From: Catellatospora paridis
GTDB lineage: Bacteria; Actinomycetota; Actinomycetes; Mycobacteriales; Micromonosporaceae
Direction of reading: 5' to 3'
Assembly (NCBI RefSeq): GCF_009720365.1
Contig: NZ_ML769314.1
Location: forward strand, 53,264-117,263
DNA: 64,000 nucleotides
The notes under the pieces were generated by a model. That model was not told where the DNA came from, did not search any database, and saw nothing but the letters and a program-made list of their open reading frames with translations. The position numbers were made by a program, and so were the translations under genes. The stretch's first letter is position 1. Each line of letters starts with the position of its first letter. Shown piece after piece: positions 1 through 64,000 of the stretch.

Positions 1-118
1 CGGCGCGCCTACCCGCCTGCCCGCCCCCCCCGCCCCCCCCGCGCGCCCGGGCCGCGAGATGCGGCCCGGCCTCTCTGCTTCGTTCAGTCGCCGATCGAGG
101 CGGCTGTTCCGTCGGTGC

Positions 119-1045
119 TCAGCGCAGCCAGGGGACGTTGCGGTCCAGCAGACCGCGCTCTTTGAGCTCGGCACGCAGCGGGATCGTGTCGTCGATCCAG
201 CCGCCCTCGCCGACGCCCCACATGTTCTGCACCTTCAGGTTGCCGAACGCCTCGCCGATGAGCTGACGCTGCACGGGGGTCAGACCGGCGTACCACGCGG
301 ACTCGCGGTCGACCGGCATGTCGTCGACCGGGCGGATCCAGCGGTAGGTGTAGCTCATGAAGAGCATCTTGCGCGTCACGTCCGAGCGGTTGCGCGAGCG
401 CGAGTGCCACAGGCGGCGGTCGAAGATGAACGCGTCACCCGGCTTGGCCAGCCACGGCACGGCGCCCTCGGGGCCCTTGGCGATCTCCGCCGGGTCCGTC
501 GGCCGGTACATGTGGTTGTTCAGGTGCGAACCCGGGATGCACAGGGTCTGCCCCCGGCCCGGCTCCGAGATGTCGCTGAGCACGATGGCGACCTTGATGG
601 ACAGCATCGGCCGCGGGACGTCGCCGTAGTACGGCGCGTAGTACTCCGCGTCGGAGTTCTGCCGCCAGCCGTCCTGGTGCCACTCCCAGCGAGGGGTCTC
701 GTCCTCCTCGTACGGCGGGTTGACGTCGAGGTGGTTGTGCTGGGAGTAGATGTTCCAGCCGGCCAGACCCCAGACCCAGCGGAAGGTCGGGGAGTAGTCG
801 AGCATCCGGGCGAATGCGGGGCTGTGGCTGACGGCGCCGAGCAGGTGCAGGGAACCGGTCTTGTCGATGTGACCGGTGTCCTTGTTCTCCACGTACAGGC
901 GATCGGCCTCGGCCTGGAGTTCGGCCACGATCTCGGGGCTGACGACACCGGGGAGGTGCTTGTACCCGTTCTCGTGGAATTCCTTGCGCTCGGCGTCGGT
1001 GAGCGGCGCGTAGTCCGTCGCCGGCTCCTGAGAGGTGATGGTCAT
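119..1045 (-). CDS. Phytanoyl-CoA dioxygenase (PhyH) family protein
   Basis: A 308-residue non-heme iron, 2-oxoglutarate-dependent oxygenase of the PhyH family. The iron triad is visible as H123-Q-D125 in WEWHQDGW and a distal H214 in RLWHSRS; R225 is a candidate 2-oxoglutarate-binding arginine. The start is the second in-frame ATG because AAGGGGAGG lies 4-5 bases before it; the first ATG, 33 bases upstream, has no ribosome binding site. The length is normal for the family. The substrate cannot be told from sequence: relatives hydroxylate acyl-CoAs, ectoine or secondary metabolites. The gene is monocistronic, and its upstream region carries a promoter-like box next to an inverted repeat. Confidence 0.85.
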   Translation of the reverse strand: MTITSQEPATDYAPLTDAERKEFHENGYKHLPGVVSPEIVAELQAEADRLYVENKDTGHIDKTGSLHLLGAVSHSPAFARMLDYSPTFRWVWGLAGWNIYSQHNHLDVNPPYEEDETPRWEWHQDGWRQNSDAEYYAPYYGDVPRPMLSIKVAIVLSDISEPGRGQTLCIPGSHLNNHMYRPTDPAEIAKGPEGAVPWLAKPGDAFIFDRRLWHSRSRNRSDVTRKMLFMSYTYRWIRPVDDMPVDRESAWYAGLTPVQRQLIGEAFGNLKVQNMWGVGEGGWIDDTIPLRAELKERGLLDRNVPWLR

Positions 1046-1153
1046 GTCCTCCCCTTGCGTCCTTCCAGACTTGGGCACAGTCGAAGGCAGGATCGGGGCG
1101 CGCGACTTGGGGGGTGGCGTGCCGGGATGAGCAACCTTCGCGAACGAGTGCCG

Positions 1154-1175
1154 ATACTAACTCGCGTTCCCGAGT
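1154..1175 (-). promoter_or_regulatory. Candidate promoter and operator of the PhyH gene
   Basis: On the minus strand a TAGTAT box (1154-1159) lies about 110 bases before the PhyH start. Immediately upstream is an inverted repeat, ACTCG-N6-CGAGT (1160-1175), with a further CGAGTG half-site at 1145-1150. The spacing suits a repressor acting on the promoter. No regulator gene is adjacent. Confidence 0.35.
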
Positions 1176-1218
1176 GACGTCGTCGCGCGGGGACCGATAA
1201 AGCGGCTTGCCACCAGGG

Positions 1219-2079
1219 TCACCCGCCCGCGACGGCCTGGGCCACCACCTGTTCGGCCACTTTCTCGGCGCTCGACCACGCCCTGTCACCAGCGGACCAC
1301 TGCTGGTCGGCGTAGGTCACCCGGGTGACCCCGGTGAGTGGGGCATGGGCCACCAGCCAGTGCGCGAACTGCCAGCCCGTCTTGCTGTTCGCGGCCGGCA
1401 CGCGCAGCGCCGTGCCCTCGATGACCACGCCCTTGGCCTTCGTGCCGAAGTCGGCCTTCATGAGGTCGGCGAGCACCGTCGACGTCGCGGCGTCGTCGGC
1501 GTCCGGACCATAGGTGTCGCAGGTCACACCGCCGGCCTGCTGGCCGGTCAGCACCTTGGCCAGCACGGTGGCGTCGTCGGCCCACTTCTCGTACGCCTCG
1601 GGGTAGGCCGACCGCTGCACCCGCTGGGCGGCATCGGTGACGCGCATCTTCTGCCAGCCCTTGACCTTGGTCAGGCTCGTGTAGAAACGCCGGGCCGCGT
1701 GCCGCGGGTCCATGATCTGCGTGGCGGTGCCCCAGCCCTGGCTGGGCCGCTGCTGGAACAGACCGAGCGAGTCGTGGTCGTTGCCCTCGCCCAGGTGCTC
1801 CAGGTTGCGCAGCTTCGACTCCTGCAGGGCGGTGGCCAGCGCGACCACCACCGCGCGATCGGGCACGTTGCGGCCGATGCCGACGGCGGCGATGGTCGCC
1901 GCGTTGGCCATCTGCTCGGGGTCCAGGCTCACCTCGCCGTCGGCGCGCGCCACGCACTTGGGCGCGCCCAGCCGGGGCAGCTCCAGCTTGCCGTCGACCT
2001 GCTGCCGGGCCAGGTAGCCGCCGACGCCGAACACCACGACGAGGATCACCAGGACGGTCAGCACATGCCGGCCCTTCAC
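1219..2079 (-). CDS. Membrane-anchored lysozyme-fold (lytic transglycosylase-like) protein
   Basis: A 286-residue protein with one N-terminal membrane segment (about residues 6-23) and an extracytoplasmic domain. Residues 86-90 (QESKL) and 103-117 (DSLGLFQQRPSQGWG) match the lysozyme-like cores of actinobacterial cell-wall proteins, with E87 the natural catalytic candidate. Similar proteins are often annotated as hypothetical or, misleadingly, as heavy metal transporters. The start is GTG with GAGGAG 6 bases upstream; the open frame extends further upstream but without initiation signals. The C-terminal half (about 150-286) is not assigned. It follows the enoyl-CoA hydratase on the same strand after a 13-bp hairpin, so it is probably transcribed separately. 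Confidence 0.65.
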   Translation of the reverse strand: MKGRHVLTVLVILVVVFGVGGYLARQQVDGKLELPRLGAPKCVARADGEVSLDPEQMANAATIAAVGIGRNVPDRAVVVALATALQESKLRNLEHLGEGNDHDSLGLFQQRPSQGWGTATQIMDPRHAARRFYTSLTKVKGWQKMRVTDAAQRVQRSAYPEAYEKWADDATVLAKVLTGQQAGGVTCDTYGPDADDAATSTVLADLMKADFGTKAKGVVIEGTALRVPAANSKTGWQFAHWLVAHAPLTGVTRVTYADQQWSAGDRAWSSAEKVAEQVVAQAVAGG

Positions 2080-2110
2080 GGCGGCCTCCTCGACGTCGAT
2101 GCGGTCGGCG

Positions 2111-2141
2111 GGGCGCCTTCCGGTTCTCCCGGAAGGCGCCC
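2111..2141 (-). terminator. 13-bp perfect hairpin, probable terminator of the enoyl-CoA hydratase gene
   Basis: Arms 2111-2123 and 2129-2141 are perfectly complementary (GGGCGCCTTCCGG) around a 5-base loop. It lies 28 bases after the enoyl-CoA hydratase stop. There is no T-run, which is common for actinobacterial terminators. The arm contains AAGGCGCCC and is distantly like the GGGCACCTTC palindromes elsewhere in the window. Confidence 0.5.
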
Positions 2142-2168
2142 TCCTGCCGCAGGCTCGTTCAGGCCACC

Positions 2169-2987
2169 CTACGGTGTGCCCGCCCCCGTGGCACCGTGCT
2201 CGTCGGGCCGCGGAACCCAAGCGGCATCCCGTTTCTCCCGGAATGCGGCGACTCCTTCCCGGCCTTCCGTGGAGCCGAAGAAGCGCAGCGAGATTTCCGA
2301 CAGGTGGGCCAGCTCGGCGTCGAGTTCCGGCTCCGGGCGGCGGCGCAACAGCTCCTTCGTGGTCGCCAGCGACGCGGGGGCGCCCCGGACGAGGCTGTCG
2401 CACCAGCGCGACACGATGGCGTCCACGTCGTCGTCCGGTGCGGTCGCGGTGACCAGGCCGATCGCTGCCGCGCGGGCCCCGTCGAAGACGTCGCCGGTCA
2501 GGTACAGCTCCGCGGCGGCACGCGGAGCCAGCCGCGGCAGCACCGTGGCCGAGATCAGCGCGGGCACCACGCCCAACCGCACCTCGGTGAAGGCGAACGT
2601 GGCCTTGCCCGCGCACACCGCCAGGTCGGCCGCGGCGATCAGGCCCAGCCCGCCCGCCCGCGCCGGTCCGCGCACCGCGGCCACCACCGGCTTCGCCGAG
2701 CTCGCCACCGCGCCCAGCACGTCACCGAGCAGCGCGGCCGGCATCTGCCCCGACTTCGCCGCGGCGGCGGTCTCGGCGAGATCGGCCCCGGAGCAGAAGA
2801 CCGGACCGGTGTGGTCGAGCACGATCACCCGGACCCGCTCGTCGGCGTTCGCCTCGGCGAGCGCCGCCAGCAGCTCGGTCATCAGCCGCTGCGACAGCGC
2901 GTTGCGGTTGTGCGGGCTGTCGAGAGTGATCGTGGTTACGCCGCGGGCGTGGGTGACCCGGACGAGGTGGGAGTCAGGTGAGGACAT
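2169..2987 (-). CDS. Enoyl-CoA hydratase/isomerase family protein, methylglutaconyl-CoA hydratase-like
   Basis: A 272-residue crotonase-fold protein. The oxyanion-hole segment CSGADL (65-70) and the second region GGLGLIAAADLA (112-123) are present. E135 in FAFTEVRLG matches the second catalytic glutamate of enoyl-CoA hydratases; the first is replaced (GGLGL where hydratases have GGCEL). Hydratases of leucine and terpenoid catabolism (LiuC/AtuE type) carry a similar GGLGLI...TEVRLG...PA pattern, so that activity is the best guess; it is inference. No leucine-catabolism genes are adjacent. The ATG has no Shine-Dalgarno, but TAGTCT sits at -12 to -7, suggesting a leaderless mRNA. Confidence 0.8.
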   Translation of the reverse strand: MSSPDSHLVRVTHARGVTTITLDSPHNRNALSQRLMTELLAALAEANADERVRVIVLDHTGPVFCSGADLAETAAAAKSGQMPAALLGDVLGAVASSAKPVVAAVRGPARAGGLGLIAAADLAVCAGKATFAFTEVRLGVVPALISATVLPRLAPRAAAELYLTGDVFDGARAAAIGLVTATAPDDDVDAIVSRWCDSLVRGAPASLATTKELLRRRPEPELDAELAHLSEISLRFFGSTEGREGVAAFREKRDAAWVPRPDEHGATGAGTP

Positions 2988-2992
2988 GAGGG

Positions 2993-2999
2993 CAGACTA
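2993..2999. promoter_or_regulatory. Overlapping divergent -10 boxes for enoyl-CoA hydratase and hemW
   Basis: The two start codons (ATG at 2987 minus, GTG at 3005 plus) are only 17 bases apart. The minus-strand box TAGTCT (2994-2999) is at -12 to -7 of its start; the plus-strand box CAGACT (2993-2998) is at the same offset for hemW and fits TANNNT except for the first base. The two boxes share five base pairs. Confidence 0.5.
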
Positions 3000-3004
3000 G
3001 AGCC

Positions 3005-4219
3005 GTGGCCCAGCTTCCCGATGGTGAACCCGTCCCCGACGACGGCACTCTTCCCGGCTCCGCGCTGGCCGACGTCGGCGGACGCGGCTTCGGCGTGTAC
3101 CTGCACGTGCCCTTCTGCGCCAGCCGCTGCGGGTACTGCGACTTCAACACGTACACCGCCTCGGAGCTGGGCGGCGCGGACACCGAGGGCTACGTCGAGG
3201 CGGTGCTGGCCGAGCTGGCGCTGGCGGCGAAGGTGCTGCCCGCCCCGCCGCGGGTGGACACCGTCTTCGTAGGCGGCGGCACGCCGACCCTGCTCAAGCC
3301 GGCCCAGCTCGGGCGGATGCTGGAGGCGGTCGACCGCACCTGGGGCCTGGCCGCCGGGGCGGAGGTGACCACCGAGGCCAACCCGGAGTCGGTGGACCCC
3401 GCCTCGCTGCGGGAGCTGCGCCGGGCCGGGTTCACCCGGATCTCGCTGGGCATGCAGTCGGCCGCGCCCGGGGTGCTGCGCATCCTGGACCGCAAGCACA
3501 CCGCCGGACGCGCCCCGGCCGCCGCGACCGAGGCGCGCGAGGCCGGGTTCGAGCACGTCAACCTGGACCTGATCTACGGCACGCCGGGGGAGACCGAGGA
3601 CGACTTCGCCGCCTCGCTGGCCGCCGTGGTGGGGGCGGGCGTGGACCACGTCAGCGCGTACGCCCTGATCGTGGAGGACGGCACCCGCCTGTCGGCCCGG
3701 ATCCGGCGCGGGGAGCTGGCCTCCCCGGACGACGACGTGGCCGCCGACCGCTACCTGGCGGCCGAGGCGGCGCTGTCCGCCGCCGGGCTGGGCTGGTACG
3801 AGGTCTCCAACTGGGCCGCCGACGACGCGGCGCGGTGCGCGCACAACCTGCTCTACTGGCGCGGCGGCGACTGGTGGGGCCTGGGGCCCGGCGCGCACAG
3901 CCACGTCGGCGGGGTGCGCTGGTGGAACGTCAAGCACCCGGCGCGGTATGCGGCCCGGCTGGCCGAGGGCCTGTCCCCGGGCCTGGGACGCGAGGTGCTC
4001 ACGAACGAGCAGCGCCACACCGAGGACGTGCTGCTACGGCTGCGCCTGGTAGAGGGCCTGCCGCTCGACGTGCTGGACCCGGCGGGGCGCGCCGCGGCGG
4101 GGCAGGCGCTGGCCGACGGGCTGCTGGAGTCCACCGCGTACACGGACGGCCGCGCGGCGCTGACGCTGCGCGGCCGTCTCCTCGCGGACGCGGTGGTCCA
4201 CTCCCTGCTGGCCTGGTGA
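3005..4219 (+). CDS. hemW: Radical SAM heme chaperone HemW
   Basis: A 404-residue cytoplasmic protein that handles heme in a 4Fe-4S/SAM-dependent manner. The cluster motif is C38-x3-C42-x2-C45 in PFCASRCGYCDF. It lacks the fourth cysteine (CxC) that marks true coproporphyrinogen dehydrogenase HemN, which supports HemW. GGGTPT follows at about residues 91-96, and a HemN_C-like domain occupies the C-terminus. The GTG start gives a 30-residue lead before the barrel. It is divergent from the enoyl-CoA hydratase and convergent, 5 bases apart, with the DUF4870 gene. In many actinobacteria hemW lies just upstream of hrcA, as here. Confidence 0.93.
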   Translation: MAQLPDGEPVPDDGTLPGSALADVGGRGFGVYLHVPFCASRCGYCDFNTYTASELGGADTEGYVEAVLAELALAAKVLPAPPRVDTVFVGGGTPTLLKPAQLGRMLEAVDRTWGLAAGAEVTTEANPESVDPASLRELRRAGFTRISLGMQSAAPGVLRILDRKHTAGRAPAAATEAREAGFEHVNLDLIYGTPGETEDDFAASLAAVVGAGVDHVSAYALIVEDGTRLSARIRRGELASPDDDVAADRYLAAEAALSAAGLGWYEVSNWAADDAARCAHNLLYWRGGDWWGLGPGAHSHVGGVRWWNVKHPARYAARLAEGLSPGLGREVLTNEQRHTEDVLLRLRLVEGLPLDVLDPAGRAAAGQALADGLLESTAYTDGRAALTLRGRLLADAVVHSLLAW

Positions 4220-4224
4220 ACTGC

Positions 4225-4743
4225 TTACTTGACCAGCTTCAGGAACGTCATCGGGTACGTGTACAGCTGGCCCTCGTTGGCCTTGATGCCGGCGAGCACG
4301 CCGAAGACCACGCCGACCACGGTCGCGGCGAGCGCGATGAAGATCGGGATGATCAGGCAGCTGAGGATCCAGCAGACGATCGAGACGATCGAGATGCCGA
4401 TCTGGAAGTTCAGCGCCTCGACCGCGTGCGCGCGGGCCGTGGGCGACTTCGGGCCCTGCACGAGCAGCGCGATCAGCGGGGCGACCCAGCCGCCGCCGCC
4501 CGCGCCGAGCAGCGCGCCGGCCGCGCCGCCGAAGTGGGCGACCAGGGCCCAGGTCTTGTCGTCGTTGTTGGCGAAACCGGCCGGCGCGACGTTGCCGGCG
4601 ACCGGCGGCGGGCCGTAGCCGCCGGGGGCGGACGGCGGGACGGACGCGGGGGCCGACGGCGGCGCTGCCGGGGCCGGCGGCTCGTAGGAGGGGGCCGAAG
4701 GAACCGGCGGCTCGGAGGAGCCGGGCGGGGTGGGTTCACTCAT
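4225..4743 (-). CDS. DUF4870 domain membrane protein with Pro-rich N-terminus
   Basis: A 172-residue protein: residues 1-50 are Pro/Ala/Ser-rich and probably disordered and cytoplasmic. They are followed by a DUF4870-type (Tic20-like) domain with three or four hydrophobic segments, including WALVAHFGGAAGALL and a long C-terminal membrane pair. The function of the family is unknown. The start is the internal ATG with a TAGCCT box at 4751-4756 (-13 to -8); an upstream ATG would add 30 unrelated residues. It lies between hemW and hrcA, on the opposite strand to both. Confidence 0.8.
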   Translation of the reverse strand: MSEPTPPGSSEPPVPSAPSYEPPAPAAPPSAPASVPPSAPGGYGPPPVAGNVAPAGFANNDDKTWALVAHFGGAAGALLGAGGGGWVAPLIALLVQGPKSPTARAHAVEALNFQIGISIVSIVCWILSCLIIPIFIALAATVVGVVFGVLAGIKANEGQLYTYPMTFLKLVK

Positions 4744-4927
4744 GCCCGCCAGGCTAGGTGTGTGGATCAATCGGCGCCAGTCAACACCCGTGACCGATAG
4801 GCGACACTCTGCGAACCGAATGGACGAATTCACCGGGCGCCACTAAGCCGATGACTGCGAGCGGTGTCGGATGCCGCGCGGTGTCGACCCCGTCACCACG
4901 CCTATGCCGTCCGGGTGACGGCCCACG

Positions 4928-4958
4928 TAGACTGGCACTCACTCACGACGAGTGCCAG
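4928..4958 (+). promoter_or_regulatory. CIRCE operator and -10 box upstream of hrcA
   Basis: CTGGCACTC (4932-4940), a 9-base spacer and GAGTGCCAG (4950-4958) form a perfect inverted repeat matching CIRCE (consensus TTAGCACTC-N9-GAGTGCTAA) except at the outer bases. A TAGACT box (4928-4933) overlaps its left edge. HrcA bound here would block transcription of its own operon and release it on heat shock. Confidence 0.85.
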
Positions 4959-4971
4959 CCGGGAGGTGCGT

Positions 4972-5994
4972 ATGGGTCTGGATGACCGCAAGCTCGAAGT
5001 GCTGCGTGCCATCGTCGAGGACTACGTCTCGACGCAGGAGCCCGTCGGGAGCAAGGCGCTGGTCGAACGGCACGCCCTGGGCGTGTCGTCGGCGACCGTG
5101 CGCAACGACATGGCCGTCCTCGAGGAGGAGGGCTACATCCGGCAGCCGCACACCTCGGCCGGCCGGGTGCCGACCGACCGCGGCTACCGCCTGTTCGTCG
5201 ACCGGCTGTCGCGGGTCAAGCCGCTCTCCCCGGCCGAGCGCCGGGCGATCGAGCGTTTCCTGGTCGGCGCGGTCGACCTCGACGACGTCGTGCACCGCGC
5301 GGTGCGGCTGCTGGCGCAGCTGACCCGCCAGGTCGCCGTCGTGCAGTATCCGAGCCTGACCCGCTCCTCCGTACGCCATCTGGAACTGGTCCCGGTCTCC
5401 ACCACCCGGCTGCTGCTGGTCATGATCACCGACACCGGTCGCGTCGAGCAGCGCGTCGTCGAGCTGCCCGGCCCGGTCGAGGTCGAGGAGATCACCGAGC
5501 TGCGCCGCACCCTCAACGCGACCCTGGTCGGCGTGAAGCTGGTGGACACCCCGCCGTTGGTGCAGGGCCTGGTGGAGCGGGCCGAGCCGCAGGCGAAGGC
5601 AACCATGAGCACGCTGGTCAGCGTCCTGCTGGAGACCCTCGTCGAACGGCACGAGGAGCGCCTCGCGCTGGCCGGCACGTCGAACCTGGCCCGGATGGGT
5701 CCGCTGGACCTGACCACCGGCGCGCTACGGCCCATCCTGGAGGCGCTCGAGGAGGAGGTCATCCTGCTCAAGCTCTTCGACGAGGTGAAGTCGGGTGCGG
5801 CCCGGGTGCGCATCGGCGACGAGAACGAGGTCGTCGACCTGCGGGCCACCTCGGTGGTCAGCACGGGCTACGGTCCGGGCGCGACCGTCGTCGGCGGGAT
5901 GGGCATCGTCGGCCCGACCCGCATGGACTATCCCGGCACCATCGCCACCGTTCGCGCCGTCGCGCGTTACGTCGGCGAGATGCTGGGACATTGA
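4972..5994 (+). CDS. hrcA: Heat-inducible transcriptional repressor HrcA
   Basis: A 340-residue repressor of class I heat-shock genes. The N-terminal winged helix includes [25 protein letters not shown] and [16 protein letters not shown] (about residues 25-80), the last being the HrcA signature. A GAF-like dimerisation domain follows. The start is ATG 4972, with GGAGG 6 bases upstream; the open frame extends 36 codons further, through the CIRCE element, and is not expected to be translated. dnaJ begins 42 bases downstream, so the pair forms an autoregulated chaperone operon. Confidence 0.95.
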
Positions 5995-6036
5995 TTCCGA
6001 ATTTCCTGTTGTTGCTGAACGAGGCTTGAGGACAGC

Positions 6037-7167
6037 GTGGCCAAGGACTACTACGGCATTCTCGGCGTTCCCAAGGACGCCGACGCCGACGACATCAAGC
6101 GGGCTTACCGCAAGCTCGCCCGTCAGTACCACCCGGACGTCAATCCGGACCCGGCCGCGGCGGAGAAGTTCAAGGACATCAACAACGCGTACGAGGTGCT
6201 GTCCGACGACCAGAAGCGGCGCATGGTCGACCTGGGCGGCGACCCGCTCGCGCCGGGCGGAGGCGGCGCGGGTCCGGGCGGCCCCGGCGGCGGCCCGTTC
6301 GTCGGCTTCCAGGACATCATGGACGCCTTCTTCGGCGGCAGCGGCTCGCGCGGCCCGCGCCCGCGCACCCGGCCCGGCGCCGACGCGATCCTGCGGCTGG
6401 ACCTCGACCTGTTCGAGACCGCGTTCGGCGTCGAGGCGCCGATCACCGTGGACACCGCGGTGCTCTGCACCACCTGCTCCGGCGCGGGCACGGCGGCGGG
6501 CACCCACCCGCAGACCTGTGACACCTGCGGCGGCCGCGGCGAGGTGCAGTCGGTGCAGCGCACCTTCCTGGGCCAGGTCGTGTCGTCGCGTCCCTGCAAC
6601 GCCTGCCAGGGCTTCGGCACCACCATCCCGCACCCGTGCCCGACCTGCGCCGGCGACGGCCGGGTCCGCACCCGGCGCAGCCTGACCGTGAAGATCCCGG
6701 CCGGCGTCGAGGACGGCATGCGCATCCGGCTGGCCAACCAGGGCGAGGTCGGCCCCGGCGGCGGCCCGTCCGGCGACCTGTACGTGGAGATCCACGAGCG
6801 GGCCCACGACGTGTACGCGCGCAAGGGCGACGACCTGCACTGCAAGGTCACCGTCCCGATGACCGCCGCCGCCCTGGGCACCCGCCTCACCATCAAGACC
6901 CTGGACTCCGAGGAGCAGGTGGAGGTCAAGCCCGGCACCCAGCCGAACTCCACCCTGCGCATCCGGGCCAAGGGCGTGCCGCACCTGCGCGGCGCCGGCC
7001 GCGGCGACCTCTTCGTGCACCTCGACGTCCGCACCCCCACCCGCCTGGACGGGGAGCAGGAGCGCATGCTCCGCGAGTTCGCCCGCCTCCGCGGCGAGGA
7101 GGTCGCCGAACTCTCCAAGCAGGGCGGCTTCTTCTCCCGAGTCCGCGACGCCTTCAACGGCCACTGA
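6037..7167 (+). CDS. dnaJ: Chaperone protein DnaJ (HrcA-linked DnaJ2 type)
   Basis: A 376-residue Hsp40 co-chaperone that stimulates DnaK ATPase. The J domain has the HPD motif at residues 32-34. A Gly-rich stretch follows (72-110), then four CxxCxGxG zinc-binding repeats starting at C144, C161, C187 and C201, and the C-terminal substrate-binding domain. The GTG start has GAGG upstream. It is cotranscribed with hrcA under CIRCE; actinobacteria usually also carry a second dnaJ beside dnaK-grpE, which is not in this window. Confidence 0.95.
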
Positions 7168-7181
7168 GAGTTTTCCCGCGT

Positions 7182-7238
7182 TGATCATGAACTTATGGCA
7201 CGGGTCGACGGCGTGTCGGTGCCATAAGTTCATGATCA
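7182..7238. repeat. Perfect 20-bp inverted repeat between dnaJ and rsmE
   Basis: Arms 7182-7201 and 7219-7238 are perfectly complementary (TGATCATGAACTTATGGCAC) around a 17-base loop. The arms are far more A+T-rich than the surroundings, unlike a normal terminator stem. The right arm ends 6 bases before the rsmE ribosome binding site. It could attenuate read-through from dnaJ or be a miniature repeated element. Confidence 0.7.
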
Positions 7239-7257
7239 CCATTGGAGGGTGTGGCAC

Positions 7258-7992
7258 GTGAGCGCGCCGCTGTTTCTGGTCGACGAACTGCCGGGTGAGG
7301 GCCTCTACACGCTGGGCGGGGCGGAGGGCCACCATGCCGCGACCGTGCAGCGGCTGCGGGTGGGCGAGGCGCTGCTGCTCGCCGACGGGCGGGGCGGCGT
7401 GGCGTCCGCGGTGGTCCGGGCCGTCGGCAAGGGCGCGCTCGACGTCACCGTCACCGATCGGCGGTACGCCGACGCGCCCGACCCCCGCCTGCTCGTCGCC
7501 CAGGGCATCGCCAAGGGCGACCGGGGCGAGCTGGCCGTGCAGGCGATGACCGAGGTCGGCGTGGACGAGATCCTGCCCTGGGCCGCGTCCCGCAGCGTCG
7601 CCCAGTGGCGCGGCGACCGGGGCGCGAAGTCCCGCGAGAAGTGGGCGGCGGTGGCCCGCGAAGCCGCCAAGCAGGCCCGCCGCACCTGGCTGCCGGTGGT
7701 CGGCGGCGACCCCGACCTGTCCACGAAGCAGTTGACCCAGCGCCTTTCGGCCGCGTCAGCCGCGTTCGTGCTGCACGAGGAGGCGACCGAGCGGCTGTCG
7801 CAGGTCGAGTTGCCCGCTGCCGGGGAGATCGTGCTGGTCGTCGGCCCCGAGGGCGGGATCGACGACGCCGAGCTGAAGACGTTCACGGCGGCCGGTGCGG
7901 TCGCGGTGCGCCTGGGCGACAACGTGCTGCGCACCTCGACGGCCGGTGTCGCGGCCCTCAGCGTCCTCGCCACCCGCCTCGACCGCTGGTGA
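7258..7992 (+). CDS. rsmE: 16S rRNA (uracil-1498-N3)-methyltransferase
   Basis: A 244-residue SPOUT-class enzyme that methylates N3 of U1498 in 16S rRNA. An N-terminal PUA-like domain (about 1-70) precedes the knotted domain with VGPEGGIDDAEL and the SAM-binding LGDNVLRTSTA segment near residues 200-235. GTG 7258, with GGAGGG at 7244-7249, is preferred over the GTG three codons upstream, giving the usual MSAPLFLV start. rsmE follows dnaJ in many bacteria; here a large palindrome separates them. Confidence 0.92.
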   Translation: MSAPLFLVDELPGEGLYTLGGAEGHHAATVQRLRVGEALLLADGRGGVASAVVRAVGKGALDVTVTDRRYADAPDPRLLVAQGIAKGDRGELAVQAMTEVGVDEILPWAASRSVAQWRGDRGAKSREKWAAVAREAAKQARRTWLPVVGGDPDLSTKQLTQRLSAASAAFVLHEEATERLSQVELPAAGEIVLVVGPEGGIDDAELKTFTAAGAVAVRLGDNVLRTSTAGVAALSVLATRLDRW

Positions 7993-8016
7993 CCCCACCC
8001 GCCTGACCGGTGCCGT

Positions 8017-8097
8017 CTTGATCGCTCGACTTGCCAGGCAAGTGGGCGAAAGCGCGCTCAAGATACGCACACCTGACCGGCAAGTCGAGTGATCAAG
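8017..8097. repeat. Inverted repeat (19-bp arms) between convergent rsmE and SDR genes
   Basis: Arms 8017-8035 and 8079-8097 (CTTGATCGCTCGACTTGCC) pair with one mismatch around a 43-base loop. The sequence shares TCGACT-GCC-GGCA and the loop word GATACGCAC with the element at 26.6 kb, suggesting a common family. Its place between two converging genes suits a bidirectional terminator. Confidence 0.6.
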
Positions 8098-8121
8098 GCT
8101 GGGCGGGGCGGGGACGACGGG

Positions 8122-8886
8122 TCAGCGGAGGTGGGAGGCGCCGTTGAGGTCGAGGACGGCGCCGGAGGCCCATTCGGCGGCGGGGTCGGCGAGCCAGAGG
8201 ACGGCGGCGGCGATCTCCTCGGGGCGGGCGACCCGGCCGAACGGGCTCTGTGCGGCGTGCTCGGCCCCCCGGGGGACCTTGTAGGAGGCGTTGGTCTCGT
8301 CCTCCTGGACGTAGCCGGGGGCGACCGTGGCGACGCCGATGCGGTACGGGGCCAGCGCGACGGCGAGGGACTGGCCCATGGCGTGCAGGCCGGCCTTGGC
8401 GGCGCCGTACGCGGGCTGGCCGGGCTCGCCGCGGTAGGCGCCGCGCGAGCCGACGTTGATCACGCGGGCGGGCGGGGAGCCCGGGGGGCGGCCCAGCATG
8501 TGCCGGACCGCGCAGTAGGTGACGTTCGCGGGGCCGGTCAGGTTCACCGCGAGCGTGCGTGCCCACAACTCCTGCCACTCGGTGTAGGAGACCCCGGTGA
8601 TCGGGTGCGGGTACGCCTGCCCGGCATTGTTGACCAGCACGTCGAGCCCGCCCAGCGCCTCCGCGGCGGCGTCGACCATCGCGGCGACGGCGGCCGGGTC
8701 GGCCAGGTCCGCCCGTACCACGGCATGTCCTTCGCCGGGCAGCGAGGCTCGCAGCGACTCGGCGAGGTCGGCGGAGTCGCGGTGGTGGATCGCGACCCGG
8801 TCGCCGCGGGCGGCGAACGCGGCCGCCACGGCCCGGCCGACGCCGCGCGACGCTCCGGTCACCAGCACCGCACGTGGCTTTGACAT
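8122..8886 (-). CDS. SDR family NAD(P)-dependent oxidoreductase
   Basis: A 254-residue classical short-chain dehydrogenase. The cofactor motif TGASRGVG is at residues 10-17, NNAG at 86-89, and the catalytic triad is S147 (NVGSRGAY), Y160 and K164 (YGAAK). The motif spacing resembles 3-oxoacyl-ACP reductase-like enzymes, but the substrate is unknown. The ATG lacks a Shine-Dalgarno; TAGGCT at 8893-8898 lies at -12 to -7. The promoter region is shared with the divergent HIT gene. Confidence 0.85.
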   Translation of the reverse strand: MSKPRAVLVTGASRGVGRAVAAAFAARGDRVAIHHRDSADLAESLRASLPGEGHAVVRADLADPAAVAAMVDAAAEALGGLDVLVNNAGQAYPHPITGVSYTEWQELWARTLAVNLTGPANVTYCAVRHMLGRPPGSPPARVINVGSRGAYRGEPGQPAYGAAKAGLHAMGQSLAVALAPYRIGVATVAPGYVQEDETNASYKVPRGAEHAAQSPFGRVARPEEIAAAVLWLADPAAEWASGAVLDLNGASHLR

Positions 8887-8892
8887 GAGGTG

Positions 8893-8902
8893 AGCCTACG
8901 AT
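8893..8902. promoter_or_regulatory. Interlocked divergent -10 boxes for SDR and HIT genes
   Basis: The minus-strand box TAGGCT (8893-8898) is at -12 to -7 of the SDR ATG. The plus-strand box TACGAT (8897-8902) is at -13 to -8 of the HIT GTG. Both fit TANNNT and share the self-complementary TA at 8897-8898. The start codons are 23 bases apart with no room for separate 5' leaders. Confidence 0.6.
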
Positions 8903-8909
8903 CTGTCTC

Positions 8910-9263
8910 GTGACCGTTGCCGACTGCCTGTTCTGCCGCATCGTGACGGGGGAGATCCCCGCGACGGTGGTCGTCGAGACCGAGCGCACCCTCGCGTTCC
9001 GGGACATCGCGCCGAAGGCCCCCACCCACGTCCTGGTGATCCCCAAGGAGCACTACGCGGATATCGCGTCGCTGGCCACGGACAATCCAGGGCTGGCCGG
9101 CGAGGTGCTGGGCACCGTCGCCGACGTGGCCACCGCCGAGGGCCTGGCCGGCGAGGGCTTCCGGGTGATCTTCAATACCGGCGCGTCGGTGGGGCAGACC
9201 GTGTTCCACGCGCACGCGCACGTGCTCGGCGGTGTCGACATGGACGGCGACCTCACCGGGTAG
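8910..9263 (+). CDS. HIT family (histidine triad) protein, HinT-like
   Basis: A 117-residue nucleotide phosphoramidase-like protein. The triad is H100-A-H102-A-H104-V near the C-terminus, and CLFCRIVTGEIPA near the N-terminus is the usual HinT opening. Family members hydrolyse AMP-lysine or adenosine phosphoramidates. It starts with GTG under a leaderless-type box. Its TAG stop codon forms the first half of the -10 box of the next gene. Confidence 0.9.
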   Translation: MTVADCLFCRIVTGEIPATVVVETERTLAFRDIAPKAPTHVLVIPKEHYADIASLATDNPGLAGEVLGTVADVATAEGLAGEGFRVIFNTGASVGQTVFHAHAHVLGGVDMDGDLTG

Positions 9264-9273
9264 TCTCGCCGCC

Positions 9274-10650
9274 GTGGCAGACCTGAACCGCACTCTCGAA
9301 CGCCTGGTCCGCGCCGTACAGGCCGAGGCCCGGGTGCCCGCTCTCAGCGTGGCGCTGCGCCGCGACGACCGCCCGCTGTGGACCTTCCAGGTGGGCGGGT
9401 CCGGCAATCCCGGCGCGCCGCTGGACGCCGACACCCCGTTCCGGATCGGGTCGATCACGAAGACCTTCACCGCGGTGCTGGTGCTGCAAGCCCGCGACGC
9501 GGGCCTGCTCGACCTCGACGACCCGATCGGCGCGCACCTGGACGTGCCCGCGCACGGCGGGCTGACGATCCGGCGGCTGCTGTCGCACACCGCGGGCCTG
9601 CAACGCGAGCCGGTCGGCGACGTGTGGGACACGCTGACCCCGCCGGATCTGCCGGGCCTGCTCGACGACCTGGCCCGCACCGAGGCGATCCACCCTCCGG
9701 CGCGCCGCTTCCACTACTCCAACCTGGGCTTCGCGCTGCTGGGCCACCTGGCCGCGCGGCGGCTCGGCGGCGACTGGTGGGACCTGGTCGACGAGCGGAT
9801 CTGCCGCCCGCTGGGCCTGTCCGCCACCACGTACGGCGCCCCGGCGCACGCCGCGATCGGCTACCTCGTCGACGAGTACTCCGACCACGCCCGGCCGGAG
9901 CCGCCGACCGACTTCGGCGCGGTCGGCCCGGCCGCGCAGCTCTGGAGCACCGCCGCCGACCAGGCCCGCTGGGCGGCGTTCCTGACCGACCCGGCGTCGG
10001 TGGACCCGGCCGGCGCGGTGCTGGCCGCGGCCACGCTCGCCGAGGCGCGCCGGCCGCTGACGCCGCGCAACGAGACGCTGTGGGAATCGGGCGTCGGCCT
10101 GGGCCTGATGCTGTGGCCGCGCGAGGGCCGCGTGCTGCACGTGGGCCACAACGGCGCGATGCCCGGCTTCCTGGCTGCCGCGTGCGGCCGTCACGGCGGT
10201 CCCGGCAACCCGGGGGGTATGGCCGCAGCCGTGCTGGCCTCCTCGGGCACCGCCTCGGCGATCATCGACCTGCCGCACCGGCTGATCGAGGAGGCGCTGG
10301 CCGCCGACCCGGTGGACGTCGCGCCGTGGGCCCCGGGCGAGCCCGCCCCCGAGCACCTGCGCAGCGTGCTGGGCCGCTGGTGGGGCGAGGGCTACGAGTA
10401 CGTGTTCCGCTGGGCCGACGGCGCGCTGACCGGCCGCGGCGCGGACGACCCGGCCGACGCGCCCCCGGCGGTCTTCGCGGCGCTGCCCGGCGAGCCGGAC
10501 GTGCTGCGTACCGTCTCGGGCCGGGAGGTGGGCGAGCGGCTGCGGCTGACCCGCGACGCCTCCGGTGAGGTGGTCCGCATGCACTGGGCGACCTACCGCT
10601 TCACCCGCCGCCAGGAGACCTTCGACGGGGTCTGGGTCAGCCGTCCCTGA
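9274..10650 (+). CDS. Serine hydrolase, class C beta-lactamase family
   Basis: A 458-residue penicillin-binding/DD-peptidase-fold hydrolase. Motif 1 is S60-x-x-K63 (GSITKTF), motif 2 is Y148-S-N150, and motif 3 is HxG-like (HVGHNGAMPG, about residue 290). No signal peptide is seen, so it is probably a cytoplasmic esterase or aminopeptidase-like enzyme rather than a secreted beta-lactamase. The GTG start is supported by TAGTCT at 9261-9266 (-13 to -8), which uses the stop codon of the HIT gene. Read-through from the HIT gene is also likely. Confidence 0.85.
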   Translation: MADLNRTLERLVRAVQAEARVPALSVALRRDDRPLWTFQVGGSGNPGAPLDADTPFRIGSITKTFTAVLVLQARDAGLLDLDDPIGAHLDVPAHGGLTIRRLLSHTAGLQREPVGDVWDTLTPPDLPGLLDDLARTEAIHPPARRFHYSNLGFALLGHLAARRLGGDWWDLVDERICRPLGLSATTYGAPAHAAIGYLVDEYSDHARPEPPTDFGAVGPAAQLWSTAADQARWAAFLTDPASVDPAGAVLAAATLAEARRPLTPRNETLWESGVGLGLMLWPREGRVLHVGHNGAMPGFLAAACGRHGGPGNPGGMAAAVLASSGTASAIIDLPHRLIEEALAADPVDVAPWAPGEPAPEHLRSVLGRWWGEGYEYVFRWADGALTGRGADDPADAPPAVFAALPGEPDVLRTVSGREVGERLRLTRDASGEVVRMHWATYRFTRRQETFDGVWVSRP

Positions 10651-10700
10651 GGTATCCCCCGCATGCCGAACCCACCACGCCGTCATAACCACTGGCGGCG

Positions 10701-11840
<1,140 letters not shown>

Positions 11841-11856
11841 CGACTAGGGAATCAGA

Positions 11857-12408
11857 GTGTCTATCGAGATCGCCAACGAGTCCGGGTTCGACGTCGACGC
11901 CGACAACATCGTCGCCGTCGCCCGGCACGCCCTGGTCCAGATGGGTGTCAACCCGCTCGCCGAGCTGTCGGTGCTGCTGGTCGACTCCGACTACATGGCG
12001 GAGCTGAACCACCGCTGGATGGACAAGGACGGCCCCACGGACGTGCTGGCCTTCCCGATGGACGAGGACACGATCGACCACGGCCCGTCGGAGTCCTCCG
12101 GCGGGCAGCCGTCGCTGCTCGGCGACATTGTGCTGTGCCCGGAGGTGGCGGCGTCGCAGGCGGCGCGGTACGGCTCCGCGGATCCCCGCATGCGCACCGG
12201 TGATAGCGTGCCGGAGGCGCCCGCCCCCGGGCTGCACGGTGACTACAGCACCACGGACGAGCTGAGCATGCTCACCATCCACGGCGTGCTGCATCTGCTC
12301 GGCTATGACCACGCCGAGCCGGAGGAGGAGCGGGAGATGTTCGCCCTGCAGGGCAAACTCCTGGACAGCTGGCAGGCTCGGGCAGCGGGCGGGGCGAGCG
12401 GATCATGA
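11857..12408 (+). CDS. ybeY: Endoribonuclease YbeY (rRNA maturation)
   Basis: A 183-residue single-strand-specific metallo-RNase needed for 16S rRNA 3' processing and ribosome quality control. The zinc ligands are H142, H146 and H152 in [12 protein letters not shown]. It is longer than the roughly 155-residue E. coli enzyme because of a Ser/Gly/Pro-rich insertion (about residues 75-132) between the core and the metal site. The GTG start follows phoH closely. The order phoH-ybeY-corC is typical for bacteria. Confidence 0.95.
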
Positions 12409-12448
12409 ATCCTGCCCATACCGTTCCGGCTGAGGACGGGACAGCACG

Positions 12449-13765
12449 GTGACCGAGCTGGGCGGACTGCCCGACGGGCCGCTGCTGTGGTCGGCGGCCG
12501 GTCTGGTGGTGCTGGCGGGGCTGTTCGCGATGACGGAATCGGCTCTCGCCGTGATCTCTCCCGCCCGCGCGGCGGAGCTGAACCGCGAAGGCCTGCGCGG
12601 CGCTGCGGCGCTGCAGGCGGTGGCCGCCGACGCGGTACGCCACATCAACCTGCTCCTGCTGCTGCGGCTGCTGTGCGAACTGACCGCCACCACGCTGGTG
12701 GCCCTGGTCGCCGTCGACACCTTCGGGCCCGGCTGGACGGCCGCGCTGGTCACCGCCGGCGCGATGAGCGTGATCAGCTTCGTGGTGGTGGGCGTGGCCC
12801 CGCGCACCATCGGCCGTCAGCATGCGTACGAGGTGGGCCGTTACACCGCTCCGGTGCTGCGCTGGCTGGGCCGGGTGCTCGGCCCGCTGGCCAGCCTGCT
12901 GATCATCATCGGTAACGCGGTCACCCCGGGCAAGGGCTTCCGCGAGGGGCCGTTCGCCAGCACCCAGGTGGAGCTGCGCGAGCTGGTCGACCTAGCCGAG
13001 CAGCGCGGCGTCGTGGAGCACGGCGAGCGCGAGATGATCCACTCCGTGTTCGCGCTGGGCGACACCATCGCCCGCGAGGTCATGGTGCCCCGCACCGAGA
13101 TGGTCTGGGTGGAGTCGAGCAAGACCGCCGAGCAGGCGCTCGCGCTGGCCCTGCGCTCGGGCTTCTCCCGGGTGCCCGTCATCGGCGAGTCCGTCGACGA
13201 CGTGCTCGGCGTGGTCTACCTCAAGGACATGGCCCGCCAGGTGCAGGAGGGCGGCGCCGAGACGCCGGTCGAGCACCTGATGCGGGTGGCGGCGTTCGTG
13301 CCGGAGTTCAAGCCCGTCGACGACCTGCTGTCGGAGATGCAGGCGGCCCGCACCCACCTCGCCATCGTCATCGACGAGTACGGCGGCACCGCCGGCCTGA
13401 TCACCATCGAGGACATCCTCGAGGAGATCGTCGGCGAGATCACCGACGAGTACGACGTCGAGCGGCCCCCGGTCGAGCGGCTGGAGGACGGCGCGGTGCG
13501 GGTGACCGGGCGGCTGCCGATCGAGGACCTCGGCGAGCTGTTCGACGTCGAGCTGCCCGCCGACGAGGTGGAGACCGTGGCCGGCCTGCTCGCCCAGGCG
13601 CTGGGCCGGGTGCCGATCCCCGGCGCGCGGGTGTCCGTGGGCGGGCTGACCCTGGTCGCCGAGGGCACCACCGGCCGGCGCAACCACATCGACACGGTGC
13701 TGGTCAAGCGCGAGGAACCCGCCGAGAAGACCACCCCCTCCGAAAGGCACATGGCAGATGTCTGA
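12449..13765 (+). CDS. Hemolysin C/CorC-like membrane protein (DUF21-CBS-CorC_HlyC)
   Basis: A 438-residue CNNM-type membrane protein. Residues about 1-185 form the DUF21 transmembrane domain. A tandem CBS pair (about 205-325) includes VPRTEMVWV and FSRVPVIGESVDDVLGVVYLKD. The C-terminal CorC_HlyC domain is at about 340-425. Homologues transport or regulate magnesium and other divalent cations. The last 8 bases overlap the next gene, indicating translational coupling. Confidence 0.92.
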   Translation: MTELGGLPDGPLLWSAAGLVVLAGLFAMTESALAVISPARAAELNREGLRGAAALQAVAADAVRHINLLLLLRLLCELTATTLVALVAVDTFGPGWTAALVTAGAMSVISFVVVGVAPRTIGRQHAYEVGRYTAPVLRWLGRVLGPLASLLIIIGNAVTPGKGFREGPFASTQVELRELVDLAEQRGVVEHGEREMIHSVFALGDTIAREVMVPRTEMVWVESSKTAEQALALALRSGFSRVPVIGESVDDVLGVVYLKDMARQVQEGGAETPVEHLMRVAAFVPEFKPVDDLLSEMQAARTHLAIVIDEYGGTAGLITIEDILEEIVGEITDEYDVERPPVERLEDGAVRVTGRLPIEDLGELFDVELPADEVETVAGLLAQALGRVPIPGARVSVGGLTLVAEGTTGRRNHIDTVLVKREEPAEKTTPSERHMADV

Positions 13766-14111
13766 CGTCACCCTCGAGTCGGTCTCGGCCGAGGACCGCA
13801 AGCTGCTCACCATGGCCCGCTCGGCCCGCGCCCGGATCGACGCGATCGAGGGCGCGGCGGTGCGCGACGGCGACGGGCGCACGTACACCGGGGTCAGCAT
13901 CAGCCTGCCGTCGTTCTCGGTGTCGGCGCTGCGGCTCGCGGTGGCCTCGGCGGTCGCCGCGGGCGCGAGCTCGCTGGAGGCGGCGCTGGTGGTGACCGAG
14001 GCGTCGATGGTCGACAGCCAGGACCTGGCCGCCGTCCGTGACGTGACCACCGGCATCCCGGTCTACCTGGCCACCCCCGACGGCAGCATCGCCGCAGCCG
14101 GCACGGCCTGA
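13758..14111 (+). CDS. Degenerate cytidine deaminase-like protein
   Basis: A 117-residue protein at the position where actinobacteria often have a small cytidine-deaminase-like gene before era. It keeps the fold outline (LLTMARSARARI, DGRTYTGVSISLPSF, SALRLAVASAVAAGA) but has no C/HAE and no PCxxC motif, and no cysteine at all, so it cannot bind catalytic zinc. It may be a structural or regulatory relic. It overlaps corC by 8 bases. The usual next gene, era, is 10 kb away here. Confidence 0.65.
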   Translation: MSDVTLESVSAEDRKLLTMARSARARIDAIEGAAVRDGDGRTYTGVSISLPSFSVSALRLAVASAVAAGASSLEAALVVTEASMVDSQDLAAVRDVTTGIPVYLATPDGSIAAAGTA

Positions 14112-14140
14112 TTTCGCCGCTGGTCACCGCCCCGCAGAGT

Positions 14141-14192
14141 TAAGAAGGGCACCTTCTACAACGCTATGCGTTGTAGAAGGTGCCCTTCCTTT
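14141..14192 (-). repeat. AAGGAAGGGCACCTTC palindromic element, copy 1 (convergent junction)
   Basis: Arms 14145-14164 and 14168-14187 (AAGGGCACCTTCTACAACGC) are perfectly complementary with a 3-base loop. Read on the minus strand it runs from AAGGAAGGG to CTTCTTAAC, the polarity shared with the copies at 34.3, 38.8 and 53.4 kb. It separates the cytidine-deaminase-like gene from the convergent epimerase and can act as a terminator in both directions. Confidence 0.75.
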
Positions 14193-14197
14193 TGCTC

Positions 14198-15007
14198 TCA
14201 GACGGGGCCGAGGTGGGTGAGGTGGCGGTCTACGACGGTTTTGACGGTTTCGGCGGGGTCGGTGTCCCAGATGGTCTGGTTGAAGATCTCGACCTCGACG
14301 TGGCCGGTGTAGCCGGCGCGGAGCACCGCGTCGGTGATGGGTGCGAAGTCGATGTGGCCGTCGCCGACGTGGCCGCGGCCGAGCAGCATGTCGGCGGGCA
14401 GCGGGACGACCCAGTCGCAGACCTGGTAGGCCGAGATGCGGCCCTCGGCGCGGGTGATCTGGGTGAACAGCTGCGGGTCCCACCACACGTGGTAGGTGTC
14501 GACGACGACGCCGACCTCGTGCGGGGCGAACGGCTCGGCCAGGTGCAGCGCCTGCCCGAGGGTGGACACCACCGCCCGGTCGGCGCAGAACATCGGGTGC
14601 AGCGGCTCGATCGCCAGGCGTACGCCGAGGCTGCTCGCATACGGCACCAGCTGCTCCAGGGCGCGGGCCACGTGGGCGCGGGCCGCGGGCAGGTCCTTCG
14701 AGCCCTCGGCCAGTCCGCCGACGACCAGCACCAGCTCGGCGGTGCCGAGGTCGGCGGCCTCCTCGATGGCGCGCCGGTTGTCCGCCAGCCCCTCGGCCGA
14801 GCCGGTGGTGACGAAGCCGCCCCGGCACAGGCTGGTGACGGTCAGCTCGTACTGGTCGAGCAGCCGCTTGGCGGCCTTGGCCCCGCCCGCCGCCTCGACG
14901 ACGTCCCGCCACGGGCCGATGCCGGTGATGCCGTTCTCGGCGCACAGCCGGGCGGCCTGGGCGAGCGTCGCCTTCTTGATGGTGGCGGTGTTCAGCGACA
15001 GCCTCAT
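14198..15007 (-). CDS. Sugar phosphate isomerase/epimerase (TIM barrel)
   Basis: A 269-residue AP-endonuclease-2-type TIM barrel. Barrel segments that usually carry the metal ligands are recognisable: LAIEPLHP, VVVDTYHVWWDP and HVEVEIFN. It is the last gene of a three-gene operon (Gfo/Idh/MocA oxidoreductase, DUF993, epimerase) and its ATG overlaps the DUF993 stop as ATGA. Such trios act on unusual sugars or inositol-like compounds; the substrate here is unknown. Regulation is probably by the divergent LacI protein. Confidence 0.82.
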   Translation of the reverse strand: MRLSLNTATIKKATLAQAARLCAENGITGIGPWRDVVEAAGGAKAAKRLLDQYELTVTSLCRGGFVTTGSAEGLADNRRAIEEAADLGTAELVLVVGGLAEGSKDLPAARAHVARALEQLVPYASSLGVRLAIEPLHPMFCADRAVVSTLGQALHLAEPFAPHEVGVVVDTYHVWWDPQLFTQITRAEGRISAYQVCDWVVPLPADMLLGRGHVGDGHIDFAPITDAVLRAGYTGHVEVEIFNQTIWDTDPAETVKTVVDRHLTHLGPV

Positions 15008-16098
15008 GCCGCGCCGTCCAGGTAACGCGCGAGCCGGTCCGCGGCCAGGTCGGGGTCGTCGAGCACGCCCGCCTCCCCGGCGAGGCGGTGCAGCTCCAGC
15101 AGGTGGTCGCGGGAGCGCGAGTGCTCCTGCCCGCCCACCATGACGAACCGCTCCTGGTGCCCGTTGAGCCAGGCCAGGAACACGATGCCGGTCTTGTAGT
15201 GGTAGGTCGGCGTGCCGAAGATGTGCTTGGCCAGCGGCACGGTCGGGTCGAGGATCGCGCGGAACCCGGCGGTGTCACCGGCGTCCAGCAGTTCCAGCGC
15301 CTTCGCGGCGGGGACCGCGATGGCGTCGAAGATGCCCAGCAGCGCGTCCGAGTAGCCGACCTCGTCGCCCGCGATCAGCTGCGGGTAGTTGAAGTCGTCG
15401 CCGGTGTAGAGGCGTACGCCGTCGGGCAGCCGCCGACGGATCGCGACCTCGCGGGCCTCGTCCAGCAGGGACACCTTGATGCCGTCGATCTTCGAAGCGT
15501 TGGCGTGGATCAGCTCCAGCGCGCTCTCGGTCGCCGCGTCCAGGTCGGCCGCGCCCCAGTAGCCCGCCAGCGCCGGGTCGAACATGTCGCCGAGCCAGTG
15601 CAGGATCACCGGCTGCTCGGCCTGCGCCAGCAGCTTGCCGTAGACGGCGTGGTAGTCGGCGGGGCCGGTGGCGGCCGCGGCCAGCGCTCGTGACGCCATC
15701 AGGATGACCTTCGCACCGGCCTCCTGCACCACGTCGAGCTGCTCGGCGTACGCGGCCTCGATGGCGGCCAGGCCGTGCGCGCCGGGGGCGAGCTGGTCGG
15801 TCCCCGCGCCGCAGGCCAGCCGCCCGCCGACGGACTTGGCCTCGGCGCCGCTGCGCCGGATCAGCTCCGTGGTGGCGGCCCAGTCCAGGCCCATGCCGCG
15901 CTGTGCGGTGTCCATCGCGTCGGCGATGCCCAGGCCCAGCGACCACAGGTGGTGCCGGAACCGCATGGTCGCGTCCCAGTCGACGACCGCCGGGCGGCCC
16001 GCCCCGTTGTCGGCGGCCGGGTCGGCGACGACGTGCGCCGCGGCGTAGAAGACCCGGCTGCGGGCGGCAGCCGTGCCCTGCTCGGCAGGCGCGCTCAC
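15004..16098 (-). CDS. DUF993 family protein (dihydrodipicolinate synthase-like barrel)
   Basis: A 364-residue protein of the DUF993 family, which resembles the DapA/aldolase class of TIM barrels. Recognisable stretches are WDATMRFRHHLWSLGLGIAD near residue 35, ILHWLGDMFDP and DGIKVSLLD; the lysine in IKVSL is the natural Schiff-base candidate. It may be an aldolase-type lyase acting on the oxidised sugar made by its neighbours. GTG 16098 overlaps the oxidoreductase stop as GTGA, and the TGA overlaps the epimerase ATG, so the three genes are translationally coupled. Confidence 0.78.
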   Translation of the reverse strand: MSAPAEQGTAAARSRVFYAAAHVVADPAADNGAGRPAVVDWDATMRFRHHLWSLGLGIADAMDTAQRGMGLDWAATTELIRRSGAEAKSVGGRLACGAGTDQLAPGAHGLAAIEAAYAEQLDVVQEAGAKVILMASRALAAAATGPADYHAVYGKLLAQAEQPVILHWLGDMFDPALAGYWGAADLDAATESALELIHANASKIDGIKVSLLDEAREVAIRRRLPDGVRLYTGDDFNYPQLIAGDEVGYSDALLGIFDAIAVPAAKALELLDAGDTAGFRAILDPTVPLAKHIFGTPTYHYKTGIVFLAWLNGHQERFVMVGGQEHSRSRDHLLELHRLAGEAGVLDDPDLAADRLARYLDGAA

Positions 16099-17240
16099 AG
16101 GTCGCCGACCAGGATCTTGCGGCCCTCGCGGGCGGACTGCAGGCCCAGCTCGGCCAGCTGCACGCCACGGGCGCCCGCGTAGAGGTCGTGGCCGTACGGC
16201 GCGTCGGCGACCACGTACGCCAGGAACTCCTCCCACTGTCGCTTGAAGCCGTTGTCGTAGGTGTCGTTCTCCGGCAGCTCGCTCCACTGGTCGCGGAAGT
16301 CGTGGCTGACCGGCAGGTCGGGGTTCCACACCGGCTTCGGGGTGGTGGCGCGGTGCTGGATGCGGCAGTTGCGCAGGCCGGCCACGGCGCTGCCCTCGGT
16401 GCCGTCGACGTGGAAGGTGACCAGCTCGGTGCGGTCCACGCGGGTGGTCCAGGAGCTGTTGACCGAGGCGACGATGCCGCCCTCCAGCTCCAGCACGGCG
16501 TACGCGGCGTCGTCGGCGGTGGCCGGGTAGGCCTTGCCCTGCTCGTCCCAGCGCTGCGGGATGTGCGTGGCCATCTGCGCGTAGACCGAGCGCACCGGGG
16601 CGATCACGTGGTCGAGCACGTAACGCCAGTGCGGGAACATGTCGAGGATGATGCCGCCGCCGTCCTCGGACCGGTAGTTCCAGCTCGGACGCTGCGCGGT
16701 CTGCCAGTCGCCCTCGAACACCCAGTAGCCGAACTCGACCCGCACCGACAGGATGCGGCCGAAGAAGCCCGACTCGACCAGGCGGCGGAGCTTCAGCAGG
16801 CCGGGCAGGTAGAGCTTGTCGGCCACCACGCCGTGCTTGATGCCCGCGGCCTGCGCCTCGTCGGCCAGCGCGACGGCGTCGGCCAGCGACTCGGCGGTCG
16901 GCTTCTCGGTGTAGATGTGCTTGCCCGCGGCGATGGCCTGGCGCAGCGCGGCGACGCGGGCGGTGGTCACCTGTGCGTCGAAGTAGATCTCGTTGCTCTC
17001 GTCGGCCAGGGCCGCGGCCAGGTCAGTGGTGTAGCGGGTGAGTCCGTGCAGCTCCGCGAGCTGCTCCAGCTTCGCCGCGTTGCGGCCGACGAGCACCGGC
17101 TCCGGCCACACCACGGTGCCGTCGGCCAGCGCCAGGCCGCCCTGCTCGCGGATGGCGAGAATGGACCGCACCAGGTGCTGGCGGTAACCCATCCGGCCGG
17201 TGACACCGTTCATGACGATGCCGACAGTTCTGCGGTCCAT
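16095..17240 (-). CDS. Gfo/Idh/MocA family oxidoreductase
   Basis: A 381-residue NAD(P)-dependent sugar dehydrogenase-like enzyme. The N-terminal Rossmann segment is GIVMNGVTGRMGYRQHL, and the family EKP motif is in IYTEKPTAESLADAV. The C-terminal domain has the usual beta-sheet oxidoreductase fold, including WNYRSEDGGGIILDMFPHW. The ATG has GAGAGG 7 bases upstream; 13 in-frame codons further upstream are left out. It is first in the operon and divergent from the LacI gene, sharing its operator region. Confidence 0.85.
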   Translation of the reverse strand: MDRRTVGIVMNGVTGRMGYRQHLVRSILAIREQGGLALADGTVVWPEPVLVGRNAAKLEQLAELHGLTRYTTDLAAALADESNEIYFDAQVTTARVAALRQAIAAGKHIYTEKPTAESLADAVALADEAQAAGIKHGVVADKLYLPGLLKLRRLVESGFFGRILSVRVEFGYWVFEGDWQTAQRPSWNYRSEDGGGIILDMFPHWRYVLDHVIAPVRSVYAQMATHIPQRWDEQGKAYPATADDAAYAVLELEGGIVASVNSSWTTRVDRTELVTFHVDGTEGSAVAGLRNCRIQHRATTPKPVWNPDLPVSHDFRDQWSELPENDTYDNGFKRQWEEFLAYVVADAPYGHDLYAGARGVQLAELGLQSAREGRKILVGDL

Positions 17241-17338
17241 GCTCGTACCTCTCGGTCTGGCAGGTCGTGACGCGGGCACGACCTGTCGGGATCGGGGGAG
17301 GCCGCCGCTCGCGAGGAGCCGCGGCGAAGGGTGGGGGT

Positions 17339-17371
17339 GGAAAGCGCTTTCCGCCTGCGAGGCGGTACCCT
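17339..17371 (+). promoter_or_regulatory. LacI-family operator and lacI-type gene promoter
   Basis: GGAAAGCGCTTTCC (17339-17352) is a perfect 14-bp palindrome of the LacI/GalR class with the central CG. A TACCCT box (17366-17371) lies at -12 to -7 of the regulator's ATG, so binding would cover the -35 region. The site is 99 bases from the oxidoreductase start on the other strand and probably controls both transcripts. Confidence 0.75.
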
Positions 17372-17377
17372 ACGCCC

Positions 17378-18403
17378 ATGCCTCGAACCTCGTCAACCAG
17401 AGCGCCCGGCGGCGCCGTCACGCTGCAGCAGGTCGCCACGGCGGCCGGTGTCTCGCTGGCCACCGCGTCCCGCGTGCTGCACGGCAGCGGCGGGCGCAAG
17501 GTGGCCGAGGCGCTGGCCGAGCGGGTCACCACGGCTGCCACCGAGCTGCGCTACGTCGCGCACGCCCCGGCGCAGTCGCTGGCCCGCTCCCGCAGCACCG
17601 TCGTCGGGGTGCTGGTGCACGACATCGCCGACCCCTACTTCGCCGCCATCGCGGCCGGCGCGATGGACGTGGCCCGCGAGTACGACCTGATGGTGCTGGT
17701 GGCCAACACCTTCCGCGATCCGGGGCTGGAGCGCGACTACCTGGCCCGGCTGCGCGCGCAGCGGGCCCGCGCGGTGCTGCTGGCGGGCTCGGCGTTCGTC
17801 GGCGAGCCGTTCGCCGAGGAGGTGGCGGCGTTCGCCGAGTCGGGTGGGCGGGTCGCCGCGATCGGCGCGCACGGCACCGGCATCGACACCGTCGAGCCCG
17901 ACCAGTACGGCGGCGGCCGCCTCATCGCCGAGCACCTGGTGGGACTGGGCCACCGCGAGATCGGGGTGATCACCGGCCCGGCCGGCCTGGCCACGGTCGC
18001 GCAGCGGCTGGCCGGGTTCACCTCCGTGGTGGCCGCTCCCCGGCTGGTCCACGCAGACTTCACCCGCGAGGGCGGCCGCGCGGCGACCCACGAGCTGCTG
18101 GGCCGCCACCCCGAGGTGACCGCGGTCTTCGCGCTGAACGACCTGATGGCGGCCGGGGCCCTGGCCGCCCTGCGGGAGCTGGGCCGACCCGTGCCGGAGC
18201 AGGTCTCGGTGGCAGGCTTCGACGACCTGCCCGTCGCGACCGACCTCACGCCGGCGCTGACCACGGTGCGTCTGCAGCTGGCCGACATCGGGGCGCGGGC
18301 GATGCGGCTGCTGCTCGACGACGAGCCCGGCGGCCGACTCGTGCCGGCCCCGGCAGAGCTGGTGGTACGTGACAGCACCGGGCAGGCCAGCAGGCTGCAC
18401 TGA
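17378..18403 (+). CDS. LacI family transcriptional regulator
   Basis: A 341-residue repressor. The helix-turn-helix VTLQQVATAAGVSLATASRVL is at about residues 14-34, followed by the hinge and a periplasmic-binding-like effector domain (VVGVLVHDIADPYFAAIAAG, VSVAGFDDLPVATDLTPALT). It is divergent from the three-gene sugar operon, and a matching palindrome lies between them, so it is probably its repressor and autoregulated. ATG 17378 is chosen because of the TACCCT box and absence of a leader. Confidence 0.92.
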   Translation: MPRTSSTRAPGGAVTLQQVATAAGVSLATASRVLHGSGGRKVAEALAERVTTAATELRYVAHAPAQSLARSRSTVVGVLVHDIADPYFAAIAAGAMDVAREYDLMVLVANTFRDPGLERDYLARLRAQRARAVLLAGSAFVGEPFAEEVAAFAESGGRVAAIGAHGTGIDTVEPDQYGGGRLIAEHLVGLGHREIGVITGPAGLATVAQRLAGFTSVVAAPRLVHADFTREGGRAATHELLGRHPEVTAVFALNDLMAAGALAALRELGRPVPEQVSVAGFDDLPVATDLTPALTTVRLQLADIGARAMRLLLDDEPGGRLVPAPAELVVRDSTGQASRLH

Positions 18404-18496
18404 GATCCCAAATTTCCCAAATAATCTGATTAGTCCGGTTTGAGGCGAATAACCGCGGGTAGTCCCTGGGCTGCGTCGAGCTCAGTGGAGGTATGC

Positions 18497-19777
18497 ATGC
18501 GACGTCTCAACTTCCGACTCATCCGGCCGGGAAACCGACCACTCGCCGCCTGCGGGATGGCAGTGCTCACCTTCGGGATGGCGCTGGTGTTCGCGGGGAC
18601 CGACCTCGGCGGCCAGCCCGCGAAAGCGTGGGCGAACGCGCCCGTCGACATCCTGCCGGCGAACGTCGGCTTCACCGCGGCGGCGTTCGAGAACCACGTC
18701 TGCGATCCGGCCTTCGGCGGCGGGCCGCTGTCCGGTCAGGACGTCTGGGTCTTCAAGCTGCCCGGTGACCAGGCCAAGACGGGCGACTTCATCAGCGTCA
18801 GAGCCACGTTCACCACGCCCGAGGGCACCGAAGAAACCGCGGTCGTCCCCGCCGAGGGCGGCGGTGTCGTGCTGCGGGCGAACACCAGCAAGGCCTGGGT
18901 GGCCCTGCCGGAGGGCTGGACCCTCACCGGGGCCAAGGCCGAGATCACCGGCACCGCACCGCTGTTCGTGCTGGCCCGCACCTGCCCGGCCGAGGGCACG
19001 GTCACGCCGCCGGTCGCACCGGACCCCGACCCGTCGGCCACCGCCGAGCCGGACCCGTCGTCCAGCGCCGACCCGCACCCGTCGCACTCCGCCAACCCGG
19101 ACCCGTCGGACACTGCCAACCCGGACCCGTCGGACAACCCGAACCCGGACCCGTCTGCTTCCGCGGCGCTCTTGCCGTCGGGCGCACCCGAGCCGTCTGT
19201 CGCGCCGTCGGGTGCGCCAGAACCCTCGGTCGCACCGTCGGTGCTGCCCGAGCCCTCGGTCGCGCCGTCGGTAGCACCCGAGCCCTCGGCACCGCCGTCC
19301 GGTCGGGCGAAGCCGGCGCACGTCAGCTCGGCGCTGGGGCTGTCCCCCTCGGCGGACCCGGTGGAGCCGCCGATCGTGGATCCGTCTGCGCCGCCGTCGG
19401 ACCCGATCGTGGACCCGTCTGCGCCGCCGGTGGACCCGATCGTGGATCCGTCGGCCCCGCCGGTGGATCCCATTGTGGATCCGTCTGCGCCGCCGTCGGA
19501 CCCGATCGTGGATCCGTCGGCCCCGCCGGTGGACCCGATCGTGGATCCGTCGGCCCCGCCGGTGGACCCCATTGTGGACCCGTCTGCGCCGCCGTCGGAG
19601 CCGATCGTGGACCCGTCCGCGCCGCCCGTGGACCCGATCGTCGACCCGTCGGCCGCGCCGGAGCCGTCCGCTCCGCCGGTGGCCCCGGGGCACCGACCGC
19701 GCCCGGCCGAGCCCGGCCCGCATGTGGCGACCGCCCTCATCGGTCTGTGGGACGACCTGGTCGCCTGGTTCCGCTGA
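18497..19777 (+). CDS. Secreted protein with Pro/Asp-rich tandem repeats
   Basis: A 426-residue exported protein. A basic start and hydrophobic core (about 17-33) form a signal peptide ending near AKAWA. A compact domain of about 115 residues follows, containing NHVCDP and LARTCPA cysteines that could form a disulfide. Residues about 175-290 are PDPS/APEPS low-complexity sequence, then nine 11-residue units of PIVDPSAPPVD type (about 292-390), and an amphipathic tail with LIGLWDDLVAWF. No LPxTG motif is present. The extended region may span the cell wall. GGAGG lies 5 bases before the ATG. Confidence 0.75.
   Translation: MRRLNFRLIRPGNRPLAACGMAVLTFGMALVFAGTDLGGQPAKAWANAPVDILPANVGFTAAAFENHVCDPAFGGGPLSGQDVWVFKLPGDQAKTGDFISVRATFTTPEGTEETAVVPAEGGGVVLRANTSKAWVALPEGWTLTGAKAEITGTAPLFVLARTCPAEGTVTPPVAPDPDPSATAEPDPSSSADPHPSHSANPDPSDTANPDPSDNPNPDPSASAALLPSGAPEPSVAPSGAPEPSVAPSVLPEPSVAPSVAPEPSAPPSGRAKPAHVSSALGLSPSADPVEPPIVDPSAPPSDPIVDPSAPPVDPIVDPSAPPVDPIVDPSAPPSDPIVDPSAPPVDPIVDPSAPPVDPIVDPSAPPSEPIVDPSAPPVDPIVDPSAAPEPSAPPVAPGHRPRPAEPGPHVATALIGLWDDLVAWFR
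19370..19666 (+). repeat. Nine tandem 33-bp repeats in the secreted protein gene
   Basis: Units start every 33 bases from 19370 and encode PIVDPSAPPVD or variants. The residue at unit position 10 runs S,V,V,S,V,V,S,V, a 99-bp higher-order period that implies duplication of a three-unit block. The last unit is degenerate. Confidence 0.9.
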
Positions 19778-19834
19778 GGCCTGGTGGCCCGAAGCCCGAA
19801 GCCCGAGGCGGCGGGCGATGAGGCACTGAGGCTC

Positions 19835-19877
19835 GAGGCCCCGTCTGCGCCGACCCACGCGGCGCGGACGGGGCCTC
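19835..19877. terminator. 18-bp hairpin terminator between convergent secreted-protein genes
   Basis: Arms 19835-19852 and 19860-19877 (GAGGCCCCGTCTGCGCCG) pair with one G-T position and a 7-base loop. It lies 57 bases after the repeat-protein stop and 28 bases before the convergent propeller stop. Confidence 0.8.
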
Positions 19878-19905
19878 GTCCGGTGTGGTGCCGGACCGGT
19901 GTCGC

Positions 19906-21195
19906 TCAGGCGGGCGCGGCGACCGGCGGGTACGGGAACAGGCCGATGCGGGCGTGGTACTCGCGGGCCAGTTCGTCGGTGTCGGAGCCGACCAGCAGGC
20001 CCTGCGGGCTGAGCACGAAGGCGCGTACGCCCTGGCCGCGGCTGCGGGTGGGATTCCAGTCCAGGGCGCGGCCGGTGACCGGGTCGAGCGCGGCGATGCC
20101 GGGCCGGTCCACCGCGCCGGGGCCCTTCGTCTTCTGCCCGTACGTGTTGTCCTGCCAGAGCTGGTGCCCGCCGACGTACACGGCCGGACCGGTGGCGGCC
20201 ACGGCGTACAGGGAGTGGCCGCCGGTGTGGTTGATCCAGGTGGGGTGGTGCTCGCCGGATCCGGCGCTCTCGAACCGGGCCGCGGCGGTGCAGGGCAGGT
20301 CCGGCCCGGAGTCGTGGCCGGTGGTGACCACCACGAAGTAGGAGCCGTCGGGGGAGTGGTCGATGCCGCGCACGTAGCTGTCGAAGCGGGCGTCGCAGCG
20401 GTCGACGCCGTAGAAGGCGGTGGACCAGTCGCTGACCACGGCCTGCGGGCCGGTGACGTCGAGGCTGACCAGCTGCTGGCGGTCCAGGCCCTGCACGCGG
20501 GCGAAGTTTCCGATCACGACGAGCCGGGTGCCGTCGGGGGACAGGCTCATCGCCTCGGCGCGGGGGTAGTTCGCGACCGCGTCCGAGAGCCCGGCGTCGA
20601 AGCCTTCGTCGAGGCGGCCGGACAGGGCGTCGACCCTGGCCAGCCCGGCGCGCGGCACGCCGTTGACGGAGCGGTAGTAGCCGCCGACGTAGAGCGTGCC
20701 GGCCGACACCGCGAGCGTGCGCACGTCGCCGTCGACCGGGGCGTAGAAGCCGCGGTGCAGCCGGCCGGTGGCCAGGTCGAGGCGGGCCAGCGAGCGGCGG
20801 TTCCGGCCGTTGACCTTGGTGAAGTCGCCGCCCACCAGCAGGCTGCCGTCGGGGCCCTCGGCGAGGGCGTAGACCGGCCCGTCCAGTTCCGGCGCGAAGT
20901 CGGTGATCTGGCCGTCGGACAGGCGGAACGCCATCAGGTGGCGGCGGTTCACCGCGGCTCGGCGGTGCGCGTCGGTGGTGGCGTTGAAGTTCCCGCCCAC
21001 CACGACCGTGTCGCCGATCAGGGCCATGGCCCAGACCTGCCCGTCGGTGACGTGCGGGGTCCAGTCCACCGGATTCGTGGAGACGACCTGGGGCACCGGT
21101 GGCCCCACGCCCGCGTCGGCTCCGGCCACCGCGGGCGCGGGGCCGCCGAGCAGGACGGACGAGATGACAAGCGACACGCCGAGCAGAGAACGCAT
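19906..21195 (-). CDS. Secreted beta-propeller protein
   Basis: A 429-residue protein with a cleavable signal peptide (MRSLLGVSLVISSVLLGG, cleavage near VAGA). The mature part is built of repeated blades such as VVVGGNFNATTD, LLVGGDFTKVNG and LYVGGYYRSVNG, each followed by LARLD/LARVD and DGxV. This resembles delta-60/PQQ-like propellers of actinobacterial secreted proteins. No enzymatic motif is visible; it is probably a binding scaffold outside the membrane. It is monocistronic and convergent with the repeat protein. Confidence 0.78.
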   Translation of the reverse strand: MRSLLGVSLVISSVLLGGPAPAVAGADAGVGPPVPQVVSTNPVDWTPHVTDGQVWAMALIGDTVVVGGNFNATTDAHRRAAVNRRHLMAFRLSDGQITDFAPELDGPVYALAEGPDGSLLVGGDFTKVNGRNRRSLARLDLATGRLHRGFYAPVDGDVRTLAVSAGTLYVGGYYRSVNGVPRAGLARVDALSGRLDEGFDAGLSDAVANYPRAEAMSLSPDGTRLVVIGNFARVQGLDRQQLVSLDVTGPQAVVSDWSTAFYGVDRCDARFDSYVRGIDHSPDGSYFVVVTTGHDSGPDLPCTAAARFESAGSGEHHPTWINHTGGHSLYAVAATGPAVYVGGHQLWQDNTYGQKTKGPGAVDRPGIAALDPVTGRALDWNPTRSRGQGVRAFVLSPQGLLVGSDTDELAREYHARIGLFPYPPVAAPA

Positions 21196-21264
21196 GTCTC
21201 TATGATCGGTGTGATATGGCTCTTATGTGAAGAAATGCGACAAAATCTAAAAACGCGTTCGGGT

Positions 21265-21651
21265 TCACACTTCGCGCAGCAGGTCAGCGCCGAGGATCTT
21301 GCCCGCGAGCGAGGGTTCGGTGGTCATCAGCGGCACCCGCAGCACCGCCGCGAGCAGGCAGGCATGGGCCAGGCCGAGGGTGCCCAGGTGTTGGGCCAGG
21401 CCGCCGACGGCCTGCGCGTCCCCGGCGCTCAGCGGGACGACCTCGACCTGCGGCAGCGTGCGCAGCACGTCCAGCATCGGCTCGTCGGCGCGGTCGGCGG
21501 CCCAGTACGCCTCGCTCAGGCACAGCGCGGGCACCAGTGCGGTGAACCCGCCCGCCTCCAGGCCCGCCAGCGCGGCGCTGACGGTCAGGCTGTCCGCGGC
21601 CACGTAGCGCCGGATCGCGCCGGTGTCGAGGATGCGGCCGGCCGGTTTCAC
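21265..21651 (-). CDS. PIN-domain protein, VapC-like, incomplete active site
   Basis: A 128-residue PIN-like protein. The first acidic residue is in ILDTGAI (about residue 9) and a second in LCLSEAYWAADR. The position where active VapC RNases have aspartate (DAH) reads LAH, and the last acid is TTEP. The fold is recognisable but nuclease activity is uncertain. The GTG start overlaps the stop of the upstream 62-codon gene as GTGA, the arrangement of a toxin-antitoxin pair. Confidence 0.6.
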   Translation of the reverse strand: MKPAGRILDTGAIRRYVAADSLTVSAALAGLEAGGFTALVPALCLSEAYWAADRADEPMLDVLRTLPQVEVVPLSAGDAQAVGGLAQHLGTLGLAHACLLAAVLRVPLMTTEPSLAGKILGADLLREV

Positions 21652-21836
21652 CGGGCCTTCCGCTGCAGCCGAGCCAGCACGGCCTCGTAGCAGGCCTCCT
21701 GCTCGGCGATCCACTCCGGATCGTTGCGGCGCTGCTCTTCCAGCTCCAGCTGGGCGCGGAACTCGTCGAGCAGCTCCTGCGGGATGTCCGGCAGGCCGAG
21801 CCGCCGCCGGGTCTCCAGGTAGGTCTCGCGCGCCAT
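21648..21836 (-). CDS. Small charged protein, possible antitoxin
   Basis: A 62-residue, highly charged and probably helical protein (RRLGLPDIPQELLDEF, ELEEQRRNDPEWIAEQ) directly upstream of and overlapping the PIN gene by 4 bases. Order, size and coupling fit an antitoxin, but I recognise no DNA-binding motif. TAGCCT at 21843-21848 is at -12 to -7 of the ATG, so the mRNA is probably leaderless. Confidence 0.6.
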   Translation of the reverse strand: MARETYLETRRRLGLPDIPQELLDEFRAQLELEEQRRNDPEWIAEQEACYEAVLARLQRKAR

Positions 21837-21883
21837 ACCGCCAGGCTAGCTCGGTCCTCGCGGGCCGGGCAACGACCGTCGGG

Positions 21884-22717
21884 TCAGGACCAGGCCAGAC
21901 CGGTGAGCCGCTCGTACGCCTCGATGTAGCGGGCCCGGGTGGCCGCGATGATGTCCTCGGGCACCTCGGGGGCGGGAGGCGTCTTGTCCCAGCCGGTGCC
22001 GACCGCCCAGTCGCGCACGAACTGCTTGTCGAAGCTGGGCTGCACCCGGCCGGGGGCGTATCCGTCGGCGGGCCAGAAGCGGGAGGAGTCGGGGGTGAGC
22101 ACCTCGTCGCCCAGCACCAGCGTGCCGTCGGCGGCCCAGCCCAGCTCGATCTTCGTGTCGGCCAGGATGATGCCCCGCTCGGCGGCGATGTCCCGGCCTC
22201 GGGCGTACACGGCGAGCGTGATGTCGCGCAGCCGTGCCGCGGTGTCCGCGCCGACCTTGTCCTCGACCTCCGGATAGGTCATCGGCAGGTCCTTCTCGCC
22301 GACCGGGGCCTTGGTCGAGGGCGTGAACACCGGCTCGGCCAGCCGCGACGCCTCGGTCAGCCCCGCCGGCAGCACCACTCCGGACACGGAGCCGCCCGCC
22401 TGGTACTCCTTGAGACCGCCGCCGGTCAGGTAGCCGCGCGCCACGCACTCCACCGGCACCATGGTCAGCGAGCGGCAGCGCACCGCGCGCCCGGCGAACT
22501 CGGCGGGCACGTCGTCGCCGGAGATGACGTGGTTCGGCACGATGTCCTTGAGCTGCTCGAACCACCACAGCGAGAGCTGGGTCAGCACCCGTCCCTTGTC
22601 CGGCACCGGCGTCGGCAGGATCACGTCGTAGACCGAGAGCCGGTCCGATGCCACCAGAATGATGTCCGCGCCGTCGCGGTAGACGTCCCTGACCTTGCCC
22701 GAGTGCAGCAGCTCCAC
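21884..22717 (-). CDS. purC: Phosphoribosylaminoimidazole-succinocarboxamide synthase
   Basis: A 277-residue SAICAR synthetase, which joins aspartate to CAIR using ATP in de novo purine synthesis. Visible family segments are LHSGKVRDVY at the start, SDRLSVYDVILP, VPVECVARGYLTGGGLKEY, TPSTKA, ILADTKIELGW and TPDSSRFWP. GTG 22717 gives the usual MELLHSGKVRD start and has TACGGT at 22725-22730 (-13 to -8); a GTG three codons upstream is the alternative. It stands apart from other pur genes. Confidence 0.95.
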   Translation of the reverse strand: MELLHSGKVRDVYRDGADIILVASDRLSVYDVILPTPVPDKGRVLTQLSLWWFEQLKDIVPNHVISGDDVPAEFAGRAVRCRSLTMVPVECVARGYLTGGGLKEYQAGGSVSGVVLPAGLTEASRLAEPVFTPSTKAPVGEKDLPMTYPEVEDKVGADTAARLRDITLAVYARGRDIAAERGIILADTKIELGWAADGTLVLGDEVLTPDSSRFWPADGYAPGRVQPSFDKQFVRDWAVGTGWDKTPPAPEVPEDIIAATRARYIEAYERLTGLAWS

Positions 22718-22828
22718 GGAGATCACCGTACCGGAGCCGGGACGCCCGGCCGCGACCGCGGGGCGGGTTCGTGTCAACCGTCCCGACGGCCGTTGCGATT
22801 ATCGCGACCGCTTATTACGGTGATGGCC

Positions 22829-24046
22829 ATGGATGAAGGCGTGATCGACCGCGTCCGTTCGGTGATCACCCGTGTCTCGTCCAGCCAGGCTGCTTTCAGC
22901 GAGCTGGTCGGCATCAGCGCCGACAAACTGTCCAAGTCGCTCAACGCCGTGCGCCGCTTCACCTCGCTGGAGCTGGCGCTCATCGCCGACGCCGGGGACG
23001 TCAGCGTGGACTGGCTGCTCACCGGACGCACCCGGGAGCCCGCCCTGCCCGCCGTGGAGCCGAGCACGGGTGACGAGATCCGCGCGCTGGTCGACCGCTA
23101 CGCCGCGGCGTACGAGCGGCTGCGCCTGCTGGGCCGCCGCCCGCCGCTGCCGCGCCTGCCCGCACCGCCCGCAGGGTCGCCCGCCGCCGCGGGCCGGGCG
23201 CTGGCGGAGCGAGCCGTCGCCGCGCTGCGCGAGCACGGGGTGCCCCGCCTGGGCGGCCTGCCCACGGCCGAGCTGGCGGCCGCCGTCGAGCAGGTCTTCG
23301 CGGTGGACGTGGCGGTCACGGCGCTGCCCGGTGGCGCGGACGGCCTGGCCTGGCAGTCCCCGCACGGCCGGTTGGTGCTGGCCAACGTCACCAGCCAGTT
23401 CACCCGGCAGCGTTTCGCGCTCGCGCACGCCCTGGGCCACGTGCTGGCCGGGGACGCCGAGCAGCCGCTGCTCGACCAGCACCTCACGCCGGGCCGCCAA
23501 CGGGCCGGGCTGGAGCAGCGCGCCGACGCCTTCGCCGCCGCGTTCCTGATGCCCGCCGACGAGCTGCACGCGGCGGCCGCGACGCCGGTCACCGCGCCCG
23601 TGTCCGTCCAGCCGGGGGCTCCGGCCCCGGTCACCGAGGCGGTGTCCGCCGGGCTGCGGCTCTCGGCCCCGGTAGCCGACGCGGCGTTCGCCGCGCTGGT
23701 CGGGCTGTTCGGTGTCTCGGCCGGGGCGATGGCGGCCCGGCTCCGCGGGCTCGGCCTGCTCGACGCGGCCCGCCAGGCCGAGCTCAGCCTGTGGACGGCG
23801 GCCCGCTGCCAGCACGGACCCGCCGGCCGGGCGGCGCTGCTCGCCCGGCTGGGCGCGGCGCAGGCCCCGCGGCTGCCCGCCCGGCTGGTGGGCGAGCTGT
23901 TCGGGGCGTACGCGGACGGCGCGACGACCCTGCTCCCGCTGGCCGACCTGTTGCAGACCCCGGTCGACGACCTGTTCGCCGCGCTCGTGGCCGAGCAGGC
24001 CGCCGGTCGCCGCGGGTACGCCGATGAGCTTGCCTTCCTGCCCTGA
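22829..24046 (+). CDS. XRE HTH-ImmA/IrrE fusion with altered HExxH motif
   Basis: A 405-residue protein. Residues about 6-66 are an XRE-type DNA-binding domain (SSQAAFSELVGISADKLSKSL) followed by DWLLTGR. An ImmA/IrrE-like (DUF955) domain spans about 120-245, with LANVTSQFTRQRFALAHALGH and RADAFAAAFLMP. The zinc-protease motif reads H200-A-L-G-H204: both histidines are kept but the catalytic Glu is Ala. A helical domain occupies 250-405. Family members cleave repressors; this one may bind metal without cleaving, or sense a ligand. ATG 22829 follows TACGGT (22816-22821); ATG 22823 is also possible. Confidence 0.75.
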   Translation: MDEGVIDRVRSVITRVSSSQAAFSELVGISADKLSKSLNAVRRFTSLELALIADAGDVSVDWLLTGRTREPALPAVEPSTGDEIRALVDRYAAAYERLRLLGRRPPLPRLPAPPAGSPAAAGRALAERAVAALREHGVPRLGGLPTAELAAAVEQVFAVDVAVTALPGGADGLAWQSPHGRLVLANVTSQFTRQRFALAHALGHVLAGDAEQPLLDQHLTPGRQRAGLEQRADAFAAAFLMPADELHAAAATPVTAPVSVQPGAPAPVTEAVSAGLRLSAPVADAAFAALVGLFGVSAGAMAARLRGLGLLDAARQAELSLWTAARCQHGPAGRAALLARLGAAQAPRLPARLVGELFGAYADGATTLLPLADLLQTPVDDLFAALVAEQAAGRRGYADELAFLP

Positions 24047-24061
24047 CGGTAGGTTGAGCAG

Positions 24062-24949
24062 GTGGCGAACAACTCATACCGTGCTGGATTCGCCTGCTTC
24101 GTCGGGCGGCCGAACGCGGGCAAGTCAACTCTGACGAATGCGATCATCGGGCAGAAGATCGCGATCACGTCGAACAAGCCGCAGACGACGCGGCACATCA
24201 TCCGTGCCGTGCTGCACCGCCCCGACTCGCAGCTGGTGCTGGTGGACACCCCCGGGCTGCACCGCCCGCGCACCCTGCTCGGCGAGCGCCTCAACGACCT
24301 GGTCCGGGCGACCTGGAGCGAGGTCGACGTGATCGGCCTGTGCATCCCCGCCAACGAGCCCGTCGGCAAGGGCGACACCTTCATCGCCGGGGAGATCGCC
24401 GGGCTCAAGGCGACCGTGGTCGCCGTGGTCACCAAGACCGACCTGGTGGACAAGGAGACCCTGGCCAAGCAGTTGCTCGCGGTCAACGCGCTCGGTGAGT
24501 TCGCCGACGTGGTGCCGGTCAGCGCGGTGGCCAACTCCCAGCTCGACACGCTGGTCGACGTGATGGTCGGGCACCTGCCGAAGTCGCCGCAGCTCTACCC
24601 GGACGACATGCTCACCGACGAGCCCGAGCACGTGCTGATCGCCGAGATGATCCGCGAGGCCGCGCTGGAGGGGGTGCGCGACGAGCTGCCGCACTCGATC
24701 GCGGTGCTCATCCAGGAGATCATCCCCGAGGACAACCTGACCAAGGTGTACGCCGACATCTACATCGAGCGGCAGAGCCAGAAGGCCATCATGATCGGTG
24801 CCCGCGGCTCCCGCCTCAAGGAGGTCGGCACCAAGGCCCGCGTCGACATCCAGGAACTCCTCGGCACCAAGGTCTACCTCGACCTTCACGTCCGCGTCGC
24901 CAAGGACTGGCAGCGCGACCCCCGCCAGCTCCGGCGGCTGGGCTTCTAG
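24062..24949 (+). CDS. era: GTPase Era
   Basis: A 295-residue GTPase for 16S rRNA 3' end and 30S maturation. G1 is GRPNAGKST (about 15-23), G3 is DTPG, and G4 is TKTD. The KH domain at the C-terminus includes KAIMIGARGSRLKEVGTKAR. It starts 15 bases after the XRE-ImmA gene with TAGGTT at 24050-24055 (-12 to -7), so it has its own leaderless-type promoter. recO and uppS follow, but the usual upstream partners phoH, ybeY and corC are 10 kb away. Confidence 0.96.
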   Translation: MANNSYRAGFACFVGRPNAGKSTLTNAIIGQKIAITSNKPQTTRHIIRAVLHRPDSQLVLVDTPGLHRPRTLLGERLNDLVRATWSEVDVIGLCIPANEPVGKGDTFIAGEIAGLKATVVAVVTKTDLVDKETLAKQLLAVNALGEFADVVPVSAVANSQLDTLVDVMVGHLPKSPQLYPDDMLTDEPEHVLIAEMIREAALEGVRDELPHSIAVLIQEIIPEDNLTKVYADIYIERQSQKAIMIGARGSRLKEVGTKARVDIQELLGTKVYLDLHVRVAKDWQRDPRQLRRLGF

Positions 24950-24976
24950 TCGGCCGCGGCCGGTAGGGTCGTCGGC

Positions 24977-25732
24977 ATGCCGGGTATGCGTCGACCGCTC
25001 TATCGCGATGACGCGCTCGTGCTGCGGGTGCAGAAGCTCGGCGAGGCCGACCGGATCGTCACGCTGCTGACCCGGCAGCACGGGCGGGTGCGCGCGGTCG
25101 CCAAGGGCGTGCGCCGGACCACGTCCCGCTTCGGGGCGCGGCTGGAGCCGTTCGGGCACGTCGACGTGCAGTGCAGCGAGGGCAGCTCGCTCGACACCGT
25201 CACCCAGGTCGAGGGCCGCGACCTGTTCGGCCGCCGCTTCCTGACCGACTACCCGCGCTACACCGCGGCCAGCGCGATCGTGGAGCTGGCCGAGCGGCTG
25301 ACCCCGGTCGAGCGGGAGCCCGCGCTGCGGCTCTACCAGCTGACCCTGGGCGCGCTGCGGGCGCTCGCCGAAGGGCTGCGGCCAGGCCCGCTGGTGCTCG
25401 ACGCCTACCTGCTGCGGGCCATGGCCCAGGCCGGCTGGGCACCGGCGCTGCGCGACTGCGCGGTGTGCGGGGAGGCGGGGCCGCACCGGGCGTTCTCCGT
25501 ACCCGCCGGGGGTGTCACCTGCCTGAACTGCCGCCCGCCCGGCGCCGCGCATCCCGACCCGGCCACCCTCGACCTGATGGCGGCGCTGCTGGAGGGCGAC
25601 TGGCCCGCGGCGGAGCGAGCCGAGCCGCCGGTGCAGCGCGAGTGTGCAGGTTTCGTGGCGGCGCATTTGCAGTGGCACCTGGAACGGCAGCTACGCTCTC
25701 TGCCGTTGGTTGATCGCCGGGAACCGGGCTGA
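24977..25732 (+). CDS. recO: DNA repair protein RecO
   Basis: A 251-residue recombination mediator that loads RecA with RecR. The N-terminal OB fold contains [20 protein letters not shown] and the helical domain has a four-cysteine zinc site (CAVCGEAG and CLNC). TAGGGT at 24964-24969 (-13 to -8) precedes the ATG. The order era-recO-uppS is conserved in actinobacteria. Confidence 0.95.
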
Positions 25733-25766
25733 GCCCGCTCCCGCACCCGAACAGGGGAAACGCAAC

Positions 25767-26576
25767 GTGATCCGAACCCGGCGCGAGCCTAAGCCGCCGT
25801 CGCTCCACCCGTCCGGCGCGACCCCGCCCAAGCTGCCCGGCGACGCGCTGCCCAAGCACGTCGCCATCGTCATGGACGGCAACGGTCGCTGGGCCAAGGA
25901 ACGCGGCCTGCCGCGCACCGAGGGGCACAAGCGCGGCGAGTTCTCCCTGTTCGACACCATCGAGGGGGCGCTGGAGATCGGCGTGCCCTACCTGTCGGTG
26001 TACGCCTTCTCGACGGAGAACTGGAAGCGCTCGCCGGAGGAGGTCCGCTTCCTGATGGGCTTCAACCGCGACGTCATCCGCCGCCGCCGCGACATGCTCA
26101 ACGACCTGGGCGTACGCATCGTGTGGTCGGGCCGGCGCGGGCGGCTGTGGAAGAGCGTCATCGACGAGCTGGAGACGGCCGAGCAGATGAGCCGCGGCAA
26201 CAGCAAGCTCACCCTGCAGTTCTGCGTGAACTACGGCGGCCAGGCCGAGATCGCCGACGCGGCGGCCGCGATCGCGCGGGACGTGGCCCTGGGCCGGCTG
26301 AAGGCCGACAAGGTCAACGAGAAGACGATCGCGAAGTACCTCTACCACCCCGAGGTGCCGGACGTGGACCTGTTCCTGCGTCCGTCGGGCGAGCAGCGCA
26401 CCAGCAACTTCCTGCTCTGGCAGTCCGCCTACGCCGAGCACGTCTACCTGGACACGCTGTGGCCCGACTTCGACCGCCGCCACCTGTGGTACGCCTGCGA
26501 GCTGTACGCCCAGCGCGACCGCCGCTTCGGCGGTGCCCTGCCCAACCCGGTCGCCCCGCCCGCCCCCACCGCCTGA
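25767..26576 (+). CDS. uppS: Isoprenyl transferase (cis-prenyl / UPP synthase family)
   Basis: A 269-residue cis-prenyltransferase that elongates allylic diphosphates with IPP, making the polyprenyl carrier for cell wall glycans. The catalytic aspartate is in [16 protein letters not shown], the substrate motif in FSTENWKRS, and the C-terminal IPP-binding segment is [22 protein letters not shown] 25767 follows AGGGGA by 8 bases and leaves an N-terminal basic Pro-rich extension of about 30 residues. Confidence 0.95.
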
Positions 26577-26596
26577 CCGCCCGCCCTTGACCGTTC

Positions 26597-26654
26597 GACT
26601 GCCTGGCACTTGTGCGTATCAAGGACCCGGATACCCACAGGTGCCGGGCAAGTC
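26597..26654. repeat. Inverted repeat (20-bp arms) at the uppS 3' end
   Basis: Arms 26601-26620 (GCCTGGCACTTGTGCGTATC) and 26630-26649 pair with three mismatches around a 9-base loop, and flanking GACT/AGTC extend the stem. The element shares words (CTTGACCGTTCGACT, GCGTATC) with the element at 8.0 kb. It separates uppS from a convergent gene and may act as a terminator. Confidence 0.6.
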
Positions 26655-26666
26655 CATGGATCGTCG

Positions 26667-27143
26667 TCAGCCGTCGCCGTAGTGCAGGGTCCACGGCTTG
26701 GCGAGTATGCCGCCGCGGGACGCGATCGCGGCGCGCAGGCGCTGCTCGTCCGCGTCGGACAGCAGGTGGGCGGCCTGGTCGGCGGTGAGTTCGGTGGCGT
26801 TCGCGGTCCACTGCCAGCCGTTGGCCATGCCGCGGTACTCGACCCGTACGGCGACCGGTCCGCGGCGCGTGTCCAGCAGCAGGTCGGTGTCGGCGTCGGC
26901 GCTGAACAGGCCGACCTCGCCGCCGAGCACCCGGCACGAGGTGACCGTGCCGTAAGGAAACAGGAACGCGCCGCGGTGCTCCTCCTCGGTCACCGTGGGC
27001 AGCAGTGGTCCGGTCCGGCATCCGAGTTCGGCCACCCGCGCCCGCTCCCAGGCGTGGTGTGCGGTCACGGCCAGACCCGCGAGGACCAGCCCGAGTATCA
27101 CCACGAAGGTCCTTCCGACGCGCTGCGTCGCCGACTGCGCCAT
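26667..27143 (-). CDS. Single-pass membrane protein of unknown function
   Basis: A 158-residue protein with one N-terminal membrane segment (about 12-30, VVILGLVLAGLAVTA) and an extracytoplasmic domain with two cysteines (LGCRTG, SCRVLGG). The C-terminal part holds VAVRVEYRGMANGWQW and TADQAAHLLSDADEQRL. I do not recognise the family. GGGAGG lies 6 bases before the ATG. It is convergent with uppS and separate from the ECF operon. Confidence 0.6.
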   Translation of the reverse strand: MAQSATQRVGRTFVVILGLVLAGLAVTAHHAWERARVAELGCRTGPLLPTVTEEEHRGAFLFPYGTVTSCRVLGGEVGLFSADADTDLLLDTRRGPVAVRVEYRGMANGWQWTANATELTADQAAHLLSDADEQRLRAAIASRGGILAKPWTLHYGDG

Positions 27144-27238
27144 GCCGTGCCTCCCGTCACTGAGGTCAATATGTCGGTGACCGACAGATAAGGCAACAGG
27201 CCGGCCAGGTCCTGCCGGGGACGTCCTCGCGTTCGGGG

Positions 27239-28027
27239 TCAGCGGTGGGCGATGAGTTGGATGGCTGCGGCGAGGAGGGCGCCTGCCGCGACGAGCAGCC
27301 AGTCGGCGGGGCGCCAGGGCATCGGGCGGGCCACGGTGCGGGGCAGGCCGGAGTCGAAGCCGCGGGCGTCCATCGCCACGGCCAGCCGGGTGCCCCGCCG
27401 GATCGCCCCGACCAGCAGGCCGAACGCGGTACTGGCGAACAGCGTGAACCAGCGCACCGGGTTGCGCCCCGCGTCGATGCCGCGGGCCCGGCGCGCCATC
27501 GCGATCATCCGCCACTCGTCGCCCAGCAGCCCGACCAGCCGGAACGCGGCCAGCGCGCCGATCGCGAAGCGCGGCGAGACCCGGGCGTGCTGGATCAGTG
27601 AGTCGGCCAGGTCGGTCGGGTCGGTGGTGCTGAACACCAGGATGCTGGGCAGCGCGATGGCCAGCAGCCGCAGCGCCAGCGACAGCGCGTTGCCCAGCAC
27701 CGTCGAGGTGATCACGATCGGCCCGAAGTCCACCAGCACGGTGCCTGACCGGTCCGCCGCGAACAGCGCCAGCGACAGCACCACCGTGGCCGCGCCGAGC
27801 AGCGCCGGCCAGCCGCGCCGCAGCAGCCCCCACGGCGTGATCCCGAACAACGGCGCGACCGCGAACGTCACCACCAGCGCGAACCCGAGCGCGGCCACGT
27901 CCCGGGTGAACAGGGCCGAGGTGGTGAACAGCGCCAGAAAGACGATCTTCGCAACCGGGGTGCGGCGTGCCAGCAGAGCATCGCTGCGCTGCAGCGACGC
28001 TCGCGGGGCGGCGGTGGGCAGGGTCAC
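27239..28027 (-). CDS. ykoC: ECF transporter transmembrane (T) component, YkoC-like
   Basis: A 262-residue EcfT/CbiQ-type membrane coupling protein. Six or so hydrophobic segments surround the two coupling motifs: ARRARGIDAG near residue 180 and AMDARGFDSG near residue 215, the ARG signatures that contact the ATPases. It completes the YkoE-YkoD-YkoC transporter for hydroxymethylpyrimidine/thiamin. GTG 28027 is chosen because it overlaps a tiny upstream ORF as GTGA and has GGAG 7 bases upstream; ATG 28039 is an alternative without a ribosome binding site. Confidence 0.85.
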   Translation of the reverse strand: MTLPTAAPRASLQRSDALLARRTPVAKIVFLALFTTSALFTRDVAALGFALVVTFAVAPLFGITPWGLLRRGWPALLGAATVVLSLALFAADRSGTVLVDFGPIVITSTVLGNALSLALRLLAIALPSILVFSTTDPTDLADSLIQHARVSPRFAIGALAAFRLVGLLGDEWRMIAMARRARGIDAGRNPVRWFTLFASTAFGLLVGAIRRGTRLAVAMDARGFDSGLPRTVARPMPWRPADWLLVAAGALLAAAIQLIAHR

Positions 28028-28116
28028 GAGGTGCTCCATCCGCGGCGGCGGCCGATCGGGGCGGCCTGGTCGTCGCCGACGCCGGGAGCGGCGGAGCACA
28101 GAGGGGGACTGGTCAT
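28024..28116 (-). CDS. 30-codon linking ORF between ykoD and ykoC
   Basis: Its ATG overlaps the ykoD stop (ATGA at 28113-28116) and its TGA overlaps the ykoC GTG (GTGA at 28024-28027). The 30-residue product starts MTSPPLC and ends RGWSTS and resembles nothing I know. It may serve translational relay between the two transporter genes, or mark a frameshift that separated an original ykoC N-terminus from its body. Confidence 0.4.
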   Translation of the reverse strand: MTSPPLCSAAPGVGDDQAAPIGRRRGWSTS

Positions 28117-29453
28117 GAGGTGGGTCCCAGCTCAAGGGTCCGGTCGGCGAGGGCGGCCACGACGTCCGGGTCGTGGGTGACGGTGACGACGCCGTGGCCG
28201 TCGTCGCGGAGCGCGGCCAGCATGTCGACCAGCTCGATCCAGGTGCGCCGGTCCTGGCCGAAGGTGGGCTCGTCCAGGATCAGCAGCCGCGGCCGGGCCG
28301 CCAGCGCGGTGGCCACGGACAGCCGCCGGGCCTCGCCGCCGGACAGCGTGAACGGATTCGCCCCGGCCAGGCGGTCCAGCCGCAGCCGGGTCAGGAGTTC
28401 GTCGACCCGGCCCGCGGGTGTGCCGCCCAGCGCCAGTTCCTCGCGCACGGTGGCGGCCACGAACTGCTGCTCCGGGTTCTGGAACACCGAGCCGATCCGG
28501 CCCGCCAGGGCGCGCGCCCGCCAGCGGTGCGGGGGGCCGTCGGGGGAGCGCACCTCGCCGCCGGCCGGCTTGAGCAGGCCGCCCAGGGCCAGGGCGAGCG
28601 TCGACTTGCCGCAGCCGTTGGGGCCTGTCACCGCGAGCGCCTCGCCCGCGCGGACCGTGACATCGGGGTAGGACAGGTGGCGTACCCGCAGGTCATGGGT
28701 CGAGAGAAGGGTGTCGCCGGGCGGGTTGGCGGCGTGGTGGGCGGGCGCGGGGTGGCCGGGCACCCATACCCCGGCGGCGGCCAGCTCCGCGCCGAGCGGG
28801 CCGGCCAGCAGGTGGGGCGGGACGTCGTCGCGCACCCCGCCGCCCGGCTCCAGCACCACCACCCGGGTGACCAGGTCCAGCACCTCGGCGATGCGGTGCT
28901 CGATGAGCACCACGGTGGTGTCGGCGTCGACGGCGTCACGCAGCGCCCGGCGGACCAGTGCCGCCCCGGCCGGGTCCAGGTTGGCCGTGGGCTCGTCGAG
29001 CAGCAGCAGCTCCGGACGCGGGGCCAGCGCCCCGGCGAGGACCAGGCGCTGCTGCTCGCCGCCGGACAGGGCAGCGGTGGCCCGGTCGCGTTCGTAGCCG
29101 AAACCGACCTGGTGCAGCACCTCGTCCACGCGGGGCCAGACGCGGTCGGCGGACCATCCGATGTTCTCCAGGCCGAACGCGACCTCGTCGCCGGCCCGCG
29201 ACATCACCAGCTGCGACTGCGGGTCCTGGAACACGATGCCGACGTGCTCGGCGTCGACCTTGCGCACGCCCTCGGCCTCGCCGGAGTCGTCGGGCAGCAG
29301 CCCGCCCAGCGCGTGCAGCAGCGTGGACTTGCCCGCGCCCGAGGGGCCGAGCAGCAGCACCCGCTCGCCGCGCTCGATGCGCAGGTCGACCCCGCGCACC
29401 GCCCACGCACGGCGGCCGGCGTGCCGCCACCCGTACCCCTCGAGCGTGATCAT
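28113..29453 (-). CDS. ykoD: ECF transporter double ATPase, YkoD-like
   Basis: A 446-residue fusion of two ABC ATPase domains. The first has Walker A GPSGAGKST (about 36-44), signature LSGGEQQR and Walker B LLLLDEPTANLDPAG. The second has Walker A GPNGCGKST, signature LSGGEARR and LLILDEPTFGQDR. The fused pair corresponds to EcfA1-EcfA2 and matches YkoD of the thiamin-precursor system. Its ATG overlaps the ykoE stop as ATGA. Expression is governed by the TPP riboswitch upstream of ykoE. Confidence 0.92.
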   Translation of the reverse strand: MITLEGYGWRHAGRRAWAVRGVDLRIERGERVLLLGPSGAGKSTLLHALGGLLPDDSGEAEGVRKVDAEHVGIVFQDPQSQLVMSRAGDEVAFGLENIGWSADRVWPRVDEVLHQVGFGYERDRATAALSGGEQQRLVLAGALAPRPELLLLDEPTANLDPAGAALVRRALRDAVDADTTVVLIEHRIAEVLDLVTRVVVLEPGGGVRDDVPPHLLAGPLGAELAAAGVWVPGHPAPAHHAANPPGDTLLSTHDLRVRHLSYPDVTVRAGEALAVTGPNGCGKSTLALALGGLLKPAGGEVRSPDGPPHRWRARALAGRIGSVFQNPEQQFVAATVREELALGGTPAGRVDELLTRLRLDRLAGANPFTLSGGEARRLSVATALAARPRLLILDEPTFGQDRRTWIELVDMLAALRDDGHGVVTVTHDPDVVAALADRTLELGPTS

Positions 29454-30037
29454 CAGACCAGGTCGCGGCTGCGGCCGGACGGGAACCGGTCGAGCGCGCC
29501 GGTGCCGGCCAGGGCCTTGGTCAGGAAGTGCCCGCCGACGCCGGCGAACAGCAGCGTGCTGGCCACGACGATGGCGACATAGGCGATCTTCCAGCTGAAC
29601 TGCCAGTCGCCGTAGTAGTAGAACAGGTCGAGCCCGGCCGCCGTGGCGCCCGCGAACGTGGCCGCGACCAGCGACTGGCCCAGGTTCCAGCGGCGGTAGC
29701 CGCCGAGCAGGAAGCCGAGCTCGCCGGCCGCGCCCTGGGCCAGGCCGTACCAGAGCACGGAGATGCCCCACGAGGTGCCGAGCAGCGCCGACACGATCGC
29801 GGCGACCAGTTCGGTGTAGATCGCCGCGCCCGGCTTGCGGATGATCAGCGGGGCGAGCACGGCGGGCAGCAGCCATACGCCGTAGATGGCGGCCGCGGCA
29901 GGCGGGAACGTCGAGCCGAAGATCGCCCCGGCCGGGCCGTTCCACAGCAGGCCCCAGGCCCAGAAGACGACGCCGAAGGCGACGGCGAGGATCGAGGCGA
30001 CGACGATGTCGACGGTCCGCCAGCGATAGTTGGTCAT
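29453..30037 (-). CDS. ykoE: ECF transporter S component, YkoE-like
   Basis: A 194-residue membrane substrate-binding subunit. It has five or six hydrophobic segments, beginning WRTVDIVVASILAVAFGVVFW, and the family segment YTELVAAIVSALLGTSWG. YkoE-type S components bind hydroxymethylpyrimidine or thiamin; the TPP riboswitch directly upstream supports this. AGGAG is 7 bases before the ATG; earlier in-frame codons lie within the leader. Confidence 0.9.
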   Translation of the reverse strand: MTNYRWRTVDIVVASILAVAFGVVFWAWGLLWNGPAGAIFGSTFPPAAAAIYGVWLLPAVLAPLIIRKPGAAIYTELVAAIVSALLGTSWGISVLWYGLAQGAAGELGFLLGGYRRWNLGQSLVAATFAGATAAGLDLFYYYGDWQFSWKIAYVAIVVASTLLFAGVGGHFLTKALAGTGALDRFPSGRSRDLV

Positions 30038-30149
30038 GAATAACTCCTGGTCCGTTGAGGGGACGAACGAGGAGAAGTGCACACGTCGCGCCCGCGATAA
30101 CCCCATTTGGGGGTATCACGGAAGCAGACGTGGCGGTGAGGTGTTGACC

Positions 30150-30236
<87 letters not shown>

Positions 30237-30349
30237 ACTTGTTCATATGAGGCCGCTGGACAGCGGCGCTTGTGCCGGAAAGGCTAACACCGATCGCACG
30301 CCCGGTAACCTGTGCCGGTCGGCACACCCCGATACCGCGAAGGATCAGC

Positions 30350-31378
30350 GTGACCTCCGTCGATCAGCGCCCGCCCGCGGCGCCCCCGTCCGCGCCCGCC
30401 GGACGGCCGGTCCGCAAGCCACTGCTCGGCGGCCGGATCGGATCCGTCGAGGTGCTCGCGGCGCTGCTCATCGTCCTGCTGATCTTCCGCGAGCCGATCG
30501 CCGCCGCGATCTCCACGCCGCTGCTGCAGACCTGGACCACCGTGTTCGTATCGGTGATGGTGCAGGCCACGCCGTTCCTGGTGTTCGGCGTCGCGCTGTC
30601 GGCGGTGATCGCGGTGTTCGTGCCGCGCTCGTTCTGGTCGAAGGCGCTGCCCAAGCATCCGGCCCTCGCCGTTCCGGTGGCCAGCTGCGCGGGCGTGGTG
30701 CTGCCCGGCTGCGAATGCGGCTCGGTCCCGATCGCAGGCTCGCTGATCCGCCGCGGCGTCACGCCCGCCGCCGCGCTGGCCTTCCTGCTGGCCGCGCCCG
30801 CGATCAACCCGATCGTGCTGACCGCCACCGCGGTCGCCTTCCCGAACAACCCGGAGATGGTGGTCGCCCGCGGCGTGGCCAGCATCGTCGTGGCCATGGT
30901 GATGGGCTGGCTCTGGCTGCGGCTGGGCAAGCAGGAGTGGATACGGTTGCCGCACCGGCCCGAGCTGGACGACCTGTCCCGCTGGCGGGCCTTCTGGGCG
31001 GCCTGCCGCCACGACATCGTGCACGCGGGCGGCTTCCTGGTGCTGGGCGCGATGGCCGCGGCCACCATCAACGTGCTGGTGCCCGAATCGGTGCTGCAGG
31101 CGGTCGCCGACCAGCCGGTGCTGTCCGTGCTGGCGCTGGCCGTACTCGCCGTGCTGCTGTCCATCTGCTCCGAGGCCGACGCGTTCGTCGCCGCGTCGCT
31201 GAGCCAGTTCTCGCTCACCGCGCGGCTGGCGTTCCTGGTCGTCGGCCCGATGGTCGACCTGAAGCTGATCTCCATGCAGGCCGGGGTGTTCGGCCGCCGC
31301 TTCGCGATGCGCTTCGCCCCGGCCACGTTCGTGATGGCGGTCGTGGTCGCCGCCGGAGTCGGGATGGTGCTGCTGTGA
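30350..31378 (+). CDS. DUF318/UPF0718 family permease
   Basis: A 342-residue membrane protein with about eight hydrophobic segments in two halves. The first half carries the family signature SCAGVVLPGCECGSVPIAG, with C113, C121 and C123 as possible metal or redox ligands; the second half repeats the pattern as SICSEADAFVAASL. Members are predicted permeases often associated with metal stress. The GTG has AAGGA 5 bases upstream. Its stop overlaps the next gene as GTGA, so the two probably form one system. Confidence 0.85.
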   Translation: MTSVDQRPPAAPPSAPAGRPVRKPLLGGRIGSVEVLAALLIVLLIFREPIAAAISTPLLQTWTTVFVSVMVQATPFLVFGVALSAVIAVFVPRSFWSKALPKHPALAVPVASCAGVVLPGCECGSVPIAGSLIRRGVTPAAALAFLLAAPAINPIVLTATAVAFPNNPEMVVARGVASIVVAMVMGWLWLRLGKQEWIRLPHRPELDDLSRWRAFWAACRHDIVHAGGFLVLGAMAAATINVLVPESVLQAVADQPVLSVLALAVLAVLLSICSEADAFVAASLSQFSLTARLAFLVVGPMVDLKLISMQAGVFGRRFAMRFAPATFVMAVVVAAGVGMVLL

Positions 31379-32226
31379 ACCGTCAGGCCCAGGGCGTGGT
31401 GATGCTGCTGCTCGGCGGCGCGATCCTCAAGGCCAGCCTCACCGACATGTATCTGCGCTACGTCAAGGCCGGCCTGCAGCCGTTCCTGATCGGCGCGGGC
31501 GCGCTGCTGGTGCTCGCGGCCGTGATGACCCTCTGGTACGACCTCCGCCACGGCGCGACGGTGGACACCGAGTGCGCCGACCACCCCGAGCCGGTCGGCG
31601 CGGCGGTCGGCGACCCCGCCCACGACGGCGCGGAACGGCCCGACCAGGGCGGCTCCGGGCACCCGCTCGACAGTCACGGCCACGACAGCCACGGCCACGA
31701 CAGCCATGGCGACCACGGTCACGGGCATCGCGAGCCGCGGGTCGGCTGGCTGCTGATCGCGCCGGTGCTGGGCCTGCTGCTGGTGGCCCCGCCCGCGCTC
31801 GGTTCGTACGCCGCCGGTCAGGCGGGCTCGGCGCTCTCCGCGCAGCAGGTCTCCGACTTCCCGGCGCTGCCCGACGGCGACCCCGCCGAGATCAGCGTGC
31901 TCGACTACGCCACCCGCGCGATCTTCGACAAGGGACTGTCCATCGGCGACCGCCGGGTCAGGGTGACCGGCTTCCTGTCGGACACCCCCGAGGGCGGCCA
32001 GCTGCTCACCCGCATGATCCTGTCCTGCTGCGCGGCCGACGCCCGTCCGATCAAGGTCGGCATGAACGGCAGCGTGCCGACGGGGCTGCCCGCCGACAGC
32101 TGGGTCGAGATCACTGGTGGCTACACCGACCAGCAGGGCGCCGACCCGGTCAACGGGGAGAGCATCCCGTTCATCGAGGTGCTGGAGTGGCGTCCGATCC
32201 CGGCTCCCGCGGAGCAGTACGAGTAG
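31375..32226 (+). CDS. TIGR03943 family permease partner with His-rich loop
   Basis: A 283-residue protein: two N-terminal membrane segments (about 8-55), a cytoplasmic or periplasmic loop with a run of SHGHD and DHGHGH units (about 97-118), a third membrane segment (about 122-145), and a soluble C-terminal domain containing the family motif ILSCCAADARPIKV. The His-rich loop is a likely zinc or other metal buffer. TIGR03943 proteins are regularly paired with DUF318 permeases; the 4-base overlap confirms coupling. Confidence 0.85.
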   Translation: MNRQAQGVVMLLLGGAILKASLTDMYLRYVKAGLQPFLIGAGALLVLAAVMTLWYDLRHGATVDTECADHPEPVGAAVGDPAHDGAERPDQGGSGHPLDSHGHDSHGHDSHGDHGHGHREPRVGWLLIAPVLGLLLVAPPALGSYAAGQAGSALSAQQVSDFPALPDGDPAEISVLDYATRAIFDKGLSIGDRRVRVTGFLSDTPEGGQLLTRMILSCCAADARPIKVGMNGSVPTGLPADSWVEITGGYTDQQGADPVNGESIPFIEVLEWRPIPAPAEQYE

Positions 32227-32251
32227 CAACTGTCCGAGGGTTTGCCAACTG

Positions 32252-32265
32252 CTACCGCCCGGTAG
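32252..32265 (+). promoter_or_regulatory. Palindromic operator candidate upstream of acyl-CoA dehydrogenase
   Basis: CTACCG-CC-CGGTAG is a 14-base inverted repeat 115 bases before the dehydrogenase start. It resembles TetR-family operators with TACC...GGTA arms. TTGCCA (32242-32247) and TAGTAC (32263-32268) could form a promoter around it, though their 15-base spacing is short. Confidence 0.4.
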
Positions 32266-32379
32266 TACTGCGGGGTAGCGTGATTTCAGGGCGCAAACCA
32301 CCGAACACGGCTCGTCGCGGCGCGCTCATGAGGCGGCCCCGGCGACCCCGCGTTCGAACGGACGACAGGGGTGTCGACG

Positions 32380-34278
32380 ATGACGACGGTGCAGCGTGAG
32401 GTGAGCGCGGAGCAGGCCCGCCAGGTCGCGGAGGCCGCCCGCGAGAGCGAGTGGCGCAAGCCCAGTTTCGGCAAGCAGTTGTTCCTGGGACGGCTGCGGA
32501 TGGACCTGATCCACCCGTGGCCCCAACCCGCCCCGAACCCCGACGCCGAGCAGTTCCTGCAAAAGCTCGGGGAGTACGTCAGCACCGAGGTCGACGGGGC
32601 CGCCATCGAACGCGACGCCCGCATCCCGGACGAGGTCTTCCACGGACTGGCCGAGCTCGGCGCGTTCGGCATGAAGATCGATCCCGCGTACGGCGGCCTC
32701 GGCCTGTCCCACCTGGACTACTGCCGCGCGCTGACGCTGGCCGGCTCGGTGAGCCCGGCGATCGGCGCGCTGCTGTCGGCGCACCAGTCCATCGGCGTGC
32801 CGCAGCCGCTCAAGCTGTTCGGCACCAAGGAGCAGAAGCAGCGCTTCCTGCCGCGGCTGGCCGCGGGCGAGGTGTCGGCGTTCCTGCTCACCGAGCCCGA
32901 CGTCGGCTCCGACCCGGCCCGGATGGGGGCCACCGCCACCCCGGTCGAGGGCGGCTACCGCCTGAACGGGGTCAAGCTGTGGGCCACCAACGGCACCGTG
33001 GCGACGCTGCTCGTGGTCATGGCGATGGTGCCGAAGGGCGAGGGCCGGCGCGGCGGCATCACCGCGTTCGTGGTGGAAGGCGACGCCGAGGGTGTCACCG
33101 TCGAGAACCGCAACGCCTTCCTCGGCCTGCGCGGCCTGGAGAACAGCGTCACCCGCTTCCACGACGTCCTCGTGCCGGCCGAGAACGTCATCGGCGGCGA
33201 GGGCCAGGGCCTCAAGATCGCGCTGAGCACCCTGAACACCGGCCGGCTGTCGCTGCCCGCGATGTGCGTCGGCGCGTCCAAGTGGTCGCTGAGCGTCGCG
33301 CGGCAGTGGTCGCAGGAGCGGGTGCAGTGGGGACGGCCGGTCGGCCAGCACGAGGCCGTCGCCACGAAGATCGCGTTCATCGCGGCCACCGCGTACGGCA
33401 TGGAGTCCATGCTCGACCTGTGCTGCATGCTCGCCGACGACGACCGCAACGACTTCCGGATCGAGGCCGCGCTGGTCAAACTGTACGGATCCGAGCTGGC
33501 CTGGCGGGTCGCCGACGAGCTGGTACAGATCCGGGGCGGGCGCGGCTACGAGAGCGCCGACTCCCTAGCGGCCCGCGGCGAGAAGGCGATCGGCGTCGAG
33601 CAGATCCTGCGCGACCTGCGTATCAACCGCATCTTCGAGGGCTCCACCGAGATCATGCACCTGTTCATCGCCCGCGAGGCGGTGGACCAGCACCTGTCCG
33701 TGGCCGGCGCGCTGATCGACCCGAAGTCGAGCGTCGGCGCCAAGGGCAGGGCGCTGCTGCGCGCCACCGGCTTCTACGCCCGCTGGCTGCCCACCCTGGC
33801 GGCGGGCCGGGGCACCTTCGGCGGCTACCGCAGGTTCGGCCCGCTGGCCAAGCACGTGCGCTGGGCCGAGCGCGCCGCCCGCCGCCTGGCCCGCAACACC
33901 TTCCAGGGCATGGCCCGCTGGCAGGGCAAACTGGAGCATCGGCAGGCGTTCCTGGGCCGGATCGTCGACATCGGCGCGGAGTTGTTCGCCATCGCCGCGG
34001 TCTGCTCCCGTGCCACCGCCTCCGGCCGCCCCGAGGAACGCGAACTCGCCGACCTGTTCTGCCACCAGTCCCGCGGCCGCATCGCCATCCTCGAACACGC
34101 CCTCTGGAACAACACCGACGCCGCCGACGTCGCCCTGGCCCGCGCCGTCCTCGCCGGCACCCACACCACCCTGGAGCAGGGCATCATCCCCCCACCCGAC
34201 CAGGGCGAATGGGTCTCCACCTGGACCCCCGGCCCGTCCACCGCCACCGACACCCGCCGCCGCATCCCACCCCGCTAG
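32380..34278 (+). CDS. Acyl-CoA dehydrogenase, very-long-chain-like (FadE)
   Basis: A 632-residue flavoprotein catalysing alpha,beta-dehydrogenation of acyl-CoA. The FAD/substrate segments AFLLTEPDVGSDPARM and GVKLWATNG and the signature RDLRINRIFEGSTEIMHLFIA are present, with the catalytic base at the glutamate in IFEGS as in VLCAD. About 180 residues follow the core, the C-terminal extension of VLCAD/ACAD9-type enzymes. The start may be ATG 32380 or GTG 32371; AGGGG precedes. It is monocistronic with a palindromic candidate operator upstream and a palindromic element directly at its stop. Confidence 0.9.
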   Translation: MTTVQREVSAEQARQVAEAARESEWRKPSFGKQLFLGRLRMDLIHPWPQPAPNPDAEQFLQKLGEYVSTEVDGAAIERDARIPDEVFHGLAELGAFGMKIDPAYGGLGLSHLDYCRALTLAGSVSPAIGALLSAHQSIGVPQPLKLFGTKEQKQRFLPRLAAGEVSAFLLTEPDVGSDPARMGATATPVEGGYRLNGVKLWATNGTVATLLVVMAMVPKGEGRRGGITAFVVEGDAEGVTVENRNAFLGLRGLENSVTRFHDVLVPAENVIGGEGQGLKIALSTLNTGRLSLPAMCVGASKWSLSVARQWSQERVQWGRPVGQHEAVATKIAFIAATAYGMESMLDLCCMLADDDRNDFRIEAALVKLYGSELAWRVADELVQIRGGRGYESADSLAARGEKAIGVEQILRDLRINRIFEGSTEIMHLFIAREAVDQHLSVAGALIDPKSSVGAKGRALLRATGFYARWLPTLAAGRGTFGGYRRFGPLAKHVRWAERAARRLARNTFQGMARWQGKLEHRQAFLGRIVDIGAELFAIAAVCSRATASGRPEERELADLFCHQSRGRIAILEHALWNNTDAADVALARAVLAGTHTTLEQGIIPPPDQGEWVSTWTPGPSTATDTRRRIPPR

Positions 34279-34330
34279 AAGGAAGGGCACCTTCCCATCG
34301 CTATACGTAGCGGAAGGTGCCCTTCTTAAC
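34279..34330 (+). repeat. AAGGAAGGGCACCTTC palindromic element, copy 2 (convergent junction)
   Basis: It begins one base after the dehydrogenase TAG stop: AAGGAAGGGCACCTTCC, a short variable centre (CATCGCTATACGTAGCG), then GGAAGGTGCCCTTCTTAAC. It has the same 5' and 3' ends as copy 1 and can fold into a long hairpin terminating both convergent genes. Confidence 0.75.
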
Positions 34331-34337
34331 GGGCGGG

Positions 34338-34949
34338 TCAGCGGCGTGGGCTGCCGCGCAGGCCGAGGCGGCGCAGTTCCAGGGCCGCCAGCTGCTCCAC
34401 CGCCTCCGGGTCGCCGGTACGCCAGCCCGCGACGACGCCGCTGTCCAGCGAGGCGAGCCGCCGCAGCGGCGCGGTGGCCAGCGCCCGCAGCGCGAGCAGC
34501 TCACCGCCGCCGGGATACCGGCGCACCTTCGCCGCGACGCTGGCCGCCCGGATCCACGACAGCCGCAGCGGCAGCCACAGCGCCAGCGCCATCAGCACCG
34601 GTATGCCCGCGGTCAGCCAGGCCAGCACCGTCGCCAGGTTCGCGATGGCGTCCTGCTGGTCGCGCCCGGCCTCCGCGATGGAGTTCGCGGCGTTGGCGGC
34701 GCTCCCGAACGGAGCGCCCACCTCGTCACCGACCAGCGGGATGCGCCCCGCGCGCGCCTGCGCCTCCACCATGTCGGCGGCCAGGTTCGTGCCGGCGCTC
34801 TCCAGCTTCTGGCCGGGCACCGCCAGCTTCTGGACCAGGTCGTACAGCGTGATCGCGGCCCAGATCCAGACTGCGCTCCAGACCAGGGCGGTCATGTCGG
34901 CGATGATCTGCCGGGTGAACCGCCACGGCTTCTCCGCATAGAGCTTCAT
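34338..34949 (-). CDS. Membrane protein of unknown function
   Basis: A 203-residue protein with two membrane segments (about 18-42, LVWSAVWIWAAITLYDLV, and 105-130, LATVLAWLTAGIPVLMALAL) separated by a helical extracytoplasmic loop. The basic C-terminal part (140-203) is cytoplasmic, with LLALRALATAPLRRL. I do not recognise the family, though its build resembles other uncharacterised actinobacterial two-helix proteins. It lies 43 bases after zur on the same strand and may be the last gene of the zinc operon. Confidence 0.6.
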   Translation of the reverse strand: MKLYAEKPWRFTRQIIADMTALVWSAVWIWAAITLYDLVQKLAVPGQKLESAGTNLAADMVEAQARAGRIPLVGDEVGAPFGSAANAANSIAEAGRDQQDAIANLATVLAWLTAGIPVLMALALWLPLRLSWIRAASVAAKVRRYPGGGELLALRALATAPLRRLASLDSGVVAGWRTGDPEAVEQLAALELRRLGLRGSPRR

Positions 34950-34992
34950 GAGAGCATTCTGATCGACCGGGGCGATCGATAAACGCCCCGCG

Positions 34993-35403
34993 TCAGGCCC
35001 GTGTCGTCGCGCAGCCCTGGCAGGTGCCGAAGATCTCCAGCGTATGGCTCACGTCGACGAACCCGTGCTGCGCCGCGACCCGGTCCGCCCACGACTCCAC
35101 GGCCGGTCCGGCCACCTCGACGGTACGCCCGCAGGTGCGGCATACCAGGTGATGGTGGTGGCCGTTGGAGCAGCGCCGGAACAGCTGCTCGCCACCGGGC
35201 GGGCGCATCACGTCGATGTCGCCGGCGTCGGCCAGCGCCTGCAGCGTGCGGTACACGGTGGTCAGGCCGACCCGCTCGCCCCGATCGCGCAGCATGGCGT
35301 GCAGCTCCTGCGCGCTGTGGAAGCCCTCCACCTCGGACAGCAGCGTCGCCACGGCAGAACGCTGGCGCGTGTTCCGGGCCGCGGTGCCCTGTGGGCTGGT
35401 CAT
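34993..35403 (-). CDS. zur: Fur family zinc uptake regulator (Zur)
   Basis: A 136-residue Fur-type repressor. The winged helix is VGLTTVYRTLQALADAGDI (about 45-65). The regulatory site HHHHLVCRTCG and the second CxxC (CQGC) near the C-terminus form the structural zinc site. Zinc specificity is inferred from the operon: the znuACB transporter genes are upstream on the same strand and a Zur-box-like repeat precedes znuA. ATG 35403 has GAGGAG 6 bases upstream. Confidence 0.88.
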   Translation of the reverse strand: MTSPQGTAARNTRQRSAVATLLSEVEGFHSAQELHAMLRDRGERVGLTTVYRTLQALADAGDIDVMRPPGGEQLFRRCSNGHHHHLVCRTCGRTVEVAGPAVESWADRVAAQHGFVDVSHTLEIFGTCQGCATTRA

Positions 35404-35443
35404 GCCATCTCCTCGCTGCGTTCGTGCGTGTCGCGACACCGGT

Positions 35444-35740
35444 TCACGGGCGCTGCTCCGCGGCGTGCGTGACGGCGTCGGCCACGATGTGCGCGACGTG
35501 CTCGTCCACCAGGGAGTATGCGATCTCGCGGCCGTGCCGTTCGGCGCGGACCACCCCGGCCGCCCGGAGCACCCGCAGGTGCTGGGAGACCAGCGGCTGG
35601 GCCACCCGGAGTCGTTCCACCAGTTCGTGCACGTGGCGTTCGCCGTTGGCCGCCAGCTCGGTCACGATCGCGATCCGCACCGGCGCGGCGAGTGCCCGCA
35701 GCAGCTCTCCGGCGCGGGCGTAGGACTGCGTCTGGCTCAC
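35444..35740 (-). CDS. ArsR/SmtB family zinc sensor
   Basis: A 98-residue winged-helix repressor. The recognition region is VAQPLVSQHLRVLRAAGVV (about 46-64). Helix 5 carries D79-x-H81 and H92-x-x-E95, the exact DxH-x10-HxxE pattern of the SmtB/CzrA alpha-5 zinc site. It should dissociate from DNA when zinc is high, opposite to Zur. It sits between znuB and zur. GTG 35740 is supported by TACGGT at 35748-35753 (-13 to -8), so it probably also has its own leaderless promoter. Confidence 0.88.
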   Translation of the reverse strand: MSQTQSYARAGELLRALAAPVRIAIVTELAANGERHVHELVERLRVAQPLVSQHLRVLRAAGVVRAERHGREIAYSLVDEHVAHIVADAVTHAAEQRP

Positions 35741-35778
35741 ATCGACCACCGTAGCCCCGCGCGTCGGTGCATACCCAA

Positions 35779-36663
35779 TCATGAGTCGAGGACGCACTCG
35801 GGCGGATCGCAGACCGCCGCGGGGCCGATGTCCGCCCGCCGTCGCCGGCGCAGCGCCGCGCCCACGGCCGCGACCAGGATGAACAGTGCGATGGCGGCGA
35901 GCACGATGGTCGCGCCGGGCGCGGTGTCGTAGCCCGCGGAAACGAGGATCCCACTTCCGGCGCTGATCACTCCGCCGAGCATGGCCAGGGTCATGGTGCC
36001 GCCGAAGCCGCGCGAGACCAGCTGCGCCGCCGCGACGGGCACCACCATCAGTGCGCTGACCAGCAGCAGGCCGACCGAGCGCATGGCGACGGTGACGGTC
36101 ACCGCGGTCATCACGGCGAGCAGCAGGTTCAGCGCGCGCACCGGCAGGCCGGAGACCTTGGCGTACTCCTCGTCCTGGCAGATCGCGAACAGCCAGGGCC
36201 GCAGCCCGACGGTGACCGCGAGCACGCACGCGCCGAGGATCGCGATCGTGACCAGGTCCGTGGTGGACGTGGTCAGCAACGAGCCGAACAGGTACGACGT
36301 GAGGTTGGCGCTGCCCTTGCCGGGGGCGAGCCCGACCAGGAAGACGCCGCCCGCGATGCCGCCGTAGAACAGGATCGCCAGCGCGATGTCGCCCGAGGTG
36401 CGGCCGCGTTCGCGGATCAGCTCGACGGCGACCGCGCCCAGGGTGGACACGATGATCGCGGTGAGCACCGGGGACGTGCCGGTGAGCAGGCCGACGCCGA
36501 CACCGGTCAGGGCGATGTGGCCGATGCCGTCGCCGATCAGCGACATCCGCCGCTGCACCAGGTAGATGCCGAGCGAGGGTGCGATCAGGCCGGTGATGAG
36601 GGCGCCCAGCAGCGCCCGCTGCATGAACGGCAGCGACATGATCTCGATGAGGTTCACGTTCAT
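35779..36663 (-). CDS. znuB: Zinc ABC transporter permease ZnuB
   Basis: A 294-residue ABC-3 family permease with about eight membrane segments; SLIGDGIGHIALTGVGVGLL near residue 40 and ERGRTSGDIALAILFYGGIAGG are typical. It forms the channel of the zinc importer. The ATG overlaps the znuC stop as ATGA. Confidence 0.92.
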   Translation of the reverse strand: MNVNLIEIMSLPFMQRALLGALITGLIAPSLGIYLVQRRMSLIGDGIGHIALTGVGVGLLTGTSPVLTAIIVSTLGAVAVELIRERGRTSGDIALAILFYGGIAGGVFLVGLAPGKGSANLTSYLFGSLLTTSTTDLVTIAILGACVLAVTVGLRPWLFAICQDEEYAKVSGLPVRALNLLLAVMTAVTVTVAMRSVGLLLVSALMVVPVAAAQLVSRGFGGTMTLAMLGGVISAGSGILVSAGYDTAPGATIVLAAIALFILVAAVGAALRRRRRADIGPAAVCDPPECVLDS

Positions 36664-37421
36664 TCGCGTCCCCAGATGCTCGGCGGGTCCTGCGGGGCGT
36701 GCGGGTGCACGTGGTCGTGGCCGGGTTCGGCGTGGTGGCCGGTGGGATGCGGCACCGCGCCGTCGTGCGCGATGACCCCGTCGTGCACCACCACCGCGCG
36801 GGTGATGACCGGTTGCAGCGGGCCCAGCTCGTGCGCGACCAGCAGCACCGTGCCGCCGTGCCGGACGAAGTCGCGCAGTGCCTGTGCGAACGCCTCCTGC
36901 GACTTGGCGTCCACGCCCGCGGTGGGCTCGTCGAGGACCAGCAGGTCCGGCTCCCCGGCCAGCGCCCGTGCGATCAGGGTGCGCTGCTGCTGGCCGCCGG
37001 ACAGGGAGGCGACCGGGTCGTGTGCCCGGTCCGTCAGGTCGACCGCGGCCAGCGCCTTCGCGACGGCCTGCCGGTCACCGGCGCGCAGCAGTCCGGGGAA
37101 GCCGCGCCGGGCCAGCCGGCCGGAGGAGACCACCTCGCCGACGGTGGCGGGCACGCCGCCGCCCGCGCCCAGCCGCTGCGGCACGTACCCGATGCGCTGC
37201 CAGTTGCGGAAGCGCCGCAGCGCGACGCCGAACAGCTCCACCTGGCCCTCGGCCAGCGGGACCAGGCCGAGCCCGGCCCGGATCATCGTGGACTTGCCGC
37301 TGCCGTTGGCGCCCAGCACGGCGACCACCTCACCGCTGCGTACGGTGAGATTCACGTCGCGCAGCACGGGCCGGTCGTAGGCGACCGCGCCGTGCTTGAT
37401 CTCGAGAACCGGGGGGTTCAC
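36660..37421 (-). CDS. znuC: Zinc ABC transporter ATP-binding protein ZnuC
   Basis: A 253-residue ATPase. Walker A is GANGSGKST (about 37-45), the signature SLSGGQQQR and Walker B LLVLDEPTAGVDAKSQ. The C-terminal 30 residues are His-rich (GHHAEPGHDHVHPH), a likely zinc-binding tail as found in other ZnuC/AdcC proteins. GTG 37421 has GAGGAG 6 bases upstream. Confidence 0.92.
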   Translation of the reverse strand: MNPPVLEIKHGAVAYDRPVLRDVNLTVRSGEVVAVLGANGSGKSTMIRAGLGLVPLAEGQVELFGVALRRFRNWQRIGYVPQRLGAGGGVPATVGEVVSSGRLARRGFPGLLRAGDRQAVAKALAAVDLTDRAHDPVASLSGGQQQRTLIARALAGEPDLLVLDEPTAGVDAKSQEAFAQALRDFVRHGGTVLLVAHELGPLQPVITRAVVVHDGVIAHDGAVPHPTGHHAEPGHDHVHPHAPQDPPSIWGRE

Positions 37422-37473
37422 GCCTTCTCCTCGTCCCACACGTCGGCGGCCGTGACCGGCTCAGCGCACCGGC

Positions 37474-38397
37474 TCATGAACAGCCCAACGCCGTACGCAG
37501 GGTCGCGAGATTGGTCCGCATGACCGAGAAGTAGTCACCCGTCCCGCCCTCGGCGAGCCCTTCCAGCGGGTCGAGCACGGCGGTCTTCGCGCCTACCTGC
37601 TCGGCCAGCGTCTGCGCGACCTTAGGCGACACCAGCGTCTCGAAGAAGATCGTGGTCGCGCCGTACTTGCGCGCCTCGGCGGCGACGGCGGCGACCTGCT
37701 GCGGGGTGGGCTCGGTGTCCGGGGTCAGCCCGGACAGCGCGATCTGCTTGAGCTTGTACCGGTCGGCGAGGTAGCCGAACGCGGCGTGGCTGGTCACGAT
37801 CTCGTGCCGCTGGCAGTTCGCCAGCCCGGCGGTGAACTCGGCGTCCAGCTTGTTCAGCTCGGCGACCAGGGCGTTGCCGCGCTCGGCGTACGCCGCCGCG
37901 TGCGCAGGGTCGCGTTCGGCCAGCTGGTGCGAGACGCTGCCGGCGATCGCGGCCAGGCGGGTCGGGTCCAGCCAGACGTGCGGGTCGGGGGCGGTGCCGC
38001 CCTCCTCGTTCGCGCCCTCGTGGTTGGGGCCGCTGACGAGCGGGGTGACCGTGGCCACGTCGAACGCGCGGTCCGCGGCGTTCTGCGCGACGGCCTCGTC
38101 GAGCTGCGGCTGGAAGCCCTTGAGGTAGACCACCAGCCCCGCGTTGGCGACCTCGGCGACCTGGGCGGGGGACAGCTCCATGTCGTGCGGTTCCGCGCCC
38201 GGCTGGGCCAGGTTGACCACGTGGACGTCGGGGCCGCCGACCTTCTCGGAGACGAACTGCAGGGGGTAGAAGCCGGTGACGACGCTGAATCGGCCGGAAG
38301 TGTCGGCGGGGGAGTCGGAGCAGGCGGTCAGGGTGCCCAGGGCCAGCAGCGCGGCGACGCCGGCGACGGCGGCGCGCTGGAGAGATCGGCTCAGCAT
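37474..38397 (-). CDS. znuA: Zinc ABC transporter substrate-binding lipoprotein ZnuA
   Basis: A 307-residue lipoprotein with lipobox LTAC (cysteine about residue 26). It belongs to the cluster A-I metal-binding proteins: ligand histidines are in EPHDMEL, DPHVWLDP and TSHAAFGYL, with the fourth acidic ligand in LDPLEGL. The His/acid-rich loop PNHEGANEEGG (about 122-132) is a short form of the zinc loop. It is first in the operon, with a Zur-box-like repeat just upstream. Confidence 0.93.
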   Translation of the reverse strand: MLSRSLQRAAVAGVAALLALGTLTACSDSPADTSGRFSVVTGFYPLQFVSEKVGGPDVHVVNLAQPGAEPHDMELSPAQVAEVANAGLVVYLKGFQPQLDEAVAQNAADRAFDVATVTPLVSGPNHEGANEEGGTAPDPHVWLDPTRLAAIAGSVSHQLAERDPAHAAAYAERGNALVAELNKLDAEFTAGLANCQRHEIVTSHAAFGYLADRYKLKQIALSGLTPDTEPTPQQVAAVAAEARKYGATTIFFETLVSPKVAQTLAEQVGAKTAVLDPLEGLAEGGTGDYFSVMRTNLATLRTALGCS

Positions 38398-38412
38398 GGC
38401 GTCAACTCTCCC

Positions 38413-38433
38413 TGAAAATGAGAACGATTGTCA
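38413..38433 (-). promoter_or_regulatory. Zur-box-like inverted repeat upstream of znuA
   Basis: TGAAAAT-N7-ATTGTCA forms 7-bp arms with one mismatch, in an A+T-rich patch 15 bases before the znuA ATG. The size and TGAAAAT arms resemble actinobacterial Zur sites. Binding here would block znuACB, arsR and zur together. Confidence 0.6.
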
Positions 38434-38513
38434 AAAACGCATAGGTGCATATCCCTCCCGCCCCGCCTCCATGATCTGCCGCTCCGGCGATCTTGGCCGG
38501 TCGGCGGAGGTGG

Positions 38514-38777
38514 TCAGAACAGGCGGGTCAGGGCGGCGGCGGTGAGCAGGGTGAGCACGACCACGCGCAGGGCCCGGGTCGCCGGGGGCTGCACCGGCCA
38601 GGTGGTCACCAGCAGCGCGGCCAGGGCGGCGGCCAGCGCCAGCAGGAGGACGCCGCTGTACGGGTTCGGCAGCAGCACGGCCACCACGAGCAGGACCAGG
38701 GTGCCCAGCACCGCGATGCTCTTCGGGACCCGGGCCAGCCGGCGCAGCAGGGGGTTGTTCGCGACGTCCTGGGGCAC
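38514..38777 (-). CDS. Small membrane protein, DUF6703-like
   Basis: An 87-residue protein with three hydrophobic segments (IAVLGTLVLLVVAVLLP, GVLLLALAAALAALLVTTWP and VVVLTLLTAAALTRLF). Size and the pattern LARVPK...LP.PYSGVLLL...WP resemble the actinobacterial DUF6703 family. The function is unknown. The GTG start has GAGAGG 9 bases upstream. A palindromic element lies upstream, between this gene and the divergent monooxygenase. Confidence 0.6.
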   Translation of the reverse strand: MPQDVANNPLLRRLARVPKSIAVLGTLVLLVVAVLLPNPYSGVLLLALAAALAALLVTTWPVQPPATRALRVVVLTLLTAAALTRLF

Positions 38778-38801
38778 AGCTGCGGTCCTCTCCGACTGAC
38801 G

Positions 38802-38854
38802 TTAAGAAGGGCACCCTTTACCCCGTAAAACGATAAGAAGGTGCCCCTCCTTAC
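38802..38854 (-). repeat. AAGGAAGGGCACCTTC palindromic element, copy 3 (divergent junction)
   Basis: On the minus strand it reads AAGGAGGGGCACCTTCTTATC, a centre, then GGGTGCCCTTCTTAAC; it is the most degenerate copy. It lies in a divergent promoter region, and its right edge touches the TACTGT box of the next gene. Confidence 0.65.
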
Positions 38855-38863
38855 TGTAGTGAG

Positions 38864-39187
38864 GTGCTGATGCTCAATCGATTCGTGATCGCCGCCAACG
38901 AGGAGGCGTTCGTCGAGCGCGCCCACGCGGCGCTCGCCGCCCTCGCGGCCCGCCCCGGCTACCTGCGCGGGGAGCTGACCCGTTCGCTGGACGAGCCGGA
39001 GCACTGGTGCCTGCTCACCGAGTGGGAGAGCGTGGGGGCGTACCGGCGGGCGCTGGGCGGTTTCGACGTGAAGATGACGGCGACGCCCCTGCTGGCCGAA
39101 TCGCTGATGGAGCCGTGCGCGTTCGAGACCCTCGCCGCGGCCGAGCCAGGCGGTGAGGTGCAGACCAAGGCCAGCGACCGGGCCTGA
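38864..39187 (+). CDS. Antibiotic biosynthesis monooxygenase (ABM) domain protein
   Basis: A 107-residue ferredoxin-like alpha/beta barrel protein. FVIAANEEAFVERAHAALAAL, GYLRGELTRSLDEPEHWCLLTEW and SVGAYRRALGGFDVK follow the ABM pattern. Family members act as small oxygenases, heme-degrading enzymes or structural dimers; activity here is unproven. GTG 38864 has TACTGT at 38852-38857 (-12 to -7); ATG 38870 with GAGG 5 bases upstream is an equal alternative. Confidence 0.75.
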   Translation: MLMLNRFVIAANEEAFVERAHAALAALAARPGYLRGELTRSLDEPEHWCLLTEWESVGAYRRALGGFDVKMTATPLLAESLMEPCAFETLAAAEPGGEVQTKASDRA

Positions 39188-39269
39188 TCCCGCGAAGGCG
39201 GAGGGCTGCCCGCGGTCGGCTTTCGGGCGCGGCGGCGGCGGGTGGGGTGCACGCAATATGATCGCGGCC

Positions 39270-39773
39270 ATGACCCACGCGCCCGCGCCCTCGCCCGTGC
39301 CGCCCGGTCCGGGCGCCGCGCCGCCGTTCCCGGCCGCGCCCGCCGAAGGCGGCGGAACCCGCCTGGGCTGGGCGCTCGGCATCGCGGGCGGGCTGGTGGC
39401 GCTGTGCTGCGGCGGCGGCCTGGTGGCCGGGGTCGGCCTGGGCGTCACCGGGGTGCAGGCGATCAACGAGCGGGCACACGTCGCGGTGGGTTCCTACCTC
39501 GATGCGCTGAAGGCCAAGAAGTACGACCGGGCGTACGAGCTGCTCTGCGAGGACGAGCAGCGGCGGCTGGACCTGGCACGCTTCACCAGCCGCGAGGAGT
39601 CCCGGCCGGACCGCATCCAGTCGTACGAGCTGGGCGAGGTCGAGCTGCAGGGGACCTCGGGGATCACCCTGCCGGTGACCGAGCGCTACACCGACGGCGA
39701 CACCGAGCGGGTCGTCTACCACCTCGCACAGGACCCGAAGACCACCGACCTGGAAGTCTGCGGACGCGAGTAG
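39270..39773 (+). CDS. Single-pass membrane protein with C-terminal NTF2-like (DUF4878-type) domain
   Basis: A 167-residue protein: a Pro/Ala-rich cytoplasmic start (1-33), one Gly-rich membrane segment (about 38-65, with two adjacent cysteines), and an exported domain of about 95 residues beginning AVGSYLDALKAKKYDRAYELL. That opening is typical of DUF4878/lumazine-binding-like extracellular domains. The function is unknown. ATG 39270 is preferred over ATG 39258 because TATGAT lies at 39257-39262 (-13 to -8). Confidence 0.65.
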   Translation: MTHAPAPSPVPPGPGAAPPFPAAPAEGGGTRLGWALGIAGGLVALCCGGGLVAGVGLGVTGVQAINERAHVAVGSYLDALKAKKYDRAYELLCEDEQRRLDLARFTSREESRPDRIQSYELGEVELQGTSGITLPVTERYTDGDTERVVYHLAQDPKTTDLEVCGRE

Positions 39774-39946
39774 TCGGGGTGTCGGCGCGGCGCACCGGCG
39801 GGCTCACCACGTTGTGTGTGCAGTAGCGTTTAACCGAATGCGGGTGACCAGAGGTGGCCCGTACCGTATCCACGTCGTGCGGATCTTCCGCCGACCTCCG
39901 CCGACAGCCAGCCGGCGGCAACCTCCAACGGAATGGAGACCTGATC

Positions 39947-41326
<1,380 letters not shown>

Positions 41327-41343
41327 ACCTGGTCGACGTGCGT

Positions 41344-41376
41344 GAAGTCCCCCGAACCGGTGGTTCGGGGGACTTC
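41344..41376 (+). terminator. Terminator of glyS
   Basis: A perfect 15-bp stem (GAAGTCCCCCGAACC) with a 3-base loop. There is no clear T-run. It separates glyS from the EEP gene, which has its own promoter. Confidence 0.85.
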
Positions 41377-41438
41377 GCACAGGGGTAGTGCGACGTTTGC
41401 CGAGTTTGATTCGGGTCCTCCCCGGTAACATACGGACA

Positions 41439-42398
41439 GTGACCACCATCGAGCTGAAGAAGACGCCCGGAGGCCCGGCCGAGCCGACGCCCCGGCGCCC
41501 GGCCTGGCGCGCGGGGCTGGTCATCGCGGCCGCCCTGCTGCTGGCGGCTGTGCTCGCGGGTCACCGGCTCGTCCCCAATGTGCACGGCATCGGCAGCGTG
41601 CTCGACACCATCGCCCCGCTGTTCGGCCTGGCGGTGCCGGTGCTGGCCGTCGCCGCGCTGCTGGCCCGCTCGGGCAAGGCACTGCTGGCGGTGCTGCTGC
41701 CGGCGGTGATCTGGGCGGCCATGTTCGGCCGCGCCCTGCTGCCGCCCCCGGGCGGCGACGTGCAGCTGCGGGTGGTCACCCAGAACCTGTACGCCGACAA
41801 CCCCGACCCGCAGACCACCGTGCGGGCGCTCGCCGACGGGGGCCCCGACCTGATCGCGCTGCAGGAGGCCTCCGGCGGCACCATCGAGACGGTCGCCGAG
41901 GAACTGGCGAAGACCTACCCGCACCACGCGGTCCGGTCGACGGTGGGCCTGCTCAGCAAGTATCCGATCGTGGACGTCGCGGGCGTCGACACCGGTCTGG
42001 AGTGGACCCGCGCGCTGCGCGCGCAGGTGAAGACCCCGCAGGGCGAGGTCGCGGTGTACGTCGTGCACCTCGGCTCGGCGCGGATCAACGACACGGCGAC
42101 CCGGGACCACACCATCGACATGCTGGCCCAGGCGGTCCGGGCGGACAAGGCACAGCGGGTGCTGGTGCTCGGCGACCTCAACACCGCCGCCACCGACCGG
42201 GCCATCGCGCCGCTGTCGGCGCTGCTGAGCGACGCGCAGGCCGAGGCCGGCTGGGGTTGGGGCTTCACGTGGCCGTCCTCACTGCCGGTGATGCGCCCCG
42301 ACCACGTGCTGTATCGGGGACTGACCGCGACGCGGGCCGGGGTGCTGCGTACCCCCGGCACCGACCACAGGGCTGTGACCTCGGGTTTCTCCTTCTGA
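41439..42398 (+). CDS. Membrane-anchored endonuclease/exonuclease/phosphatase family protein
   Basis: A 319-residue protein. Three hydrophobic segments (about 25-105) precede an EEP catalytic domain with all main motifs: VVTQNLYADN, DLIALQEA (metal-binding E), VLGDLNTA and a terminal TDHRAVT. The catalytic domain should lie outside the cell. Substrates of such actinobacterial proteins may be phosphodiesters or lipids; unknown here. The GTG start has TAACAT at 41426-41431 (-13 to -8). Confidence 0.82.
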   Translation: MTTIELKKTPGGPAEPTPRRPAWRAGLVIAAALLLAAVLAGHRLVPNVHGIGSVLDTIAPLFGLAVPVLAVAALLARSGKALLAVLLPAVIWAAMFGRALLPPPGGDVQLRVVTQNLYADNPDPQTTVRALADGGPDLIALQEASGGTIETVAEELAKTYPHHAVRSTVGLLSKYPIVDVAGVDTGLEWTRALRAQVKTPQGEVAVYVVHLGSARINDTATRDHTIDMLAQAVRADKAQRVLVLGDLNTAATDRAIAPLSALLSDAQAEAGWGWGFTWPSSLPVMRPDHVLYRGLTATRAGVLRTPGTDHRAVTSGFSF

Positions 42399-42418
42399 GT
42401 GCGTCGCCCCCGCGCCCG

Positions 42419-42434
42419 GAACGTGTACGTTCCT
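42419..42434. promoter_or_regulatory. GGAACGTGTACGTTCC palindrome upstream of the sigma factor gene
   Basis: Seven-base perfect arms around GT lie 20 bases after the EEP stop and 186 bases before the sigma factor start. The 220-base leader also contains CTCGGC-TT-GCCGAG (42482-42495). The first palindrome could be an operator; no regulator is adjacent. Confidence 0.35.
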
Positions 42435-42619
42435 CTCCTTGGACTAGTACTTTCGGCTGACCTTCGGTATGGTCGGCAGTGCTCGGCTTGCCGAGTCGGC
42501 TGCCAAGCCGTCCATCAGCGCTCAAGAAACGGGTGCTGTGTCCGTCACAGGCGAACCGTGTCCGAAGTCGACCCCCGTCGCTCCGGAACACACGCGGTTC
42601 ACTGCGCCGGAGGCCTGCA

Positions 42620-43438
42620 ATGACTGCAACACTGGTTCGCGAGACCGTCGTGTCCGCGTCCCCCTCGTCCCTGACCGACACTCTCGACGCGACTGCCGGC
42701 GATGTTCTGCTGCGCCGTCTCGGAGAGCTGAGCGAGCAAGACCCCGCACATGAGGACGTGCGGCAGGAGGCCATCTGTGCCTGGCTGCCGCTGGCCGAAC
42801 GCCTGGCCCGCCGCTTCCGCCATCGCGGCGTGGACGGCGACGACCTCGTGCAGGTGGCGACCATCGGCCTGATCCAGGCCGTGGACCGTTTCGACCCCTC
42901 CCGCGGCAGTGCTTTCGTGCACTTCGCGGTGCCGACGATCGTCGGCGAACTCAAGCGCTACTTCCGTGACCGGGGCTGGAGCATGCGGGTAAGCCGCCGC
43001 ATGCAGGAGCTGTACCTGGACATCAACCGGGTGTCCCCGCAGCTCTGCCAGGACCTCGGCCGGTGGCCGACCGCCGACGACCTCGCCGCGCATCTCCAAG
43101 TCACCGTCGAAGACGTGGTGGCCGGGATGCACTGTGCGCAGGCGTACCGCATCAACTCCCTCAATGTCGCGGTGAGCGGCGAGGACGGGGATGTGGAGCT
43201 CGGCGAGCTGATCGGCGAGACCGACACCGTGCTGGAGTCCATTCCGGACGTGCACGCGGTCCGGCAGTACGTCAAGGAGCTGCCGGAACGCGAGCAGAAG
43301 ATCCTCATGCTGCGCTTCGTCCAGGGCCACAACCAGGCCCAGATCGCGGAGCAGATCGGGGTCTCCCAGATGCACGTGTCGCGCCTGCTCAGCCGGTGCC
43401 TCGCGCAGCTGCGTGAGCGCATGCTGGCGGAGGACTAA
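42620..43438 (+). CDS. RNA polymerase sigma factor, SigB/SigF family
   Basis: A 272-residue group 3 sigma factor. Region 2 is GVDGDDLVQVATIGLIQAVDRFDPSRGSAF (as segments, about 72-101) with VPTIVGELKRYFRDRGW in 2.4. Region 3 lies around 128-190, and region 4 contains LPEREQKILMLRFVQGHNQAQIAEQIGVS as segments. No anti-sigma factor gene is next to it, unlike most sigF loci. GGAGG lies 6 bases before ATG 42620. A small membrane protein gene follows 54 bases downstream. Confidence 0.92.
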   Translation: MTATLVRETVVSASPSSLTDTLDATAGDVLLRRLGELSEQDPAHEDVRQEAICAWLPLAERLARRFRHRGVDGDDLVQVATIGLIQAVDRFDPSRGSAFVHFAVPTIVGELKRYFRDRGWSMRVSRRMQELYLDINRVSPQLCQDLGRWPTADDLAAHLQVTVEDVVAGMHCAQAYRINSLNVAVSGEDGDVELGELIGETDTVLESIPDVHAVRQYVKELPEREQKILMLRFVQGHNQAQIAEQIGVSQMHVSRLLSRCLAQLRERMLAED

Positions 43439-43492
43439 TCGGCAACGGACAGTAGCGGTTTCGTCACCGAGTTCGTGGGGAAGGTGAGCAGC

Positions 43493-43636
43493 ATGGAAAC
43501 GTTGCTGCTGATTCTCGCCGCGGTCCTGGTCATTGCCGGGATCGTCTCGCTGGTGCGACGCCAGTTCCTGTGGGGCATCGTGCTGATCATCATCGGTCTG
43601 CTCGTCGGACCGGGGGGCGTGAGCGTCTTCTCGTAG
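43493..43636 (+). CDS. GPGG-motif small membrane protein
   Basis: A 47-residue protein with two hydrophobic helices (TLLLILAAVLVIAGIVSLV and FLWGIVLIIIGLLV) joined by a basic RRQ turn and ending GPGGVSVFS, the motif that names this actinobacterial family. The function is unknown. GGAAGG lies about 9 bases before the ATG. It may be cotranscribed with the sigma factor and is followed by a strong terminator. Confidence 0.8.
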   Translation: METLLLILAAVLVIAGIVSLVRRQFLWGIVLIIIGLLVGPGGVSVFS

Positions 43637-43654
43637 GACGCAACGCAGAAAGCC

Positions 43655-43690
43655 GAAGGGCCGGGAAGACCATGGTCTCCCCGGCCCTTC
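43655..43690 (+). terminator. Hairpin terminator after the GPGG gene
   Basis: Arms of 16 bases (43655-43670 and 43675-43690) pair with one mismatch around CATG. It closes the sigma factor/GPGG unit. Confidence 0.8.
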
Positions 43691-43767
43691 ACCATGTGCG
43701 GACTGTCGTCGGCCGGGTGCGACCCGCGTCACAGGACGACGCCCGCGCCCGGCCGTACTGTTGCGCC

Positions 43768-44835
43768 GTGACGGTACTCGGCCAGCCCCTCGAACTGCGC
43801 GGCGTGACGCTGCCCAACCGCATCGCGATGTCGCCGATGTGCCAGTACTCGGCCGGGCCGGACGGCCTGCCCGGCGACTGGCACCTGACCCACCTGGGCG
43901 CCCGCGCGGTCGGCGGGGCCGGCCTGGTCATCGCCGAGGCCAGTGCGGTGCTGCCGGAGGGCCGGATCTCGCCGCGCGACGCCGGCATCTGGTCCCCGGC
44001 GCATGTGGACGCCTGGCGGCCGGTGACGGCGTTCGTGGCCGCGCAGGGGGCGGTGCCCGCGATCCAGCTCGCCCACGCCGGGTTCAAGGCGTCCACGTAC
44101 TGGCCGTTCGCGCTGGAGCGGGGCGGGGTGCCCGACACCGACGGCGGCTGGCAGCCGACCGGGCCGGGCGCCGAGCCGTTCGTGCCCGCGTACCGCACGC
44201 CCCAGGCCCTCGACGAGGCCGGCATCAATGCGGTGATCGCCGCGTTCGCGCAGGCTGCGGTGTACGCGATCGACGCCGGCTTCCAGGCCGTGGAGATCCA
44301 CGCGGCGCACGGCTACCTGCTGCACGAGTTCTACTCGCCGCTGACCAACCACCGTACCGACGGCTGGGGCGGTGACCGTGCCGGGCGTACGCGCCTGGCC
44401 GTGGCGGTCGCGACGGCGGTACGCGACGCCGTCGGCCCCGACGTGCCGGTGCTGGCCCGGGTCTCCGCGACCGACTGGACCGACGGCGGCTGGGACGTCA
44501 CCGACACCGTCGCCCTCGCCCGCGAGCTGGTCGCGGCCGGGATCGACCTGATCGACTGCTCCTCGGGCGGTGCCGTCCCGCACGCCGACATCCCGGTCGG
44601 GCCCGGCTACCAGGCCCCGCTGGCCGAGCAGGTGCGCAGGGACGCCGGGGTGCCGACCGGCGCGGTCGGCCTGATCACCGAACCTGAGCAGGCCGAAAGC
44701 ATCGTCGCCGACGGCCAGGCCGACCTGGTGCTGATCGGGCGGGAGCTGCTGCGCGACCCGTACTGGCCGCGCCGGGCGCTGGCCAAGCTCGGCGGGCAGC
44801 CGCACTGGCCGGACCAGTACGCCCGCGCCTTCTGA
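43768..44835 (+). CDS. Old Yellow Enzyme family NADH:flavin oxidoreductase (YqjM-like)
   Basis: A 355-residue FMN TIM barrel. MSPMCQYSA (about 20-28) has the cysteine of the YqjM/thermophilic-like class, QLAHAGFKAS the first substrate histidine region, and AVEIHAAHGYLLHEFYSP the active-site strand. Members reduce activated alkenes with NAD(P)H. GTG 43768 is supported by TACTGT at 43756-43761 (-12 to -7). It is convergent, 3 bases apart, with the small DivIVA-like gene. Confidence 0.88.
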   Translation: MTVLGQPLELRGVTLPNRIAMSPMCQYSAGPDGLPGDWHLTHLGARAVGGAGLVIAEASAVLPEGRISPRDAGIWSPAHVDAWRPVTAFVAAQGAVPAIQLAHAGFKASTYWPFALERGGVPDTDGGWQPTGPGAEPFVPAYRTPQALDEAGINAVIAAFAQAAVYAIDAGFQAVEIHAAHGYLLHEFYSPLTNHRTDGWGGDRAGRTRLAVAVATAVRDAVGPDVPVLARVSATDWTDGGWDVTDTVALARELVAAGIDLIDCSSGGAVPHADIPVGPGYQAPLAEQVRRDAGVPTGAVGLITEPEQAESIVADGQADLVLIGRELLRDPYWPRRALAKLGGQPHWPDQYARAF

Positions 44836-44838
44836 GGC

Positions 44839-45057
44839 TCAGCGGCCGTCGGCCGCGTCCAACGCCGCCAGGCGGCCCAGGTACGCGTTCACCTGCTCGC
44901 GGTCATATCCGCGCAGGACGACGGTGAAGTCGAACACGGTGACGCCGGCGAGGTTCAGCTCGCCCCGGCGTACCTTGTCGAGCAGGGCGTCGACCTCGGT
45001 GCGGTCGAAGCCGCGCAGGACGACGGTGAAGTTAGGTCGGGGGTGCATGGCGGACAT
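44839..45057 (-). CDS. Small protein with two DivIVA-like half motifs
   Basis: A 72-residue protein made almost entirely of two copies of one motif: FTVVLRGFDRTEVDALLDKV (residues 10-29) and FTVVLRGYDREQVNAYLGRL (about 44-63). The motif matches the N-terminal membrane-binding segment of DivIVA/Wag31-type proteins (GYD..EV...L). There is no following coiled coil, so it cannot polymerise like DivIVA; it might bind curved membrane or a DivIVA partner. It lies 9 bases downstream of the ArsR-type regulator on the same strand. Confidence 0.7.
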   Translation of the reverse strand: MSAMHPRPNFTVVLRGFDRTEVDALLDKVRRGELNLAGVTVFDFTVVLRGYDREQVNAYLGRLAALDAADGR

Positions 45058-45066
45058 CCTGGCAGA

Positions 45067-46062
45067 TCAGGGCAAGGCGGTCCCGGTCCCGGCGCCGAGC
45101 AGGGTGTGGCCCGCCGCGGTCGCCACGTAGAGCACCGCGCGGCCGTGGCGGCTGCGCGCCAGCAGGCCGGCCGCGTGCAACACCTGGAGGTGCTCGGAGA
45201 CCGCACCCGCCGACATGCCCAGCCGCCGGGACAGCTCGCTGGTGGTGGCCGGCTGGCGCAGCATGTCCAGCATCCGCGCCCGGGAGGCGCCGAACAGCGC
45301 GGCCAGCGCCTCGTCGGCGGGCGGCCGACGTTCCCACACCGTCCCTCTGGCCTGGGCGGGGTAGGCGGCGAACGGCGGCGACTCCGGCCGCACAGTCCAC
45401 AGCACGTGGCAGGTCACGAAGATGCTCGGCACCAGGGCCAGCCCCCGCCCGCGCAGGTCCAGGTGGATGTCGAACGGGTCGTCGGAGTCGATGCGGTCGC
45501 CCGCCCAGCGCACCTCGGGGTGCAGGGTGTTGATCAGCCGCCGGACCCCGCCTTCGGCGAGCTCGCGCGAGCGGTACGCGACATCCGCCTCCAGCAGTGC
45601 CCGGATCCTGGTCCAGTACGGTGCCAGCGCCACCCGGTGCCACTCCCGCACGCCGGTGACCAGGTCGGCCAGCAGTTTCTCCGGGTCCGCCAGCCCCGCT
45701 GCCGCCAGTGGGCCCAGCGGCAGCCGCACTGTGGTGGACCGCAGGTCCGCGACGACCACGTCGAGCGGGGTCGCCGCGACGACGGCGAGCTCGGCCTCGA
45801 TGTCGCCGAGCGGGCCCGCGGGTGGCGGGGTGAGGAAGTCCGGGAAGTAGGCGCGCGGCCGGGTCAGCTCGGCCAGCAGCGCGCCACCGGGTGCGGCGGC
45901 GGGCGCGGCGGACAGCTCGCGGGCCTCGCGTCGCCACGGCAGGTGGATCGGGCTGCCGTCGGTGTCCGTCAGCGCGTACCGGCTGCGGACCGTCTCCCAC
46001 AGTGGCGAGATGCAGAAGCGGATGTCCGCGGCGTCGCTGACTCCGAAGAGGATCTGGCTCAA
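45067..46062 (-). CDS. ArsR-type winged-helix regulator with large N-terminal domain (DUF5937-like)
   Basis: A 331-residue regulator. Residues about 1-240 are an effector or dimerisation domain with FCISPLWETVRS near the start, as in DUF5937 proteins. The C-terminal HTH is TTSELSRRLGMSAGAVSEHLQVLHAAGLL (in segments, about 273-302). TTG 46062 is proposed since AAGGA lies 8 bases upstream and the domain starts there; the frame is open for 57 more codons, so the start is uncertain. It is divergent from an alpha/beta hydrolase that may be its target. Confidence 0.7.
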   Translation of the reverse strand: MSQILFGVSDAADIRFCISPLWETVRSRYALTDTDGSPIHLPWRREARELSAAPAAAPGGALLAELTRPRAYFPDFLTPPPAGPLGDIEAELAVVAATPLDVVVADLRSTTVRLPLGPLAAAGLADPEKLLADLVTGVREWHRVALAPYWTRIRALLEADVAYRSRELAEGGVRRLINTLHPEVRWAGDRIDSDDPFDIHLDLRGRGLALVPSIFVTCHVLWTVRPESPPFAAYPAQARGTVWERRPPADEALAALFGASRARMLDMLRQPATTSELSRRLGMSAGAVSEHLQVLHAAGLLARSRHGRAVLYVATAAGHTLLGAGTGTALP

Positions 46063-46186
46063 CGCGCTCGTCCTTTCGGCGTACGCCGAATCGTTGGATG
46101 CACCCCACACCGTACTGGTGGGATCGATCCCGGTGCAGCCGTGTACGGCGTTCTTGACAAGCGAACGGGGGAGAGCGCCGGGCGGC

Positions 46187-46225
46187 CCGTACCGGGGACG
46201 GGTCTGCGACCGGTCCCCGGTACGG
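46187..46225. promoter_or_regulatory. 13-bp inverted repeat between the ArsR-type and hydrolase genes
   Basis: CCGTACCGGGGAC (46187-46199) and its perfect complement (46213-46225) flank a 13-base spacer. It lies in the 218-base divergent region, 55 bases before the hydrolase start, and is a candidate operator for the adjacent regulator. Confidence 0.45.
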
Positions 46226-46280
46226 CCTGCCACGGGGCTGACGTGGTGCCGTGTCGGTGCGTCGGCCTAGCGTGGCGGGT

Positions 46281-47003
46281 ATGACGACATTCGTACTCGT
46301 GCCGGGCATGTGGCTCGGGGCATGGGCCTGGCAGGACGTGGCGTCGCGGCTGGCGGGGGCGGGCCACGATCCGCGGCCGGTGACGCTTTCCGGGGTCGCG
46401 GAGCGGGCCGCCGAGGCCCTGCCGCAGACCGATCTGGACACGCACGTCGCCGACGTCGTCGCGCTGGTCGAGGGCGCGGACCTGCGGGACGTGGTGCTGG
46501 TCGGGCACAGCTACGGCGGCATGGTGGTGTCCGTCGCGGCGGGACCGCTCGCATCGCGGCTGCGCCGGGTGGTGTACGTGGACAGCGGACCGCTGCCCGA
46601 GGGCATGTCGCAGTTCGGCACGAACCCGCCCGAGCAGCAGGAGCGCATCCTCGCCGAGATCGGCGACGGCTTCCTCGCTCCCGTGCCGCCGTTCCGGCCG
46701 GACCCCGACGATTCGTCCCTGGCCGGCCTCGATGCCGACATGCTCGCCATGCTGCGCGAACGTGCCACCCCGCACCCGTTCGCCTCGGCCCGCCAGCCCG
46801 TGCACTACCACCCGGACTTCGCCACGGTGCCGTCCGCGCTGATCAGCTGCATGTTCCCGGCCGCCCAGGTGCACGAGATGATCGCCGCTGGTCACCCCTA
46901 CTTCGCCCTGCTCGCCGGTGCCGACGTCCTCGAACTGCCCACCGGCCACTGGCCCATGCTCAGCCGCCCGACCGACCTGGCCACGCTCCTCAGCACGCTG
47001 TAG
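46281..47003 (+). CDS. Alpha/beta hydrolase
   Basis: A 240-residue esterase-like protein. The nucleophile elbow is GHSYGG with S77, the oxyanion region is LVPGMWLGAWAW near the start, and the catalytic histidine is H223 in PTGHWPM. It resembles small esterases of the salicylate-esterase/EstC group. The ATG has TAGCGT at 46268-46273 (-13 to -8). The divergent ArsR-type gene probably controls it; the prenyl synthase gene follows 134 bases downstream on the same strand. Confidence 0.85.
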   Translation: MTTFVLVPGMWLGAWAWQDVASRLAGAGHDPRPVTLSGVAERAAEALPQTDLDTHVADVVALVEGADLRDVVLVGHSYGGMVVSVAAGPLASRLRRVVYVDSGPLPEGMSQFGTNPPEQQERILAEIGDGFLAPVPPFRPDPDDSSLAGLDADMLAMLRERATPHPFASARQPVHYHPDFATVPSALISCMFPAAQVHEMIAAGHPYFALLAGADVLELPTGHWPMLSRPTDLATLLSTL

Positions 47004-47136
47004 GCCGGGACAGGCACCGCCGCGCCCGTCCGTCGTGTTTGGAAGGTGCTCTCCTTCTGTCCGGGCGAGGGTTGGCATGGGGGTGGGATCATGGGGTAGC
47101 GGGGTCGTCAGAGTCCGCGGGGAGGTGGTCGGCCTC

Positions 47137-49482
47137 ATGAGTGTCGTTGCGGAGTTGCTGGAGCCGTTTCCGTTCCGGCAGGAGGATCTCGAGCACAGCA
47201 GGCTCGAGGAGGGTGTACGGCACACGCTGGTGCACTACGCCCGCTGGCGGGACGGGAACCCGGCGGCGATCGGGTCGCATGTGGAGCAGTACACCGCGCA
47301 GCTCAACGCGATCGCCGGGCGGCACACGCCGGGGGCCGCACTGCTGCGCGGGGTCTACGCGCCGCGGCGGCGGCGGGAGCTGCGCGAGCAGGCGCTGCTG
47401 GAGCTGAACTACTTCGGGGTGTACAACCTCAGCGAGGTGCCCGACCCGGCCGACGTGGCCCGCGGCGAGGTGCTCGCGCGGGCGCACGCCCGGACGGCGC
47501 GCGAGGTGGCCGAGGGCATCGAGCGCGGGCGGGGCGTGGCCGGGGTGGTGGAGTCGCTGGAGCGGCGCTTCCCGGCGCTGCGCGGGGTCGCCGAGACGCG
47601 CTGGCTGGCCGAGCGGCTGGACCGGCTGCACCGCACGCTGCCGGAGACGGTGGTGCAGGCGGGCGCGATGGGCAAGGTGGTCCGCACGCTGGTGGGGGTG
47701 CTGGCCATCGGGGGGTACGACACCCGCGACGCGGGCCGGACCGCGGTGCGCGAACACCTCACCCGGATCCTGCCCGGCGCGTACGCGTACGGGGCCGCGT
47801 ACGCCGTGATCGACGACAGCTTCCAGGACCTGCCCGGCGAGCACATGCTGCCGCGCCAGCGCGACCGGCTGCACCGGCTGATCCTGCGCGGCCTGTCCAC
47901 CGGCGGCGCGATCGATCCCGGCGAGGTGCCCGACCACCCGCTCGCCGAGGAGATGCACGACCTGTACGGCATCGCGCTGCAGGTCTACCCGTTCGGCACG
48001 CACCGGCACCTCTACCACGCGGCCGAGTCGATGTACCTGGCCCAGCACCGCGACGCGGCCCGCCGCCCGGACGAGCTGCGCGACGGCGGGCTGGAAGCGG
48101 CGTACCCGGACATCTTCCTCAAGGCCGGGCTGAGCCGGGTGGTGGCCAACATCCTCGGCCGCCGCCGCCTCGACGACGGCTTCTACGCCCGCTGCCTCAA
48201 CACGATCTTCCTGAGCCAGTTCAAGGACGACCTCGCCGACCGCGACGAGGACCGGCGGGCGGGGCGGATGACCCCGTTCACGCACCCCGGTGACGGCCGC
48301 ACCAACCCGCTGCTGGACCTGTTCGCCTACGACGCGTACGTGGTCGAGCAGGTCTACGGCGGCGACCCGGTCGCCCGCGAGGCGCTGACCGGCGTCGGCG
48401 CGATCAAGCTGGCCACGCACCTGTGCGCCGATCCGCAGGGCACGCTGCGGCTGCTCGACCAGTACCCGGTCACCCCGGAGATCGCCGGGTTCCTGCGTAC
48501 GGCGGCCGGGGTGCCGCGGCGGGTGCTGCCCCAGCTGACCACCGCCGACCTGCGCCTGAAGCGGGAGGCGGCCGCGGTGATGGGCCCCCGCGATCCGAAC
48601 AGCGCCGACGCGCGCACCTTCGTGCTCGACCGGCTGCCGCGCATCAACGAGATCGTGCACAGCTGCCACGCCGAGGTCAACGCGGCCGAGCTGGCCCCGA
48701 TCCTGGCGTACACGATGGACGGTCCGGCCAAGCGGCTGCGGCCCGCGCTGACGCTGATGCTGGCCGAGGGGCTCGGCGTGCGCGGGGACATGCCCGAATC
48801 GCTGCTCGGGGCGATCGAGCTGTTCCACACCGCCAGCCTGATCTTCGACGACCTGCCCGCCCAGGACGACGCCACGCTGCGCCGGGGCCGTCCCGCCGCG
48901 CACACCGTGTTCGACGAGGGCAGCGTGCAGCTCGCCGCGATCTCGATGCTGTCCTCGGGCTTCGGCATGCTGGCGCGGCTCGACCGGCACTATCCGGCGC
49001 ACCGGGTCACCGACGTCGTCGCGTACGTCGGCACGGTGCTCGGTCCGCAGCGGCTCTGCCGCGGGCAGTACCTGGACCTGCGCTACGCCCGCGACGCGTC
49101 GCCGGTCACCGGCGAGGACATCCTGGAGATGTACCGGCTCAAGACGTCCACCATGGTCGAGGCCGCGCTGGTGCCGCTGCTGATGCTGCTGGACCGGCCG
49201 CGGGTCGAGATCGAGCTGGTCACCCGGTATGCCGACCATGCGGGCATCGTGTTCCAGGCCCGCGACGACATCCTCGACGCGACCGCGTCCAGCGAGCAGC
49301 TCGGCAAGGACTCGGGCAACGACGTGGGCAAGGCCAACCTGGTCCGGGTGTACGGGCTGGCGCAGGCGCGGCGGCTCATGGAGCAGCACCGCGACGCCGC
49401 GGTGGACAGCTGCGCCGCGCTGCCCTTCGACACCCGCCTGCTGCAGGGCATCGTCGAGCACTTCGCCGCCCGCGGCCGGTGA
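47137..49482 (+). CDS. Tandem two-domain isoprenyl diphosphate synthase-like protein
   Basis: A 781-residue protein, more than twice the usual 300-370. Residues about 485-781 are a trans-prenyltransferase: AKRLRPAL (531-538), first Asp-rich motif DDLPAQDD (571-578), and second motif FQARDDILD (706-714). Residues about 20-440 show the same order in weaker form: GKVVRTLV (179-186), DDSFQD (226-231) and QFKDDLADRDED (361-372). The DD-to-DD spacing is 138 in the N-terminal half and 139 in the C-terminal half, so both halves look like class I isoprenoid synthase folds. The C-terminal half probably makes GGPP- or FPP-like chains; the N-terminal half may be a second synthase, a cyclase or an inactive partner. 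ATG 47137 has GGGGAGG 11 bases upstream; in-frame GTG 47125 is possible. Confidence 0.8.
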   Translation: MSVVAELLEPFPFRQEDLEHSRLEEGVRHTLVHYARWRDGNPAAIGSHVEQYTAQLNAIAGRHTPGAALLRGVYAPRRRRELREQALLELNYFGVYNLSEVPDPADVARGEVLARAHARTAREVAEGIERGRGVAGVVESLERRFPALRGVAETRWLAERLDRLHRTLPETVVQAGAMGKVVRTLVGVLAIGGYDTRDAGRTAVREHLTRILPGAYAYGAAYAVIDDSFQDLPGEHMLPRQRDRLHRLILRGLSTGGAIDPGEVPDHPLAEEMHDLYGIALQVYPFGTHRHLYHAAESMYLAQHRDAARRPDELRDGGLEAAYPDIFLKAGLSRVVANILGRRRLDDGFYARCLNTIFLSQFKDDLADRDEDRRAGRMTPFTHPGDGRTNPLLDLFAYDAYVVEQVYGGDPVAREALTGVGAIKLATHLCADPQGTLRLLDQYPVTPEIAGFLRTAAGVPRRVLPQLTTADLRLKREAAAVMGPRDPNSADARTFVLDRLPRINEIVHSCHAEVNAAELAPILAYTMDGPAKRLRPALTLMLAEGLGVRGDMPESLLGAIELFHTASLIFDDLPAQDDATLRRGRPAAHTVFDEGSVQLAAISMLSSGFGMLARLDRHYPAHRVTDVVAYVGTVLGPQRLCRGQYLDLRYARDASPVTGEDILEMYRLKTSTMVEAALVPLLMLLDRPRVEIELVTRYADHAGIVFQARDDILDATASSEQLGKDSGNDVGKANLVRVYGLAQARRLMEQHRDAAVDSCAALPFDTRLLQGIVEHFAARGR

Positions 49483-49527
49483 CGCGGCGAGATCCGTCCC
49501 GCCCGGACCGATGAGTTCACCGCGCGG

Positions 49528-49545
49528 CATCCGTCTACACGGATG
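49528..49545. terminator. Weak hairpin between convergent prenyl synthase and dusB genes
   Basis: CATCCGT-CTAC-ACGGATG is a 7-bp stem 46 bases after the prenyl synthase stop. It is the only inverted repeat I see in this 168-base convergent gap; it is much weaker than those at the other convergent junctions. Confidence 0.3.
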
Positions 49546-49650
49546 AACGCGATGACCTCACTTCGGGAAGGGAATCGGCAGCCTGCGCCGCTGACCGCCG
49601 GTGGGCTCTGGCGATCATGCTCGTTACGCGAGGCGGGTGGGGGAGGCTGG

Positions 49651-50778
49651 TCAGCCGCCGGAGTCGTCGTGTTCGGCGTCCTCCGGGACGAGCTGGGAGT
49701 CGCGGTCGTCGAGCCAGCCGTAGGGGAGCACGACCTTGGCGGGGGAGTTGGTGCGCCCGCGCGGCTGGCCCAGGTTGGCCACCGGGAACGGCGCGTCGCG
49801 GTCCAGCTTGCCGAGCAGGTCGTCCAATTCCATCAGCGACGACGCCATGGCCATCGAGCGGCGCAGTTCGGAGCCCACCGGGAAGCCCTTGAGATACCAG
49901 GAGACGTGCTTGCGGAAGTCGGTGACGGCCTCGCGCTCGGCGCCCCACCAGTGCACCAGCAGCTCCGCGTGGCGGCGCATGACCTGCGCGACCTCGCCCA
50001 GGTCGGGCATGACCCGCTCGGGCCGCCCGGCGAACGCGGCGGCCAGGTCGGCGAACAGCCACGGCCGGCCCAGGCAGCCCCGGCCCACCACGACGCCGTC
50101 GCAGCCGGTCTCGGCCACCATGCGCAGCGCGTCGTCGGCCTCCCAGATGTCGCCGTTGCCCAGCACCGGCACGTCCAGGGCCTGCTTCAGGGTGGCGATG
50201 GACTCCCAGTCGGCCTCGCCGGAGTAGCGCTGGGCGGCGGTGCGCGCGTGCAGGGCCACCCACTTCACACCGGCCTCCTGCGCGATCAGGCCGGCCTCGA
50301 CGTACGTCAGGTGGTCGTCGTCGATGCCCTTGCGCATCTTGATGGTGACCGGGATGCCGGCGGGCGCGGCCGCGTCGACGGCGGCCTTGATGATCGAGCC
50401 GAACAGGCGGCGCTTCCACGGGATCGCGGAGCCGCCGCCCTTGCTCGTGATCTTCTTGACGCTGCAGCCGAAGTTGAGGTCGATGTGGTCGGCGAGGTTC
50501 TCGTCCACCACCCGGCGCACGGCCTTGGCGGTGATGTCGGGGTCTACACCGTAGAGCTGCATGCTGCGGGGATGCTCGTCCGGCCCGAACTCGATCATCT
50601 TCTCGGTCTTCGGGTTGCGCACCGCCAGCGCGACGGTGGTGATCATCTCGCAGACGTAGATACCGGCCCCCTGCTCGCGGCAGAGCTGCCGGAACGCGAC
50701 ATTGGTGATGCCCGCCATCGGTGCGAGCACCACGGGCGGATCGACGGGGTATCGCCCCAGCATCAAGGTCGCAGTCAC
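49651..50778 (-). CDS. dusB: tRNA-dihydrouridine synthase
   Basis: A 375-residue FMN enzyme reducing uridines in tRNA. VVLAPMAGITNVAFRQLC opens the barrel and the catalytic cysteine is in DLNFGCSVKKI. IKMRKGIDDDH and ALHARTAAQRYSG are the usual FMN/RNA segments, and a helical RNA-binding domain follows residue 265. It fits the DusB/DUS actinobacterial group. The GTG start is chosen at the beginning of the conserved domain; the ribosome binding site is weak. Confidence 0.93.
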   Translation of the reverse strand: MTATLMLGRYPVDPPVVLAPMAGITNVAFRQLCREQGAGIYVCEMITTVALAVRNPKTEKMIEFGPDEHPRSMQLYGVDPDITAKAVRRVVDENLADHIDLNFGCSVKKITSKGGGSAIPWKRRLFGSIIKAAVDAAAPAGIPVTIKMRKGIDDDHLTYVEAGLIAQEAGVKWVALHARTAAQRYSGEADWESIATLKQALDVPVLGNGDIWEADDALRMVAETGCDGVVVGRGCLGRPWLFADLAAAFAGRPERVMPDLGEVAQVMRRHAELLVHWWGAEREAVTDFRKHVSWYLKGFPVGSELRRSMAMASSLMELDDLLGKLDRDAPFPVANLGQPRGRTNSPAKVVLPYGWLDDRDSQLVPEDAEHDDSGG

Positions 50779-50860
50779 GCCCCCAAGAATCTCACGTCCC
50801 ACCCCACCATCCCGAACCCCCGTAACCCACCCCACACGTCCCGCGCCGTCCCACCCGTCA

Positions 50861-50945
50861 GATCGCGACGATCTTGCGCGAACTGTTGACCTTATGACCG
50901 TTTTGCGTGTGTCGTCGGCGCAGTTCTTGCAAGATCGTCGCGATC
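50861..50945. repeat. Inverted repeat (25-bp arms) between dusB and the DUF6158 gene
   Basis: Arms 50861-50885 and 50921-50945 (GATCGCGACGATCTTGC plus GCGAACTG) pair with two mismatches around a 35-base A/T-rich loop. The right arm ends inside the DUF6158 stop codon. It is like the AT-rich-armed elements at 7.2 and 8.0 kb in build. Confidence 0.65.
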
Positions 50946-51216
50946 ATGGGGCTTGGTCGGGGCGTAGGCGGGCCGGGTCGATTTCGCGGATGGGGTGGCG
51001 GCGGAGGTAGTCGGCCTCTAGTTCGATCATGCGTTCGGTGTGGTGGGCCAGGGCCTGGTCGGAGCCGTGGCGCAGGGTGTCGTGGCGGGTGCGGTGGATC
51101 GCTGCCAGTTCGCGGAGCAGGTCTTCGTCGGGGAGGTCGCGGGCGGGGACGCCCCCGGCCGGTTCCGGTTGCTGCCAGGCGTAGACGACCTCCACCACTT
51201 CGTCGTAGTCGCGCAT
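50944..51216 (-). CDS. DUF6158-like protein
   Basis: A 90-residue soluble protein. GVPARDLPDEDLLRELAAIHRTRHDTLRHG and LEADYLRRHP (in segments) resemble the actinobacterial DUF6158 family, of unknown function. It is probably helical. The start is ATG 51216 on conservation grounds; there is no convincing ribosome binding site. Confidence 0.65.
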   Translation of the reverse strand: MRDYDEVVEVVYAWQQPEPAGGVPARDLPDEDLLRELAAIHRTRHDTLRHGSDQALAHHTERMIELEADYLRRHPIREIDPARLRPDQAP

Positions 51217-51290
51217 GAAGGAGGGGTACCCGGGGTTCGGGCGGTTCAATCGTCGCGGGCGGTTTCGTCGCCCGTCGAGGCGGGTAGGCG

Positions 51291-51965
51291 TCAGCGCTTC
51301 CCGCGTAGCACGGTCTGCACCGCCTGGGCCTCGTACGCGGCGTCGGCCGCCTCCTGGGTGAGCGCGTGCGAGGACACCCGGGCCACCTCGGCGGCGCGCC
51401 GGGCGTGCCGCGCCCGGGAGGCGGCGACGTGGTAGAGCCGGGCCGCCTCGGCGTCCTCGGCGCGCAGCCGGGACAACCCGTGCGAGCGGTCCTGGCGGGA
51501 CTGGTCCCACCCGTCGACCTGCTGCCACACCGCGCGCAGCTGCTCCATCGACAGGTCGCCGCGCTTGTACGCCGCCCGCGCGGCGCGGGAGACCTCGCGC
51601 AGGTTCTCCGCGGAGACGGCGGCCTCGACCGGCTCGGGCGGCAGCGACTCGGTCGCCTCCTCCAGCAGCTGCGCGGCGGCCAGGTGGCTCTGCCAGGCGG
51701 CATCCCGCTCGGCCTCGGCGGCCGCCAGCTCGGCCGCTGTGCGCTCGGCCAGCAGCACCGCGGTGCGGGCCGCTTCGAGCACCTCCGCCGCGACCTCCTC
51801 CAGCTCGCGGGCCTCGGCGGTCAGCTTCGCGCGCTCGGCCGCGCTGAGCCGGCCCGGGCGCACGCCGTCGCGCCGGGACTGCGCCTGCGCCAGCAGCCCC
51901 AGGAAGAGCACCGCGAGCAGCGTGAACGGCAGCCCGCCCAGCAGCACCACGGCGGATGAGGACAC
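51291..51965 (-). CDS. Membrane-anchored coiled-coil protein
   Basis: A 224-residue protein: one N-terminal membrane segment (about 4-26, VVLLGGLPFTLLAVLFLGLL), then an Ala/Glu/Arg-rich region with long heptad-like helices (about 40-110 and 160-215). No enzymatic motif is visible. It may be a cytoplasmic scaffold tethered to the membrane. GTG 51965 has TAGGGT at 51972-51977 (-12 to -7). It is divergent from the FAD monooxygenase. Confidence 0.65.
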   Translation of the reverse strand: MSSSAVVLLGGLPFTLLAVLFLGLLAQAQSRRDGVRPGRLSAAERAKLTAEARELEEVAAEVLEAARTAVLLAERTAAELAAAEAERDAAWQSHLAAAQLLEEATESLPPEPVEAAVSAENLREVSRAARAAYKRGDLSMEQLRAVWQQVDGWDQSRQDRSHGLSRLRAEDAEAARLYHVAASRARHARRAAEVARVSSHALTQEAADAAYEAQAVQTVLRGKR

Positions 51966-52083
51966 ACCAGCACCCTAGTATCGATCCTCGTTGATCGTTA
52001 GGGCTGGCGGGAAATCGTCACATCCGTCGCGTGAATCGCCACCCGGGTCGGCGATGTCGGCGCGCGGCGTCGAAGATGGACGG

Positions 52084-53457
52084 ATGACCGAGAACGCCCC
52101 GAACCCGTCCGGATCCACCGCAGTCGTGATCGGCGCCGGCATCGCGGGCCTGTGCGCCGCGCGGGTGCTGGCCGACCGGTACGCCCGGGTGGTCGTGCTG
52201 GACCGGGACGACCTGCCGCCGTCGGCGGTGCCGCGGCGCGGCGTGCCGCAGGGCAACCACGGCGCGGTGCTGCTCGCGGCCGGTCAGCGGGCGCTCGGCG
52301 AGCTGTTCGACGGCCTGGTGGACGAGCTGGTCGGGGCGGGTGCGGTGCCGTTCGAGCCGGGCACCGAGATGATCTTCTACCGGTACGGCAGCGTCTGGGC
52401 GAAGTCGCCGACCGGCATCACCCTGCTGTCGTTCAGCCGCCCGCTGCTGGAACACGCCGTGCGCGGCCGGGTGTCGGCGCTGCCCGACGTCGAGATCCGG
52501 GCCGGGGTCGCGGCCGCCGGGCTGGCGGGCGCGGACGGCGTGGTCACCGGCGTGGTGCTGGACAGCGGCGAGACGCTGCCGTGCGCGCTGGTGGTCGACT
52601 GCTCGGGCCGGGGCAGCCGCTCCGACCGCTGGCTTGCCGAGCTGGGCTTCGCCGCCCCCGCGGTCACCGAGGTCAAGATCGGCGTCGGCTACACCACCCG
52701 CCTCTTCCAGCGCAGACCCGGCGACCTGAGCGACGCCACCGCGGTGTTCGTGCTGCCCGCCGCACCGCACGAGACCCGGGTCGGGCTGGCCCTGCCGATC
52801 GAGGACGACCGCTGGCTGATCTCCATGGGCGGCTGGCATGGCGACTTCCCCGCCTCGGCCGACCCGGACGCGTTCGCCGCGCACGCCCGCAGCCTGCCCC
52901 ACCCCGGCATCGCCGGACTGATCGACAGGTGCGAGCCGGTGACCGAGGCCGTGTCGTTCACCTTCCCGTCCAACCGCCGCCGCCACTTCGAGGACCTGCC
53001 CGCTCACCCCGCGGGCTACCTCGCCCTGGGTGACGCGATCTGCAGCTTCAACCCGATCTACGGCCAGGGCATGACCTGCGCCGCGCTGGAGGCCCAGGCC
53101 CTGGCCAGGCAGCTCGACACGCACCGCTCCGCCACCGCCGCCCTCGCCGCGGACTACTACGGACAGGCGGCCCACATCCTCGCCACGCCCTGGGGGTTCG
53201 CCGCCGGCGGTGACTTCGCCTACCCGCAGACCCAGGGCGAACGCCCGCGCGGCATCGCCCTGCGCAACCGCTACTCCCGCCGCATCCAGCTCGCCGCCCA
53301 GGTCGACCCGGAGATCCGGCGCATCTTCACCGCCGTCCAGCACCTGCTCACCCCACCCGGCGTCCTCCGCAGACCCGCCATGGTCCTGCGCATCCTCCGA
53401 CTCTCCCGCCGCGCCCCCGGCGCGAAAGGAAGGGCACCTGCACAACGCTCTGCGTAG
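52084..53457 (+). CDS. FAD-dependent monooxygenase/oxidoreductase
   Basis: A 457-residue flavoprotein. The FAD-binding VVIGAGIAGLCAARVL is at about 13-28, and the second FAD motif is LALGDAICSFNPIYGQGM near residue 315. It resembles class A flavin monooxygenases and geranylgeranyl-reductase-like proteins; substrate unknown. The nearest isoprenoid gene is the tandem prenyl synthase 2.6 kb upstream. The last codons are supplied by a palindromic repeat element, so the C-terminus may be recent. No good ribosome binding site precedes the ATG. Confidence 0.82.
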   Translation: MTENAPNPSGSTAVVIGAGIAGLCAARVLADRYARVVVLDRDDLPPSAVPRRGVPQGNHGAVLLAAGQRALGELFDGLVDELVGAGAVPFEPGTEMIFYRYGSVWAKSPTGITLLSFSRPLLEHAVRGRVSALPDVEIRAGVAAAGLAGADGVVTGVVLDSGETLPCALVVDCSGRGSRSDRWLAELGFAAPAVTEVKIGVGYTTRLFQRRPGDLSDATAVFVLPAAPHETRVGLALPIEDDRWLISMGGWHGDFPASADPDAFAAHARSLPHPGIAGLIDRCEPVTEAVSFTFPSNRRRHFEDLPAHPAGYLALGDAICSFNPIYGQGMTCAALEAQALARQLDTHRSATAALAADYYGQAAHILATPWGFAAGGDFAYPQTQGERPRGIALRNRYSRRIQLAAQVDPEIRRIFTAVQHLLTPPGVLRRPAMVLRILRLSRRAPGAKGRAPAQRSA

Positions 53458-53477
53458 AGGAAGGGCACCTTGTTAAC
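53424..53477 (+). repeat. AAGGAAGGGCACCTTC palindromic element, copy 4 (overlaps a coding end)
   Basis: AAAGGAAGGGCACCTGCACAAC starts inside the FAD monooxygenase gene (shown in part), whose TAG stop at 53455-53457 lies in the element's centre. The far end is GAGGAAGGGCACCTTGTTAAC. The right arm reads GGGCACC instead of GGTGCCC, so this copy cannot fold like the others. It lies between convergent genes. Confidence 0.7.
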
Positions 53478-53488
53478 GCCGTGCCTGT

Positions 53489-54448
53489 TCAGATGCTGCT
53501 CAGGGCAGGTAGGAGTTGCTTCTCGGCAAAGTCGAGGAAGTCGGGCTGGCTGTCGCCGCCGATCTGAATCAGGGCGATGTCGGTGAACCCGGCGTCGGCG
53601 AACTGTCGAACGGCGGCCACATGCTTGTCCACGTCCGGGCCACAGGAGATCTTCTCGGCGACCATCCCGGGGGTCATCGCGGTGGTCGCCGCGGCGAACG
53701 AGCGCGGGTGCGGCATCTCCGCGTTGACCGCCCAGCCCAGATCGAACCAGCGGAACTGGTCGTGGGCGATCCGGGCGCACTCGTCGGCGTCCGGACCCCA
53801 GCAGATGGCCACCTGGCCGTAGCGCGGGCCGCTGCCTCCGGCACGGTCGTACTGCTCGATCAGCTCACGTTTCGGCTCGACCGCGATCATCGCCGCGTCG
53901 TGGCGGGCGGCCAGCCGGATCGAGGACGGCCCGGACACCGCGACGCCGATCGGCACCCGCTCGTCGGGCAGGTCCCACAGCCGTGCCTCGGGCACCTCGA
54001 AGTACTCGCCGAGGTGGTGCACGACCTCGCCGGCCAGCAGCGGGCCGATGATCTCCAGGGCCTCGGACAGCATCGCGTGGCGCTGTACGGCCTGCGGGTA
54101 CGCCCCTACCACGTGCTCGTTGAGGTTCTCGCCGGCGCCCATCCCGAGCGTGAACCTGCCCTGGGACATGACGCCCACGGTCGCCGCCATCTGTGCCACC
54201 ACCGTCGGGTGATACCGCATGGTGGGGCAGGTGACGAAGGAGACCAGCGGGATGCGCTCGGTGGCGTGGGCGGCCGCGCCCAGCACCGACCAGGCGAACG
54301 GGGCGTGCCCCTGCTCGGCCAGCCACGGGTAGTAGTGGTCGGAGCAGACCGCGAAGCCGAACCCGGCCGCCTCGGCGCGTACCGCGTCGTCGACCAGTTC
54401 CCGCGGCCCGCGCTGCTCGGTCATGAGCGTGTAGCCGATATTGGTCAT
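53489..54448 (-). CDS. LLM class F420-dependent oxidoreductase
   Basis: A 319-residue luciferase-like barrel of the F420-dependent glucose-6-phosphate dehydrogenase-like TIGR03557 group. CSDHYYPW (about 36-43), TERIPLVSFVTCPTMRYHP and FTLGMGAGENLNEHVVG are typical of the cofactor-binding face. The substrate is unknown; F420 use is inferred from family. TAATCA at -12 to -7 of the ATG is close to a leaderless box. It is divergent from recQ by 57 bases. Confidence 0.88.
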   Translation of the reverse strand: MTNIGYTLMTEQRGPRELVDDAVRAEAAGFGFAVCSDHYYPWLAEQGHAPFAWSVLGAAAHATERIPLVSFVTCPTMRYHPTVVAQMAATVGVMSQGRFTLGMGAGENLNEHVVGAYPQAVQRHAMLSEALEIIGPLLAGEVVHHLGEYFEVPEARLWDLPDERVPIGVAVSGPSSIRLAARHDAAMIAVEPKRELIEQYDRAGGSGPRYGQVAICWGPDADECARIAHDQFRWFDLGWAVNAEMPHPRSFAAATTAMTPGMVAEKISCGPDVDKHVAAVRQFADAGFTDIALIQIGGDSQPDFLDFAEKQLLPALSSI

Positions 54449-54505
54449 CTGCCCTGATTACCCGCCAGCCGCCAGGCTGACACCCCCGGCTGGTAGAACT
54501 GCGGG

Positions 54506-56641
54506 ATGGCGGACGACAGGACGGAACTGCGCGAACGTGCCGAAACGGTGCTGCGGCGGCTCGCGGGTGACCATGCCGAGCTGCGGCCGGACCAGTGGCG
54601 GGCGATCGAGGCGCTGGTCGCCGACGCCCGGCGGGTGCTGTGCGTGCAGCGCACCGGCTGGGGCAAGTCCGCGGTGTACTTCGTCGCCACGGCGCTGCTG
54701 CGCGAGCGCGGCCACGGCCCGACGGTGATCGTGTCGCCGCTGCTGGCGCTGATGCGCAACCAGGTCGAGGCGGCGGCGCGGGCGGGCATCCACGCCCGCA
54801 CCATCAACTCGGCCAACCTCGAGGACTGGGACCACATCACCGCCGAGATCGCCGACGGCGCGGTGGACGTGCTGCTGATCAGCCCGGAACGGCTCAACAA
54901 CCCCGACTTCCGCGACACCGTGCTGCCCCGCCTGGCGGCCACCACGGGCCTGCTCGTGGTCGACGAGGCGCACTGCGTCTCCGACTGGGGCCACGACTTC
55001 CGCCCCGACTACCGGCGGCTGCGCACCATGCTGGCCGAGCTGCCCCCGGGCACGCCGGTGCTGGCCACCACCGCCACCGCCAACGAGCGGGTCACCACGG
55101 ACGTCGCCGAGCAACTGGGCGGGGGCCAGCCGGCCGACCACGAGCCGCTGGTGCTGCGCGGCCCGCTGGACCGCGAGTCGCTGCGGCTGGCCGCGCTGGA
55201 ACTGCCCAGCCCGGCACACCGGCTGGCCTGGCTCGCCGACCACCTGGACCAGATCCCCGGCTCCGGCATCGTCTACACGCTGACCGTCGCCGCCGCCCAG
55301 GAGACCGCCCAGTTCCTCGCGAGCCGGGGCTACGCCGTGGCCTCCTACACCGGCCAGGCCGAGGACGCCGACCGCCGCTCCGCCGAACAGGACCTGCTCG
55401 ACAACAAGCTCAAGGCGCTGGTCGCCACCTCCGCCCTCGGCATGGGCTTCGACAAACCCGACCTCGGCTTCGTGGTCCACCTCGGCGCGCCCGCCTCGCC
55501 CATCGCCTACTACCAGCAGGTCGGCCGCGCCGGGCGCGCCGTCGCCGGTGCCGACGTGATGCTGCTGCCCGGCCCCGAGGACGCCGCCATCTGGCGCTAC
55601 TTCGCCTCGCTCGCCTTCCCGCCCGAGGACCAGGTCCGCCGCGTCCTCGACGTGCTCGACACCGCCGGCAGGCCCGTGTCGACGCAGGCCCTCGAGGTCC
55701 AGGTCGACCTGCGCCGCAACCGCCTGGAGATGATGCTCAAGGTCCTCGACGTGGACGGCGCGGTCAAGCGCGTCCGCGGCGGCTGGGAGGCCACCGGCTG
55801 CCCCTGGGCGTACGACACCGAGCGCTACGCCCGCATCGCCAAGGCCCGCCAGGCCGAACAGGACTCGATGTGCGACTACACCGCCACGACCCGCTGCCGC
55901 ATGGAGTTCCTCCGCCACACCCTCGACGACCCCGAGGCGCGACGCTGCGGCCGCTGCGACAACTGCGCCGGCCCCGCCTACACCAAGGACGTCTCCGCCG
56001 ACGCCCTCAACGCCGCCCACACCTTCCTCGGCCGCCCCGGCGTCCAGATCGAATCCCGCAAGATGTGGCCCACCGGCCTCGCCGCCGCCGGCGTAGCCCT
56101 GACGGGAAAGATCCCCCCAGCCCAACAAACCCTCCCCGGCCGCGCCGTAGGCCGCCTCTCCGACCTCGGCTGGGGCACCAGACTCAGAGAACTCCTCGCC
56201 GACGGCACCCCCGACACCACCCCACCCCAAGACCTGCTCGACGTACTCGTCGAGGTCCTCAAAGACTGGTCCCACGGCACCGACCCCTGGCCCACCCGCC
56301 CCGCCGCCGTCGTGGCCATCAACTCCCGCACCCGCCCCCACCTGATCACCGGCGTAGCCGAACACGTCGCCCGAGTAGGCCGACTGGAGTTCCTCGGCAC
56401 AGTCGCGGGCGGCCCGCCCCCGGACCAGCCCCGCGCCAACAGCGCCCAACGCGTCAAAGCCCTACACGACGCCTTCACCATCCCCGACGACATGGCCGAC
56501 AGACTCCGAAACCTGTCCGGCCCCGTCCTACTCGTGGACGACCAACTCGACTCAGGCTGGACCATGGCCGTAGTAGCCCGCCAACTCCTCCAGGCAGGCG
56601 CCCCCGGAGTGCTCCCACTCGCCCTGGCCACCACGTCCTGA
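54506..56641 (+). CDS. RecQ-family DNA helicase fused to a phosphoribosyltransferase-like domain
   Basis: A 711-residue protein. The helicase core has LRPDQWRAIEAL, the nucleotide-binding loop RTGWGKSAVYF (about 49-59), VDEAHCVSDWGHDFRPDY and, in the second RecA domain, ATSALGMGFDKPDLGFVVH. The RecQ zinc site is CRMEF...CGRCDNC (about 463-490). A C-terminal region (about 510-711) includes VLLVDDQLDSGWTMAVVARQ, the PRPP-loop motif of type I phosphoribosyltransferases. Such fusions occur in actinobacteria. The role of the added domain is unknown. Confidence 0.88.
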   Translation: MADDRTELRERAETVLRRLAGDHAELRPDQWRAIEALVADARRVLCVQRTGWGKSAVYFVATALLRERGHGPTVIVSPLLALMRNQVEAAARAGIHARTINSANLEDWDHITAEIADGAVDVLLISPERLNNPDFRDTVLPRLAATTGLLVVDEAHCVSDWGHDFRPDYRRLRTMLAELPPGTPVLATTATANERVTTDVAEQLGGGQPADHEPLVLRGPLDRESLRLAALELPSPAHRLAWLADHLDQIPGSGIVYTLTVAAAQETAQFLASRGYAVASYTGQAEDADRRSAEQDLLDNKLKALVATSALGMGFDKPDLGFVVHLGAPASPIAYYQQVGRAGRAVAGADVMLLPGPEDAAIWRYFASLAFPPEDQVRRVLDVLDTAGRPVSTQALEVQVDLRRNRLEMMLKVLDVDGAVKRVRGGWEATGCPWAYDTERYARIAKARQAEQDSMCDYTATTRCRMEFLRHTLDDPEARRCGRCDNCAGPAYTKDVSADALNAAHTFLGRPGVQIESRKMWPTGLAAAGVALTGKIPPAQQTLPGRAVGRLSDLGWGTRLRELLADGTPDTTPPQDLLDVLVEVLKDWSHGTDPWPTRPAAVVAINSRTRPHLITGVAEHVARVGRLEFLGTVAGGPPPDQPRANSAQRVKALHDAFTIPDDMADRLRNLSGPVLLVDDQLDSGWTMAVVARQLLQAGAPGVLPLALATTS

Positions 56642-56647
56642 CGCCAA

Positions 56648-56724
56648 GCGGAGCGGGGTGGTGCCCGGCGGAGCGTAAAAGGGCCGCAGGCCCCCAGCGC
56701 AGCCGGGCACCACCCCGCGGAGCG
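56648..56724. repeat. Large nested palindrome with three GCGGAGCG copies
   Basis: Outer arms of 17 bases (56653-56669 and 56702-56718, GCGGGGTGGTGCCCGGC) are perfectly complementary. Within the 32-base loop is a second hairpin, GGGCC-GCA-GGCCC (56681-56693). GCGGAGCG occurs at 56648, 56668 and 56717. It lies between convergent recQ and DUF1876 genes. Confidence 0.75.
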
Positions 56725-56744
56725 CCCCCCGACGAACCGAGACC

Positions 56745-57020
56745 TCAAATCGCCGGATCACCCCCGTGCACATTCGTCTCGACCTCGTCCGCGGCAGCCT
56801 CCAAAAGCCGGTGCGCCAACCCCGACAGCGCCCGAGCCCCCGCCATCTCCTCACCGATCGACGCCCGCGGCCGATCGACCGGATTGCGCCGGGCCTGCCC
56901 CTCAGCGGTCAGCAACCGCCCCGACGGCAGCCGCATGGACGCGATCGCCCTGGTCAGATCCGCGTCCTCCTCGTACCGCAGCTCCACCATCCAGGTCGTG
57001 GTCATCGTCGCGGTGGTCAT
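56745..57020 (-). CDS. DUF1876 domain protein
   Basis: A 91-residue protein of the DUF1876 (dsRBD-like fold) family common in actinobacteria. TTWMVELRYEEDADLTRAIA, GQARRNPVDRPRASIGEEMA and ALSGLAHRLLEAAADEVE fit the family pattern. The function is unknown. GGAGGAGG lies about 7 bases before the ATG. Confidence 0.82.
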   Translation of the reverse strand: MTTATMTTTWMVELRYEEDADLTRAIASMRLPSGRLLTAEGQARRNPVDRPRASIGEEMAGARALSGLAHRLLEAAADEVETNVHGGDPAI

Positions 57021-57117
57021 GACGCGCCTCCTCCCGTTCCTGCGATGCTGCTCTCATTGTCCCTCCGCAGGCGTGCCCCGACCCCCGCATCCGGCCCCGA
57101 TGAGGCAGGCTCGGACC

Positions 57118-58089
57118 ATGCAGGCTGTTCAGATCACGCAGTACGGCGGGTCCGAGGTGCTCACCCCCGCCGACGTCGACCTGCCCGTGCCGGGTCCGGG
57201 TCAGGCGGTCGTCGAGATCGCCGCGACGGGTGTCAACTTCATCGACGTGTACCACCGCATGGGCCGCTATCCGACGCCCCTGCCGTTCATCCCCGGGGTG
57301 GAGGCCGCGGGCCGGGTCGTCGCGCTGGGGCCGGACGTGACCGGGGTGGCGATCGGCGACCGGGTCGGCTGGGTCCTGGCGCCCGGGGCGTACGCGCAGG
57401 CCGCGGCCGTGCCCGTGGACCGGCTGGTGCCGCTGCCCGACGGGGTGTCCGACGAGACCGCGGCGGCGGTGCTGCTGCAGGGCATGACCGCGCACTTCCT
57501 GACCCATGACGTGCACCCGGTGCGGGCCGGTGAGACGGTGCTGGTGCACGCGGCGGCCGGCGGCATGGGGCTGCTGCTGACGCAGCTGGTCACGCACTTG
57601 GGCGGCCGGGTGATCGGCACGGTGTCCACGGAGGCGAAGGAGCACCTGGCCCGGAACGCGGGCGCGGCCGAGGTCATCCGCTACGACCAGGTCGACGATC
57701 TGGCGGCGCAGGTGCGCGCGCTGACCGGCGGCGAGGGCGTGGCCGCCGTGTACGACGGCGTCGGCGCGTCCACGTTCGACGCGAGCCTGGCCTCGCTGCG
57801 GCGGCGCGGTGTGCTGGCCCTGTACGGTGCGGCCAGCGGCCCGGTGCCGCCGGTGGACCCGCTGCGCCTGATGTCGGCCGGCTCGGCGGTGCTGACCCGG
57901 CCTACGCTCGGCGACTTCGTGGTCTCGCGGCAGGAGCTGCTGGAGCGGGCCACCGACGTGCTCGGCTGGGTCGACGCGGGCACCCTGCACGTGTCGATCG
58001 GCGGCCGGTATCCGCTGGCCGAGGCCGCGCGCGCCCACGAGGATCTGACCTCCCGGCGTACCACGGGCAAGCTGCTGCTGATTCCGTGA
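57118..58089 (+). CDS. NADPH:quinone oxidoreductase (zinc-free MDR family)
   Basis: A 323-residue medium-chain reductase. MQAVQITQYGGSEVL and NFIDVYHRMGRYP are the QOR opening, and VLVHAAAGGMGLLLTQL is the NADPH-binding Rossmann motif (about 141-157). The catalytic and structural zinc cysteines of alcohol dehydrogenases are absent. It reduces quinones or enals. The frame is open far upstream through recQ, but that part is antisense-type noise; ATG 57118 starts the conserved domain. Confidence 0.9.
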   Translation: MQAVQITQYGGSEVLTPADVDLPVPGPGQAVVEIAATGVNFIDVYHRMGRYPTPLPFIPGVEAAGRVVALGPDVTGVAIGDRVGWVLAPGAYAQAAAVPVDRLVPLPDGVSDETAAAVLLQGMTAHFLTHDVHPVRAGETVLVHAAAGGMGLLLTQLVTHLGGRVIGTVSTEAKEHLARNAGAAEVIRYDQVDDLAAQVRALTGGEGVAAVYDGVGASTFDASLASLRRRGVLALYGAASGPVPPVDPLRLMSAGSAVLTRPTLGDFVVSRQELLERATDVLGWVDAGTLHVSIGGRYPLAEAARAHEDLTSRRTTGKLLLIP

Positions 58090-58090
58090 G

Positions 58091-58903
58091 CTACTGGACG
58101 ACCTCGAGGTAGTCGACGTTCGGGCCGCCCTCGCGGCTGGCGGCGGTGGCCCGGACGGTGTTCGCGCCCGCGGTCAGGGTGACGGTGACGGTGACCGTGT
58201 TCCAGGCGTCCCAGCTGGGCGTCGGGTCGAAGCGGACACCGCGGTGCACGGTGCCGCCGTTGACGCTGATGTCCATGGTGCGGCTGCAGCAGCCGGCGTT
58301 GGCGAAGCGCAGCCGCAGCGTGGCCGTGCCGGCCTTGCCCGGCACGCTCCACTGCAGGTATCCGCCGGCGGTGTTGTCGAAGTCGATGAAGCCCGAGCCG
58401 CTGTAGCCGGTGTGGTCGTCGGCGGTGCGGGCCTGGGACCGGCTCGCCGACTCGGCCTCGTGGCGTGTGGTCCGCGGCGCGGCTGGCGGCGGCGGGGCGG
58501 CCGGGGACGGCGAGATGGCCGGGGACGGCGTGGCGGCCGGGGACGGCGACGAGCCTTCGGCCCGCGGGGCGGCCGACGCCGACGCGGTCGCCGCGGGCCG
58601 GGCCGCGGGGGTGCGCGGTGCGGGGGTGTGCGCCGCCGGGGCGTCCGGGTTGATCGGCGCGACGACGGGCGCGGCGCTCGGCTGGTCCTCCCACGGCAGC
58701 GCGTCGTTCCAGGTCGCCGGCCGGTGGACGGTGGTGAGGATGAGCAGGATCAGCGCGGCGGTGAACACTGCGGCTGCCACCAGCGGCAGGGCGCGCAGCC
58801 GTTCCAGCAGCGGTACGCGAATCCGCCGCCGGCCCTCGTACCCGAAATCGTCCTCCACCGCCGGATGCCTGCCGTCTCTCGTCTGCCGTCTGCCGTCTGT
58901 CAC
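58091..58903 (-). CDS. Membrane-anchored CBM35-like carbohydrate-binding protein
   Basis: A 270-residue type II membrane protein. A short basic cytoplasmic part precedes one membrane segment (about 38-60), a Pro/Ala/Ser linker (75-145) and a C-terminal CBM6/CBM35-type module beginning HEAESASRSQARTADDHTGYSGSGF (in segments), with GYLQWSVPGKAG and NVDYLEVVQ closing the jelly roll. It should bind cell-wall or environmental glycans. The GTG 58903 start is tentative; GTG 58858 is an alternative. Its stop is one base from the convergent qor stop. Confidence 0.75.
   Translation of the reverse strand: MTDGRRQTRDGRHPAVEDDFGYEGRRRIRVPLLERLRALPLVAAAVFTAALILLILTTVHRPATWNDALPWEDQPSAAPVVAPINPDAPAAHTPAPRTPAARPAATASASAAPRAEGSSPSPAATPSPAISPSPAAPPPPAAPRTTRHEAESASRSQARTADDHTGYSGSGFIDFDNTAGGYLQWSVPGKAGTATLRLRFANAGCCSRTMDISVNGGTVHRGVRFDPTPSWDAWNTVTVTVTLTAGANTVRATAASREGGPNVDYLEVVQ
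58499..58548. repeat. Three 18-bp-spaced repeats in the linker of the CBM35-like gene
   Basis: GGCCGGGGACGGCG occurs at 58499, 58517 and 58535 with exact 18-base spacing. On the coding strand it encodes SPSPA-type linker units. It is probably a slippage-prone linker. Confidence 0.8.
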
Positions 58904-59069
58904 GGTTACGAGCGAGAAACGTAGTGGGCGGGTGCCTGTCGCGCACCGGCCGCTCGGTCAGCAAATCCGGAGCCGACGGTCAACCCGGCCCGCCGTGCGG
59001 CTCTCGGGCCACTCCGTATCGATCGTCGTCGTACGGGAACCGGGGTCCGGTGCGGTGACTCGACCGGGC

Positions 59070-60293
59070 ATGACGACGAGACGTGATGTGCTGGCCCTGC
59101 TCGGCGTGGGCGCGGCAGCGGCGCTGACCGGGTGCCGTGCGGCGGCGCCCGCGGCGGGGACGGGCGTGCCGGACCTGCTGCTGGTGCGGGCCGAGGGCGG
59201 GCTGACCGTGCTGCGGCCGTCCGGGATGGAGCGGATCGGGGCCGGTCTGGCCACCCCGGACGGCGCGACCGTGTACGCGGCCGCCGCGGCGGGCGTGGAC
59301 ACCGAACTGACCGCGATCGAGACCCGGACCGGGCAGCGCACCGCGGGGCCGCGGCTGGCCGGGGCGTGGACGCCGCGGGTCGTCTCCGCGGACGGGCGGC
59401 TGGTGGCGTTGGCCGCGCCCGGCTCCGGCGAGGTCACCCACGTGCCCTCGGGCCGGGCGCGCACCCCGCTGGTGGTCGCGGACACGGCCCGTGAGGTGGC
59501 CCGGCTGGAGCTGCCCGGCAACATCGTGCCGGACGCGTTCTCGACCGGCGGCGAGGGCCTGTTCGTGCTGGACTGGCTGCCCGCCACCGCGCCGGACCGG
59601 TACCGGGTGCGCCAGGTCGACGTGGCCACCGGCCGCAGCTCGGCGCTGCTGACCCGGGTGAAGTCGCCGGTCCCGCCGGGGGCCGAGGAGGAGATGAGCG
59701 GCGAGGGCCGGATGGCCGTGTACGCGCCGAACCGGCAGGTCCTCTACACCCTCTACACGCATCAGCCGGACCACCGGCACACCCGCGACCTGATCGCCGG
59801 TCGCCCCGGCGGCGTGCACGCGTTCGTGCACACGTTGCACCTGGCCGAGCAGTGGGCGTTCTGCGTCGACCTGCCCGCGCCGTTCGGCGAGGGTCCGGGG
59901 GCGGGGCACGCACTGACGATGTCGCCGGAGGGCGGCGAGTTCTACGTGGCCGACGTGACCAGCGGGCGGTTCGCGGTCGTCGGGACCGAGCAGCTCGCCG
60001 TCCGCGAGACCGTCGACGGCCCGAAGGGCGTGGGCGTCGCGTTCGCGGCGGCGACGTTCCGCGAGGTGCTGGTGGCGGTCGGCAGCACGGTGCACGTGCT
60101 GCCGCGCGACGCCGCGCCGGTGTGGCGCAGCTGGGACGCCGGGGGCGTGGTGCGCGGCCTGGGCGTCAGCGCCGACGGCAAGCGGGTGTACACGGCTCTG
60201 CCCGACGCCGTGGCCTGGTTCGACGCCGCGACCGGGCAGCGCCTGGGCACCGTCGCCGTGCCCGGCCTCAGCGCCCTGGACCGGGTCCTGTGA
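59070..60293 (+). CDS. Lipoprotein with beta-propeller-like domain
   Basis: A 407-residue lipoprotein. MTTRRDVLALLGVGAAAALTGC (in part) has a twin-arginine-like RR and lipobox LTGC (cysteine about 22). The mature region shows propeller-like repeats: LLLVRAEGGLTVL, DGATVYAAAAAG, VVSADGRLVALA and LGVSADGKRVYTALPD. No catalytic motif is seen. Its last 26 bases overlap the convergent membrane protein gene. Confidence 0.75.
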   Translation: MTTRRDVLALLGVGAAAALTGCRAAAPAAGTGVPDLLLVRAEGGLTVLRPSGMERIGAGLATPDGATVYAAAAAGVDTELTAIETRTGQRTAGPRLAGAWTPRVVSADGRLVALAAPGSGEVTHVPSGRARTPLVVADTAREVARLELPGNIVPDAFSTGGEGLFVLDWLPATAPDRYRVRQVDVATGRSSALLTRVKSPVPPGAEEEMSGEGRMAVYAPNRQVLYTLYTHQPDHRHTRDLIAGRPGGVHAFVHTLHLAEQWAFCVDLPAPFGEGPGAGHALTMSPEGGEFYVADVTSGRFAVVGTEQLAVRETVDGPKGVGVAFAAATFREVLVAVGSTVHVLPRDAAPVWRSWDAGGVVRGLGVSADGKRVYTALPDAVAWFDAATGQRLGTVAVPGLSALDRVL

Positions 60294-61593
60294 CGGACGG
60301 CGATGCGTCGGTGGGCCGGGCTCCGGCCTGCTGACGCGGCCGCCGGGCCCGGCCGAACGGGGGGATCCGGGCGGCGACCAGGGCCAGCAGCCAGGCCGGG
60401 GCGAGCAGCGCCGTCAGCGCGGCATACCAGGGCAGCCGCCAGGTCCACGACGGGCCGGTGGCGGCGGTGACGTCGCCACCGGTCCACGGCCGCGCCGCCA
60501 GCGACCAGGCCAGGAACGCGTCGCCGACGGGCAGCGCGCCGCCCAGGTAGCGGCGTCGACCGTCCCACTGCACGGCCAGCCCGGCCGCCTCGGCCAGGCC
60601 GGTGAGCGCCGCGGCCGCCGGGGCGTCGCCGTAGACGACCGCGTCGCCGAGGGCGACCGCGCTCGCCGACGTGCTCAGCCCCCACAGCAGGGGCCCGGAG
60701 TCGACGTCGCCCGCGAGGTCGACGCCGCGCGGGTGCTCGCGGATGCCGGGCGCGCCCGGCACGGTCGAGGCGAACTGCGCGCGGAAGGCCGCCCAGTCGC
60801 GGGCGCCGACCGCCGGGTCCACCTCGCGCAGGAAGCGCAGCACCATCACCTGCGAGGTGGCGCGCGCGCCGCTGGTCGGCTGTCCGGTCGCCGGGTCCAC
60901 GGTGTGCGGGAGCAGCCCGGTCGCCGGGTCGCGGCGGGTGTCCGCGGCGGCCAGCCAGTCGCGGACCAGGCCCGCGCGGTCGACACCGGTCAGCGTGCCC
61001 GCCAGCCGCACCGCGGCGATGCCCACGGCGCTGTCACAGGGCCAGGCCTGCCCCGGGTATGCGGTCAGGAACGGCGACCCGGTCGTGTCGAGCTGCCGCC
61101 GGAACGCCGTGGCCAGCGCGTCGGCGTCCGCGGTCAGCCGGGCCCGCTCCGGCGCGTCCGGCCCGTCGAGCGCGACCACGCCGCCTCGCAGCCAGGTGGC
61201 CCAGCCCTGATAGAACACGCCGTACGGCGGTTCGAGCGAGGCGTCGAAGACCGCGCTGCCCTCTGCGGAGTCCACCTGGGACAGCGCCCAGCGCGCCTCG
61301 GCCAGCGCCCGTGCCCGCAACTGCGTGCTGCGCGCGCCGACGTCGAGCCAGGTCAGGCCGTAGAGCGTGTAGCTGAAGAACCATCCCTCGGGGAACAGCT
61401 GCTGCATCCGCGCGGCGCTGCCGCCGTCGAGCGCCTCGCGCTGGAAGGCCAGGCGCGGCAGCGCGTCCGCGACGATCTCCGCGTCGGTGCGCGCCAGCGG
61501 GCTCGCCGCGTGCAGCCGGGACACCTCGATCCCCGCCAGGCCGGTGAGCGCCAGGACGAGCAACACGAGGAACGACCGCACCAGCCTGCGCAT
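60268..61593 (-). CDS. Membrane-anchored protein with alpha/alpha-barrel-like domain
   Basis: A 441-residue protein with an N-terminal membrane segment (about 6-23), a large extracytoplasmic domain and a C-terminal membrane segment (about 385-408) with a basic tail. Stretches such as FFSYTLYGLTWLDVG, PPYGVFYQGWATWL and PFLTAYPGQAWPCDSAVG suggest a helical toroid like that of linalool dehydratase-isomerase or glycoside hydrolases. The resemblance is impressionistic. The ATG has TACGAT at 61600-61605 (-12 to -7). Confidence 0.6.
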   Translation of the reverse strand: MRRLVRSFLVLLVLALTGLAGIEVSRLHAASPLARTDAEIVADALPRLAFQREALDGGSAARMQQLFPEGWFFSYTLYGLTWLDVGARSTQLRARALAEARWALSQVDSAEGSAVFDASLEPPYGVFYQGWATWLRGGVVALDGPDAPERARLTADADALATAFRRQLDTTGSPFLTAYPGQAWPCDSAVGIAAVRLAGTLTGVDRAGLVRDWLAAADTRRDPATGLLPHTVDPATGQPTSGARATSQVMVLRFLREVDPAVGARDWAAFRAQFASTVPGAPGIREHPRGVDLAGDVDSGPLLWGLSTSASAVALGDAVVYGDAPAAAALTGLAEAAGLAVQWDGRRRYLGGALPVGDAFLAWSLAARPWTGGDVTAATGPSWTWRLPWYAALTALLAPAWLLALVAARIPPFGRARRPRQQAGARPTDASPSVTGPGPGR

Positions 61594-61652
61594 CGGGTGA
61601 TCGTAGACGGGCGTGCATGCGTAGCGTCGTCCCGCGGGCCTACTATCAGTCG

Positions 61653-63320
61653 GTGACCCAGGGTGTGGAACCAGTGGACCTGTTGCGGCTCATCGGATCC
61701 GCGGCGCACGACTACGACAGCATGGACGGGCTGGAGCAGGTGCTGCTGCCCGCCGACGGCCTGCATCCGCTGGCCGCGCAGCTGGTCGCGCCGATCCTGG
61801 CGTTCGCCGCGGACCCCAAGACCCGCCTGCCCGACCAGCTGCTGATGCTGGTCCGCGAGCTGGCGGCGCACCCCGACGGGGAGCCGGTGCGCCAGCAGTT
61901 GCGCGCCTTCACCGTCACCCTGCGTAGCCTGTCCGATCTCGACGACCACAGCGTCGTCGAGGAGTCCACCGCCCTGCTCGGCTGGTGCGGCCCCGATCCA
62001 CAGCTGTCGGCGGTGCTGCTGGCCCGCGCCCGGGACTACGCCGACGACTATCGCCGGGTCACCCCGCTGGTGACCGCGGCGCAGCTCGACCCGGCCGCCG
62101 CGGCGGGCTGGCTGCCGGAGTTCCTCGATGCGTCGCGGTCGTCCACGGTCCGGGTCGCGGCGGTGCTGGCGATGCGCGAGTCCGGACTGGCGCCCACCGC
62201 GCAGGCCGCCGCGGCGCTGGCCGCGGGCTGGTCCGCCGATCCCGACGCGCTGCGCTGGACCACCCGCCGCGGCAGGCTGGCCGACCTGGTCGAGTACGCG
62301 GCGGGCGGCGACGCGGGGCGCGACGCCGAGCTGCTCACCGCGATCGCGCGCGACGGCCAGGCGCAGGCGCGCCGCGACGTCGCGCAGACCCTGGCCGACC
62401 GCGCCGCCGGGCAGCGCCTGCCGGTGGAGCTGCAGGCCCTGCTCTGCTCGTTCCTGGACGACCCGGAGGAGCGGGTGCGCCGCTGCGCGTACCGGGCCGT
62501 GGTCGCCGACGACGCGCTGACCCGCCGCCAGGCCGACTGGCTGGCTGACGCGGTGGCGCGCGGGGCCCGCATGCGCCGCTCGGCGCTGGACGCGCTGATC
62601 CGGGTCGGTGACCCGCGCTGGCGTGTGCACGCCGAGGATGCGCTGCGCCAGGGCTGGACGCCGCCGCGACTGCCCGGCGCGCTGGCCGAGCTCCCGCCGC
62701 CGGACGAGTCCCTGCGGGGGGCGGTGCTGGGCCGGGTGGTCGCGCTGGCGACCACGATCGACGTGAACCGCTCGCCCAAGGCCACCGCCAAGGAGCAGCG
62801 CGAACTCGTGGGACTGCTGCGGGTGCTGGGCGCCGCCGCCGACTCGGCGGTGGTCGGCACGCTGGCCCGGCACCTGGCCCAGATGACCTGGCCTGCCCGG
62901 CTGTGGGTGGCCGAGTTCCTGGCCGAGGCGGGCCGCGGCGACCCCGAGGTGCTCGACGCGATCGGCGCGATGGCCAACGGTGAGGTCATCTACCTGCGGC
63001 TGCTGTGGCTGGCCGGGGGCGACGACGCGCCGCTGCGGGCCGCGATCGCGGTGGCCCCGCGCCGGGACGTGCTGGCCGCGGTCGCCGCGGCCGAGGTGTT
63101 CGGCGACGCCGACCCCGACGTGGCGGCCCGCCTGCGCGAGATCCGGGACAGCGACGCCGACGTCAAGGACCGGTTCGCGGCCGCGGGCGCGCTGTGGGAG
63201 CTGACCGGCGACCCGGCGGAGGCCGTGGCGACGGTCCGGGAGGCGCTGGACGCGCCGTGGCTGCGCACCCGGCAGCGCGCTCGGGAGCTGGCCGACCAGC
63301 TCGGACTTGAGCACGCCTGA
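61653..63320 (+). CDS. HEAT-repeat-like helical protein
   Basis: A 555-residue soluble, leucine/alanine-rich protein of repeated helix pairs. Examples are RDVAQTLADRAAG, DDPEERVRRCAYRAVVADD, RRSALDALIRVGDPRWR and DPDVAARLREIRDS. This is the HEAT/armadillo style used for protein binding. No enzyme motif is visible. GTG 61653 has TACTAT at 61641-61646 (-12 to -7); an upstream ATG at 61617 would include the promoter box. It is divergent from the membrane-anchored helical protein. Confidence 0.7.
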   Translation: MTQGVEPVDLLRLIGSAAHDYDSMDGLEQVLLPADGLHPLAAQLVAPILAFAADPKTRLPDQLLMLVRELAAHPDGEPVRQQLRAFTVTLRSLSDLDDHSVVEESTALLGWCGPDPQLSAVLLARARDYADDYRRVTPLVTAAQLDPAAAAGWLPEFLDASRSSTVRVAAVLAMRESGLAPTAQAAAALAAGWSADPDALRWTTRRGRLADLVEYAAGGDAGRDAELLTAIARDGQAQARRDVAQTLADRAAGQRLPVELQALLCSFLDDPEERVRRCAYRAVVADDALTRRQADWLADAVARGARMRRSALDALIRVGDPRWRVHAEDALRQGWTPPRLPGALAELPPPDESLRGAVLGRVVALATTIDVNRSPKATAKEQRELVGLLRVLGAAADSAVVGTLARHLAQMTWPARLWVAEFLAEAGRGDPEVLDAIGAMANGEVIYLRLLWLAGGDDAPLRAAIAVAPRRDVLAAVAAAEVFGDADPDVAARLREIRDSDADVKDRFAAAGALWELTGDPAEAVATVREALDAPWLRTRQRARELADQLGLEHA

Positions 63321-63323
63321 CCG

Positions 63324-63335
63324 GGAAAGCGCTCC
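63324..63335 (+). promoter_or_regulatory. Second LacI-type operator-like site
   Basis: GGAAAGCGCTCC resembles the operator at 17.3 kb (shared GGAAAGCGCT) and the LacI-family core AGCGCT. It lies about 110 bases before the AMP-dependent ligase, in its upstream region. Confidence 0.35.
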
Positions 63336-63400
63336 ATAGCACAGTTCCGACCCGCTGGCGTCCACTGAGGAGACATATGCATCTCGATTGTCGACGAATG

Positions 63401-63428
63401 GTTGCGATCTCGTAACCAGCGCTATGGT
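63401..63428 (+). promoter_or_regulatory. Candidate promoter of the AMP-dependent ligase gene
   Basis: GTTGCG (63401-63406) and TATGGT (63423-63428) are separated by 16 bases. The preceding 60 bases are unusually A+T-rich for this genome. Confidence 0.35.
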
Positions 63429-63447
63429 GCCGGTTCGGAAGCGCGCC

Positions 63448-64000
63448 ATGTCAACGTCGCCAGTGCGCCCAGTGATCGGTCGAGCCACGGGAGTGTCCGC
63501 GATGGACCAGCGCGACCAGGAAAACTACGCGGCCCAGGCGCTCGCCGTCTTCGAGGGATACGGCACGGCCGAGGCGATCGTCTACGGGCCCCGCCGGCTG
63601 ACCTACGCCGACCTGGCCACCGGGATCCGGGACATGGCCGCGACGCTGTACGAGCACGGCGTGCGCTCCTCCTCGGCGGTCGGCATCCTGGCCGGCAACC
63701 CGCCCGAGTCGATCCAGGTGCAGTTCGCCCTGCACCTGCTCGGCAGCCGCTCGGTGTGGCTGGCCCCGAACGCGCCCCCGCAGCTGTGCGCCGACTACCT
63801 GGCCCTGGCCGACGTCGACGCGTTCGCGTACGACGCGCGCACCCACGCCGCACTCGGCGAGCAGCTCGCGTCGGGGGCGGGCGACCTGTCGGTGTTCTGC
63901 TTCGGCGCTGGCGTGGGCATCGACCTGGCCGCGCCGCGGCGGCCCGGCGCGCCGCAGCTCGGCCTGCCGCCGTCGGTGCGCGAACCGCAGTCGCTGTTCC
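63448..64000 (+). CDS. AMP-dependent synthetase/ligase, 5' part (runs off the window)
   Basis: The frame stays open to the window end, giving 184 N-terminal residues of an ANL-superfamily acyl/aryl-CoA or acyl-AMP ligase. Typical features are AEAIVYGPRRLTYADLA near residue 40 and GVRSSSAVGILAGNPPESI, the beginning of the AMP-binding domain. The P-loop and hinge are beyond the window. ATG 63448 has GGAAG 6 bases upstream; GTG 63493 and ATG 63502 are alternatives. Confidence 0.8.
   Translation, partial: MSTSPVRPVIGRATGVSAMDQRDQENYAAQALAVFEGYGTAEAIVYGPRRLTYADLATGIRDMAATLYEHGVRSSSAVGILAGNPPESIQVQFALHLLGSRSVWLAPNAPPQLCADYLALADVDAFAYDARTHAALGEQLASGAGDLSVFCFGAGVGIDLAAPRRPGAPQLGLPPSVREPQSLF

Follow-up and report, generated by a model that had tools for sequence, protein, structure and literature searches.

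Chimeric terpene synthases of about 700 amino acids, in which a single polypeptide carries a class I domain at the N terminus and a prenyltransferase at the C terminus (PTTS), were described in 2021, in passages of PMC8307374, as unique to fungi, where they have been the source of many new carbon skeletons; fusicoccadiene synthase PaFS and ophiobolin synthase AcOS are of this kind. Class I terpene synthases derived from prenyltransferases (IDS-type) include sandfly sobralene synthase and Heliconius ocimene synthase, and such enzymes also occur in fungi (excerpts of PMC7484799). According to sections of PMC10962984, substitution of IPP-binding residues accompanies the conversion of insect synthases into terpene synthases, and 12 of the 15 IPP-contact residues are replaced in sobralene synthase (parts of PMC10962984 and PMC7815096). 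Among bacteria, the class I/class II diterpene didomain enzymes are also bifunctional, but they join a class I to a class II cyclase and contain no prenyltransferase (PMC11469919, in part). The enzyme of PMC11574762 was considered as a precedent and set aside, being a reductase–cyclase didomain in the text available; the bifunctional enzymes in the accessible parts of PMC10509563 are among fungal synthases only, and the enzymes of PMC13143122 (extract) are from termites. Neither a bacterial cyclase–prenyltransferase chimera nor a bacterial IDS-type terpene synthase was recognized in the literature consulted.

The locus described here lies in a 64,000-nucleotide stretch of Catellatospora paridis DNA (the window). 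An open reading frame at positions 47,137–49,482 (+ strand) encodes 781 amino acids plus stop, with both halves in a single open frame and the stretch GGGAGGTGG directly upstream of the ATG at 47,137. Third-position GC is 0.95 across the longer + frame 46,918–49,482, and an antisense ORF of 813 amino acids that overlaps the gene was not among the frames passing the coding-pattern filter. The tandem two-domain protein of 781 residues put forward in a preliminary description is borne out by the ORF, by a PF00348 match in the C half and by ordered landmarks in the N half. As in PaFS and AcOS, one polypeptide holds both domains; the same account had taken the protein to be assembled differently from the fungal chimeras, whereas the order (cyclase-like N, prenyltransferase C) is identical to that given in passages of PMC8307374 and it is the type of N domain that differs. 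Here the host is bacterial, and the N domain carries prenyltransferase landmarks, shows neither the NSE/DTE motif nor the sensor Arg nor the RY pair, and has no Pfam terpene synthase match. Measured against a two-domain class I plus prenyltransferase protein, the C half qualifies, whereas for the N half the class I resemblance lies in its landmarks only. Ahead of the N domain, an extension of about residues 1–149 (47,137–47,583, + strand) contains conserved PFxF..DL and YF.VYNL.E.P stretches, matched no family, and diverged faster than the N core in 7/7 comparisons.

The C domain (residues 489–781; 48,601–49,479, + strand) is a trans-isoprenyl diphosphate synthase. PF00348 was matched at residues 519–742 with an E value of 7e-38 and 130.7 bits against a cut-off of 27, and the two Asp motifs, the K/R/H/RR of the IPP site and GQxxDL are all present, so that the earlier assignment of the C-terminal ~300 residues to the trans-prenyltransferases stands, with metal- and substrate-binding residues kept. 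Residues K532, R535, H564, D571, D572, D577, R582, R583, Q644, D647, K669, D710, D711, D714 and K724 were invariant in 14/14 sequences, and the KT motif reads KS in two of the 14. A motif previously quoted as GKRLRPAL is AKRLRPAL in the window. The small residues A and S occupy positions −5 and −4 ahead of the first Asp motif; small residues at these positions go with chains of C20 or longer, which suggests a C-half product of that length.

The N domain core (residues about 150–475; 47,584–48,561, + strand) shows the landmark order of bacterial FPPS/GGPPS, of which the C half is a member. These landmarks (GKxxR, DDxxxD, QxxD, K and DDxxDxxxD) were invariant in all 15 aligned sequences, the window included. 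The motifs first quoted for this half were all recovered in order, namely GKVVRT at residues 179–184 (47,671–47,688, + strand; K180 and R183 invariant 15/15), DDSFQD at 226–231 (47,812–47,829, + strand; D226, D227 and D231 invariant 15/15) and the second Asp motif QFKDDLADRDED at 361–372. The last extends with a basic residue to QFKDDLADRDEDRRAGR (361–377; 48,217–48,267, + strand), in which D364, D365, D368, D372 and R377 were invariant 15/15; seven Asp ligand candidates of the N half are thus unchanged throughout. QHRD (303–306; 48,043–48,054, + strand) is the counterpart of the prenyltransferase GQxxDL in 3/4 N+C alignments, and K329 (48,121–48,123, + strand; invariant 15/15) is the putative counterpart of the KT lysine, placed by spacing score and not by the aligner. 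The reported spacing between Asp motifs was confirmed, at 138 residues from D226 to D364 and 139 from D571 to D710, and the former falls within the 125–155 range of 26 prenyltransferases from related genomes. Lysine-to-DD distances are less typical: 46 before the first Asp motif vs 39–42 in the prenyltransferase set, and 35 before the second vs 41 in the C half.

A range-based score of landmarks and spacings gave the N half 12/12, equaled by 0/5000 shuffles at each of three block sizes and followed by 6 for the next-best unrelated protein, a result that is partly post hoc because the spacing windows were widened, after the N half had been seen, to hold two of its distances. This version superseded a score built on the median spacings of fetched prenyltransferases, under which the real prenyltransferase half obtained only 5 points and the N half 6, a value reached by 499/5000 block-8, 56/5000 block-4 and 0/5000 single-column shuffles. 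On this landmark evidence, a prenyltransferase-type N domain is favored. That the N half is not class I at all and its motifs are coincidental is very improbable given the 12/12 score, even though profile–profile scores were weak and no searched library recognizes this half. The comparison of N with prenyltransferases reached a probability of 8.4% (score 29.1) and covered the second Asp motif only; N against its own C half reached 1.5%, and forced global profile alignments scored ≤7.1. The signal is not specific to prenyltransferases, because canonical terpene synthases (23.5) also beat all 60 shuffles (maximum 23.0). The same hhalign set-up failed on accepted superfamily pairs, with probabilities of 0.2–0.5% for terpene synthase vs prenyltransferase and 2.0–20.7% for phytoene synthase vs prenyltransferase, and the profile comparison is hence underpowered. 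Including independent prenyltransferases in the alignment left just two features in register, GKxxR and the second Asp motif.

Residues 1–480 matched nothing in Pfam or NCBIfam and no sequence family of the PDB. PF00348 did not match the N half in the window or in any of the 12 members scanned. A canonical class I terpene synthase (PF19086) was rejected for lack of the family match, the NSE/DTE triad, the sensor Arg and the RY pair: DDxxDxxxD stands where canonical enzymes have NDxxSxxxE, no Arg is conserved at 318–320, and no RY occurs in 440–461. The yardstick for these positions was 53 terpene synthase fragments with Arg at −45 and −46 in 53/53 and RY at +96 in 52; most of these fragments come from tandem (geosmin-type) synthases as single halves, and the set contains repeats. 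Geosmin synthase, about 750 amino acids long with tandem PF19086 domains, is an established bacterial protein with two successive class I domains, and the C. paridis genome itself holds a 769-amino-acid frame with two PF19086 matches; in geosmin synthase, however, both halves are canonical terpene synthases and neither is a prenyltransferase. A YtpB/DUF2600 terpene synthase was ruled out by the absence of PF10776 from 12/12 members (the family was found in 0/198 genomes of a phylum sample that includes the C. paridis genome), and a UbiA-type membrane synthase by hydropathy, no 19-residue window in residues 1–480 exceeding 1.6 (maximum 1.40).

A squalene/phytoene synthase-like N half, coupling a pair of prenyl diphosphates in a head-to-head or irregular fashion, would account for the DxxxD within the first Asp motif and for DxxxDxxxGR (368–377), which resembles the DxxEDxxxGR of the fetched phytoene synthase-type set, itself picked with a D..ED pattern. 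PF00494, however, was absent from 12/12 members scanned, the hhalign score against the phytoene synthase set was reached by 2/60 shuffles, and that set obtained 2/12 on the landmark score against 12 for N, so that we regard head-to-head coupling as distinctly unlikely and rejected a squalene/phytoene synthase assignment.

The IPP site of the N half is altered. In 4/4 automatic N+C alignment runs, Gly219 (47,791–47,793, + strand; Gly in 15/15) fell opposite His564, the IPP-site histidine on the C side. Beyond the first Asp motif, the 15 aligned sequences have no conserved Arg pair: residue 240 is mixed, and residue 242 is Arg in 14 and Lys in one. Because R242 lines up with either R583 or R585 in the C half, a single Arg of the pair, and no more, may survive in the N half. 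In these features, as in the lack of a PF00348 match, it departs from bacterial FPPS/GGPPS. The His-to-Gly and Arg-pair changes, with the Asp ligands kept, suggest that the N half ionizes a prenyl diphosphate rather than extends one, while the kept GKxxR, in part an IPP-site feature, and the possible Arg at 242 would fit a pure cyclase less well. It is accordingly here that a second chain-elongating prenyltransferase has to be weighed, one half making a short allylic diphosphate that the other extends to an unusual chain length. The GKxxR, QxxD and DDxxD landmarks, the DD-to-DD distance of 138 and the potential remnant of the RR site at R242 speak for it; a glycine in place of the IPP-site His in 15/15, the unconserved Arg pair and the blindness of PF00348 to this half make it unlikely.

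The gene was present in 9/11 genomes of the genus Catellatospora, that of C. paridis included, and the fusion was also found in several other actinobacterial genera. Of 28 loci examined, 27 encode both halves within a single uninterrupted frame; the remaining one, from a MAG, carries an in-frame stop. Profile searches found no free-standing N domain: the N profile was matched in 2/397 genomes at order level (the C. paridis genome and an unrelated frame, 21.8 bits, E 2.1e-4), in 4/394 at class level, again including C. paridis, and in 1/396 of a phylum sample, C. paridis itself. Matches occurred in 313 plasmid records, none spanning 80% of the query, and the 20 listed all fell within residues 445–779. 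Both halves are under purifying selection, with dN/dS against five close relatives of 0.15–0.32 for the N core and 0.03–0.07 for the C half, and they co-diverge (Mantel r 0.92, 14 sequences, 0/2000 permutations).

In the five close comparisons the N half outpaced the C half, as might be expected if it had no catalytic role and served as a regulatory or scaffold domain, adjusting the C half much as small subunits do in heteromeric synthases. A sister family (L137–L140) that has lost most catalytic motifs yet persists as an ORF points the same way. In that family, however, the N half is missing its GK, its first Asp motif and the leading Asp of its second cluster, and the C half has likewise lost both of its Asp motifs; among the 15 aligned sequences, none of the seven Asp ligand candidates varies. 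A scaffold role is, in our judgment, about as improbable as head-to-head coupling.

Conservation of both Asp motifs across genera makes an active N half likely, as had been supposed; of the two activities then offered, we prefer a cyclase that receives its substrate from the partner half, and rank a second chain-length synthase below it. The chances are about even, in our estimate, that the protein is a self-contained bifunctional prenyltransferase–terpene synthase with the layout of the fungal chimeras and a prenyltransferase-type N domain. The C half would build a prenyl diphosphate from IPP and an allylic starter. The N half, a diverged class I domain with a presumed prenyltransferase-type fold, would hold magnesium ions through its two Asp clusters, ionize the diphosphate made by the C half, and release the cation or cyclize it, yielding a terpene hydrocarbon or alcohol, release or cyclization being favored over extension because the IPP site is altered. 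We infer the N-half fold, the catalysis, the substrate hand-over, the chain length and the product from sequence comparison.

More tentatively, and at somewhat less than even probability, bacteria may have invented the chimera independently of fungi, by turning a duplicated or recruited prenyltransferase-type domain into a terpene synthase; the N half would then represent a new class I family unseen by the family models searched, and one lineage would have kept the two-domain protein after losing key residues of both active sites. The IDS-type enzymes of insects and fungi likewise derive from prenyltransferases, but they belong to eukaryotes and their annotation remains prenyltransferase-like, whereas the domain described here is fused to a prenyltransferase and is unseen by PF00348. 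If the proposal is right, one can ask whether bacterial terpene synthases arise from prenyltransferases as reported for insects, a question made testable by the presence of both halves in one protein with specific differences (IPP-site His, Arg pair). A bacterial counterpart that is independent of a gene cluster could escape mining that depends on models of the terpene synthase families, since the N half was matched by none of the models in Pfam or NCBIfam.

The genes around the locus differ from genus to genus and lend no support to an accessory gene cluster, and no biosynthetic neighbor was found conserved between genera at the loci compared. The alpha/beta hydrolase and FAD monooxygenase previously suggested as accessory enzymes were present at only 2/17 and 5/17 loci, respectively, all in Catellatospora and with the window included, by counts made with a crude gene caller. 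As an exception to the differing neighborhoods, a dihydrouridine synthase gene and a gene for 224 amino acids are shared with one Hamadaea bin (L046). In the same bin, a berberine-bridge-type FAD oxidase is encoded immediately upstream of the two-domain gene and in the same direction (L046:6509-7933), and is a possible partner of the two-domain protein there.

The fusion gene lies at 47137-49482 (+) and translates to 781 residues. Third-position GC in its frame, measured over the longer open reading frame 46918-49482, was 0.95, and the ATG at 47137 is preceded by the stretch GGGAGGTGG. Its own genome (8.97 Mb) contains six PF00348 matches including the fusion, for which PF00348 at residues 519-742 was the sole Pfam match; NCBIfam matches all fell within residues 496-779 and under the cut-off, led by FPP synthase and CrtE-type GGPP synthase. 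Residues 1-480 (the N half; core about 150-475) gave no Pfam or NCBIfam match at E values up to 1. Scanning 12 members one by one yielded nothing beyond one weak TPR match (E 0.22), and PDB sequence searches with a single sequence and with a profile returned one match each, to other kinds of protein (E 1.9 and 0.12, respectively). Judged by these searches, the N domain is a family recognized by none of the libraries used here.

For the C half (residues 489-781), 14 sequences were aligned, with the window included and the degenerate homologue L030 left out. Invariant positions were K532, R535, H564, D571, D572, D577, R582, R583, Q644, D647, K669, D710, D711, D714 and K724, all of them positions at which FPP/GGPP synthases bind allylic substrate, IPP or magnesium. 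Variation was seen at T670 (Ser in two sequences), K732 (Arg in one), F570 (Leu in three) and S718 (variable). By the chain-length rule for these enzymes, small residues at 5 and 4 positions before the first Asp motif go with GGPP or longer products; all 14 sequences carry them (Ala, or Ser in one, at −5 and Ser at −4), which by this rule suggests GGPP or a longer product.

The N half was aligned over 15 sequences, including the window and the N-terminal piece of L035 (a metagenome-assembled genome) and leaving out near-duplicates and L030. Residues K180, R183, G219, D226, D227, D231, Q303, D306, K329, R334, R342, R343, Q361, D364, D365, D368, D372 and R377 were invariant. The preliminary description had pointed to two surviving Asp motifs in this half, at nearly the same spacing as in the other; both observations held, with the Asp clusters invariant in 15/15 sequences and D226-D364 spanning 138 residues against 139 for D571-D710. 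A landmark score (GKxxR, DD..D, QxxD, K and DDxxD, spaced as in prenyltransferases; maximum 12) reached 12 for the N half and 11 for both the C half and a set of 27 prenyltransferases, compared with 2 each for phytoene synthases and terpene synthases. At block sizes of 1, 4 and 8 columns, none of 5000 shuffles reached 12 (best 11, blocks of 8), and the best among 118 neighbourhood ORFs of >250 amino acids, apart from the fusion and its pieces, was 6. Because the spacing windows were widened after an earlier version of the test, the score serves as supporting evidence, short of proof.

When the two halves alone were aligned using MAFFT, K180/K532, R183/R535, G219/H564, D226/D571, H246/H589 and D364/D710 were in register in all four modes and Q303/Q644 in three; all four modes placed a gap within the first Asp motif, and K329 fell opposite E675 instead of K669. 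With the 27 independent prenyltransferases added, the register survived for GKxxR and the second Asp motif only. By hhalign, the N half scored 29.1 (probability 8.4%) against prenyltransferases, over the second Asp motif only, with none of 60 shuffles as high (maximum 21.7). Scores against the C half (23.2) and canonical terpene synthases (23.5) were narrowly beyond all 60 shuffles, and that against phytoene synthases was reached by 2 of 60. A separate comparison of the N half with the C half gave a probability of 1.5%. Accepted superfamily relatives also score low in this set-up (terpene synthase versus prenyltransferase 0.2-0.5%, phytoene synthase versus prenyltransferase 2.0-20.7%), so this comparison cannot settle the relationship of the N half.

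At the position of the C-half IPP-site His, the N half has Gly in 15/15 sequences, and the RR following the C-half first Asp motif has no conserved counterpart pair. One Arg of this pair may be kept as R242 (14 Arg, 1 Lys), which three alignments paired with R583 and a fourth with R585. In the second Asp cluster, residues i, i+4 and i+8 are Asp, which matches the NSE triad of terpene synthases in spacing. The sensor Arg and RY pair of terpene synthases were looked for in the N-half sequences and were absent; the yardstick for the former was its location 45-46 residues upstream in 53/53 terpene synthase fragments, mostly tandem geosmin-type halves, with repeats. In insects, replacement of IPP-binding residues is associated with prenyltransferases that have become terpene synthases, a sandfly enzyme retaining 3 of 15 (PMC10962984), and ocimene is formed from GPP by a Heliconius enzyme that carries a GGPP synthase annotation (PMC7815096). 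Given the altered IPP site, the kept Asp clusters and these precedents, we prefer a putative terpene synthase role for the N half, with caution owing to its retention of GKxxR, which is partly an IPP-site feature.

Tandem class I domains are already known in bacteria from geosmin synthase, which the fusion resembles in this respect; the genome that carries the fusion contains a two-domain PF19086 frame, presumably of this type. Chimeras with an N-terminal terpene synthase and a C-terminal prenyltransferase, the latter placed as in the fusion, are termed unique to fungi in PMC8307374, and PMC10509563 speaks of bifunctional enzymes solely for fungal synthases. The layout had been proposed as uncharacterized in bacteria, and indeed no bacterial counterpart of the fungal chimeras was recognized in the literature searched, which excludes bioRxiv preprints and most subscription papers.

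Within the genus, the N half was found in 9 of 11 genomes, and the class search gave 4 of 394 (own genome counted in both); in the family, 16 of 354 genomes had it (6 of 44 genera; one match runs off a contig end). The order search returned 2 of 397, the own genome and an unrelated frame at 21.8 bits, and the phylum sample only the own genome (1 of 396); these samples overlap one another. The closest named relatives (identity ≤94%) place the window in Catellatospora, family Micromonosporaceae. Sixteen loci came from a pattern scan across the genomes of named species, in Catellatospora, Dactylosporangium, Catelliglobosispora, Allorhizocola, Parafrankia, Nonomuraea antri, a Hamadaea bin and other MAGs. 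No free-standing N domain was found in the genus, family, order, class, phylum-sample or named-species searches, and a single open frame held both halves in 27 of 28 loci examined, 9 of these 28 being apparent second copies of a sequence that the other collection had also supplied. The exception, L035, has an in-frame stop between the two pieces (L035:9330-9332), either genuine or an assembly error. In two related copies, one from Parafrankia, the linker has grown into a Gln/Pro/Thr/Ser/Gly-rich repeat (L028:1501-4050 and L042:8001-10487).

Distances in the two halves were correlated (Mantel r 0.92 for 14 sequences, 0.94 with L030; 0/2000 permutations each), a co-divergence that fits a single ancient fusion. 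Comparison with five close relatives (L008-L012) put dN/dS at 0.03-0.07 in the C half, 0.15-0.32 in the N core and 0.21-0.36 over residues 1-150; values against the more distant L013 and L015 (0.46-0.74, with biased codon usage) are hard to read. L030 (L030:688-2754), from one class-level genome, is a fused homologue with catalytic motifs gone in both halves, and its family occurs in 4 of 40 genomes of its actinobacterial genus (copies L137-L140). In these copies both Asp motifs of the C half are missing. Their N half is without its first Asp motif, QxxD, K329, the GK of GKxxR and the leading Asp of the second cluster; D365 and D372 are retained, and D368 in 2 of 4. They have deletions and a gene neighbourhood in common, open frames, third-position GC of 0.93-0.98 and dN/dS of 0.34-0.64, and the family is likely a double pseudoenzyme. 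Because both halves are damaged together, the comparison suggests that the two active sites work as a pair.

An alpha/beta hydrolase and an FAD monooxygenase had been put forward as accessory enzymes. Neither proposal was borne out: with the window counted, the former clusters in 2 of 17 loci and the latter was found in 5 of 17, all Catellatospora. The gene caller was crude: in L036 and L041 it overlooked even the fusion, which is intact in both. A dihydrouridine synthase and a nearby 224-amino acid gene are common to the window and L046, the Hamadaea bin. A Pfam scan of 20 nearby genes, taken from C. tritici and nine further loci (ten in all, L041 left out), gave no match for 4 and a varied remainder (polymerase, cellulase, citrate synthase, chemotaxis receptors, kinases, methionine synthase, integrase and others). 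No biosynthetic neighbour conserved between genera was seen in the 17 loci and 20 scanned genes, and for this reason the fusion gene most likely acts on its own. Immediately upstream of the fusion in L046, on the same strand, lies a berberine-bridge-type FAD oxidase (L046:6509-7933, +) that could matter. An ArsR-type gene with DUF5937, a possible regulator, lies upstream in the window on the opposite strand (45067-46233, −), and minus-strand ORFs occupy its place in L038 (307 amino acids) and L014 (309 amino acids). Three further ORFs at 58410-63320 of the window (627, 441 and 567 amino acids) show third-position GC like that of coding sequence and match no Pfam family. Elsewhere in the own genome (L002), a prenyltransferase adjoins a cyclic-nucleotide-binding-like protein, a pair that we take to resemble a family 2 encapsulin with prenyltransferase cargo.
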